This document shows positions 1-35,194 of a stretch of 35,194 nt of DNA, piece by piece (the first letter of the stretch is position 1; every line of letters starts with the position of its first letter). Position numbers and translations under genes: made by a program. This DNA comes from an uncultured archaeon (GTDB lineage: Archaea > EX4484-52 > LFW-46), in contig CABMCT010000011.1 of the NCBI GenBank assembly GCA_902384675.1, positions 1 to 35,194 on the forward strand. The letters are read 5' to 3'. The notes under the pieces were generated by a model. That model saw only the letters and a list, made by a program, of their open reading frames with translations, was not told the origin of the DNA and did not search any database.

Positions 1-2
1 CA

Positions 3-143
3 ATACTGAACTGGAGAAAGAACCAGACGCGCGAATCATTGAAAGGCTCATACTGGCAGCCTCACAAGTTTGCGGAGTTCAACAACAGAGTTGCGAATTA
101 TTCCGGTGCAAGATTGAGTAAGCTTGCAGAGGAGCCGGTGTAA
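3..143 (+). CDS. C-terminal fragment of an unidentified protein cut by the window edge (...ILNWRKNQTRESLKGSYWQPHKFAEFNNRVANYSGARLSKLAEEPV*)
   Basis: Open frame from the window start to TAA at 141-143, followed by a NUDIX gene on the same strand. Confidence 0.5.
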   Translation: MLNWRKNQTRESLKGSYWQPHKFAEFNNRVANYSGARLSKLAEEPV

Positions 144-161
144 ATGTTTTAGGAATCTCAT

Positions 162-599
162 ATGGCTGAAGAAAGATTCAGGATAATTTCGGGCGCATAT
201 CTGATATTGATAAAGAATAAAAAAGTGCTTCTCGCCCGCAGATACAATACCGGATACCGGGATGGCGAATGGGGCCTTCCTGCGGGGCACTTGGAAGAAA
301 ATGAAACAATAATGCATACGGCAGTGAGAGAAGCAAAAGAAGAAACAGGGGTAAAAATAGATGCAAAAGATTTGCGTCTTGTTCATATCATGCACAGAAA
401 AGAGCATGACGGACCGAGATTAAATTTATTTTTTACTGCCAAAAAATGGGTTGGCGAACCAAAAATAATGGAACCTGACAGGTGCGATAACATCGGCTTT
501 TTCGATATCAGTAACCTTCCGGAAAATACAACGCCATACGTTAGACAATCAATTGAATGCATGCTGCAAAAAATACCGTACAGCGAATACGGCTGGTAG
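162..599 (+). CDS. NUDIX hydrolase
   Basis: NUDIX box GHLEENETIMHTAVREAKEETGV fits GX5EX7REUXEEXGU. Confidence 0.93.
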   Translation: MAEERFRIISGAYLILIKNKKVLLARRYNTGYRDGEWGLPAGHLEENETIMHTAVREAKEETGVKIDAKDLRLVHIMHRKEHDGPRLNLFFTAKKWVGEPKIMEPDRCDNIGFFDISNLPENTTPYVRQSIECMLQKIPYSEYGW

Positions 600-611
600 G
601 TATGCGCGCTG

Positions 612-1150
612 GTGAAACAATTTCATTACCGCAACCACGGATATGTTGTGATATTAATGACTAAAAACGCATGCTGTAAAAGTGAAGAAATAGGCACTGC
701 GTATGAAACAATAAAAATAGAGAAAACAAATAACGTCTGCCCCATGTGCGAAAATTATGCGAAAAAGCAGGCATCAAAGCCGATTGCCATCATGTGCTGC
801 GAGGGGGCGTGCCTGCGTGGGGAAATCGCGAGGCGCGCAGCAAATATGCTTTGCAGTTCTATTGCACAGAATAAAACCGCGCGCATTTGTTTGGGTGGGG
901 CGTTTACAAAAGATACCGGGCAAAGAAATCTTGTGAGAAATGCAAAGAAAGTAATCGCGCTTGAAGGCTGCTTTATCAAATGTTCGTCGCGAATGATGAA
1001 AGGAGCAATCAACGACTTAAGCCAGAGGTAATCATCGCAGATAAACTATATGATTTTGACAGTAACCTTTTCAGGATAGATGAAATGCCAGAAAGCGAAA
1101 TTGATTCGCATGCAAAAGAAGTTGCAGAAAGTGTAGCAAAAAAGTTATGA
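612..1150 (+). pseudogene. DGC-domain (putative zinc-binding) protein, interrupted by an apparent -1 frameshift near 1017-1020
   Basis: ORF 612-1031 has a Cys-rich DGC-like pattern (CCEGACLRGEIARRAANML, ALEGCFIKCS). The expected continuation KPEVIIADKLYDFDSNLFRIDEMPESEIDSHAKEVAESVAKKL* lies in the -1 frame, ending at TGA 1148-1150. Confidence 0.65.
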
Positions 1151-1160
1151 TGGTGTTTTT

Positions 1161-1421
1161 ATGGAACTGAAATTTTTCGAATCCCCGACATGCCCGGATT
1201 GCCCGGCTGCAAAGAAAAATGTCAAAGAAATTTTGGCAAAGTTCAAGCTTCTGGAAAAGCTGAAATTTTTTGACATCTCGACCGACGATGGAAGAATTGA
1301 ATCGCTGAACTGCATGGTGATGGGCTCCCCAACTCTTGTAGTGGATGAGGAAGTCATTACCAAAGATATTCTTCTGGATGCAAAGAAGCTTGAGAATGAG
1401 TTGAAAGGAAGGATTAATTAG
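1161..1421 (+). CDS. Thioredoxin/glutaredoxin-like small redox protein (CPDC motif)
   Basis: MELKFFESPTCPDCPAAKKNVKEI... and MGSPTLVVDEEVI (SPT in place of the cis-Pro region). Confidence 0.8.
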   Translation: MELKFFESPTCPDCPAAKKNVKEILAKFKLLEKLKFFDISTDDGRIESLNCMVMGSPTLVVDEEVITKDILLDAKKLENELKGRIN

Positions 1422-1457
1422 AAAGACTATTAATAGAATCGCGGGGAATTAAATATC

Positions 1458-1907
1458 CTAATCCCAATAGTCCGCATTGAATTTCTCGTCCAGCTCGCGT
1501 TGAATAATTTCATCTGCGTCATTAATTGACGCAAGCATTGTTCCAATATCATACAAATCATCAGCATTGCGATTAACATCAAGTAAGCTACGTTCTGCAA
1601 AATAAAGTACTTCAAAAGATTTGGCGCTTGCTTCATCTAAAATTATAGCTACGCGCGCATTTGAGCAATCCATTTCAGAACCTATAGGTACATATTTTAA
1701 TCCATATTTCATCGACAATAATGCCGCAGGATTTGTATTTGATGGAGAATCAAGTGCCCGCCATCTTGCCTTAACTTCGTTCTCGAACAAATACGATGCA
1801 AAAAGATCGTATTTCTCCGGCGTACTCTGAAATAAATAGTCGTGATTTTCCGGTCTCCAAAATACTATTACTGCGCGGGGGGCCTTTGCATTATTTTTAC
1901 TACGCAT
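1458..1907 (-). CDS. Hypothetical protein (149 aa)
   Basis: Complete ORF occupying otherwise empty space; no family recognised. Confidence 0.6.
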   Translation of the reverse strand: MRSKNNAKAPRAVIVFWRPENHDYLFQSTPEKYDLFASYLFENEVKARWRALDSPSNTNPAALLSMKYGLKYVPIGSEMDCSNARVAIILDEASAKSFEVLYFAERSLLDVNRNADDLYDIGTMLASINDADEIIQRELDEKFNADYWD

Positions 1908-1945
1908 AAGATAGGACTAAATTAGAAAACATTTAAACCTATCTA

Positions 1946-2773
1946 TTACTGCTTCTTCAACACGTTCGGAATCTCGCTAATCAAATCCGATGCGAGCAGG
2001 GAATTACCGAACTTCTTATACGCCAAGTCGCCTGCTGCGCCGTTGATATGCGCTGCACATCCAGCTGCCTCAAAAGCCGGGCAGCCTTGTGCGAGAAGAG
2101 TCCCAAGAATTCCTGCCAGCGTATCGCCTGTCCCGCCTACGGTCATTCCTGCGTTTCCTGTTTTATTGAACGCGGTCCTGTTGCCGTCAGAAATTATATC
2201 AACAGGATTCTTAAGCAACACTACAGAGCCGATATTTTCTGCAGCAGTTTTGACAACCTTCTCGGCAGCACTCATCTGCTGCGGAACAGAAAGGTCCGCA
2301 AGAAGCGTGAATTCTTTTACATGAGGCGTATAGACCGCGTCCTTTACTTTGTATCCTCCGTCAACTATCGCATCCGCGTCAACCACGCAGGGTTTTTTGT
2401 ATTCCTTAATCATTTTGGCTGCAACTTTGAGGACACTGGAATTCTTCGTAATGCCGTTTCCTATGACCATTGCATCGGTTTTTTCCTGGATCTGATAAAA
2501 CAAGTACATTGCGCTTTCATTCAGGTAATCTCCTTCATAACCATAAACGATTAGGTCAGGAGAATATGACGCAACTGTTGCTGCGATGCTTTCCGGAACG
2601 AGAAGATAAACCAAATCTGCGCCTGCTCTTAGAGCGGATAATCCAACAAGTGCCGGCGAGCCGAAATAAAGCTTGCTTCCGCCGACAACAAGAACCTTGC
2701 CGTTTTCGCCCTTATGCGAGCCGGGATTTCTTTGCTTTAATGTCCTTTTTAGAAAGTTTTTGTCTACGAACAT
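1946..2773 (-). CDS. nnrD: ADP/ATP-dependent NAD(P)H-hydrate dehydratase (carbohydrate kinase family)
   Basis: KGENGKVLVVGGSKLYFGSPALVGLSALRAGADLV, VDADAI and GMTVGGTGDTLAGI motifs. Confidence 0.92.
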   Translation of the reverse strand: MFVDKNFLKRTLKQRNPGSHKGENGKVLVVGGSKLYFGSPALVGLSALRAGADLVYLLVPESIAATVASYSPDLIVYGYEGDYLNESAMYLFYQIQEKTDAMVIGNGITKNSSVLKVAAKMIKEYKKPCVVDADAIVDGGYKVKDAVYTPHVKEFTLLADLSVPQQMSAAEKVVKTAAENIGSVVLLKNPVDIISDGNRTAFNKTGNAGMTVGGTGDTLAGILGTLLAQGCPAFEAAGCAAHINGAAGDLAYKKFGNSLLASDLISEIPNVLKKQ

Positions 2774-2840
2774 ATTCTTTATTTGTCGAAGGGAGTATAT
2801 ATCCTTTTTCTAAAAAGGCTCAGTTCGTGTTGGATTTTCG

Positions 2841-2864
2841 TTCGGCTGCCGCTTCAAAGCCGAA
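2841..2864. repeat. 7-bp hairpin TTCGGCT...AGCCGAA in the intergenic region
   Basis: TTCGGCT 2841-2847 and AGCCGAA 2858-2864 are exact complements. Confidence 0.5.
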
Positions 2865-2935
2865 GTAAAGTTTTAGCAGGGGGTCTATTTTTGCATCAAA
2901 TAACTAGAATTTTTAAATTTTAAATTTACAAAGAT

Positions 2936-3373
2936 TTATTCACGTTTTCGCTCCTTTGCGCGCCTCTCAAATTCCGCCTTCTCCTCTGCATTTGCAAACG
3001 ATGGCTGAGCAACCGGAACCGGTTTCCCGCTGCGGTCCACGCTCACAAATACAAACTTCGCATTGTCAACAATCTTTTTTTCGCCTGACATGACTGTCAC
3101 GCAGACGTCAAGGGAAGTCTTGCCCACATAGCAGACCTTTGCGGAAATTTCTGCAGTCTCGCCGACTTTGACCGGCGCCTTGAAAACCATATCATTTAGC
3201 GCGACAGTCACAAGGTCGTTCTGCGCGTATTTTCTTGCAGCGATAAATGCTGTCCGGTCCATATACGAGAGAAGCGCGCCTCCGAAAATATTGCCGTAAT
3301 GATTCGTGTCATTAGGGAGAACTACGATGTCCGATTTTGCTGTTCCTGCGGAAATTGGCTGAAGCATTAGCAT
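2936..3373 (-). CDS. Hotdog-fold acyl-CoA thioesterase (YciA/BACH-like)
   Basis: DTNHYGNIFGGALLSYMDRTAFIAARKYA, FKAPVKVGETAEISAKV. Confidence 0.88.
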   Translation of the reverse strand: MLMLQPISAGTAKSDIVVLPNDTNHYGNIFGGALLSYMDRTAFIAARKYAQNDLVTVALNDMVFKAPVKVGETAEISAKVCYVGKTSLDVCVTVMSGEKKIVDNAKFVFVSVDRSGKPVPVAQPSFANAEEKAEFERRAKERKRE

Positions 3374-3484
3374 ACCTCAAGAGTTAATCTATAGTATCTT
3401 CAATGTCATCGATAAAGGGAAGAGAATTGCGGATAAACATACTGCTTATTAGCGCGCAGTATTTTTTAAAGCATTTGTCGGCGC

Positions 3485-3979
3485 TTAAGAAAGCCCGCTC
3501 AAAAGAGGCTGTAATACTTTATCAGTGTGTTTTTTGATTATCGTTGCCTGTTCCTCGAGGTCTTTAAGAAATTGCTCAATAGGATACTTTTCTAAACCTA
3601 CTTTCTCTGCATCAAGAACATAGATTGGCTGTGCGTTTAACTCGATTGGCCTAAAAACGTTGCCAAAAAAACATCGATGTCCTCTTTCGGCTTCTTCCGC
3701 CTCCTGACAATATTTGATTTGCCAATCCCGCAGTTCTTTCTGGGAGTATAGAATTCCATTCGCTTTTGGATTCTCAAGCAGAATTCGATGCAACACCAGA
3801 AGTGAGTTATTATCTACTTCAATAATATTGTACGCCGGGATGCCGACAATTATTGATGCTCCGACACGGTCAAATGTTATCTCATTTATATCTATTAACG
3901 GATTGCCATTATCGTTAATATTCCGATAGAATACGCCACCAACTCCACGTTTATCCGGAAACTCCTGAATAAGATACAT
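3485..3979 (-). CDS. Hypothetical protein (164 aa)
   Basis: Complete ORF, TATA-like AT-rich DNA upstream; no family recognised. Confidence 0.6.
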   Translation of the reverse strand: MYLIQEFPDKRGVGGVFYRNINDNGNPLIDINEITFDRVGASIIVGIPAYNIIEVDNNSLLVLHRILLENPKANGILYSQKELRDWQIKYCQEAEEAERGHRCFFGNVFRPIELNAQPIYVLDAEKVGLEKYPIEQFLKDLEEQATIIKKHTDKVLQPLLSGLS

Positions 3980-4024
3980 ATAGATTTATTATGAAAACAG
4001 ATTTTTAAAGAAAAAGAAAAGGAA

Positions 4025-4339
4025 TTATTCCTTCAGCTCGATTTCGATATTGACGCCCTCAGGAACTTCCACACGCATGATCTGGCGCAAAGCGCGCTCG
4101 TTTATGCCCACATCAATCACGCGCTTGTGTACCCGCATTTCCCAGCGCTCAAATGTCGCGGTTCCTGCGCCGGATGGGGATTTTCGTGTCACGACCTTAA
4201 GCTTTTTTGTCGGAAGCGGCATGGGCCCGGTCACAGAGGCGCCGAATTTCTGGGCAGTCTCCTTGATGCTGTGGACTAGCTCTTCCAATTTCTTGTAGTC
4301 CGTACTTGCCACTCTGATTCGTGCCACCTGCATAAACAT
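4025..4339 (-). CDS. rpsJ: 30S ribosomal protein S10 (uS10)
   Basis: ARIRVASTDYKKLEELVHSIKETAQKFGASVTGPMPLPTKK..., immediately downstream of EF-1alpha as usual in archaea. Start chosen at an internal Met (4339 or 4333), not the longest ORF. Confidence 0.93.
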   Translation of the reverse strand: MFMQVARIRVASTDYKKLEELVHSIKETAQKFGASVTGPMPLPTKKLKVVTRKSPSGAGTATFERWEMRVHKRVIDVGINERALRQIMRVEVPEGVNIEIELKE

Positions 4340-4394
4340 CCCATCCCAAAAATATAAAAAAGTCCCGGCAAAAGCCAGGACACTCTCGAATAAT

Positions 4395-5678
4395 TTATTT
4401 TCCGGATTTCTTTGCCGGAACAACGTCGATTACCATACCTGCTGCAATTGTCATTCCCATGTCCCTGATTGCGAACTTTGCAAGCTGCGGGAATTCCGAC
4501 TGCTTTTCAATAACCATCGGCTTGAGCGGCTTGCATTTGATAATTGCCGCATCTCCTGCCTTTATGAAATCAGGGTGTTCAGCCTCAACAGCTCCTGATG
4601 CAGGATTCAATTTCTTGACTATCTCGGTTATTGTGCATGATACGTGCGAAGTGTGTGCATGGAACACCGGAGTATACCCCTTGGTTATAACCGAAGGGTG
4701 CTGCAGAACAATTATCTGTGCAGTAAATTCCTCAGCAACCGTAGGAGGATTATCCACGTGTCCTGCGACTTCTCCTCGCTCGATGTCGTTTCTTGCAAGG
4801 CCTCGGACATTAAAGCCGATGTTATCGCCTGCTATTGCCTGGGGAATGGATTCGTGGTGCATTTCTACCTGCTTTACATCACCGACCTTTCCTGAAGGCA
4901 TGAAAATTACCTTGTCGTTTGCCTTAAGCGTTCCTGATTCTACTCTTCCTACAGGCACTGTGCCGACACCCGTAATGGTGTAGACGTCCTGGATAGGAAT
5001 CCTGAGCGGCTTGTCTGTTGGCTTTGCAGGAACTTCCAGCTTATCAAGTGCCTCGATAAGTGTCGGTCCTGTGTACCACGACATTTTGTCGGACTTCTTT
5101 GCAATGTTGTCGCCGGTCCATGCCGAAAGCGGAATATAGTTGAACGCGTCTGTCTTGTAGCCGACTGATTTCAGGAGCTTTATTATGTCCTCCTTTGCTT
5201 TTGTATAAGCCGCCTGGTCGAAATTGGCTTCGTCCATCTTATTGATTGCGATAATAAGCTGCTTCAAACCAAGTGTCTTAATCAGGAAAACGTGCTCCTT
5301 TGTCTGTGGCATGACGCCGTCCTTTGCTCCAAGAACAAGGATTGCTGCATCAGCCTGTGACGCTCCTGTAATCATGTTCTTCACAAAGTCCCTGTGGCCC
5401 GGAGCGTCGATAACTGTAAAGTATCTGTTTGCGGTATCAAATCTCTGGTGCATGATGTCGATTGTTACGCCTCTCTCTCGCTCTTCCTTTACAGTGTCCA
5501 TTAAGAATGCGAATTTAAAGGATTCCTTTTTCAATTCTTTTGCTTTCTCTTCTATCTTTTTCATTTCCTGTTCAGGAACATTTCCTGTGTCCCATAGAAG
5601 CCTGCCTACGAGCGTTGATTTCCCCTGGTCAACGTGTCCGATTGTCACGATGTTCATGTGCGGTTTTGCTGCTGCCAT
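4395..5678 (-). CDS. tuf: Elongation factor 1-alpha
   Basis: [32 protein letters not shown] motifs; archaeal-type sequence. Confidence 0.97.
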
Positions 5679-5728
5679 TTTTAGTCAACTCCATCAAATA
5701 TTTGCGTTTTACTTTGGACTAAAAAGCT

Positions 5729-5744
5729 TGCCACGTTAGTGGCA
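5729..5744. repeat. Hairpin TGCCAC-GTTA-GTGGCA upstream of EF-1alpha
   Basis: 6-bp perfect inverted repeat. Confidence 0.5.
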
Positions 5745-5843
5745 TGATATGTTAGTCACCATTTACGTATAAACGTTCTTTATTATTCACACATTAGATT
5801 TATAAATCTATACTTTGGGTGCACAAACCGATGCAGCCACGGA

Positions 5844-5945
5844 ATTTGAAAAATAAGCCAGATGCCACTGTTTTTACCGCATGGATTAATTCCGGACAGC
5901 TTATTTTCAAATCGCCTCTCGGCGGTTGTAAAACGCATTTTACAA
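5844..5945. repeat. Three consecutive intergenic hairpins between EF-1alpha and the histone-fold gene
   Basis: ATTTGAAAAATAAGC 5844-5858 / GCTTATTTTCAAAT 5899-5912 (one bulge); CGCC-TCTC-GGCG 5913-5924; TTGTAAAA-CGCA-TTTTACAA 5926-5945. Confidence 0.6.
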
Positions 5946-5998
5946 GCTATTTTGGTGGTTATTTAAAACTAACTGACCATATATGTTTTAGTGATATT

Positions 5999-6514
5999 AT
6001 GGCTCAAAAACAGGTTGAAGAAGTCAAAGAGAGCATTCAAGAAGAAGCTGTCCAAACTGTCGAAGAGGTGCCACAGGCCCCGTCTGCGGCTGTAGAAGAG
6101 GAAATAAGCGACGAATCGCTTCCATTCCCCAACGCAACAGTTGTAAGGCACATAAAAGCATATGCTCCAAACAAGATGATTTCATCCAAGGTAAAAGTAG
6201 CGCTGAATCATTTCTTGGGCGACGTCGTCAAAGTCGTTGCAAAGGACATGGGCAAGACACGGTATTCCATGATAGAGATGGACGACTTCCAGCGCGCGAC
6301 AAAACCCTACACAGTAGCCGAGGATTTGGAATTCGAGAAACAGAGAATCGTTGCCCAGCTTGAAAAGACAAAAATGGACATCGAAGGATTGATCCGCGAC
6401 TTCAACAGGAAATTCAAGATGCAGGAAGCAAACGAGTTCCATGTGATCGGAATCGAGGACGGAAAAGTTGCCGAGGTCCAAATTGAGGAAAATGGTGCCC
6501 AGAAAGAAGAATAG
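5999..6514 (+). CDS. Histone-fold protein with acidic N-terminal and coiled-coil-like C-terminal extensions
   Basis: LPFPNATVVRHIKAYAPNKMISSKVKVALNHFLGDVVKVVAKDMGKTRYSMIEMDDFQRA aligns by eye with archaeal histones (LPxAPxxRIIKxAGA.RVS...). Start MAQKQ at 5999 with AT-rich TTTAAA about 35 nt upstream. Confidence 0.72.
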   Translation: MAQKQVEEVKESIQEEAVQTVEEVPQAPSAAVEEEISDESLPFPNATVVRHIKAYAPNKMISSKVKVALNHFLGDVVKVVAKDMGKTRYSMIEMDDFQRATKPYTVAEDLEFEKQRIVAQLEKTKMDIEGLIRDFNRKFKMQEANEFHVIGIEDGKVAEVQIEENGAQKEE

Positions 6515-6524
6515 AGCGCGGACT

Positions 6525-6962
6525 TCAAATCGCTCTAAGAATTCTCAAAATAAAGTAAACAATCCCCGCCGATTTAAGCGCTTTTGCAATGGATATCACA
6601 ACAAGGAATTTTCTTGAGTCGTACTTCTCTATCCCGACGATTATCGGCGCCAAGTCCCCGACAAACGGAATCCATGGGGAAATAATAATGAATGCTTCGC
6701 CATGCTTCTGGAACCAGCCGCGGACGTTATTTTCTGTCTCCTTGCTGTGGAAATGAAAAATGCGAAGCCTCGTCAATCCGTATCTTCCGATAAAATAGCC
6801 GATAAAAGCGCCAATTATCGAGCCCGCTGTAAGGACTATAAACACGTATAATGGCAATTCCCCGGACCTCAGGAGCTCTACAATAGGCAGCTCTGTAGGA
6901 ATCGGAATTACCGAAGACAGAAGAGCAACGACAAATAGCGATAATAATCCTGCGGAATGCAT
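6525..6962 (-). CDS. VTT/DedA-family (SNARE-associated-like) membrane protein
   Basis: GAFIGYFIGRYG..., ISPWIPFVGDLAPIIVGIEKYDSRKFLV. Confidence 0.8.
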   Translation of the reverse strand: MHSAGLLSLFVVALLSSVIPIPTELPIVELLRSGELPLYVFIVLTAGSIIGAFIGYFIGRYGLTRLRIFHFHSKETENNVRGWFQKHGEAFIIISPWIPFVGDLAPIIVGIEKYDSRKFLVVISIAKALKSAGIVYFILRILRAI

Positions 6963-7013
6963 AGAATAGCTTATTCTTCAATTCATAAAAGCTTTGTCGC
7001 TTCATATTCTGCT

Positions 7014-8066
7014 ATGTCTGCTCTTTCGTTCAGCTTAAAATCGCTTCCTCGTGATTTCATTGTAGAAGAAATCACTCCTGAAAAAGAGGTTCTTGCTCTT
7101 GATAAACTTTATTCTTTTGACGAAAAATCAGCGGGGAAATTTCTGCAGTTTATTCTCCAGAAAGAAAACCGCGATACATTGGAGGTTCTGGATGAAATTG
7201 CGCGCAAGCTTCATGTTACGCGAGAAACTCTTTCAATTGCAGGAATGAAGGACAAGGAAGCAATAACATCGCAATCGGCCTCTGCTTACAGGGTTAAAAA
7301 AGAGCAACTGGAGAAGATTAAAATCCGCGGCGTGAAGTTAATTCCTGTGCAGTACAGCGACAAGAAGTCCTTTCTTGGCAATTTATGGGGCAACAGATTC
7401 GAGATTACTGCACGCGATATTGATATGGAAAAGGACAGGCTAAAGGAATTCATAGAGTCGCGAATTCAGGAAATGCACGGAGTTTTCCCTAACTATTTCG
7501 GCGAGCAGCGCTTTGGGGAGGACAACAGCACGCAGAAGATTGGCAAATTGATTCTAAAAAGAGAGTTTAAAACAGCAGCATTAGAATGCACAAAACGATA
7601 TAGAGAATGTGCCACTTATCTAAAAAAGCACCCCAAAGACCACGTCGGCGCAATAAAGCAGTTGCCTATTAAGCTTCAGAAATTGTTCATTCATGCGGTG
7701 CAGGCAGAGATATTCAATTCGGCGCTTGACGAACTCGTGAATAAAGGGAAATTTGACAAGAACATTGAAATTCCACTTCCAGGATATCGGTTTTCTTCAC
7801 GCATATTCACTTCGGAGATTGACAAGATTGTCGAGGAGACTTTGAAGGAAAACGGGCTTTCGCCCGAAATGTTTCGCGTAAAAGAACTGCCCGAAATTTC
7901 CTCAGAAGGCGAACTTCGTCGCGCATTCGAGGAATTCCACGAGTTCAAAATCCTTGCGATAGAAGCGGATGAAATTCATTCAGGAAAAACAAAGGCGGTT
8001 TTGCAGTTTTCTCTGAAAAAGGGATGCTATGCGACGGTGTTTTTGGATCGGGTGTTTAAAAAGTAA
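7014..8066 (+). CDS. truD: tRNA pseudouridine(13) synthase TruD
   Basis: LPRDFIVEEI, SIAGMKDKEAITSQ, LWGNRFEITAR, FPNYFGEQRFG motifs. Confidence 0.94.
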   Translation: MSALSFSLKSLPRDFIVEEITPEKEVLALDKLYSFDEKSAGKFLQFILQKENRDTLEVLDEIARKLHVTRETLSIAGMKDKEAITSQSASAYRVKKEQLEKIKIRGVKLIPVQYSDKKSFLGNLWGNRFEITARDIDMEKDRLKEFIESRIQEMHGVFPNYFGEQRFGEDNSTQKIGKLILKREFKTAALECTKRYRECATYLKKHPKDHVGAIKQLPIKLQKLFIHAVQAEIFNSALDELVNKGKFDKNIEIPLPGYRFSSRIFTSEIDKIVEETLKENGLSPEMFRVKELPEISSEGELRRAFEEFHEFKILAIEADEIHSGKTKAVLQFSLKKGCYATVFLDRVFKK

Positions 8067-8067
8067 T

Positions 8068-8406
8068 TTATTTTTCACTTGCTTTAATTATCGCTTCCGC
8101 AATATCCCCTTTTGCCTCTTCCAGTGCTTTTTTCGCTTCTTCGCGCGAAACACCTGCTTTCTCGGCAACAATCGCGATGTCTTCCTCGGAAATAGTCCCT
8201 GAAGGTGTGTGCTCCACCGCCTCCCCGCTTACCTGGAAGCTCTCGTTGCCACCCATGGTCACTTTCTGCACGCTCGGGTTCGATATGACAAGCTCGCTGC
8301 CTGAATTGAGCCGGATTATCACTTCGGAAGCGTCAATCTCTTCGCTTTTTATTCCCATCTGGCGCATGGCCTTTTCCATCTGTTTTGGGTTGATATTCGG
8401 AAACAT
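8068..8406 (-). CDS. Nascent polypeptide-associated complex protein (archaeal NAC)
   Basis: MFPNINPKQMEKAMRQMGI, NAC-like middle, C-terminal UBA (EEDIAIVAEKAGVSREEAKKALEEAKGDIAEAI). Confidence 0.95.
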   Translation of the reverse strand: MFPNINPKQMEKAMRQMGIKSEEIDASEVIIRLNSGSELVISNPSVQKVTMGGNESFQVSGEAVEHTPSGTISEEDIAIVAEKAGVSREEAKKALEEAKGDIAEAIIKASEK

Positions 8407-8439
8407 AAGGCTAAATAAGATTCTAAAAATAATAAAGCT

Positions 8440-9651
8440 ATGCTCTCGGAACTTGTGTTCACGCTTGTTGGCGTTGCTTTCGGTATAGTGAGCGGGCTTG
8501 TTCCCGGGATGCACGTGAATACGCTTGCTGCAATACTTCTTGGAATATTCTACAAATACGACTTTCCCGGAATTCCTCTGGCATATTTTGTCATCGGCAT
8601 GTCTGTTGCAAACGCATTTTCAGCATTCATTCCCTCTATTTTTCTTGGCGCGCCTGACGAATCAACTGTGCTTTCTGTTGCACCCGGGCACAGGATGCTC
8701 AAAAAAGGAAAAGGATACGAGGCACTGGCGCTTACTGTTCTGGGCGGAGCAGGCGGGTTTCTGGCATTGATTATTGCGCTGCCTCTTCTGATTACGGCAG
8801 TCCCGTTCATCTACACTGCAATAAGGCAGTATATCCAGTACATACTTCTTCTTACAGTGATGTTCCTGGTTTGGAAAGAGGAGCGCAAGCTTTGGGCTGC
8901 TTTTGTGTTCCTGCTTTCCTCTGTTTTTGGCATTGTCTCAATGAACTCGAATATAAACAGCTCATTCCTGCTTCTGCCGGTTCTTTCAGGGCTTTTTGGC
9001 TTAAGCACTCTTGTAATAAGCTATTTTACTGATTCAAAAATCCCTGTGCAGCGAGTAAAATTCAGGATAAAATACAAAAAATACATCCCTGCCACTGTTC
9101 TCGGGCTTTTTTCGGGCCTTATTGCAGGCATCTTGCCAGGAATAGGAACATCGCAATCAGCAATAATCGCGCAGCAGTTGGGCAGAATACGCGGACCAAA
9201 GAAGTTCATGGTTGTTCTCGGCTCAATTGCAGTCACTGATATAATGCTCTCGATACTTGCAATATATCTTGTGGGAAATCCGCGCTCAGGCGGAGCTGTT
9301 GCAATACAGGACTTTCTTGGAAGCAAAATGAGCCTTTCCGGCGTCCTGGCATTCATGGCAGCAGGCCTTGTTTCAGCAGTAATTGCCGCATATTTCACTC
9401 TAAAGCTCGGGCAGTCGTTCGGGAATCTGGTCTCGCGTGTAAATTACCGACAAATTGTTATTCTTGCGGCAGTATTTCTCCTAAGTGTGATTTACGCATT
9501 CAGCGGACCGCTAGGCGTTCTTATAAGCATAACAGGCGCTGCAATAGGGATTATCCCTAATCTTGTAGGCGTGAAGAAGTCGCTTTTGCTTGGCTGCCTG
9601 ATAGTGCCCACAGTGCTTTATTTCTTTGGAGTTAGCATATATTTCGTGTGA
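8440..9651 (+). CDS. Archaeal TctA-like (DUF112/tripartite tricarboxylate transporter) membrane protein
   Basis: Multi-TM; duplicated GLVPGMHVNT / GILPGIGTSQSA loops. Confidence 0.82.
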   Translation: MLSELVFTLVGVAFGIVSGLVPGMHVNTLAAILLGIFYKYDFPGIPLAYFVIGMSVANAFSAFIPSIFLGAPDESTVLSVAPGHRMLKKGKGYEALALTVLGGAGGFLALIIALPLLITAVPFIYTAIRQYIQYILLLTVMFLVWKEERKLWAAFVFLLSSVFGIVSMNSNINSSFLLLPVLSGLFGLSTLVISYFTDSKIPVQRVKFRIKYKKYIPATVLGLFSGLIAGILPGIGTSQSAIIAQQLGRIRGPKKFMVVLGSIAVTDIMLSILAIYLVGNPRSGGAVAIQDFLGSKMSLSGVLAFMAAGLVSAVIAAYFTLKLGQSFGNLVSRVNYRQIVILAAVFLLSVIYAFSGPLGVLISITGAAIGIIPNLVGVKKSLLLGCLIVPTVLYFFGVSIYFV

Positions 9652-9740
9652 TTTCACATGAATACCTTGTATGTTCATACCCCTTCACTTCGTGTGGAAC
9701 TCCTTTGTGTGAAGTATGCGGCAGGCAAAAGAATGAATAA
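9648..9740 (+). CDS. Possible 30-aa Cys-rich (zinc-ribbon-like) micro-ORF
   Basis: GTG start overlapping the upstream TGA; product (M)ISHEYLVCSYPFTSCGTPLCEVCGRQKNE, C-x6-CG-x3-C-x2-CG; TAATG junction with the next ORF. Confidence 0.3.
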   Translation: MISHEYLVCSYPFTSCGTPLCEVCGRQKNE

Positions 9741-9934
9741 TGGCGCGCCTCACGCTGTTTTTTAAGCCCGAAAACCCGTATATCCGTCATATCACGCCAA
9801 AAAACGTGATTTCCAGTGAAGTACACCCCCTGACTTCTTCTGGAGATGGAAATTTTGCGATTTTCAAGAGCAGCAGAACAAATATGAAGGAAATCGGGTG
9901 TTGGGAGGGGGTTCACGTGGAAAGGCATGAATGA
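9740..9934 (+). CDS. Possible short hypothetical ORF (64 aa)
   Basis: ATG overlaps the stop of the preceding micro-ORF (TAATG); no homology recognised. Confidence 0.25.
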   Translation: MARLTLFFKPENPYIRHITPKNVISSEVHPLTSSGDGNFAIFKSSRTNMKEIGCWEGVHVERHE

Positions 9935-10026
9935 CATACAAAAGCTCATTGGCAGGTAATATCTGAAAAACCACTGCTTCTGAAGAATTTTAAATAAGAT
10001 AAGTAACCACTTATAAATGACAAACT

Positions 10027-10674
10027 ATGGAAAGATTAATAAATACCCGAAGCCAAAATAGGGATATGGTTGATTTATTCATTTACGATGGAAGTCCAGT
10101 CGCTAGAGACGAGTCTTTAAATAGCATTCAAAAGGACGAAATGCTCCAGAACATATTTTGTAAGGTAATAAGCTCATTAAAACCCAGCCTACCGCCAGAA
10201 CTATTGCTAAGAACCGTATTAGATCGTAAGGGGGACAATTTCGGAGGGATAGAGACATTCTTGACAAGCTGTACAAATAACGGCCACGACCGCACAAGCG
10301 ACTCAGATTGGGGAATTATGACCGACGAGATGAAACGAGAGCTTCCTCGAAGAGGCTATACCGGTAAGGACGTCATCTGGGCTAGGCAGGGAATAACTGA
10401 TGAGAATCCTAAACCGTACAACTGGTATGCTGCGTATGGTATGAATGTCGGCGTGCTTATCATTGATAAAGGCGCCTATAAAGAGGAGTTCGACCAGATT
10501 TATGGACAAAAAGATGTTAATACGCGAAAGAATGGCTTACTGGGAATCCTTCTTTTTGATATGGATAAAGAGCAAATCGAACCAAGAGATAATCTGCATA
10601 TATTGTTAGGTGATGTCAAATATGCAGTGGATGAAATCCATCAGGCAGGATATTTTATCAAAAAACGCATATGA
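10027..10674 (+). CDS. Hypothetical protein (215 aa)
   Basis: Complete ORF; TATA-like cTTATAAAt about 17 nt upstream of the ATG, consistent with a leaderless or short-leader transcript. Confidence 0.65.
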   Translation: MERLINTRSQNRDMVDLFIYDGSPVARDESLNSIQKDEMLQNIFCKVISSLKPSLPPELLLRTVLDRKGDNFGGIETFLTSCTNNGHDRTSDSDWGIMTDEMKRELPRRGYTGKDVIWARQGITDENPKPYNWYAAYGMNVGVLIIDKGAYKEEFDQIYGQKDVNTRKNGLLGILLFDMDKEQIEPRDNLHILLGDVKYAVDEIHQAGYFIKKRI

Positions 10675-10683
10675 TATTATGAA

Positions 10684-13600
10684 CTACTTCGCCTCAAACT
10701 TACCCAACCCCAGCTGCCTTGCCTTTTTCCCGAACAGGCTGTCGACGTCTTTTTCAAGAAGCGAGAACTGCTGGAAGAGATACGGCGATATCTTGTATTT
10801 CTCGATAATGTGCTTTGTAGGCTCGATGTACTTGCGTATAGCGCCTTCTGATACCGAAAGCATGAGCTTTCCGCCGCAATAGCACTTACCTATAAGCGGC
10901 ACCCTGCGGTATTTCGCATTGCACTGGCTGCAGCGCACCTTCTGCTCTGAAAACGTGCGCAGGTTCCCTTTTATATCCCGCAAAAAGTGCTTTGAAATCA
11001 CTGCTTCTGCAACAGAGTCCTTATTCACGGCAACTATTTTCTCGGCCAAGGACAGCTGTGCGCTGACTTTATCTTTCATGCTGCCGAGTTCGACATACTT
11101 GGTCCTGATGGGCGCATCATTGACGCTGGTGGTATCATGAGTGAACTTTATGTGAAATACTTCGGGAGTCTTAATCACATCCGCAACAAGGCGCGGTTTT
11201 TTAGTAAGCTCGGATATCGTCTTATAGCCCATTGTTGCTTCGTAAAATTCAAGAGGATATGAAGAGGAAACATCAACCTTCCATGCCTCATCGTCCACTT
11301 CCTCAGGGTTTAGCTTGCTTGTAAGAACAAGAGGTGCATCCATTGTCCTTCCGCCTCTTGTATCCGGCAGGAACTTGCGCGAGAAATTAAGCAGTGCATC
11401 CATTAAAAGCATTATAGAGTCTTCGTCACCGTCGCAGTTGCGCCTCTTTCCTGCGTGCCAGAACGGGTGCGCATAGCAGACCTTTGACGGGGTAAAGCCG
11501 ACAATTCTGCCTACGATTCCTGCGGATGTATGCGGAGCAAGCCCCACAACCAGCCGCCCCACAAGGTCCTCTTTTGAGTTTATATTATAATAGGGTTCTG
11601 TTCCGTAGACTTTGACAAGAAGGTCGTCTATGAATTTGCTGACATTAATCATATAATTGACAGAGGAGAACTCGTCGTTATCCGAAATGACTATATCCTG
11701 CACTTTAAGCTCAAGAACCTGGTTCTCGTTCGCAAGCGCGTTTCCAAGATAATCATTCTCATATCCTATGGACTTCAGGCGCTCTACAGACACATTCAGT
11801 TCTGAGGGCTTGAAATGCGTCATCGAAATGTCAGATGCGTCGTATCTTGTTGTGCCGTCTTTGTTCACATACAGCTCGTATTTTGTGCGCAGGACCCCTT
11901 TCTCAAGGCATTCTATGCTTCGCTCAGGGCCTGAAACTCCTCGCACGCCCTTGAATAACTTGGGACGCTCCACAATTGCTGCATTCTTGAATGCGCTGTC
12001 AAGAAGCTCTTTTAATTTGATTGTCCGCTTTCTGTATTTTTTGGTCGGCTGGTTGCAGTGCATTTTCGCGTCCACAAGCGCATTGCATGACTGGCAGACA
12101 TTCATGGCTTTGCCCCTGCTATTGCATTTTGGGCATAAAGGAAATATCGATTCGGTGCTGCATGAAGGACACCTGAACACAGGAAATTCCGCGGTCACCT
12201 TGTCGGCAGAATACGCCTCTATCAGGTTTCTCATTTTTCCTCCTTCTGTTCCGCAGGGGAAAAGTATTTGCGGCCTTCCTTTTAAGAGCCGCTTTTCAGC
12301 CTTCTCCGGCCTGCCCATTCTCATGCCTATTCTTGTCAGGCCCCGCTCGCGTATTTTTATGCCGGCAAGTTTTGTTATTGCAGACATTACAGTGGCTTCA
12401 GGCTCTATTGAGGAAATCAGGGCATTGACATTTTCAGGGTTCGGTTTTCCAAGCGAGTAAAATGCTCCAAGAGACTTTCCGGAGAGTGTGACCTTGTTGT
12501 CTTTTACAGTACACGGGACACAAAGGATTTCAAGAATCCGCAAAGCCCCGGATTTATTCAGGCCCCGCCGCTCCTCACCATCTGCATTATCGATAGTTCC
12601 TGTAGAAAACCATAAGATAAGTTCTTTTAGTTCGTCTACTGTTATATCGTGCCAGAAAAAGTTGTACTCCGGATGAAGCGGAATATCAAGTTCGCGCGAC
12701 ATTTTGAATGCCTCATCAAGTGTAGGGGGCTTGGAAATATAGTTATCAGGAGAATAAGTAGTAGTTTTGCCGTCAACTGCCTTTTTCAATTCCAGAAGCC
12801 ACCACTCCTCGCAATAAGCAGACGGCATAAGCATGTGGTTGTTTGATACAAATTCTCCGTAAGGAACAAGCACGTCGCCCATTGACAGAATCGAGACGAC
12901 ATTACTCTTGTTTTCGCGCACCTCTTTGTGGGTTTTCAATTCAAGAATACTGCCGCTACGCAATTTGACAACAGGCGGCTCTATTGTATCGCAGGGAGCG
13001 CATACAGTGGCTTTTCCCGGAAATTCTGTTGCAATCTGCGTTCCGACAGCAATAAATTCAGTAAGCCACATAGCGGCAGAATGTATTGAAGTGGCCGCAA
13101 GCCCCCCTGTTCTTGAGCGTCCATACCTTAAGCGAAACCCGCCGCGTTTTGAAGGATGCGAAAATATGGGCCTTCCTGCCAGGACTTTTGAAAGATACGT
13201 GTCTTTTGGAGTATATTTTGCCGCATTAGGATTATCCTTGAGCTCCACTTTTTTTGCCGCATGGATGCTGTTTTTCAGCTTCACGAAATCCGCAAGCCAA
13301 AACCAGTTTTTAAGGTCGTAATCGTCGGGATACTTCTTTACCCGCCCCAGGACCTTCTCTGCCTTAAGCGGTATGCCGTCAAGCAGAATCAGGCACATTC
13401 CCCCGCGGATTTTGTTTGTCTCAACACGCGGCAGGTCCTTGTAATTCGAGACTTCCAATTCCTCTGTAGGGTCTCCTGTAATCTCCACAGGCACGTTTTT
13501 TACAATCACGGTCATTTCTTCCTTTGTCGGATGATATTGCTTCGCTGCAACGCGATTATAATAATCCTCTACTTCCGCAAAATACCTGTTGACCTCAATT

Positions 13601-14154
13601 TCCGAGGGCTTATAAGCATCAAGCTTTAGCGCTTTTCTTATGAAGTCCGCTGCCAGGACAGAAATTGCAGACGCTGTTCCCCCTGCAGAGCGGATGGGCC
13701 CTGCATAGTAAACCGCCAGATAGTCTGTTCCGTCGTCGTTCTTCTTGATTTTCACTGCGGATATGCCTTCAAGAGGCGCTGTTACAACGCCAAGCGTAAG
13801 ATATGCCACAGCAGTGCGCAAGCCCACTTCTGCGAATTTTTCCCTGCTTCCAAAATCGCCATACTTTCCTATGGCAACATCGCGGCCGATAAGAAGCGCC
13901 ACACGCTCGTCGTTTTTGCCGTACTGCTCCTCAAGAACCCGGATTCCTTCCTTAAGCCCGGAGCCGAATAATGTCGGAAAAAACGTGGAAATAAGGCCTT
14001 CGACCCGCGCTGCAAGGTCCTCTGCAAGAAGAATTTCAACTGTTGTCTCCGGGTCCCTGCCCTTTTTGCGCGCAACGCCTGCAATAGAATATGCTTTTTC
14101 GACCTCTGCCTGTATTGAGTCAAAGTATTTTTGCGTTTCTGCATCGGTCTGCAT
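10684..14154 (-). CDS. polC: DNA polymerase D (family D) large subunit DP2
   Basis: 1156 aa; AVYYAGPIRSAGGTA, RRNCDGDEDSIMLLMDALLNFSRKFLPDTRGGRTMDAPLVLT, zinc-finger cysteines; no intein seen. Confidence 0.96.
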   Translation of the reverse strand: MQTDAETQKYFDSIQAEVEKAYSIAGVARKKGRDPETTVEILLAEDLAARVEGLISTFFPTLFGSGLKEGIRVLEEQYGKNDERVALLIGRDVAIGKYGDFGSREKFAEVGLRTAVAYLTLGVVTAPLEGISAVKIKKNDDGTDYLAVYYAGPIRSAGGTASAISVLAADFIRKALKLDAYKPSEIEVNRYFAEVEDYYNRVAAKQYHPTKEEMTVIVKNVPVEITGDPTEELEVSNYKDLPRVETNKIRGGMCLILLDGIPLKAEKVLGRVKKYPDDYDLKNWFWLADFVKLKNSIHAAKKVELKDNPNAAKYTPKDTYLSKVLAGRPIFSHPSKRGGFRLRYGRSRTGGLAATSIHSAAMWLTEFIAVGTQIATEFPGKATVCAPCDTIEPPVVKLRSGSILELKTHKEVRENKSNVVSILSMGDVLVPYGEFVSNNHMLMPSAYCEEWWLLELKKAVDGKTTTYSPDNYISKPPTLDEAFKMSRELDIPLHPEYNFFWHDITVDELKELILWFSTGTIDNADGEERRGLNKSGALRILEILCVPCTVKDNKVTLSGKSLGAFYSLGKPNPENVNALISSIEPEATVMSAITKLAGIKIRERGLTRIGMRMGRPEKAEKRLLKGRPQILFPCGTEGGKMRNLIEAYSADKVTAEFPVFRCPSCSTESIFPLCPKCNSRGKAMNVCQSCNALVDAKMHCNQPTKKYRKRTIKLKELLDSAFKNAAIVERPKLFKGVRGVSGPERSIECLEKGVLRTKYELYVNKDGTTRYDASDISMTHFKPSELNVSVERLKSIGYENDYLGNALANENQVLELKVQDIVISDNDEFSSVNYMINVSKFIDDLLVKVYGTEPYYNINSKEDLVGRLVVGLAPHTSAGIVGRIVGFTPSKVCYAHPFWHAGKRRNCDGDEDSIMLLMDALLNFSRKFLPDTRGGRTMDAPLVLTSKLNPEEVDDEAWKVDVSSSYPLEFYEATMGYKTISELTKKPRLVADVIKTPEVFHIKFTHDTTSVNDAPIRTKYVELGSMKDKVSAQLSLAEKIVAVNKDSVAEAVISKHFLRDIKGNLRTFSEQKVRCSQCNAKYRRVPLIGKCYCGGKLMLSVSEGAIRKYIEPTKHIIEKYKISPYLFQQFSLLEKDVDSLFGKKARQLGLGKFEAK

Positions 14155-14196
14155 GTGTGTATTTCGCAGAGGAGATTTTTAAAGAAAATTATTGAG

Positions 14197-14310
14197 AGCC
14201 CTGGGCGCGAAATCCCCGCGCGAATCATGTTTTAAATAATGAAACGCGCGATTTGAACGCACGACCTTTACCTTACCAAGGTAACGCTCCACCAGCTGAG
14301 CTACCAGGGC
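14197..14310 (-). tRNA. tRNA-Thr(GGU) interrupted in the T-arm at 59/60; exon1 14252-14310, insert 14211-14251 (41 nt), exon2 14197-14210
   Basis: Minus strand GCCCUGG-UA-GCUC-AGCUGGUG-GAGC-G-UUACC-UUGGUAA-GGUAA-AGGUC-GUGCG-UUCAAA|[41 nt]|U-CGCGC-CCAGGGC-U. Acceptor, D, anticodon and T stems pair when the insert is removed; 73-nt mature length. Confidence 0.88.
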
Positions 14311-14433
14311 ACAATGTAGTGAATTCAAAAACATATGACACTTATTCCCTATATGTTTTGAATTCCCGCATTTCCGAAATGCTCACGCATTTCCTCATTT
14401 CGGAAATAAGGAAATACGGATAGTATTTCCGAA

Positions 14434-14472
14434 ATAGTCAATCCAATGAATCGATTGTTGTAAATTGACTAT
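14434..14472. repeat. Hairpin ATAGTCAAT...ATTGACTAT
   Basis: 9-bp perfect inverted repeat with an inner CAAT/ATTG stem. Confidence 0.6.
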
Positions 14473-14610
14473 AGACATACGGGAAGAATCTTTTTATTGC
14501 TTTAAAATCGCAAGCATTCAGCATCAAAAACACGGTCCTTGCCAAGGCAGCACGAAAATAAAATATATATACTCAAGAGCCACATATAGTAATATTCAAT
14601 CGGTGATATT

Positions 14611-15141
14611 CTGCCAAAAAAAGACGATGTTGAAATCAAGGATGATGAAGATTTTGAAATGGTGCCTGTAACCCCTATAAGGCGCCTTGAAAAAAGAATG
14701 GAAGCAATGGAAATGACCAAGTCGGCGAACAACCTTGAGAAATTCATCGAAAAAGTCATGGACATGGTCGAGCTGAACCAGAAAATCATTGAGGATATAG
14801 TAAGATCAAATCAGGCAATGAGGGAGGATATGAGCATCCTGGTCGGAAAACTTGATACTTTACAGACAAAAGTCGGCGGTTTTGTGGAAATAATACAGAA
14901 CGCTGCAGAATCAGATGTTGCACAGACAGCTGCAGAAACCACAGGTGAGACAATAAAGCCGCTTATAGATCAGATTGAGTCAACAAGCAGGCAATCCCAG
15001 GAAATGAATACTCGCATGCTGCAAAGCCTTGAGAATATTGAAAAACTTCTAAGAAGGCCCCAGATACCTTCATCTGCAGTCTCGAGCCCTGCTGCGCGTG
15101 ATATACTGGCAAGACGCGGAATCGGACAGCCTCAGTCATAA
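14611..15141 (+). CDS. Coiled-coil protein; probable start at CTG 14611 or a nearby non-ATG codon, ATG alternative at 14659
   Basis: Frame open upstream of 14659: (M)PKKDDVEIKDDEDFEMVPVTPIRRLEKRMEAMEM...; heptad-rich; TATA-like AAATATATATA about 40 nt upstream. Confidence 0.7.
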   Translation: MPKKDDVEIKDDEDFEMVPVTPIRRLEKRMEAMEMTKSANNLEKFIEKVMDMVELNQKIIEDIVRSNQAMREDMSILVGKLDTLQTKVGGFVEIIQNAAESDVAQTAAETTGETIKPLIDQIESTSRQSQEMNTRMLQSLENIEKLLRRPQIPSSAVSSPAARDILARRGIGQPQS

Positions 15142-15174
15142 AAATCTTCTTGCACAGTATTCGGATTTTTAAGC

Positions 15175-15203
15175 CTTCCAACAGCGCCTTCGGCGGTTGG
15201 AAG
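15175..15203. repeat. Family Y palindrome, copy 1: CTTCCAAC-ag-CGCC-TTC-GGCG-GTTGGAAG
   Basis: Near-perfect inverted repeat between two co-directional genes. Confidence 0.7.
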
Positions 15204-15218
15204 TAAAGAGATGATTGA

Positions 15219-15449
15219 ATGAAGCAGAGCCATAAAAATACCGAGCTAATATTAATGGCATCGCTCATCACAGTAACTGCAATATCGTTTGCAATTCTTA
15301 TCGCCGGCATTCCTTCAACGCCGCAGGCAGCATTAACAAACCTGGGCATTCTTATGGTATTCGGGGGACTGCTTTTTGTCAGCATACTGCTTCTGCGCAT
15401 ACACGACAAGCTCTCTGAGGTGTCGGATATTATGAACGAAAGCAAATAA
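15219..15449 (+). CDS. Small membrane protein (76 aa, two predicted TM segments)
   Basis: Hydrophobic stretches LILMASLITVTAISFAILIAGI and LGILMVFGGLLFVSILLL; co-directional with the coiled-coil gene. Confidence 0.65.
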   Translation: MKQSHKNTELILMASLITVTAISFAILIAGIPSTPQAALTNLGILMVFGGLLFVSILLLRIHDKLSEVSDIMNESK

Positions 15450-15489
15450 AGGCGGTTTTATTAAGATTTATTAACTTAAAATCAGGAAT

Positions 15490-15692
15490 ATATTCAACCG
15501 CACATCTTTTGATTATCAAGGATATTGCGCGGTTGAATATTTCCAACCATTTCAAAGCTTCGCTTTGAAAGCTTGCCGTAAGGCATGATTGATAATCGTC
15601 TTCGGGTTGGAAAGCTTGGAAATCTTCGATTTCCATGAGATAGCGAATTCAAGCATTAATAGAGGATACCTATAAAAAGTTCTTGAATCCGC
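15490..15692 (+). repeat. Family X element, copy 1 (stem A 15490-15501/15529-15540; Y-type insert 15540-15613; stem E 15643-15653/15682-15692)
   Basis: ATATTCAACCGC/GCGGTTGAATAT 12-bp perfect stem, followed by GCGAATTCAAG/CTTGAATCCGC (10 of 11 paired); sequence words shared with copies at 24033 and 27709. Confidence 0.72.
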
Positions 15693-15843
15693 TATAATAT
15701 CAGTTGGCCAATGCAGGGGTAGCCAAGCGGTCAACGGCGGTGGACTCAAGCAACAACTCGATTGCATTGAGTTATGAGCCGGCAACGGCGATGAAATAAA
15801 GAAATCCACTCTCCTAGCGAGTTCGAGGGTTCAAATCCGGTTT

Positions 15844-15868
15844 CTTTCTCTTTTGGAAAAAGAGAAAG
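15844..15868. repeat. Hairpin inside tRNA-Leu insert 2: CTTTCTCTTTT-gga-AAAAGAGAAAG
   Basis: 11-bp perfect inverted repeat. Confidence 0.7.
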
Positions 15869-15876
15869 ACAAGTCA

Positions 15877-15894
15877 TTCCAACTGCGGTTGGAA
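15877..15894. repeat. Family Y palindrome inside tRNA-Leu insert 2: TTCCAAC-TGCG-GTTGGAA
   Basis: 7-bp perfect stem; GGTTGGAAAGCTT (15887-15899) is identical to 15605-15617. Confidence 0.7.
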
Positions 15895-15897
15895 AGC

Positions 15898-15918
15898 TTT
15901 TGAAGCAAAGCTTCAAAA
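15898..15918. repeat. Hairpin inside tRNA-Leu insert 2: TTTTGAAGC-AAA-GCTTCAAAA
   Basis: 9-bp perfect inverted repeat; CAAAGCTTC also occurs at 15553-15561. Confidence 0.7.
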
Positions 15919-16008
15919 TCCGGGTAGAAAGAGAAAACGAGTGGCCGCGCTTCGCGAGGTCACAAAACTACCTAACGCCGGTAAAAATCCCTTCCCCTGC
16001 ATGCTATT

Positions 16009-16530
16009 CTATTTGTTTATTTTCCCGAGCTCGTCCTTAAGGGAATTAAGCTCCGAGCGAAGGTCGATCAAATCGTCAGAAACCACGCCCGTGGAGAGAT
16101 CTATTTCAGGGGCGTGCAGGCCTTCCGGCGCAGCAAGTTTTGATTCTATTTCTTCTATATCCGCATCGATTTTATTAAGTGCCGATTCCATCCGTGATAT
16201 GGCCTCTGATTTTAATTTTTCTGCTTTTGCCAGAAGCGAAATAGTATCCGCTATTACTTTCATGTCTCCTTTTGACTCTGAAAGCTTTGCCCCGATTGCC
16301 GCATGCTCTTCGACTTTGACAAAGAGCTCGGTATCCAAAGACTGGGGCGCAGCGCTTTTTATTTCAGCCGATTTTTGTGGCTGCCTTGCAGAAGATATCA
16401 AAGAAGAGTTATTTGAAACCCCCTTCTTCATAAGGGAAACCGGCTCTTCAAAGGATTCGTCAGAATCAATATCCATACCCACAACTGCGCGCAGCTTATC
16501 GATTTCTGCGTCGGTGATTTTTTCTTCCAT
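16009..16530 (-). CDS. Hypothetical charged, coiled-coil-prone protein (173 aa)
   Basis: Complete ORF; heptad-like IDADIEEIESKLAA..., LRSELNSLKDELGK. Confidence 0.6.
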   Translation of the reverse strand: MEEKITDAEIDKLRAVVGMDIDSDESFEEPVSLMKKGVSNNSSLISSARQPQKSAEIKSAAPQSLDTELFVKVEEHAAIGAKLSESKGDMKVIADTISLLAKAEKLKSEAISRMESALNKIDADIEEIESKLAAPEGLHAPEIDLSTGVVSDDLIDLRSELNSLKDELGKINK

Positions 16531-16710
16531 AAGTTCCAGTATTAATATATATGCACTTTACTATATAATCTTTTACTCGCGTTGCTTAAATGAGAACTTT
16601 TTCGTGACAAATATCTAAGTTTTAAATCTTTGAATGATAAAGTTGTCATGAAACCGCTGCAATAGTTTTATGCTCCGCTCGTGCAAAAGCTGCACCATCG
16701 AAAGTTTTGC

Positions 16711-16782
16711 GGACCTATAGTCTAATGGATAGGACACGGCCCTGCGGAGGCCGAAATCCGGGTTCGAGCCCCGGTAGGTTCG
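16711..16782 (+). tRNA. tRNA-Arg(GCG), intronless
   Basis: GGACCUA/UAGGUUC acceptor, GUCU/GGAC D-stem, CGGCC-CUGCGGA-GGCCG anticodon arm, CCGGG-UUCGAGC-CCCGG T-arm; CCA not encoded. Confidence 0.95.
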
Positions 16783-16818
16783 TTTCTAACTATTTGCACA
16801 GATTAAGGCTGTCAGACT

Positions 16819-17730
16819 TTATTTGGTTATTACAACAGCTTTATCAAGAACAATTACCGTATGCTCTGCCTGTGAAATACAACCTCCCGCAACCTCTTTC
16901 AGCGGCGGATATGCATGCAGGCCGCCAAGAGATACGAGTTCTTTTAAGCCGTTTTCCCGCAACATTCCCTTTGGCTCTTTGAGCCAGCGGCTTGCAAAAG
17001 GCAGCCCGTTTATGTTCTTTGCAAATGCCTGGATTTTTCGCGCGCTGCCAGACCGCGGTGAAACGTCTCTGATAAAACTGAAAATCATTGCCCTGCCGGT
17101 ATCTTTTACCTCGCCGGAGCCGTCTGTTGCAAAAGGCTCTATTGCAATCACATCGCCTTCTTCTAAAATATCTCTTGAATGAGTCCTGACATTCGGGATG
17201 CTCGGGGATGCGTGAACTACATACCTTCCAAGATAATGTCCTGTGAGGTTCGTTATCGGGTTAAATCCTGAATTCCTGATAGTATTCTCAATCACTGCCG
17301 AGACTTCAGAAATTTTTATCCCGGGGTTTATAATCGAAATAGCGCTATTGAGTGCGTTTTTCGAAGCATCAAGCAAGGCAATTTTTCTCTTATCGCTTCC
17401 GAGATAGATAGAGGCAGCAGTATCTGCGATATACCCGTCAACATGAACGCCGATATCTATTTTTACAATATCCTCCCTTGAGAAAACCTTTTCGTCATTT
17501 TCAGTCGGCGTGTAATGCGCTGCAATCTCATTGAGCGAAATATTTACAGGAAATGCCAATCCGCCTCCAAGCGACACTATTTCTGATTCTATATTCTGCG
17601 CAGCATCAAGCAGCTTTGCGCCCTCAAAAATCCATTTCTTTGACTTCTCGCGGACAATGGACGCGATTTTTCCCGCCCGGATATAGCAATCAAGAATATG
17701 CGAATCCATACAGCTAACGAATTGCACCAA
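16819..17730 (-). CDS. map: Methionine aminopeptidase, type 2 (archaeal)
   Basis: FPVNISLNEIAAHYTP, VKIDIGVHVDGYIADTA, LTGHYLGRYVVHA, AIEPFAT, QAEHTVIV. Confidence 0.95.
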   Translation of the reverse strand: MVQFVSCMDSHILDCYIRAGKIASIVREKSKKWIFEGAKLLDAAQNIESEIVSLGGGLAFPVNISLNEIAAHYTPTENDEKVFSREDIVKIDIGVHVDGYIADTAASIYLGSDKRKIALLDASKNALNSAISIINPGIKISEVSAVIENTIRNSGFNPITNLTGHYLGRYVVHASPSIPNVRTHSRDILEEGDVIAIEPFATDGSGEVKDTGRAMIFSFIRDVSPRSGSARKIQAFAKNINGLPFASRWLKEPKGMLRENGLKELVSLGGLHAYPPLKEVAGGCISQAEHTVIVLDKAVVITK

Positions 17731-17762
17731 TATTTATAAATATTCCATTTCTTAATGTTTTT

Positions 17763-19397
17763 ATGAATCGCGGTGCGCTGTCATTCGTTTTTATTCTTCT
17801 TTTTTCTCCGCTGGCAAGCGCAGCAATTTCCATAAATGAAATAATGTACGATCCTGTGCAGGACGACAATTACAATGAATGGATTGAAATTTACAACAAC
17901 GGAACAGATGCGATATCGCTTGAAAACTGGAGCCTGTGCGACAAGAAAATTATGGGTGGATATGTTAATAGAAGCGGGGCAATACAGCGAAATTCGTCGC
18001 TTTCCATTCCGGCCACGGGCTTTGGATTGATAACAGACGGCGGAAGCGGCACAGAAGTGTATGAAAATTTCAATGTTTCGGAAAACTCGGTTGCATTTCA
18101 TGTAGATGCTTCGTCTCTTTGCAATGGAGCGCTTCCGAACACCAATGAAAAATCACTCGTGCTAAAAGACTCTGGAGGGACCTTAATAGATAATATAACT
18201 TATTCGCCAACTTGGGGTGCAAACGGCAACGGCAAAACTCTGGAGCGAAATGCATCAGGATGGTTTGAAAGCACCCGTATAGGCGGCACTCCGGGTGCGG
18301 CAAATAGCATTTTGTTTTCCGGGGCTCCTTTAAATCAAACACCGAATGAAACACAAAATATAACCGACAACAACGAAGCTTCCAATGCCATTCAAAACCA
18401 GGAATATCCGAAAGCCCCGGACATTGAAATAATGAGTGCGCCTTTGAACCTGAAGTTCGGCGACTATTCTTCAATCCATGCGAAATTTAATTCGGGAAGC
18501 AGAAGTTTTGGAACAGCACGATTTGTAGCATATATCTACAAGCCATCGTGGATAACAAAAGACCTGTCGATAAATGAAACAACGTTGCGCAATTCACCCT
18601 ACAATTCGGGCGCTGCTGCAGAAATTTTTGGTATTGAAGCGAACCAAACAACTCATATTGTTCTTCCGGTTTTTGTAAAATGCAACGACGGGGCGTACGC
18701 CAATGCAACATACACTGCCAGGGTACGGGCATATGAATACGCCGGAGGAGAATGGAAAGCGATTGCCGATGTCGATAAAGAGATGTTTGTTTCCGGGGAA
18801 AATGAAATCTGCAAAAAAGAAACAATAAAAGAAACAGTTTACGCCAACAATGCCTCCGATAAAACCTGCGCTGAAAAAATAAAAATTCTCCACCAAAATG
18901 CGCTTGAAATAAATGCAACATATCCTGAAATTGTCTTCATAGGGGAGAATTTTACTACAACTGTTTTTCTTAAGAATAATGAAAATGTTACGCGAGACCT
19001 TGAAATATACTCCTATATTTATGAGCATTCCCAGGTAATGTCAAGCGGCTTTGACGGCCGGGATTGGAGGAATGTAAGAGCGGCAAACAGCAGAAAGGTT
19101 TCAATCGCGCCGGAAAACCGGACAACGATAGAACTATCGAGCCGCGCAAGAGAAAATGCCAGCGCAGAAAAATATACTTATAAAATTCGCATTGATGATT
19201 TAAACGATGATAAAAATTCGGAAGAAAGAATTTATCTGATTGATGTGGCGGCGCAAAGCCCGGGAAACAAAACTGAAAATTATGAAATCGAAAACATTTC
19301 AGGCGAAAACAAAATTACCGGCGCCATAACTGCAGAAAGCCCGAAGCTTTCATTCTGGGACCGTATCATTTATACAATCAAGGCATGGCTGGAATGA
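17763..19397 (+). CDS. Secreted protein with N-terminal lamin-tail domain (LTD) and C-terminal hydrophobic/amphipathic end
   Basis: Signal peptide, then ISINEIMYDPVQDDNYNEWIEIYNNGTDAISLENWSLCD...; ends KLSFWDRIIYTIKAWLE; many N-x-S/T sequons. Confidence 0.8.
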   Translation: MNRGALSFVFILLFSPLASAAISINEIMYDPVQDDNYNEWIEIYNNGTDAISLENWSLCDKKIMGGYVNRSGAIQRNSSLSIPATGFGLITDGGSGTEVYENFNVSENSVAFHVDASSLCNGALPNTNEKSLVLKDSGGTLIDNITYSPTWGANGNGKTLERNASGWFESTRIGGTPGAANSILFSGAPLNQTPNETQNITDNNEASNAIQNQEYPKAPDIEIMSAPLNLKFGDYSSIHAKFNSGSRSFGTARFVAYIYKPSWITKDLSINETTLRNSPYNSGAAAEIFGIEANQTTHIVLPVFVKCNDGAYANATYTARVRAYEYAGGEWKAIADVDKEMFVSGENEICKKETIKETVYANNASDKTCAEKIKILHQNALEINATYPEIVFIGENFTTTVFLKNNENVTRDLEIYSYIYEHSQVMSSGFDGRDWRNVRAANSRKVSIAPENRTTIELSSRARENASAEKYTYKIRIDDLNDDKNSEERIYLIDVAAQSPGNKTENYEIENISGENKITGAITAESPKLSFWDRIIYTIKAWLE

Positions 19398-19411
19398 GAT
19401 GCATTCTTCAA

Positions 19412-19433
19412 AAATCCGCAGGAAAGCGGATTT
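19412..19433. terminator. Hairpin AAATCCGC-AGGAAA-GCGGATTT downstream of the LTD gene
   Basis: 8-bp perfect inverted repeat in a short intergenic gap; terminator function not proven. Confidence 0.45.
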
Positions 19434-19490
19434 ATGGGATGTTCCTTTTTAAAGATGCAAAAGTATATAATAAATACAAAGGCGTAAAAA

Positions 19491-20717
19491 ATGAGATTTG
19501 AAGACTTGAACCTAAAACCGCTTATTCTAAAAAAAATTAGAGAAGAAGGATTTTTGGAACCAACAGAAATACAGCAAAAATGCATCCCTGAAATTAAAAA
19601 AGGACGAGATGTTGTTGGGCAGGCAATGACCGGCTCAGGCAAAACTGTAGCGTTTAGCATACCGGTTATAGAAGCAGTCATACCGGGCAGGGGAGTGCAG
19701 GCACTTGTCCTGACTCCTACAAGGGAATTATGCGTGCAGGTATGCGATACTTTCCATACGTTCGGGAAAGCGCTGGGTGTGAATGCTACTGCCATATACG
19801 GCGGAACCGGCATGGAGCAGCAATACAGTGCACTCAAAAGAGCAGATGTCGTTGTTGCAACCCCGGGAAGGCTTCTTGACCACATGCGCAGGAATTCTAT
19901 AAACCTTTCAAGGCTGAAATTTCTTGTGCTGGATGAAATGGACAAGATGCTTGATATGGGCTTTATTGATGATGTCGATACAATTATCAGAAATGTCCCA
20001 AAAAGCAGGCAGACCATGCTTTTCAGTGCAACAATGCCTGAAAGCATACATTCGCTGATTAGCCGATATCTCCAGTCACCAGTGATTCTAAAGGCGCAGG
20101 CAAAAGTGGACAAAAGCCTTCTTAAGCAGATTTACTATGTCGTGGAACAGCACGAAAAATTCTCGCTTCTTGTGCATCTCCTGACTCACAAAACATCAGG
20201 GTTTGCAATGGTGTTTTGCGGAACAAGGCACCAGGTTGACGCGATAACAAGAAACCTGCAGAAAAACGGGATAAATTCCATGGCAATACACGGCGGGCTG
20301 ACGCAGAACAGGCGGATGCACGCGCTCAATTCCCTGAAAAGCGCAGATATTGATGTGCTTGTTGCAACAGATGTGGCGGCGCGTGGCCTCGATATAAAGA
20401 ACGTGACGCATGTTTACAACTTCGATGCACCAAAGACTCCTGAAGAATATACTCACAGGGTTGGCAGGACTGCTCGCGCAGGAAAAGCCGGCGATGCGAT
20501 AACGCTGCTTGCTCATCGCGATTTTGAGAACTTCGACCGCGTCTTAAGGGATAGGACAATAGAGGTAAAAAAAGAAGAGCTCCCGGACTTCAAAAGAATC
20601 CCGTTCAGGGCACGCGAAGAGGGCCGGTTTGCAAGAGGAGGGCATAGCGGTGCAAGGCCACGAAGAAGTTTTGGTGCGCAAAGATTCCCGAAAAGGGAAA
20701 GATGGAGAGACGGATAA
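19491..20717 (+). CDS. DEAD-box family RNA helicase (motif II reads DEMD)
   Basis: GQAMTGSGKT, PTRELCVQV, VLDEMDKMLDMGF, SAT, DVAARGLDI, HRVGRTARAG; basic RGG-like tail. Confidence 0.95.
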   Translation: MRFEDLNLKPLILKKIREEGFLEPTEIQQKCIPEIKKGRDVVGQAMTGSGKTVAFSIPVIEAVIPGRGVQALVLTPTRELCVQVCDTFHTFGKALGVNATAIYGGTGMEQQYSALKRADVVVATPGRLLDHMRRNSINLSRLKFLVLDEMDKMLDMGFIDDVDTIIRNVPKSRQTMLFSATMPESIHSLISRYLQSPVILKAQAKVDKSLLKQIYYVVEQHEKFSLLVHLLTHKTSGFAMVFCGTRHQVDAITRNLQKNGINSMAIHGGLTQNRRMHALNSLKSADIDVLVATDVAARGLDIKNVTHVYNFDAPKTPEEYTHRVGRTARAGKAGDAITLLAHRDFENFDRVLRDRTIEVKKEELPDFKRIPFRAREEGRFARGGHSGARPRRSFGAQRFPKRERWRDG

Positions 20718-20721
20718 TCAG

Positions 20722-21369
20722 TTAATTCTGTTTTGAGCGGTAAGTCTTATTTGGCTCGTGTTCCTGCGATGCAACCGCTTTCTCGCACATATATCCAGAT
20801 ATTCCTTCAAACATAGGCTTTGACAGGACAATAAGATATCCAAGAGTTAGAAAGATGCCAAAAATTGCCAAAAGATTATTTCTGATAGAATCCGCGATTG
20901 TAAAAAGTGCAATATTCCCCGTGCCTGCGTTCGCTATAAGCGTTATATTAGCAGCAGTCCAGAAAAAAACAGCGGTGCCAAGCGCTCCTGCAAAGGGAGA
21001 AAGAACAAGACGCACTCCGTGCTGCCTTTTTGAGCAGTACGTTATAAAAGAAGTCAGGAGGAATATAAGGAAAAAAACATCCACGTTTGCAAGAAGAAAC
21101 CCGCGTATTCCTGCAAGTATTGCGCTTGCGGTCTCGCGCGCAAAGTAATCCAGCACTAAAATTCCTATGCCAAGAAACGCAAGAGAAAACAGTGCGGAAA
21201 GAATAGTCCCTGTAACGCCAAAAGTATCATAATACCATTCGCTGCCTCTTTCTTTTGCTTTTTTCTCCAAGGCTCCCGTATTCCAAATATAGTTTAAGTC
21301 TTCCTTAGTTGGCTTTTTTTCTAAAACTCTTTGCGTGGAGTCTATTTTGCGCGATTTATGTTTCAGCAT
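20722..21369 (-). CDS. Hypothetical integral membrane protein (215 aa)
   Basis: Several long hydrophobic segments, charged N-terminus. Confidence 0.6.
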   Translation of the reverse strand: MLKHKSRKIDSTQRVLEKKPTKEDLNYIWNTGALEKKAKERGSEWYYDTFGVTGTILSALFSLAFLGIGILVLDYFARETASAILAGIRGFLLANVDVFFLIFLLTSFITYCSKRQHGVRLVLSPFAGALGTAVFFWTAANITLIANAGTGNIALFTIADSIRNNLLAIFGIFLTLGYLIVLSKPMFEGISGYMCEKAVASQEHEPNKTYRSKQN

Positions 21370-21481
21370 GATTGGTTATTTAGCAGAACGGCTTATATGA
21401 TAATTGCGAAGAAAAATGTTGGGTTAGACGGGTGACGAAGTGGAAAATGAGTGAAAATAGATAAGTTATTTTCCTGGAAAG

Positions 21482-24025
21482 TTACTTCCTCCCCCACCCA
21501 CTCAACCCCTTCTGCTTTGCCTTGCCGAGCAAATCGTCCTCAGTAACCCCAAAAATATGAAGCACCCGCAATGCAGCAGGTACAATCTGATTATTGATAT
21601 AATACTCAGGGTCGTAGTTCTTTGCGTATTCAATCAATTCTGCCCTATCGCTAATAGAGCCCGTGCCTTTTGTTATAACATACTCAATTGTCTCACCGGG
21701 CAGGATTTCTTTTCCCCGCGCAACTGCTTTTTTCACTGCAGCAACATGCGGCCCTATCTGGACATAATTCTTCAATTGTCGCGTCAATTGCGTATATATC
21801 CGCAGTTCCTTCATGTCCACTTTCTCTGTCTTTATCTCTATAACAATTTTTTTGACAAGCTCGACTGCCTCTTTCTGCCTTTTATTTAGCACAAGCTCAA
21901 GCACTTTTTCCTGCGTGTCCTTTGCTAACTTGGACCAATCACGGCGCACTTTCTCAAAGCCGCGGATTATGACATTTCCTTCTTTGTCAATTAGGGCGTA
22001 TCTTTTCTTTGCCCCGCCTTCTCCGACTTTTCTTGAGACAAATATCCCGCGCACATAAATTCCCTGGAAATCAAGCTCGATTATTCCTGGCAATTCTGCA
22101 TTGACTTTTTTGAGGAACTCTTTTGCAGTTGATTCTATGTCCTTTTCAATATGCAAAAATACAGAGTCAGTATCCCCGTAAAGCACCTCAAAGCCTGCCT
22201 CCTCTGCCATGCTTATGACTCTCTGGATATAATGCCTTGCAAAAGCAGTAACAGCAGAAGCGCAAGCCCGGTTATACCAGCGCGAGCCTGCAAAGCCCAG
22301 ATAGCCGTACATGGCGTTGCTGACTGTTTTTACTGCAAACTGGCGCGCATTAAGCTCATGATATTCTTTGCTTTTTTTGTCAAGTGTCTTCATCTTTTGC
22401 TTGAGGGATTTTCTTTCCTCAAAAAGCTCGACAAGAATCTCGGGAATAAACCCGCGGTTTTTTGTGCAGAAATAATTATCACTTCCTGGAACTCTGTTTT
22501 CTTCCTTGTCTTTGCAGCAGGGGCAGTTAAGCGTATGCGGGTCGACGTTGTGTGTGACAATAATGCTCGGGTACAGTCCCCTGAAATCAAAAACAGCAAT
22601 GCTCTCGTGCAGCCCTGCTCTTGGCTCCTTGACAAACCCGCCGGCGTATTGCTCCATTCCCTTCCGCTCACCGATTTCGTCGTAAGACGGCTTGTTCGGG
22701 ACAACGATATTCATCTGCGACGCTTTTTTCATTGCATAGCTTTCAACCAGCTGTCCGTAAGTCATCCGCGATGCATCCCCCGGCAACTGAGAAGTAAGCT
22801 TTGAGAGCGCAAAAATGTTCGGGGTTATCCGTTCTGCAAGCTTTAATGTCAACAAAGAATCCTGCATGCAGTAGCCTGCCAGTTCATACAGTTTTCTCTT
22901 ATTTACCCATGCGTCTTTCATCTGGTCCCATGTGAATCCTTTCTTCCCTTCGCCAAGAATCTCCATTGCAACATTATCGAGAGTCAGGGTTTCAGAACTC
23001 ATTGCCGGGGACATAACTCTTGCGACAAAGTTGAACAGGTCTATATGAGGCATGCCTTTTACCATTGCTGCTTTTATGCGCCCTTTTTTCTGGAACCTTA
23101 GAGGCTTTCCGTCACGGCCTGCAATCATTTTTTGTTTTAAGTCTTTTGAGCGCGCATCAAGCACTGCAAAATCAAAAGCATCGCCGTTGTATGTGATTAT
23201 AAAATCAGGATCCTGTGCAACTATTTCTGAGGAAAGCGTTGCTATAAGCTCCTTTTCGGATTTGACAAAAATTTCTTTTTCAAATCCGTTCTTCTCATAG
23301 CTTATGACCTTTGCATAACCGCCTGTTGCAGCAATGCTTGCCATGATAATTTTTAGTTTCTTGTCCTCCTCTATTGTCTCAAGATCGAATGCAGCCATTT
23401 TATGGCCGTTGTACAAATCGCCCTTTTTTGAGGCAGCAACATTTTTTGAAACAATTAAAATATCCGAGGAATATCCGAACCTGTCCTCATTTTCTTTTTT
23501 TGAAATTTCAGTTCCCTCGGCAGAAACCCATGAAAGCGGCGAAAATCCCCTGTCAAAAAAATATCTCTTGTAAAACGGAATGTCGTATTCCCGCACGCCT
23601 GATATGTATTTTGCGGTTGCGGAAGAATCATGAACCGCGGATTTCAAATAAGGTATGTGCGCAGGAATATTTGCAGTGACTTTAAGAAGAGTTATTTTGT
23701 CCGCCCCGATTTTTTTCTCAATAAATTCAGCAGACTTTACTGTAATTTCATCATCGGCAAAAGAGTTTTCCTCCCCGCCGTTGCCTGTTTCATCAGACAC
23801 TTTTTCCGGGCTTCCCAGCACCTTTATTTTCTCTATGTTTTTTTTCAGGGTGTTAAGCTCATCCTGCTTTATGCCTGGCTTTGGCACAACATAGAAATAC
23901 GGAAAAAATGAGCCGTCAAGAATTATGGCTGACTTTCCCTCATGCGTTCTTCCATACAGCCTTACAAACGGCTTTCCTTCGCGCACAACATAGTCTGCAT
24001 CGTTTATGAAAACATCAATATTCAT
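21482..24025 (-). CDS. polB: Family B DNA polymerase
   Basis: Exo I AAFDLETIEED, DFRGLYPSIIVTHNV, NAMYGYLGF, VLYGDTDSVF; 847 aa, no intein seen. Confidence 0.97.
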   Translation of the reverse strand: MNIDVFINDADYVVREGKPFVRLYGRTHEGKSAIILDGSFFPYFYVVPKPGIKQDELNTLKKNIEKIKVLGSPEKVSDETGNGGEENSFADDEITVKSAEFIEKKIGADKITLLKVTANIPAHIPYLKSAVHDSSATAKYISGVREYDIPFYKRYFFDRGFSPLSWVSAEGTEISKKENEDRFGYSSDILIVSKNVAASKKGDLYNGHKMAAFDLETIEEDKKLKIIMASIAATGGYAKVISYEKNGFEKEIFVKSEKELIATLSSEIVAQDPDFIITYNGDAFDFAVLDARSKDLKQKMIAGRDGKPLRFQKKGRIKAAMVKGMPHIDLFNFVARVMSPAMSSETLTLDNVAMEILGEGKKGFTWDQMKDAWVNKRKLYELAGYCMQDSLLTLKLAERITPNIFALSKLTSQLPGDASRMTYGQLVESYAMKKASQMNIVVPNKPSYDEIGERKGMEQYAGGFVKEPRAGLHESIAVFDFRGLYPSIIVTHNVDPHTLNCPCCKDKEENRVPGSDNYFCTKNRGFIPEILVELFEERKSLKQKMKTLDKKSKEYHELNARQFAVKTVSNAMYGYLGFAGSRWYNRACASAVTAFARHYIQRVISMAEEAGFEVLYGDTDSVFLHIEKDIESTAKEFLKKVNAELPGIIELDFQGIYVRGIFVSRKVGEGGAKKRYALIDKEGNVIIRGFEKVRRDWSKLAKDTQEKVLELVLNKRQKEAVELVKKIVIEIKTEKVDMKELRIYTQLTRQLKNYVQIGPHVAAVKKAVARGKEILPGETIEYVITKGTGSISDRAELIEYAKNYDPEYYINNQIVPAALRVLHIFGVTEDDLLGKAKQKGLSGWGRK

Positions 24026-24032
24026 AATACTA

Positions 24033-24190
24033 TATTCAATTGCACATTATTTAATAGTTATGATATCGGCGATTGAATAAATCTTGGAAGTTCTTTACGA
24101 ACTTCCAAGATTTCCAACCCGGAGCAGTTGGCGAATGGTTGGAAATTGCGAATTTAAGCACATATTAGATATTTATCAATTCTTAAATTC
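24033..24190 (+). repeat. Family X element, copy 2, with Y-type insert
   Basis: Stem A TATTCAATTGC 24033-24043 / GCGATTGAATA 24069-24079 (one G-U); 15-bp hairpin AAATCTTGGAAGTTC-TTTAC-GAACTTCCAAGATTT 24079-24113; TTTCCAACC...GGTTGGAAA 24111-24145; stem E GAATTTAAG 24150-24158 / CTTAAATTC 24182-24190. Confidence 0.7.
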
Positions 24191-24239
24191 AGAGTATTTG
24201 CTTTTGAAGAAATAAATAAGGAGACAAATGCATAGAAAA

Positions 24240-24998
24240 TTATTCGCGATGTATTGCTTTGGCAAATTCCTGTGTGCGCAGAAGTGGCTCGGCTGCATCC
24301 TCTATTTTTGTGCCGATATGAATGCAGTCTGCTCCGGCTTCAATTAAGGCGCGGGCCTGCTCCGGGGTTTTGACTCCCCCGGCGATTACTATAACCATAT
24401 CCGTTGCCTTTCGTATTGCGCTGACAATCTCAAGCGGCACATGTACCGGGGCCCCGGAGCCGGATTCAAGAATTATAAACCTCATCCCGAGGCATTCTGC
24501 GGCCTGTGCATAAGCAACTGCGGCCTGGGGCTTGTCGCGCGGAATCAAGTTAGCCTCACTCACCCATCCTACGGTCTGCCCGGGCTCAAATATTAAGTAT
24601 GCTGTCGGAATTGCTTCGATTTTATGCTTCTTGATAAACTCCGCACCCAAAGTCTGTGCCCCGGAAATCCAGTAGGCGTTCTCTGAATTCAGGACGCTCA
24701 TAAAATAAATCGAATCCGCATATTTAGTGAGCGCGCTTGCATTTCCTGTAAAAAGATGCAACGGAACCGGGCATGTCTCTTTAATCGCTTTCCCGCAGAT
24801 ATTTATGAGCGCCTCTGTACCCATGGAGCCGCCAAGCATTATGATATCAGCGCCTCCTTTATGAAGCATCTGCGCCAGCTCAACTGTTTTCTCCGGCGCA
24901 TATTTTCCCGGGTCAAGGAGCCCCATAAAGACGCCTTTACCCTGCGCCCTGATATCGCGGATATATTTCTCGACATTGCCTTTGAAACTATTGTTCAT
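24240..24998 (-). CDS. Geranylgeranylglyceryl phosphate synthase (PcrB/GGGPS family)
   Basis: FMGLLDPGKY, GGADIIMLGGSMG, PLHLFTGNASALTKYADSIYFMSVLNS, ILESGSGAP, IAGGVKTPEQA. Confidence 0.93.
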   Translation of the reverse strand: MNNSFKGNVEKYIRDIRAQGKGVFMGLLDPGKYAPEKTVELAQMLHKGGADIIMLGGSMGTEALINICGKAIKETCPVPLHLFTGNASALTKYADSIYFMSVLNSENAYWISGAQTLGAEFIKKHKIEAIPTAYLIFEPGQTVGWVSEANLIPRDKPQAAVAYAQAAECLGMRFIILESGSGAPVHVPLEIVSAIRKATDMVIVIAGGVKTPEQARALIEAGADCIHIGTKIEDAAEPLLRTQEFAKAIHRE

Positions 24999-25050
24999 AA
25001 AATCTTTGTTGGTGAAGAAGGTTTAAAAAAGAGCATTTACAATAAATTAT

Positions 25051-26043
25051 ATGCGAATTCTCATCACTGGCGGCACAGGTTTTCTGGGGAAGCGGCTCGC
25101 AAAAGAAGCACAAAGAAGAGGCGCACAGGTCGCTGTTTTATCACATAATGTTGATGATGAGGAGCGAAAGCGCGGCAATTTAGGCGCGCGATTGAGTGAC
25201 GATGAGTTCAGGCAGCTTGGCATAAAGGTTATTGAAGGAGATATTCTTAACCGCGAGCAATTGAAAAATGCGTTTGCAGGTTATGATGTCGTTTATCATC
25301 TTGCTGCAGAGCTTGACGAGTCCTCCCCGGACTTATGGCAGGTAAATGTGGAAGGCACACGCAATGTTGTCAACGCATGCAAGGCCTCAGGTGTAAAGCG
25401 GCTGATATTTGCATCCGCTATCGGTGTCCTTGGGGAATCAGGCACACCTCTTGACGAAAATGCGCCATACGCACCCGAAACAAAATATGAGAAAAGCAAG
25501 GCAGCTGCAGAAAAGCTTGTTGTTTCATCAGACGTTTCGTACACCATCGCGCGCATGCCACCGATTCTTGGACCGAACAAAATATGGCGCCAGATATTCC
25601 GCGCGGCGCAGAAGAATTACCCGATAATAGGCTCCGGGAACAACCACTGGCCGCTTGTTTACGTGGGTGATGTAATCTAGGCGCTCCTTAAAATGCTCCG
25701 CCCTGCCGCAAAAGACCAGATATATAACATTGCAGACGAGGACAATCGCACATATTTAGAAGTTTACCAAACCATTGCAAAAGTCATCGGAGTACCAACC
25801 CCTAAAAAGCATGTCCCTGTATGGCTTGCAAACTTTGCCGCGCTTCTCTACGAAACAAAATGCAGGATTTTTAACGAAAAGCCGAATGTGACAAAGATGC
25901 GGACAAGCATTGCGCGTCTTACAAGAAACCGCCCGGTAAATATCGAAAAGGCAAAAAAGGAATTAGGGTACGCTCCGAAATACAATCTTGAAGAAGGGCT
26001 GAAAAAGACATGGGAAGATATGAATGCCTCTACCAGGCAATAG
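25051..26043 (+). pseudogene. NAD-dependent epimerase/dehydratase (extended SDR) interrupted by an in-frame TAG at 25678-25680
   Basis: GGTGFLGKRLA, YHLAAELD, YEKSKAAAEKLV; 25051-25680 and 25693-26043 are in the same frame and together form one SDR (GDVI-*-ALLKMLRPAAKDQIYNIADEDNRTYLEV). Confidence 0.82.
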
Positions 26044-26087
26044 ACGAACTTTTCTGCTAATAAACATCCACACCCAATAATATTTTT

Positions 26088-26714
26088 ATGAAAACCGCGC
26101 AAACCGACAAAGGCATAAAAGCGCTGGCAATGGTGCTTTTGATAATCCTGCTTTACTTTGTATTTTTGTATGCCGGAAAAACTATTCTTGTACCGGGAGG
26201 AACACTTGGCAATCACATGATGAATTTCAGCACTCCGGAAACAGGCATATTGAATGCATATGCAATCGCGCTTGCTATTGCTGCAGGTGCGGTTGTTTTT
26301 CTTATCCTGCGCGAAGAGGAGACAAAAGAGAAAATAAAGGTGCAGGACACGGATATTGAAGTGATAAAAAAAGCCATGGCAGAAATAGCAAAAGGAACGC
26401 CCTCAAAAGACAAGGAACTGGGAGTTATAAAAAAGGCGCTTGCAGAGCTGCTTAAAGAAAAATTTGAGCGCCAAATCCCGCCGGAGCAGGAACTCAAGAT
26501 TATAAAAAAGGCATTGACTGAAGAAGAGAAAAAAGCAATTGCCGAGATAGAAAAGGCAGGAGAAATAACCCAGGACTCTTTACGCTTTAGGCTCGGATGG
26601 AGCAAGGCAAAGGCATCGGCAATTATTTCCAATCTGGACAGGATGGGGATTGTGCAGCGCGAGAGGCAGGGGAAGACGTATAAGGTTTTTTTGCAAAAAA
26701 GCGCAAAAGGTTAG
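26088..26714 (+). CDS. Membrane-anchored protein with C-terminal winged-helix (MarR-like) domain and internal repeats
   Basis: Two hydrophobic segments, then charged repeats EVIKKAMAE / GVIKKALAE / KIIKKALTE, then wHTH ITQDSLRFRLGWSKAKASAIISNLDRMGIVQRERQGKTYKV. Confidence 0.72.
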   Translation: MKTAQTDKGIKALAMVLLIILLYFVFLYAGKTILVPGGTLGNHMMNFSTPETGILNAYAIALAIAAGAVVFLILREEETKEKIKVQDTDIEVIKKAMAEIAKGTPSKDKELGVIKKALAELLKEKFERQIPPEQELKIIKKALTEEEKKAIAEIEKAGEITQDSLRFRLGWSKAKASAIISNLDRMGIVQRERQGKTYKVFLQKSAKG

Positions 26715-26782
26715 TTTGGGTTCAGAACCGTTCTGGCAACAACCCATTTATAGAACATTAACCAATTATTGGAGTGATTGAA

Positions 26783-27178
26783 ATGAACAAAAAATTTATC
26801 ATAATGCTGGGTATCGCAGCAATCGCTCTGGTGGGCGGGTTATTCGCTTCCCAGGTATCTGCATATTCGGGCTTCGAAAATATGATGAGCGGAGTGACCG
26901 GCGGTATGATGGGTGGAAGCTTTAATGCCGGCTCGATGCACAATATGATGAACAGTGCTTTCGGCGGAATGATGTATAACATGGCCGGGTTTAGTGGCAT
27001 GATGAACGGGTTAATGCATGGAAATAGTTCTGATATCGACATGAATCAAATGCACCGCGCTATGCACGGGGAGAATTCTAGAGTGGATATGAACGGCATG
27101 CATGCAAGAATGCTTGCAGGAAACCTAACGCAGGAGGATTACAACGAAATGAAAGGACACTGCCCGATGATGGGTTAA
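26783..27178 (+). CDS. Secreted Met/His-rich (possible metal-binding) small protein
   Basis: Signal peptide MNKKFIIMLGIAAIALVGGLFASQVSA; repeated MM, HNMM, MHG, MHR motifs; SD-like GGAGTGATT before ATG 26783; TATA-like TTTATAGA upstream. Confidence 0.72.
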   Translation: MNKKFIIMLGIAAIALVGGLFASQVSAYSGFENMMSGVTGGMMGGSFNAGSMHNMMNSAFGGMMYNMAGFSGMMNGLMHGNSSDIDMNQMHRAMHGENSRVDMNGMHARMLAGNLTQEDYNEMKGHCPMMG

Positions 27179-27284
27179 TGGGGGCTGGTGCCCTGGTGAT
27201 ATAAACATTCCTGAATAGGCTAAGTTCTTAATTCACGATATTTAGTGGCACCTACCTATTTCTGTTTTTAGATTAGGGGATTGA

Positions 27285-27683
27285 ATGACAAATAACTTAC
27301 TGGAAGGTATGAAAATAGGATACCGTCTGATTGAAATGCCGACAGGTACAAGCCCAAATTATGGGCTGGAAATTAATGTAGAGATACTTGATAGCAAAGC
27401 ACCATCCAAATCAGAAGACCTACTTTTAGGTATGATGGATGGAGCCAAAATGCTGGATGAAAAAGCAAATCAAGTAGCCATTGGTTACAGTATCATAAGA
27501 GCTATGCAGCAGCAATTACCCGATGCAGGTGATGGGTATTTCAAGGAACATCCAGGTAATAAAGGCTCGAAACATATCGTAGCGCAGTTTTATTTCCCGG
27601 TTCCTGAGAAGCCTATTTCAGAGGTGTTTGAAACGCTACAGAGAATTATAGACAAACACAAATACAACCTGAATTTTGAGTAA
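27285..27683 (+). CDS. Hypothetical protein (132 aa)
   Basis: Complete ORF; no family recognised. Confidence 0.55.
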   Translation: MTNNLLEGMKIGYRLIEMPTGTSPNYGLEINVEILDSKAPSKSEDLLLGMMDGAKMLDEKANQVAIGYSIIRAMQQQLPDAGDGYFKEHPGNKGSKHIVAQFYFPVPEKPISEVFETLQRIIDKHKYNLNFE

Positions 27684-27708
27684 ATATCAACAGGACTTGG
27701 GGAGGTTT

Positions 27709-27814
27709 ATAGTCAACCGCACATATTTTAATAACGTCATTATAACGCGGTTGGGTATTTAGTGAACTTGAGCATTCGTAAAAGACGTTATCAAAGGTTC
27801 TTAAGTTCACTAAA
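27709..27814 (+). repeat. Family X element, copy 3 (no Y insert)
   Basis: Stem A CAACCGC 27714-27720 / GCGGTTG 27747-27753 plus flanking pairs; stem E TTTAGTGAACTT 27758-27769 / AAGTTCACTAAA 27803-27814; loop complementarity ATAACGTC 27731-27738 / GACGTTAT 27784-27791. Confidence 0.72.
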
Positions 27815-29178
27815 TCTTGCCTTTTTCCGCTTAACCTGCAACCTCCTTACTTGTTCCATATGCAGTATTCTTTTGTTGATGAGGCGTTTAGTTCCAATAT
27901 CATGCCGCGCGTAAATGTCGTCGGAATTCTCGCTTGATATGCCTGAAAGCCCTTCCTCTGCGATTTCTTCGGCTTCTTCTATGGTGTTGGCAATGCCCAC
28001 AACTGCGATTGCTCTTGAACCCGTTGTATACAATTCGCCGCCTTCTTCATAGACTCCTGCATAATTAATATGCGCTCGCCCTGTATTTCCCACCATGATA
28101 GGTATTCCTTCTCTGCCATTTTCCGGGTATCCGCCAGGAACAACGTACTTGCAAACTGTGGCTTTTTTGGCAAATTTGATATTCTCAGAATTAAGTGTGC
28201 CTTTGGCAATGTTCATGCATACATCAAGGAAATCATTCTCAAGAAGCGGAAGAATATTCATGGCTTCCGGGTCTCCGAAACGCGCATTAAATTCAATAAC
28301 CGAGATACCATTATCGGTTGCCATAAACTGCCCGTAAAGTATGCCTTGATAGGGTGCGCCGGTTTCTTTCTTTATTGCATTTACCACGTCAGTCATTATC
28401 TTTTTTGATCACCGTAATCAGATTGTTTCATGAACGGCAAGATATCTTTCGAATCATTGTAAGAGCCCATTCCTCCTGTATTCGGACCTTTGTCGCCTTT
28501 TTTCAGCCGCTTGTGGTCCTGGACAGCCGGCGCAAACGCAAGCGATGTGCCGTCAACAAATGCCTGGACAGTGAATTCCTCGCCGATTAATTTTTCTTCG
28601 ATAACTAAATCGTCATTCTTTAAGATTTCCATTGCGTAAGTCTTTGCCCCGTCAAAATCAAAATGCTCTCCTGTTAATCTTACTCCCTTTCCTCCTGTAA
28701 GCCCTGCAGGTTTTATAACTGCGTCTTTACCAGAATCGTTTAGCTCATCGAGATACTTGCCAACATCATATAAGTTGTCCTCACCCTGCCTGAAAATGCG
28801 ATAGTCGGGACAGCCGGCGATCCCGTACTTTTTCATAAAATTGCGTGTCCACGCTTTATCGAATTCGATTTGCGCCGCAAGCTTTCTTGGGCCCACTACA
28901 GGGATACCTAAATTCCACAGAATGTCTGAAAGACCGTCAGCAAGCGGTGCTTCAGGCCCTATAATTGCAAGCTCGATTTTGTTTCTGGCGGCAAAATCGA
29001 GGACATCCGAATAATCCTCCTTGAAATTTTCCCCGACATAACATTCCTTGCATAGCTTCGCAATCCCGGGATTCCCATGATTCATCGCGGCATAAAGCTC
29101 GGGATTTTTCGCGCTCCTAGAAATAGCCTCGGCAATCGCATGTTCACGTCCTCCGCTCCCAACTAGAAGGACGTTCAT
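27791..29178 (-). pseudogene. purD: Phosphoribosylamine-glycine ligase (GARS) in two frames, split at an A6 run (+ strand T6 28401-28406)
   Basis: N-part MNVLLVGSGGREHAIAEAI...GGMGSYNDS..., C-part MTDVVNAIKKETGAPYQGILYGQFMATDNGISVIEFNARFGDPEAM...; one extra A gives CAA AAA AAG ATA ATG ACT and a continuous protein. Confidence 0.88.
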
Positions 29179-29230
29179 TCATTCTCCTCCGATTACCATC
29201 TTTCCTACAAAAAAATACACGCAACAAAGT

Positions 29231-30136
29231 TTAAATAGGAACAGATGATTGCTGTGCATTCCAGCTTATCCTTACCTCCTTTATAGCCGGCTTTCTGTGA
29301 ATTACCCTGACAAGCATCTTGTCAAAGAAGTCCTTCATCATCACGGGCCTGGGATGCCTTACCAGGTATTCCCTCGGCACCCCTATAATCTCCGGCGCAA
29401 TCTCAAGTTCCGGGTGGGCAATTTTCTGGATAACTAGCGGCGCATATTTTATGCCCATGTCAAGCAATGCATACATCCTATGGAATCCGTTGTTCAGTAT
29501 CATCCTTTTTCCTATCGAAAGCGCATTGCATCTGGGAGTGCCATAGCCTACAAGCAGCACTATCGCAGCAGCCGGCATCCCGCCCATTGACGCCTTGACA
29601 TCGTCTTCTGTCAAAGGCTTGGAATAGCCGCCAAGAAACCGGAAATCAGGATTCGAGCTGCTGTATACAAACGAGTTTGGCGCGACCGATAATTTTTTAG
29701 GCGGGGTGTTTTGTCTCAACTCAAGGCAAAAGTTAATCAGATCATCCATCTTTGGCTCTCTAGGCAATGTTTCTTTTAATTGCTGCACGTAATCCAGGTC
29801 CACAAATTTCTGAGGCGCGACCAGCTTTTCAATTTCAACGAGCTTGAATTCTGTCGGAACCGTGAAGAACGTCCGTTTGAAGAAAGCGTTCGAAGCTATT
29901 TTTTCCAGCCGGGGTTTATATGCGGCGTCGATCTCCATTCCATCTATGCTCTCGGGAGCTCCGCGCTCTGCACTTACAAGTTCCATGAAATATTTTGATG
30001 CGCCCCTCCACTCAGCAATTATAGATTCAAGGCTTTGAATGTCCTCTTCAGTACACATCGATTTAATCGTGCTGACTACTTCTGCCTGCGTAGTTGTTCC
30101 ATATGGAAACAGGCTAATTATGCTTGCAGAGTTCAT
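29231..30136 (-). CDS. ParB/sulfiredoxin-fold-like hypothetical protein (301 aa)
   Basis: ILNNGFHRMYALLDMGIKYAPLVIQ resembles the ParB-type G-x-HR motif; overall family uncertain. Confidence 0.5.
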   Translation of the reverse strand: MNSASIISLFPYGTTTQAEVVSTIKSMCTEEDIQSLESIIAEWRGASKYFMELVSAERGAPESIDGMEIDAAYKPRLEKIASNAFFKRTFFTVPTEFKLVEIEKLVAPQKFVDLDYVQQLKETLPREPKMDDLINFCLELRQNTPPKKLSVAPNSFVYSSSNPDFRFLGGYSKPLTEDDVKASMGGMPAAAIVLLVGYGTPRCNALSIGKRMILNNGFHRMYALLDMGIKYAPLVIQKIAHPELEIAPEIIGVPREYLVRHPRPVMMKDFFDKMLVRVIHRKPAIKEVRISWNAQQSSVPI

Positions 30137-30205
30137 AGTATCGACAACACATCATATATATGAAACAATATTAAGTTTTACGAACCATACGTCTTGGAGC
30201 ATCAT

Positions 30206-30844
30206 CTACTTCATTTTCCCGACAAAAAACGCATGGTCTTTTTCAAGCGGCTGCAAATCAATCTGCTCCAGGATGTTAAACATCTTTGAAAGCTTCTGGC
30301 GCTCCTCCGAGTAAATCTGCTTCGGGTTCTTGGCAACATTGATGCTTCGCGCCTTTATTGCGATCATCATCCACCCTTGAGGCTTCAGAAAGACTTTTGC
30401 ATTGCGCATGATAATTTCCGACTGGTCCGGCTGGGCAACATCGCAGTAAACCAGATCTGCTTTCTCTATAAGTGCCGCATAATTTTCAGGCAGGCGCGCA
30501 TCATCCAGAATAGGCGCGATATTTTTTCTCTGTTTTGCCAACGGAATCAAATCCCGCATCGAGCGCGAGGAGAATTCGACAGCATAAATAATGCCGTCAT
30601 GCTCCACAATATCGGAAATATGGCTGACTGTTGTCCCTGTGCTTGCGCCAAGATAAAGTATTTTCATGCCTTTTTTTATCGGAAAGTTTTTCAGGCCCTT
30701 GACAAGCGCTGCTCCCAGTTTTGAGCTTGTCGGGTCCCAGACTCGCCACTCTTCTTTTCCTTTCCTGATAATGCGCTCTCCGTATACCCTTTTGCCAGGC
30801 ACCAAGCTTTTTGTCGCATAGTCGCGACCGAATTTTTGAAGCAT
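30206..30844 (-). CDS. flpA: Fibrillarin-like rRNA/tRNA 2'-O-methyltransferase
   Basis: EWRVWDPTSSKLGAALVKGL, KILYLGASTGTTVSHISDI, YAVEFSSRSMRDL, LVYCDVAQPDQ. Confidence 0.96.
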   Translation of the reverse strand: MLQKFGRDYATKSLVPGKRVYGERIIRKGKEEWRVWDPTSSKLGAALVKGLKNFPIKKGMKILYLGASTGTTVSHISDIVEHDGIIYAVEFSSRSMRDLIPLAKQRKNIAPILDDARLPENYAALIEKADLVYCDVAQPDQSEIIMRNAKVFLKPQGWMMIAIKARSINVAKNPKQIYSEERQKLSKMFNILEQIDLQPLEKDHAFFVGKMK

Positions 30845-30880
30845 TCAAAATCACCATCATAGTAAACAGTAAATAATATG

Positions 30881-31930
30881 CTATCTTCCCTTCTTCATCT
30901 TCGCAAGTTCCGCGTCAAGCGCTTTCTTGTATTCTGCGCCAACAGGATTGCCCTTGTAAAAATCAATCTTTATTGCCATTGATAGTTTGGATGCCAGAAG
31001 CCGCGCCATTTTCCCCTTTCTCTCGAATGGCGCCTGCTGCACATAATTTGTCTGGAAAAGTATGCCGTATTTGGGCGAGCGGCCTCCTGAAACAAGATGC
31101 CTGAAAAGCGCTGTCTCTGCGCCAAGAATCTGTATAGTTGACGACGGGAATTTTGCAAGCTTTTCAAGCGAGCCTGCAATTGAAAGAAGCCTTGCCGCGA
31201 TAACGCTTCCGATGATTGCGGTTGTATTCGGCATTATCTCTTTCATCCTGGCGTCTATGTAGCCTTCGATTGATTTTCTTTCCGAATACATTGCCTGCAA
31301 TGACTTTGCAAGCCTCTGCATTTCCTCAAGGTCTTTTTTGTCAACGTCAGAGCCTATGGATTCGCAAACTTGGATTCCCTTGGCATCTTTCCTGTAAAGC
31401 TCCTCGGCCACATAATTGACAAACTGCTCGTTATCCTGAATTTTCTGCCCCAGCTCCGGGAAGTAAAACCCATACCATTCGCGAAGCCGTATTGAAAGCG
31501 TATTAAGAACTTTATCAAGCTCATCAACAGCATTCACGGCCTGTATGACAAGCTTGTCTGAAGAAAAAGACTCAATCATCTTTTCGGATGACCGCTGGAG
31601 CGCGATAGAGGAAACAAACTCAAGGAACTTCTCCTTTGAAGCAAACCCGGTTTTTGCGGCAATGGATTCCGTGTTGCGGCGAAGATATTCTCCGGCAGGG
31701 TTCGGGAATTCGTGCTCATAGCCTTCCTTTTTCTGCTCAAAAACAATCTTATCAGACTTAATCTGGGAAATAAGCTTTTTTTCGGAATCAGAAACTGCGA
31801 TGCTCATGCAGGAACGCAAATTCTTTGCTGCATTCCCGTGCTCAAAAAGAACGCGCGCAACCTCTTTTCCAGAAGCGTCTGCTGCAAAAACCCCGAGCGG
31901 GCAGAAAGAAACGTAAATCATGAAAATCAC
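30881..31930 (-). CDS. Hypothetical secreted protein with signal peptide (349 aa)
   Basis: N-terminal MIFMIYVSFCPLGVFA signal-like; helical remainder; no family recognised. Confidence 0.6.
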   Translation of the reverse strand: MIFMIYVSFCPLGVFAADASGKEVARVLFEHGNAAKNLRSCMSIAVSDSEKKLISQIKSDKIVFEQKKEGYEHEFPNPAGEYLRRNTESIAAKTGFASKEKFLEFVSSIALQRSSEKMIESFSSDKLVIQAVNAVDELDKVLNTLSIRLREWYGFYFPELGQKIQDNEQFVNYVAEELYRKDAKGIQVCESIGSDVDKKDLEEMQRLAKSLQAMYSERKSIEGYIDARMKEIMPNTTAIIGSVIAARLLSIAGSLEKLAKFPSSTIQILGAETALFRHLVSGGRSPKYGILFQTNYVQQAPFERKGKMARLLASKLSMAIKIDFYKGNPVGAEYKKALDAELAKMKKGR

Positions 31931-32050
31931 TGCAGTACCCCATTTTCAAGCTTTTTATTGCATAATACGCTATGCAATAAAAACAACCATGATATACATG
32001 CTTTTGATAGTTTTAAAAAGGTATTCTGCCAATATAAACAACGAGAGATT

Positions 32051-32242
32051 ATGGGAAGAATCAAGCAAAAATTCATAAAAAACAGGGCATTTGAGCTTGT
32101 TGAAAGCCACAGCGAATTCACGAACGATTTCAAAAAGAACAAGGAAGTTCTTGCGGAATTTGCAGACGTTCACAGCAAGAAAATCAAGAACAAGGTCGCA
32201 GGGTACATAACAAGGCTCAAAAAGCAGAAGAAGATGTACTGA
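32051..32242 (+). CDS. Ribosomal protein eS17 (S17e)
   Basis: MGRIKQKFIKNRAFELVESHSEFTNDFKKNKEVLAEFADVHSKKIKNKVAGYITRLKKQKKMY; internal start of a longer ORF. Confidence 0.93.
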   Translation: MGRIKQKFIKNRAFELVESHSEFTNDFKKNKEVLAEFADVHSKKIKNKVAGYITRLKKQKKMY

Positions 32243-32319
32243 TTGTGTATTCAACTACTTTTTGAGTGGGTAGAATAAGTTTAGTTGAGCAATGCCGTAT
32301 AAACACGATTTCTTGGCAA

Positions 32320-34011
32320 TTATGGGTAATCAGGCACTATCGGCTCAGGATTCTTTGGAAGAGTTGCGCCTGCCTGCAGGGTATCGCAATAATACCCCCT
32401 GCAATAATTGTCGTCCACTTTATCAAGCTCTATATAGAATTTAAACTTCGGCTTCTCCCATGAATTTGTGGTGCTGTCAAAGTATTTGTATTTCTCGTCC
32501 GTGATTTCAACAAGTATTTTGACGTTTTTCGTGAAGTACTCGCGAGTATGAATTTCGCTGCAAGTATAGTATGTATCGGTACAATAAACCGTAGTGCATG
32601 ATTCTCCGCCGTCCTTGTCTGTACTGCACGACTCTCCGCATGCATAAGAGCATGTGCCTGTCGAGCGGTCTATTTTCGAATGAGGAATATTCTGGAAGTT
32701 ATTATCTGTAAATAACCCGCCCGAAATGCTGAATTTCCATGTAAAGCCTTCATCCTTATATGCAGCGTTCAACTCAGAAGTAAGATCTGTCAAGCCTCCG
32801 CTCAAGGCATCCAAGAAAGTCTGTCTTGGATAATCCGTTGTGCCGTCCGTACATTTAAATCCCCCACCACAATTACTGGCGGAACTGGTTGAATAATCAT
32901 TAGGCATGCGCTCGTTCATTTTTTCCAGCAATCGCGATTTTACAACACTTTCAAGGGTAGCTGTATCTGTAAAGTAATCTGCAAACCCGTACATTCTCCA
33001 GTACCTGATTTCGGCATCCTCTTCCGCAATCCCCGAGCTTGAAACAAACACATCAGGCGATATCGCGGTTATCTTATCCGGAGCCCACGCAATGCCTCTT
33101 ATGAACCCCTGCTTTTGGTCAAGCGCTCCGTACAGCCCGCCTCCTGAAGGAATAAACGCTGTGCTAAATTTGCCGACATTGAAATTCAAGCCATCGTGCG
33201 TAAAAGACGCAACGGATTTCTGGTAATTATTTGCGTTAGACTCAAGCAACTTATTAGCTGATTCAACAACGTCTTTGTCGTATATAGAAACCGCAATCTC
33301 GCGCAAAACCGCTACATCCTCCGAGCTTCCTGACACCGTAAGATTGACATCTGCGCCTGAACTGCCGAGCGCGTTGCCGCCTATAATTATTTGTTTTGTG
33401 CCTGTTGCGCTCATTGTTTCGGTAACAGAACAGCTCGCTCCGCGGCACACTTTAAAAGTCACTGTCCCTTCTTTTAGCATAAACACCTGCACAAGAGCAT
33501 AGAACTTATACTTGCCGCTTTTTACTTCATCGATATTCTGCGCATATTTTTTAGAATCTATCAAGAGATATTTTGTTGTTGCAGTGCCGACTTTTTCATT
33601 ATAGCCGCCGTATGACACAAAAGGCATTCTTTTCTTTGTTTGGCTCGTATCACATCCGCGGCTTCCGTCGGCGCAGAGCGCAACTGCAATATACGGAATA
33701 TCCTGCTCTAAGTACATTTTCGGCGTCAGGGAGTCTGCCTTCAATACCGCTTCCGAACTTATTCCGCCATGTTCTCCCAGCTCTTTTGAAGTATTCATAA
33801 GGCCGAAAAAGAGGGCTGTTTTCTCAAAAGATTGCTCGATGCTTTGTGTTCCTGAGTTGGCTGACGAGATCAAATACTCATTGCTAATCTGCGCTTTATT
33901 TGCGACATCAAAAGTTGTGGCGCTGGATATTATTGCCAGCCCTGTAAGAATTATGCCGACAAACGCAAAAAGCGCTGCAAGGTCCGCGGAAGATTTTCTT
34001 TTCCTGAACAT
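32320..34011 (-). CDS. Surface/pilin-like protein with N-terminal hydrophobic anchor (564 aa)
   Basis: MFRKRKSSADLAALFAFVGIILTGLAIISSATTF; Cys-rich C-terminal region (CSYACGESCSTDKDGGESCTTVYCTDTYYTC). Confidence 0.65.
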   Translation of the reverse strand: MFRKRKSSADLAALFAFVGIILTGLAIISSATTFDVANKAQISNEYLISSANSGTQSIEQSFEKTALFFGLMNTSKELGEHGGISSEAVLKADSLTPKMYLEQDIPYIAVALCADGSRGCDTSQTKKRMPFVSYGGYNEKVGTATTKYLLIDSKKYAQNIDEVKSGKYKFYALVQVFMLKEGTVTFKVCRGASCSVTETMSATGTKQIIIGGNALGSSGADVNLTVSGSSEDVAVLREIAVSIYDKDVVESANKLLESNANNYQKSVASFTHDGLNFNVGKFSTAFIPSGGGLYGALDQKQGFIRGIAWAPDKITAISPDVFVSSSGIAEEDAEIRYWRMYGFADYFTDTATLESVVKSRLLEKMNERMPNDYSTSSASNCGGGFKCTDGTTDYPRQTFLDALSGGLTDLTSELNAAYKDEGFTWKFSISGGLFTDNNFQNIPHSKIDRSTGTCSYACGESCSTDKDGGESCTTVYCTDTYYTCSEIHTREYFTKNVKILVEITDEKYKYFDSTTNSWEKPKFKFYIELDKVDDNYCRGYYCDTLQAGATLPKNPEPIVPDYP

Positions 34012-34015
34012 AATA

Positions 34016-34600
34016 TTACCTCTCCAAAAAAACCGTTGCCAATCCGCCATCCGGAAGAGCAATGTTTGCGGTTTCAATTATATTTCCTGATTGCGGTATG
34101 TTTACCCGCGTGTATGCTGTTTTTACAGTGCACTTGCCAGACGGGCAGTCAAAGTACTTTACATAAAAGTTGTATTTAAAACGCCGGTACTCTTCACCGC
34201 AATCAAAGCCTGTTTCTGCTTCGCAGGCAAACGGCAGATTTAATGAATTTGATATTCTCTTCAAACAGGTTCCTACATTAAGCCCGGAGCCTGCTGCCGA
34301 ATCTTCTGATGCCCCGCCATAATCAACAGCAATAGTATCTGACAGCCCGGTTTTTCCTGTTGCAATCCCTATTGCAAGAACATCCTTGAACGGAACCTGT
34401 GTATTCGGCGTGCATGCCCCGCTATCCAGAATTGCAGGAAGCAATGTTGCAACATTTGCCTGGTTGTCATTATAGACGATTGAAAAGGAAACAATCATAA
34501 TTGTCAAAAACCCGAGTATCAGCACTGCAAATGCCGCAATCACAATATACGGCATAAGGAATGCCGCAACTGCTCCTCCTTTTGACTTTTTTAAAAACAT
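34016..34600 (-). CDS. Pilin/pseudopilin-like membrane-anchored protein (194 aa)
   Basis: MFLKKSKGGAVAAFLMPYIVIAAFAVLILGFLTIMIVSFSIVYNDN; Cys pairs in the ectodomain; stop lies 4 nt upstream of the next gene start. Confidence 0.65.
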   Translation of the reverse strand: MFLKKSKGGAVAAFLMPYIVIAAFAVLILGFLTIMIVSFSIVYNDNQANVATLLPAILDSGACTPNTQVPFKDVLAIGIATGKTGLSDTIAVDYGGASEDSAAGSGLNVGTCLKRISNSLNLPFACEAETGFDCGEEYRRFKYNFYVKYFDCPSGKCTVKTAYTRVNIPQSGNIIETANIALPDGGLATVFLER

Positions 34601-34614
34601 ATGTATCTTCCCCG

Positions 34615-35194
34615 CTACGCCACCGAATCGCAGGCCTCGCCGTATTTAACAGTTGCCCGGTTACATCTTTTCACGCATGCGCATTTTTCATAAGGGCATG
34701 GAATATCACAGATGCATAACGGATATCCTTCGGGGTATATTGTGTTTACTGTCCCTGAATCCGCGTCGATAACAACCAATATTCTGGCAGGATATTCCTT
34801 TCCGCTGTCAAGGATTGTGCCGTATCTCTCTATAATGTTCCGCCCCAGGGCATAATCGAATCCGTCCGGATCCTGCGCTAAAAGAGGAGCTACTAAATCC
34901 TTGCCGGAGCTATCAGTACATTCGCGCGTCACCCAGCGAATGTATTCATTATAGCTATATAGCTCTCTCTTGTTATTGTTGAAGTACCACATAAGCCCGC
35001 CTTCGGCTTGGATTTTTACAAAATAAAAGCTGCCCGGAAGCTCCAGGCACGGGATTTTGCTATTATTGTTTTTGTCAAGAACATCCCGTTTAAAAAGAAA
35101 TATTTGCGGCTTGCCGGCTGTATCTTTTTCATAAAGGCATTCCGAGCCAAGCACACGTTCTGAAAGTGCCATCTGCGCGCCTTTCATTTCCACA
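34615..35194 (-). CDS. Partial Cys-rich surface-protein-like CDS running off the window (192+ aa)
   Basis: Open to the window edge; C-terminus CICDIPCPYEKCACVKRCNRATVKYGEACDSVA; co-directional with the two pilin-like genes. Confidence 0.55.
   Translation of the reverse strand, partial: VEMKGAQMALSERVLGSECLYEKDTAGKPQIFLFKRDVLDKNNNSKIPCLELPGSFYFVKIQAEGGLMWYFNNNKRELYSYNEYIRWVTRECTDSSGKDLVAPLLAQDPDGFDYALGRNIIERYGTILDSGKEYPARILVVIDADSGTVNTIYPEGYPLCICDIPCPYEKCACVKRCNRATVKYGEACDSVA

Follow-up and report, generated by a model that had tools for sequence, protein, structure and literature searches.

A 41-nt T-loop insert in an archaeal tRNA-Thr(GGU) gene and the dispersed structured introns that share its site

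Introduction

A tRNA-Thr(GGU) gene whose T-arm is broken by 41 additional nucleotides raises two linked questions, namely whether the gene still yields a working tRNA and how the insert came to occupy its place. The gene lies on the minus strand of the window, by which we mean the whole 35,194-nucleotide stretch of DNA from an uncultured archaeon analyzed here. Introns at position 59/60 and the transposition of introns between tRNAs are both known from Thermoproteales, by a mechanism called unknown in the review that describes them, which says the same of the large-scale spread of archaeal tRNA introns (PMC4090602). A second source reports that 92-95% of the tRNA genes in some Asgard genomes are interrupted (PMC11291895).

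Here, we argue with confidence somewhat short of certainty that the gene is functional and apparently single-copy, that it carries a spliced 41-nt intron of the bulge-helix-bulge (BHB) type, and that this intron sits at a site favored by a structured, apparently mobile family. Introns at 59/60 have been described in archaea before; the novelty lies in the accompanying dispersed family of structured introns.

The interrupted tRNA-Thr(GGU) gene

The locus comprises the following features.

14252-14310, minus strand: exon 1 of tRNA-Thr(GGU), tRNA positions 1-59, 59 nt, with the 3' end UUCAAA
14211-14251, minus strand: intron of tRNA-Thr(GGU), 41 nt, at 59/60, UCGCGCG...CGCGCGGGGAUU
14197-14210, minus strand: exon 2 of tRNA-Thr(GGU), 14 nt, UCGCGCCCAGGGCU, consisting of U60, the 3' T-stem, the acceptor strand and the discriminator
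10684-14154, minus strand: gene for the DNA polymerase II large subunit DP2, which adjoins tRNA-Thr on its downstream side and serves as the synteny anchor with the sister species

The first-pass annotation of this DNA had proposed that a complete minus-strand tRNA-Thr(GGU) is obtained only when 41 nt are removed at 59/60, and this holds: the sequence is as described, and in silico removal leaves a 73-nt tRNA that ARAGORN calls as tRNA-Thr(ggt). The expected exon junction of the spliced product is UUCAAAUCGCGCC, also written UUCAAAUCGCGCCCAGGGCU. The unspliced gene receives no ARAGORN call, with introns allowed or not, because the insert sits outside the anticodon loop, and Rfam recovers only an internal piece (14303-14246, minus strand, 41.8 bits). 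Among other readings of the locus, a circularly permuted or split tRNA was dropped, the exon order being normal, and a group I intron was rejected, the introns having no match to the group I covariance model of Rfam; no other Rfam family was matched by the introns either. Directly upstream of the gene (14322-14440), the window holds two inverted repeats, one formed by GAATTCAAAAACATAT...ATATGTTTTGAATTC and the other by copies of ATTTCCGAAAT.

The same annotation had asked for a check that no other tRNA-Thr(GGU) exists in the genome. The gene has one match in its own assembly, which is 89% complete and in 76 contigs, and the census of tRNAs in this genome, resting on targeted searches and selected stretches, is incomplete. 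Two tRNAs of this genome are unusual: one (L015 1501-1578) was read as Asp(GUC) and has a variable arm of great length, and the other (L007 1501-1573) has the anticodon AUC.

A sister species fixes the joint

From the window alone, the joint is ambiguous by 6 nt, with UCGCGC present at both ends of the intron. The Thr gene of a sister species of the same genus (G001) departs right after UUCAAA, which fixes the joint at 59/60. The two loci are syntenic, with the same DP2 gene adjoining (89.6% protein identity over the part compared), and the DNA near the Thr locus is 71-80% identical between the species. The exons of the two Thr genes are identical base for base, and in G001 they enclose a different, unrelated insert of 113 nt at 59/60. 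Exons that stay identical while the intron between them differs entirely are to be expected of a gene that is selected and spliced.

Within the order, the T-arm of tRNA-Thr is intact in most members where the gene was found. One member (G003) carries an unrelated 47-nt intron at 59/60, and its congeners G009 and G014 have none there.

These comparisons bear on the rival view in which the interrupted gene is a pseudogene or a product of misassembly, with the working tRNA-Thr(GGU) located elsewhere. The incompleteness and fragmentation of the assembly speak for this view, as does the failure of annotation programs to find the gene. Against it, the exons are identical in a species whose neighboring DNA has diverged by at least 20%, no second copy was found in either genome, and the joint and its helix are common to 23 other T-loop introns, so that we consider this view very improbable. 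As far as sequence comparison can tell, the interrupted tRNA-Thr(GGU) is most likely a functional intron-bearing gene.

The splicing signal and the enzymes

To characterize the signal at 59/60, 24 T-loop introns were collected, 13 from the own genome, 10 from G001 and one from G003. When UUCR (positions 54-57) is set against the four bases before the 3' bulge, 95% of the cells pair across these introns, and sliding the 3' side by 1-12 bases lowers pairing to 22-55%. The helix also shows compensatory change, with C opposite G57 in all three introns of G57 tRNAs and mostly U opposite A57.

In the Thr intron, the layout fits 3-nt bulges that would be cut between their second and third nucleotides (AA/U and UU/U), but the intron is among those with weaker central helices, with three of four pairs formed (U-A, U-G, C-G and an A-G mismatch, the last common to Glu(CUC) and Arg(CCU)). 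In the minimum-energy fold, the central helix opens as a 6x6 internal loop (-22.6 kcal/mol, vs -14.4 kcal/mol for the BHB as drawn). A BHB intron at 59/60, as the first-pass annotation had read the insert, stands as the best reading, and the inner and outer helices are indeed perfect; its "clean fit" does not extend to the central helix, which carries a mismatch and is not part of the minimum-energy fold.

Both enzymes that splicing would call for are encoded in the own genome, namely the splicing endonuclease EndA, by one gene (as in every order member where it was found), and the ligase RtcB. Compared with EndA of M. jannaschii, the enzyme has two order-wide insertions. The first, GK(W/I)(V/I)EEEK or a near variant, is found where crenarchaeal and ARMAN enzymes have their loop (ASL/CSL), and the second, NPYKxGxK, lies between catalytic Tyr and His. 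The EndA of the genus (L071 1474-2226; L174) additionally bears a long N-terminal extension, being 250-271 aa from the first ATG, and most aligned order members have proteins of 183-197 aa.

In ARMAN-2, the EndA loop contains Tyr160 and Lys161, which are required for cutting, and moving this loop into another EndA widens specificity (PMC12397907). The enzyme described here resembles the epsilon-2 EndA of ARMAN-2, which bears the ARMAN-specific loop, in having lineage-specific insertions near the active site with Tyr and Lys residues; it differs in being a single short alpha-like protein, with NPYKxGxK between the catalytic Tyr and His and a short GKWVEEEK at the ASL/CSL position. A single EndA with two lineage-specific insertions can reasonably be predicted to be a broad-specificity enzyme of simple subunit type.

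The conservation of the exons against the turnover of the introns, the covarying helix of 24 introns and the presence of EndA and RtcB genes together make a BHB intron the best reading of the insert. The endonuclease would excise the 41-nt intron from the precursor at a relaxed BHB, and RtcB would rejoin the two tRNA-Thr exons; all 24 T-loop sites are presumably cut by EndA.

The 59/60 BHB introns of Thermoproteales and other archaea reviewed in PMC4090602 share with those described here the position, the exact T-loop joint, the BHB-type helix and the occurrence of several introns per tRNA. The present host differs from those described there in belonging to an order related to DPANN-labeled genomes and in having one EndA gene, and the present introns differ in the relaxed central helix of Thr and in the long structured elements that share the joint.

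A dispersed family of structured introns

A second interrupted tRNA in the window, which had been claimed alongside the first, is real: tRNA-Leu(CAA) carries an insert at the same T-loop joint as Thr.

15713-16001, plus strand: tRNA-Leu(CAA), with two introns, one in the anticodon loop (53 nt by ARAGORN) and one in the T-loop
15836-15987, plus strand: T-loop intron of tRNA-Leu(CAA), 152 nt, a full member of the dispersed structured family
15843-15869 (approximate), plus strand: Y:R1 pyrimidine-purine hairpin fold in the Leu intron
15920-15938 (approximate), plus strand: CCGGGUAG and the mirror purine tract R2 (AGAAAGAGAAAA) in the Leu intron
16710-16783, plus strand: tRNA-Arg(GCG), an uninterrupted neighbor

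Several introns of the own genome are homologous to one another even though they lie in different tRNAs. With a covariance model of 11 copies, about 16 family places were found per genome in the two genus members and nothing convincing in the rest of the order, near-threshold matches in the order members G002, G008 and G015 being too weak to be accepted. In the own genome, the T-loop places are Ala, Asp, Ser(GCU), Ser(GGA), Leu(CAA), Leu(CAG), Pro(GGG), Pro(CGG), Pro(UGG) and Arg(UCU), and in G001 they are Thr, Ala, Asp, Ser(GCU), Ile, Leu(GAG), Pro(GGG) and Pro(CGG); the family also occurs in the anticodon loop of Ser(CGA). Seven further copies lie outside tRNA genes, each beginning immediately behind the TAA that ends an open reading frame (L202, L203, L114 and L117 in the own genome; L169, L204 and L205 in G001). 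Family introns measure about 107-215 nt, their ends pair with each other, and their last nucleotides are complementary to the UUCR of the T-loop. Both species carry the element in inverted orientation in tRNA-Ser(GCU).

A different repeated element lies 3' of many tRNA genes and consists of a hairpin, then GCCGAGAGC or a close variant, a short stem, and then GCGAACGGAT; examples are L003, L005, L009, L011, L019, L025 and L159 in the own genome and L122, L123 and L128 in G001.

Orthologous sites exchange long and short forms: the Thr intron has 41 nt here and 113 nt in G001, and the T-loop intron of Leu(CAA) has 152 nt here and 33 nt in G001, the 33-nt form consisting of the family termini alone. 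The 113-nt Thr insert of G001 is a full family member. In the 41-nt Thr intron, the Y:R1 hairpin, the linker and the mirror tract R2 are all absent, and its resemblance to the family is confined to the shared site and a short 5' GUUUC. It is a serious possibility, though one against which we lean, that the 41-nt intron is of the ordinary BHB kind and has no relation to the family beyond the site; its body lacks the family core, and G003 has an unrelated 47-nt intron at the same position where its congeners have none. What tells against such independence is that G001 holds a full family member at the very Thr site and that its short Leu(CAA) intron keeps the family termini. The simplest reading of the short forms is the loss of the core with splice-competent ends left behind.

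How the family came to be dispersed admits several answers. Old, vertically inherited T-loop introns, differing between species through fast sequence drift and length change, would account for the filling of Ala, Asp, Ser(GCU), Pro(GGG), Pro(CGG), Thr, Leu(CAA) and Arg(CCU) in both species and for the inverted orientation common to both at Ser(GCU). We nevertheless judge pure descent rather unlikely, since Ile(GAU) and Leu(GAG) are filled in G001 only, homologous sequence is spread over many tRNAs of different identity and also follows seven coding-gene stop codons without a gap, and the T-arms of tRNA-Thr are intact in most order members found. Related introns in different tRNAs could alternatively have spread by gene conversion or at the RNA level. 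Spread as RNA, through reverse splicing at BHB-compatible sites followed by copying into DNA, would fit the placement of every T-loop copy exactly at an EndA-compatible joint; it seems improbable to us in view of the backwards copy in tRNA-Ser(GCU) of both species, which is not expected from reverse splicing of a sense intron, and of the family copies outside tRNA genes.

In this genus, the T-loop joint is a docking site preferred by the structured introns, and their paired ends, together with 3' nucleotides complementary to UUCR, would let an insertion be spliced out. Less certainly, in the mechanism that we favor, the structured introns would be mobile at the DNA level, with the 41-nt Thr intron as a short occupant of the site, probably a remnant after core loss.

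Earlier work offers two points of comparison. Work from 2010, as cited in PMC4090602, had found closely similar introns in tRNAs of different identity, with the mechanism stated to be unknown; what the present family has beyond that account is inverted copies, copies after stop codons, a covarying core and the exchange of long and short forms at orthologous sites. In Caldiarchaeum, according to PMC3293823, the same isoacceptor, tRNA-Thr(GGU), has gained an intron that the authors link to mobile DNA, at 24/25 and with an integrase-type element proposed, unlike the small non-coding elements at 59/60 described here. In the literature searched, which covered few subscription journals, we found no description of the inverted copies, the stop-codon copies or the mirror core.

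Orthologous sites in the genus range from empty to short, long or inverted, and the element is recognizable, so that its gain, turnover and loss can be followed directly, and the Thr locus offers a testbed for how tRNA introns move.

The core of the family

In the family core, a pyrimidine tract (Y) forms a hairpin with its Watson-Crick partner (R1), and beyond a linker there follows a second purine tract (R2). The latter is the parallel complement of Y and thus the mirror image of R1, a relation that holds in four sequence classes. The hairpin and the closing helix covary, with two-sided changes in 10 of 22 predicted pairs. A control pattern with reversed R2 was uninformative, long R2 tracts satisfying both patterns, and parallel and antiparallel matches were therefore compared string by string and with shuffled partners; two copies without R2 were left out of this mirror test. 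Across 25 genus copies, R2 matches on average 97% in parallel vs 81% in antiparallel orientation, and with partners swapped among the copies the match is 82% (s.d. 2.5, maximum 91%, 5000 trials). With its third strand running antiparallel to the purine strand, the core has the geometry of a purine-motif triple helix, and such a putative helix could form here.

Cores in other archaea

A degenerate pattern of hairpin and R2 has matches in 55 of 397 archaeal genomes, with at most 27 in one, some places being counted twice. Of 75 distinct non-symmetric matches, 64 fit better in the parallel orientation, none in the antiparallel, and 11 are tied, on a pattern that slightly favors parallel by fixing the first four letters of R2. 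In 71 distinct cores, chosen for their R2 match, the bases before Y pair with the linker over a mean run of 4.07, a value reached in 0 of 2000 trials with shuffled partners (mean 3.34, s.d. 0.10). A core pattern gave six matches in viral contigs, all rejected as chance, with no surrounding hairpin.

When 20 stretches were inspected, the core lay inside 23S or 16S rRNA genes in four and inside or directly beside tRNA genes in several (examples of distant cores are L255, L257, L260, L261, L263, L264 and L265). The rRNA introns sometimes have cores at both ends in inverted orientation, which suggests the ends of DNA elements, and elsewhere cores are sometimes in tandem. The distant cores may share common descent with the genus family or architecture alone. 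The mirror-tract core, which recurs in other archaea within rRNA and tRNA genes, may represent a new structural module.

Tentatively, and with rather more doubt than conviction, the T-loop introns may be envisaged as undescribed small mobile elements of DPANN-like archaea that target tRNA and rRNA genes and are hidden from selection by EndA splicing. Their three-strand core would comprise a short variable helix, the pyrimidine-purine hairpin and the mirror purine tract, the latter possibly lying in the groove as a triple helix recognized during movement or splicing, and the 41-nt Thr intron would be a stripped end state.

In two of the distant stretches (L254 409-600 and L271 340-620), the first 13-15 nt of a tRNA gene, in both cases a CAU tRNA, are repeated just before the core, immediately 5' of the intact tRNA, a pattern that resembles duplication of the tRNA 5' end upon integration.

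Follow-up and report, generated by a model that had tools for sequence, protein, structure and literature searches.

According to our analysis, the interspersed hairpin pairs described here very probably constitute a family of non-autonomous, TA-targeting mobile DNA elements of a MITE- or REPIN-like kind, with a hairpin of its own at each end. The elements are about 85–250 bp in length, no coding content was seen in them, and their copies are dispersed and mostly intergenic. The starting point was a stretch of 35,194 nucleotides from an uncultured archaeon (hereafter, the window). The host assembly (~1.2 Mb, 89% complete, fragmented) contains at least 28 complete copies, a lower bound, with 150 of the 911 first-look candidates scored. 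Small palindromic mobile repeats are already known as a kind; the open-access literature searched yielded no account of the present family, nor of any double-hairpin TA element in archaea.

An earlier note on this DNA had reported three intergenic sites in the window at which a stem A is followed by a stem E. All three copies are real, with the same order and orientation of the stems, and lie where the note had placed them; their limits required correction, the bodies being bounded by TA dinucleotides (Table 1), apart from the right side of copy 3, where the dinucleotide is AA. They are not the whole set of the window, which also carries a fourth, diverged copy. The note had further proposed a search for more copies in the genome. 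A pattern scan followed by the retrieval of 20 stretches revealed many of them, all with the same plan, and a covariance model (CM) was built from a structural alignment of 11 compact copies, among which copy 3 is the only member from the window. The model produced 67 matches in the assembly, many of them overlapping or on opposite strands because the element is palindromic. The copy number given above was obtained by merging the model matches with those of the terminal inverted repeat (TIR) pattern.

Table 1. Elements of the family, their parts and neighbouring features (window positions unless a contig is given)
Feature	Position	Strand	Basis or remark
Copy 1	15491–15694	+	Sequence; CM matches at 15485 (E 2e-5) and 15608–15702 (E 2e-7); empty site in sister species
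Copy 1, hairpin A	15491–~15541	+	
Copy 1, hairpin E	~15645–15694	+	
Copy 1, left TIR, inner box CTTTTGATTA	15491–15515	+	TIR pattern, 2 mismatches
Copy 1, right TIR TAGCGGATTCAAGAACTTTTTATAG	15670–15694	-	TIR pattern, 3 mismatches
Copy 1, flanking TA	15489–15490 and 15695–15696		
Copy 2	24033–24194	+	Sequence; CM match at 24027 (E 5e-8); empty sister site; gene names
Copy 2, flanking TA	24031–24032 and 24195–24196		
Copy 3	27710–27812	+	Sequence; CM match 27704–27820 (E 1e-16); ORF 27791–28396
Copy 3, left TIR TAGTCAACCGCACATATTTTAATAA	27710–27734	+	TIR pattern, 1 mismatch
Copy 3, right TIR TAGTGAACTTAAGAACCTTTGATAA	27788–27812	-	TIR pattern, 2 mismatches
Copy 3, left flanking TA	27708–27709		
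Copy 4, diverged	14317–14471	-	CM match in the window (E 3e-4); sequence; empty sister site
Small hairpin modules	15542–15645, 24068–24145, 15185–15215, tRNA-Leu intron		
tRNA next to copy 4	14246–14310	-	
tRNA-Leu	15713–~15970	+	
purD (GARS)	27791–29178	-	
Sister-species copy L055	G001:C29:59355–59469		
Elements of relatives (L052, L056, L058, L162, L164)			Same architecture, different sequence

In the three window copies of the earlier note, hairpin A has the arms TATA(G/T)TYAAYCG and CGRTTGA(C/A)TA and a loop of ~25 nt with CACAT..TTTTGAT; a GAT junction joins it to hairpin E, which has the arms WGYGAATTYAAG and CTTRAATTCRCW and a loop with GCAC..TATCAAAAG. The compact form, to which copy 3 belongs, has A and E adjacent, with no extra hairpins between them. 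Such hairpins are present in copy 1 (TTTCCAACC..GGTTGGAAA and CTTGGAAAT..ATTTCCATGA) and in copy 2, which is composed of hairpin A, an inserted module and hairpin E. The diverged copy 4 has an A hairpin (TATAGTCAATTT..), two inserted TTTCGGAAAT-type hairpins and an E hairpin. Hairpin modules of the types TTTCCAACC..GGTTGGAAA and CATGGAAAT..ATTTCCAAGC turn up repeatedly within elements, introns and intergenic stretches, and the small modules may represent a second family of mobile palindromes nesting in the first.

The mobility of the element is apparent from the sister species (G001), whose orthologous sites lack it. The window is collinear with contig 40 of that genome at 67–80% identity, and the positions corresponding to copies 1, 2 and 4 show the flanking genes or tRNA in the sister species but lack the element. 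The sites of C55a and C14a are empty as well, which makes all five testable sites empty, and the model had no matches in the fetched syntenic stretches of the sister genome. The empty sites fit a single TA, the divergence being too high to place the junction to the base. TA flanks the element on the left in 19 of 22 copies, on the right in 21 and on both sides in 18, the background frequency of TA in the window being 5.4%. Left and right ends are imperfect inverted repeats of each other, TATAGYSAA-N9-TTTTGATAA, and both have the same spacing between the outer TATAGYSAA and the inner TTTTGATAA box. With up to three mismatches allowed, this pattern had 34 matches in the archaeon's own genome and 8 for the reversed control, and most of its matches fall at the paired ends of single elements. 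In addition, every end has an inverted copy further inside with which it pairs, and this creates two adjacent DNA hairpins, A and E.

Pairing within these hairpins is well conserved. Across 22 copies, standard pairs occupied 93.1% of the stem cells (82.4% after shuffling), double changes were observed in 59 cells with 19.6 expected in shuffles, and the covariation score was 0.321; shuffling lowered it to 0.152, and sliding the structures to 0.125 or less. Covariation is thus far above both controls and is strong in both stems, which confirms the stem pairing that the earlier note had described. The folding z-scores ranged from -4.4 to -6.8, and, whether folded as RNA or as DNA, both strands of two copies surpassed every one of the 200 shuffles.

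A structured non-coding RNA family or a set of RNA regulatory motifs, transcribed and folded into two hairpins with a kissing-loop pseudoknot of CTTTTGATA with TATCAAAAG, could account for the strong stem covariation and the folding scores. It could also account for the complementarity of loops A and E (75% of cells paired in 11 copies, with some compensatory changes) and for an orientation bias of 15 to 3 relative to co-directional neighbours. We nevertheless consider it very improbable, and the observations speak for mobile DNA and against an RNA gene. If one strand were selected as RNA, G·U intermediates should be commoner on it than A·C ones; the stem mismatches are instead exactly strand-symmetric (11 G·T and 11 A·C), which means that wobble selection acts on no RNA strand. 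The compensatory changes that maintain A and E pairing are likewise equal on both strands, and both strands fold comparably. The RNA explanation is also at odds with the empty sister sites and with neighbouring genes that are inconsistent between copies. Rfam gave no match at gathering or E-value thresholds, in agreement with the statement of the earlier note that no named RNA family could be recognized. The pseudoknot itself was rejected, even though CTTTTGATA and TATCAAAAG are exact complements: the box is symmetric at the ends and reversed in two copies, C31b and C55d, where the inversion of loop E destroys the loop–loop pairing. The complementarity of the loops is explained by the inner TIR box, which both ends carry in mutually inverted orientation and with constant spacing, 12 nt from the outer hexamer. 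Of the "RNA or cruciform structure" that the note had proposed, the cruciform, or DNA, half is retained and the RNA half finds no support, owing to the equality of G·T and A·C, the equal folding of the strands and the empty sister sites.

The nested orientation flips are the oddest feature of the family. At three nested levels, what lies between the arms can be found in either orientation, and the alignment scores flip clearly at each of them. Loop E is inverted in two of the 16 compared copies (C31b and C55d). In the short form of loop E, C65 has the orientation opposite to that of C12, C29 and C54b. The inter-hairpin module of w1, C55d and G1_C55 is opposite to that of w2, C54b, C21, C21b, C55b and C55a. 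The flips may be passive, resulting from template switching or from recombination at short inverted repeats, or may be part of the movement mechanism.

Here we infer both the existence of a mobilising enzyme and its action. A transposase supplied in trans would recognise the folded hairpin ends, the TIR box or both, and the element would insert at TA, probably with TA duplication. The inner arms covary with the outer ones, something that a MITE with ordinary TIRs alone would not account for. The pairing may be kept because the hairpin is the substrate, an idea put forward for REPINs, or because template switching corrects the palindromes. Further hairpin modules could later be added at the A/E junction, and the enclosed segments could flip their orientation.

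Candidates for the parent transposase were sought in the own genome and in those of the sister species and a further relative; none of the matches to Y1 (PF01797), IS630-type DDE_3 (PF13358) and IS4/5-type DDE_Tnp_1 (PF01609) had ends like those of the element. The sole Y1 found in the own genome is an IS605-type TnpA located beside TnpB, and it was rejected as the parent because its ends are unlike those of the element; the IS630-type element of the sister species was rejected for its different ends, and the IS4/5-type genes have neither a model match nor matching ends. A complete-looking IS605-type element with TnpA and TnpB (L063, G000:C57), with ends unrelated to the family, was observed in the own genome. 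No long autonomous copy was found in the own genome, where the TIR ends of the family all pair within 250 bp, except for a lone E end at C8:10020; the fragmented assembly may lack such a copy.

Within the mobile-element reading, the possibility that the family consists of MITEs of a cut-and-paste DDE transposase with a TA target (IS630/Tc1- or IS5-like) comes close to an even chance in our estimate. The inner arms would then be secondary and kept by palindrome correction in replication. Template switching at inverted repeats typically yields inversions of the enclosed content, and those observed here fit this scheme, as do the TA flanks and the bipartite TIR with fixed spacing at both ends. 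The ends also resemble the Correia repeat of Neisseria, TATAG[CT]GGATTAA, which is likewise TA-targeting (PMC2649163). However, no matching DDE element was found in the families and genomes searched, and the compensatory changes across subfamilies need frequent correction. In a second scheme, the family would be a REP, BIME or REPIN element that a Y1 (RAYT-like) transposase, recognising the hairpins, moves in single-stranded form; two inverted hairpin units with compensatory changes are also found in REPINs (PMC3116915). The sister genome has three Y1 transposases. We still regard this second sub-hypothesis as unlikely, because the only Y1 of the own genome has no element-like ends, none was found in G012 (the third element-bearing genome, 79% complete), and the ends begin with TATAG.. 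and not with the GTAG or CGTC tag of most REPs. In addition, TA on both sides suggests a duplication, and to our knowledge IS200/IS605 makes none.

The data do not separate a hairpin substrate from ordinary TIRs. An archaeal system that recognises the folded hairpin ends of a duplex, TA-targeting element, with terminal hairpins selected on both strands and nested segments actively flipped in movement, would stand between the single-strand transposition of REPIN/IS200 and TA-targeting DDE transposition; it is an improbable, though conceivable, solution. Far less credible are integron-like or invertase recombination sites, i.e., folded sites similar to attC. The first and last hairpin bases partly resemble RYYYAAC/GTTRRRY in some copies, and enclosed segments are indeed found inverted; however, the core motif is confined to TTCAACC-type copies, the copies stand singly between unrelated genes with no cassette array, and the empty sites show insertion of the site itself.

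The mobile family extends beyond its host. Five copies were found in the sister species, and related elements with the same architecture and a different sequence in G012, which belongs to another family of the order. A broader model gave weak matches in two more genomes of the genus of G012, so that, weak matches included, element-bearing genomes number five out of 34 in the order. The relatives keep the two-hairpin plan and TATAGTCAAYC-like ends and differ in the loop sequence. A search of the whole phylum came back with these same 34 genomes, and no model match was obtained in seven distant archaea. The matches of the DNA pattern in the genome collection and of the first viral pattern look like chance, having no model match, and two further viral patterns had zero matches.

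The genomic surroundings of the copies are varied. The E end of copy 1 lies ~17 nt upstream of the tRNA-Leu gene and the E hairpin of copy 4 ends ~7 nt upstream of a tRNA gene; both copies presumably sit between the tRNA and its promoter. A sister-species copy (L055) is located just upstream of an apparent intron-containing tRNA. The 5' flanks of tRNA genes may be favoured or tolerated as insertion sites. The tRNAs next to copies 1 and 4 were both missed by ARAGORN; the one directly downstream of copy 4 was found by Rfam, and tRNA-Leu apparently has two introns, in the anticodon loop and in the T loop, the latter being ~150–180 nt long and hairpin-rich here and ~35 nt long in the sister species. 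Copy 2 lies between the genes for a family-B DNA polymerase and GGGP synthase, and the window genes also include that for the archaeal DNA polymerase II large subunit, which, together with the GGGP synthase gene, confirms an archaeal source with a small genome. Hairpin E of copy 3 contains the stop codon (27791) of the downstream antisense C-terminal ORF of purD. This gene consists of two ORFs with a one-base overlap at 28396, one with the N and A domains and the other with the rest of A plus C, and represents either a split gene or a frameshift. According to crude gene calls, the 3' ends of genes run into the element with the stop codon inside hairpin E in several copies (e.g., copy 3, or w3, and C14a, C14b, C61, C25c). 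Relative to co-directional neighbours, 15 copies are oriented against transcription and three with it (p = 0.0075, post hoc and with the same crude gene calls).

Thus, an apparent RNA family has been recast as a family of mobile DNA. Even when the stems of scattered intergenic copies covary strongly, this alone does not speak for RNA, and the strand symmetry of G·T and A·C, together with empty-site tests, tells RNA and DNA families apart. Insertions of the family are found a short way upstream of tRNA genes and also at the 3' ends of genes, which then take their stop codon from the element. If the transposase reads the hairpin ends, the family would provide a natural set of compensatory variants for the study of hairpin-recognising transposition in archaea.

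Among known systems, the Correia elements (CREE) of Neisseria are a MITE family with a TA target; like the archaeal element they are short, non-coding, interspersed, foldable as hairpins and polymorphic in their presence between relatives (PMC2649163). Their ends begin with TATAG[CT]G(G/A)ATT, and the agreement in sequence is limited to these first bases of the TATAG[CT]GGATTAA... repeat. In CREE the two ends pair together, whereas in the archaeal element the partner of each end is the inner copy on its own side; nor was the CREE core, which has an IHF site, seen in this element. REPINs and BIMEs, mobilised by RAYTs, are also extragenic and combine two inverted palindromic units in one mobile entity, and compensatory changes and a possible two-hairpin ("clover") fold have been reported for REPINs (PMC3116915). 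The A and E hairpins, with inverted ends and boxes, form such a pair of units. Unlike REPINs, however, the archaeal element has no GTAG- or CGTC-type tag at the foot of the palindromes, its ends being TATAG/TATAT, and no cognate RAYT in its own genome, where the single Y1 is of the IS605 type; it has TA flanks and long AT-rich loops that carry the inner box. Prokaryotic MITEs, known among archaea in Sulfolobus and haloarchaea, are small, AT-rich, intergenic and of variable size, with TIRs, direct-repeat flanks and no coding capacity (PMC10969869). The family described here shares with them short, non-coding, dispersed multiple copies, imperfect TIRs at both ends of many copies, and mobility. 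It differs in that no parent IS was found for it among the three transposase families searched, and in its terminal double hairpins and nested modules that occur in both orientations.

Follow-up and report, generated by a model that had tools for sequence, protein, structure and literature searches.

Rickettsia palindromic elements are small hairpin-rich repeats that are tolerated inside protein genes, with no bulge-helix-bulge (BHB) removal. The repeat reported here, which probably forms the body of a set of archaeal tRNA introns, is similar by description in being small, hairpin-rich and situated within genes, and differs by description in that the genes encode tRNAs and BHB removal is predicted. 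It is not settled how tRNA introns spread in archaea, and the repeat suggests how new ones may arise and spread. In the Thermoproteales, similar introns occur in different tRNAs and are described as transposed (Fujishima et al. 2010, as cited in PMC4033280 and PMC4090602); reviews call the mechanism of tRNA intron transposition unknown (PMC4090602). As far as those accounts describe the Thermoproteales introns, the present ones share with them the occurrence of similar introns in different tRNA species, and are set apart by their host, a Nanohaloarchaeota-like DPANN order, by an intron body that is found also outside tRNAs and in reversed orientation, and by a triplex-type layout. A class II purine-motif intrastrand triplex layout has been described for the bacterial BoxC/PIT/TM repeats (PMC4666352).

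The window, the whole stretch of 35,194 nt that was analysed, belongs to a genome that is 89% complete (G000). It was compared with one congener (G001) and with a sample of the phylum comprising 34 genomes. The window encodes archaeal DP2, a family B DNA polymerase, EF1A, TruD and a Nop-domain protein. Among named relatives, the DP2 comes nearest to those of Nanohaloarchaea/DPANN metagenome-assembled genomes, with identities of about 55-66% across aligned segments, and the lineage is therefore described as Nanohaloarchaeota-like.

A preliminary description had read part of the window as a tRNA-Leu(CAA) gene with two inserts, and the sequence confirms that reading. Split parts reassemble, as claimed, into an 84-nt class II tRNA-Leu with all stems, from exons of 38, 32 and 14 nt (Table 1). 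The acceptor strand GCAGGGG (15713-15719) pairs with CCCCTGC (15994-16000), and the T-stem GAGGG/CCCTT forms five of five pairs. Insert 1, of 53 nt, lies in the anticodon loop at 37/38, and insert 2, of 152 nt, in the T-loop at 59/60; the bounds of both can be read from the sequence and agree with the earlier account. The forecast that a standard scan would miss the gene also held, the gene being overlooked by ARAGORN and by Rfam at the gathering threshold. A blastn search of the genome, at its 89% completeness, returned no second Leu(CAA) gene, and the exon pairing is kept in relatives, whose orthologues have the same exons. The 289-nt stretch folds more stably than 200 of 200 shuffles (z = -4.8). 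Across the window, Rfam at the gathering threshold gave tRNA matches only, with none to a group I intron model. Since standard scans miss such tRNAs, related genomes may wrongly seem to have incomplete tRNA complements.

Table 1. Coordinates of the tRNA-Leu(CAA) gene, its two inserts and a further intron-bearing tRNA gene, counted from the first letter of the window.
Feature	Position	Strand	Basis
tRNA-Thr(GGU), T-loop interrupted by a short intron of 41 nt, 14211-14251; repeat at this site in the congener	14197..14310	-	
tRNA-Leu(CAA) exon 1, acceptor 5' strand to position 37	15713..15750	+	sequence; orthologues in relatives
Anticodon CAA of tRNA-Leu	15747-15749	+	
Insert 1, intron at 37/38, probable C/D-type guide for C34	15751..15803	+	
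Guide base G15769 of insert 1, opposite C34	15769	+	
D'-like box ATGA of insert 1	15774-15777	+	
C'-like box GCGATGA of insert 1	15788-15794	+	
tRNA-Leu exon 2, positions 38 to 59, ends GAGGG-UUCAAA	15804..15835	+	sequence
Insert 2, T-loop intron at 59/60, probably built on the dispersed repeat	15836..15987	+	BHB; family matches
P1 5' strand, pairs with 15977-15981	15837..15841	+	MFE fold
Y/R1 hairpin, 12-bp pyrimidine/purine stem	15843..15869	+	
Conserved linker GACAAGTC (family GACAARTC)	15868..15875	+	alignment with other copies
Nested module AT-hairpin-AAGCTT-hairpin-AAT	15876..15919	+	alignment with other copies
P3 5' strand CCGGGTAG, conserved	15920..15927	+	
R2 purine tract AGAAAGAGAAAA, mirror image of R1	15926..15937	+	
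P4 terminal hairpin	15941..15963	+	fold
P3 3' strand CTACCT	15968..15973	+	fold
P1 3' strand GCCGG, central-helix partner UAAA (15982-15985), first two bulge bases AA	15977..15987	+	
tRNA-Leu exon 3: U60, T-stem 3' strand, acceptor 3' strand, discriminator	15988..16001	+	sequence

A blast search with the locus found relatives of insert 2 at many other sites in the host genome and in the congener. Among 27 copies of the repeat, 20 reside in tRNA genes and seven follow a TAA stop codon directly. With hairpin echoes on the other strand excluded, a covariance model built on the core identifies 15 distinct loci in the host genome and 12 in the congener. The 20 tRNA copies comprise 16 in the T-loop in forward orientation, two in the T-loop reversed, and two in the anticodon loop. 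Forward T-loop copies occur in both genomes in Pro(GGG), Pro(CGG), Ala(CGC) and Asp(GUC). To these the host genome adds Leu(CAA), Leu(CAG), a class II tRNA reading as Ser(GGA) (L060) and the tRNAs L054 and L058, and the congener adds Thr(GGU), Leu(GAG) and Ile(GAU). In both genomes the T-loop intron of Ser(GCU) holds the repeat in reversed orientation, and the anticodon-loop copies are in Ser(CGA) of the host and Ser(UGA) of the congener. With anticodons assigned by eye from the sequence, the repeat occupies about ten different predicted tRNA genes per genome.

The repeat is restricted to the genus: at E<=0.001 the covariance model finds it in none of the other 32 phylum genomes, and thus in 2 of 34. 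Weak matches in relatives, with E values of 0.003-0.1, disappear at that cutoff and were rejected as signs of presence in other archaea. A search of GTDB r220 contigs, among which near relatives may not be included, gave no exact match to the core pattern. A viral origin was likewise set aside, as the only IMG/VR match to the core pattern has no hairpin or other features of the element and reads as chance. We consider it likely, from the structure and from these family matches, that insert 2 represents one copy of a dispersed DNA repeat, specific to the genus, and that this copy makes up the body of a BHB intron.

The core of the repeat runs in the order 5'-CGGTTTC, pyrimidine/purine hairpin, GACAARTC, optional hairpin modules, P3 5' strand, mirror-image purine tract and terminal hairpin. 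P1 is predicted for most copies. For P3 (GGGTAG/CTACC), the mean number of pairs is 6.9 of 8 in T-loop copies, 5.75 in post-stop copies and 4.0 in anticodon-loop copies; its pairing specificity is only marginal by permutation (p = 0.05), and P3 is graded as likely rather than proven for that reason. The nested module is found at two different points of the repeat (window 15876-15919; L055, L067, L086, L145), with linkers that are constant and stems that vary from copy to copy. Hairpins joined by AAGCTT, of a design resembling the nested module, also lie just upstream of the tRNA-Leu gene at 15545-15640. Immediately behind many tRNA 3' ends stands a further array of several hairpins, hairpin-AGCCGAGAG-hairpin-GCGAACGGATTT-hairpin (in the host genome at L001, L003, L004, L005, L009-L012 and L019).

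Splice signals were compared in 20 T-loop introns. All 20 have a T-stem with five of five pairs, 3-4 of 4 central pairs between T-loop UUCR (54-57) and the intron-terminal YGAA, and 3-nt bulges on both sides of this central helix. The cuts would fall after UUCRAA at the 5' end, and between the closing AA of the intron and U at the 3' end. Where position 57 is G, its partner is C in 3 of 3 introns, against 1 of 17 where position 57 is A (Fisher p = 0.0035). The copy in the window has 3/4 central pairs, with one mismatch, C56-A. The T-loop introns, in short, carry a predicted BHB of canonical form, with compensatory change at position 57, and splicing would therefore hide the insertion. The host genome encodes one PF01974 splicing endonuclease and one RtcB, and we infer that repeat-bearing tRNAs would be spliced in the cell.

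The contrary reading, that these genes are disrupted pseudogenes which are never spliced, could appeal to the BHB mismatch of the window copy and to splicing being predicted here from the sequence. We judge it highly improbable: the T-stems are all intact, the BHB pairing shows compensatory change, and in searches of the host genome Leu(CAA) and Asp(GUC) turned up only in interrupted form, two odd tRNA-like matches aside. Those two (L015 and L007, at G000:C25:64113 and G000:C31:25927), of which one is partial to the model and one has an apparent AUC anticodon, are possibly foreign or misread.

The splicing endonuclease (G000:C65:25718-25999) and its homologues across the order have an insertion, GVNPYK...KEHTK, near the catalytic histidine, while the enzyme of G034, outside the order, lacks it. 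Pairwise alignments place residues at this insertion in the enzymes of N. equitans and ARMAN-2, and none in that of M. jannaschii. Broad specificity is reported for nanoarchaeal and ARMAN-2 splicing enzymes (PMC12397907); a role of the insertion in the endonuclease is only a suggestion.

Several sites are filled in one genome and empty, or differently filled, in the other. The tRNA-Leu(GAG) gene is empty in the host genome, reading GGGGGTTCAAATCCCC, and has a 160-nt insert at the same point in the congener, with matching flanks. The T-loop of tRNA-Ile(GAU) is likewise empty in the host and filled in the congener. Leu(CAA) has the repeat in the host versus a 33-nt T-loop intron in the congener, while Thr(GGU) has a 41-nt T-loop intron in the host versus the repeat in the congener. 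Post-stop copies are missing at the orthologues of S15 and HtpX in the congener and of TFB in the host. An empty site could mark the loss of a copy and not the state before insertion; gain is favoured because the repeat is restricted to the genus. Only two genomes carry it, and the number of independent events is small.

From these observations we tentatively propose that a triplex-folding mobile DNA repeat gives rise directly to new tRNA introns in archaea, inserting at T-loops and after stop codons and being spliced through an end complementary to the T-loop; we regard this as quite possible, if short of probable. On the reading of insert 2 judged likely above, copies would spread at the DNA level. 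A landing in a T-loop, or in the anticodon loop of a tRNA-Ser, would be tolerated, and the copy survive there, because the ends of the copy complete a BHB. In the T-loop, UUCR 54-57 of the tRNA would pair with the last YGAA of the intron across 3-nt bulges, after which the splicing endonuclease and RtcB ligase would excise the insert and restore the tRNA. One intron end would fit almost any tRNA, since UUCRA is nearly universal in tRNAs; T-loops, whose motif is common to nearly all tRNAs, are thus possible hot spots. A non-autonomous element derived from IS200/IS605 was considered as the mobile form and rejected, the ends of the repeat not flanking any Y1 transposase gene: IS200-like transposase genes are present in both genomes, and the repeat is missing from the flanks of the four Y1_Tnp loci, some of these flanks being truncated.

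The distribution between the two genomes also bears on a reading without mobility, in which T-loop introns already old in the ancestor of the genus were homogenised in place by gene conversion and sometimes lost. Asp, Pro(GGG), Pro(CGG), Ala(CGC) and Ser(GCU) are filled in both genomes, the same site has different Y classes in the two, and short repeat-free T-loop introns are present in the order, all as homogenisation would have it. Against this stand the clean intron-free T-loops of Leu(GAG) and Ile(GAU) in the host genome, the post-stop copies with empty orthologues, and the absence of the repeat from the rest of the phylum. As the origin of the whole pattern we think this unlikely; gene conversion may account for part of it.

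The proposed folding of the mobile repeat concerns three homopyrimidine or homopurine tracts whose register is maintained, as such a fold would require: a pyrimidine tract Y and two purine tracts, R1 and R2. Y falls into about five sequence classes among the copies, and in each class R1 is the antiparallel complement of Y, while R2 nearly mirrors R1. R2 matches the parallel complement of its own Y at a mean of 12.5 of 13, compared with controls of 10.1 of 13 for the antiparallel arrangement and 9.75 (9.8) for Y of other classes; the observed fit was reached by 2 of 120 class permutations, in a test that rests on about five Y classes. An alternative fold with R2 antiparallel to Y was rejected for its poorer fit (10.1 vs 12.5). 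The order is Y, R and a purine third tract with G-G-C and A-A-T triplets, and the second spacer is about 11 nt or longer, outside the 1-6 nt of the ITxF spacer criterion. As predicted from the sequence, the layout is that of a class II purine-motif intrastrand DNA triplex, into which single-stranded repeat DNA would fold.

The layout resembles that of BoxC/PIT/TM repeats, in which a 5'-pyrimidine tract, a purine tract and a purine third tract likewise lie on one strand; those repeats too are dispersed, with a conserved core and no linked mobility gene (PMC4666352). In contrast to the G/C-rich BoxC/PIT/TM, the present repeat is A/T-rich, archaeal and found within tRNA introns, and its second spacer is about 11 nt or interrupted by a module. 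Purine-motif triplexes are stated not to form in RNA (PMC4666352); an RNA triplex was set aside on this ground, and for the same reason the layout is read as a property of the DNA, a reading with which the reversed Ser(GCU) copies agree.

Layout and orientation both weigh on the possibility that the spread took place at the RNA level, with an excised circular intron reverse-splicing into a T-loop, followed by reverse transcription and recombination. Such a route would fit the complete BHB ends of the T-loop copies, which match the universal T-loop, and also the Leu(GAG) and Ile(GAU) genes, whose filled and empty forms differ by one whole intron. We nevertheless consider it distinctly unlikely, in view of the reversed copies in both Ser(GCU) genes, the seven non-tRNA copies without the 3' closure of the intron, and the DNA-type triplex layout.

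The copies outside tRNA genes, four in the host genome and three in the congener, all follow protein genes; in each of the seven cases the copy is in sense orientation and sits immediately behind a TAA stop. Of the 60 non-coding TAAT sites in the window, 9 are at stops, and at that background the chance of finding all seven copies there is about 2e-6. Random DNA insertion leaves this siting unexplained, and it is the main fact outside our proposal; it suggests that the repeat either prefers such targets or serves a function at the 3' ends of mRNAs. The latter would suit a reading in which the repeat is selected as a transcript element, serving 3'-end formation, termination or stability, and the tRNA introns are captured copies. 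Besides the post-TAA siting, the pyrimidine tract is like the U-rich terminator of archaea, and other hairpin arrays adjoin many tRNA genes downstream. This reading has a low probability in our estimation: orthologues in the congener do without the repeat, RNA reportedly does not form purine-motif triplexes (PMC4666352), and a terminator within a tRNA gene would do harm.

On the proposed reading, spread of a mobile DNA repeat, the spread of tRNA introns can be followed directly because the introns have kin outside tRNAs, reversed copies, and syntenic tRNA genes that are filled in one genome and empty in the other. The literature surveyed, mostly outside subscription journals, has no report of such tRNA introns in Nanohaloarchaeota, and the DNA-repeat ancestry, the reversed copies and the post-stop copies appear to be new.

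Insert 1, unlike insert 2, is probably older and functional. An intronic C/D guide is known from the tRNA-Trp intron, as in Haloferax (Clouet d'Orval 2001, as cited in PMC4090602 and PMC7994747), and in Pyrococcus a C/D sRNA serves the first anticodon position of Leu(CAA) (PMC7994747). Insert 1 comprises a guide complementary to the anticodon loop, a D'-like box, a short hairpin and, last, a C'-like box. The guide is so placed that C34 takes the fifth position counted upstream from the D'-like box, and families f2 and f7 have the same register. In the eight introns with a recognised box D' (families f1, f2 and f7), the N+5 rule leads to C34 every time, with 7-10 contiguous pairs between guide and target. 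A scan of 37/38 introns for the guide pattern did not find it in the congener, in the f7 genus g7 or in G010, and the pattern missed G018. Compared with the consensus CUGA/RUGAUGA, the boxes are exact in G027 (CTGA, GTGATGA) and degenerate in the host genome (ATGA, GCGATGA); box D' of the 37/38 intron is CUGA in family f7. The 3' splice motif of insert 1 in the host genome looks degenerate by eye. As far as the cited accounts describe the Haloferax tRNA-Trp intron, insert 1 shares its 37/38 site, its box motifs and the position of C34 at the fifth nucleotide from D', and differs in residing in tRNA-Leu(CAA) and in its degenerate D' (ATGA). Insert 1 probably guides, as a C/D-box RNA, the 2'-O-methylation of C34 in the tRNA that contains it; its greater age and function are judged probable because the register on C34 recurs among families and such guides are known (PMC7994747, PMC4090602). 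The Leu(CAA) genes of family f4 (L037, L039, L045) have no anticodon intron, and have an insert in the D-arm region instead.
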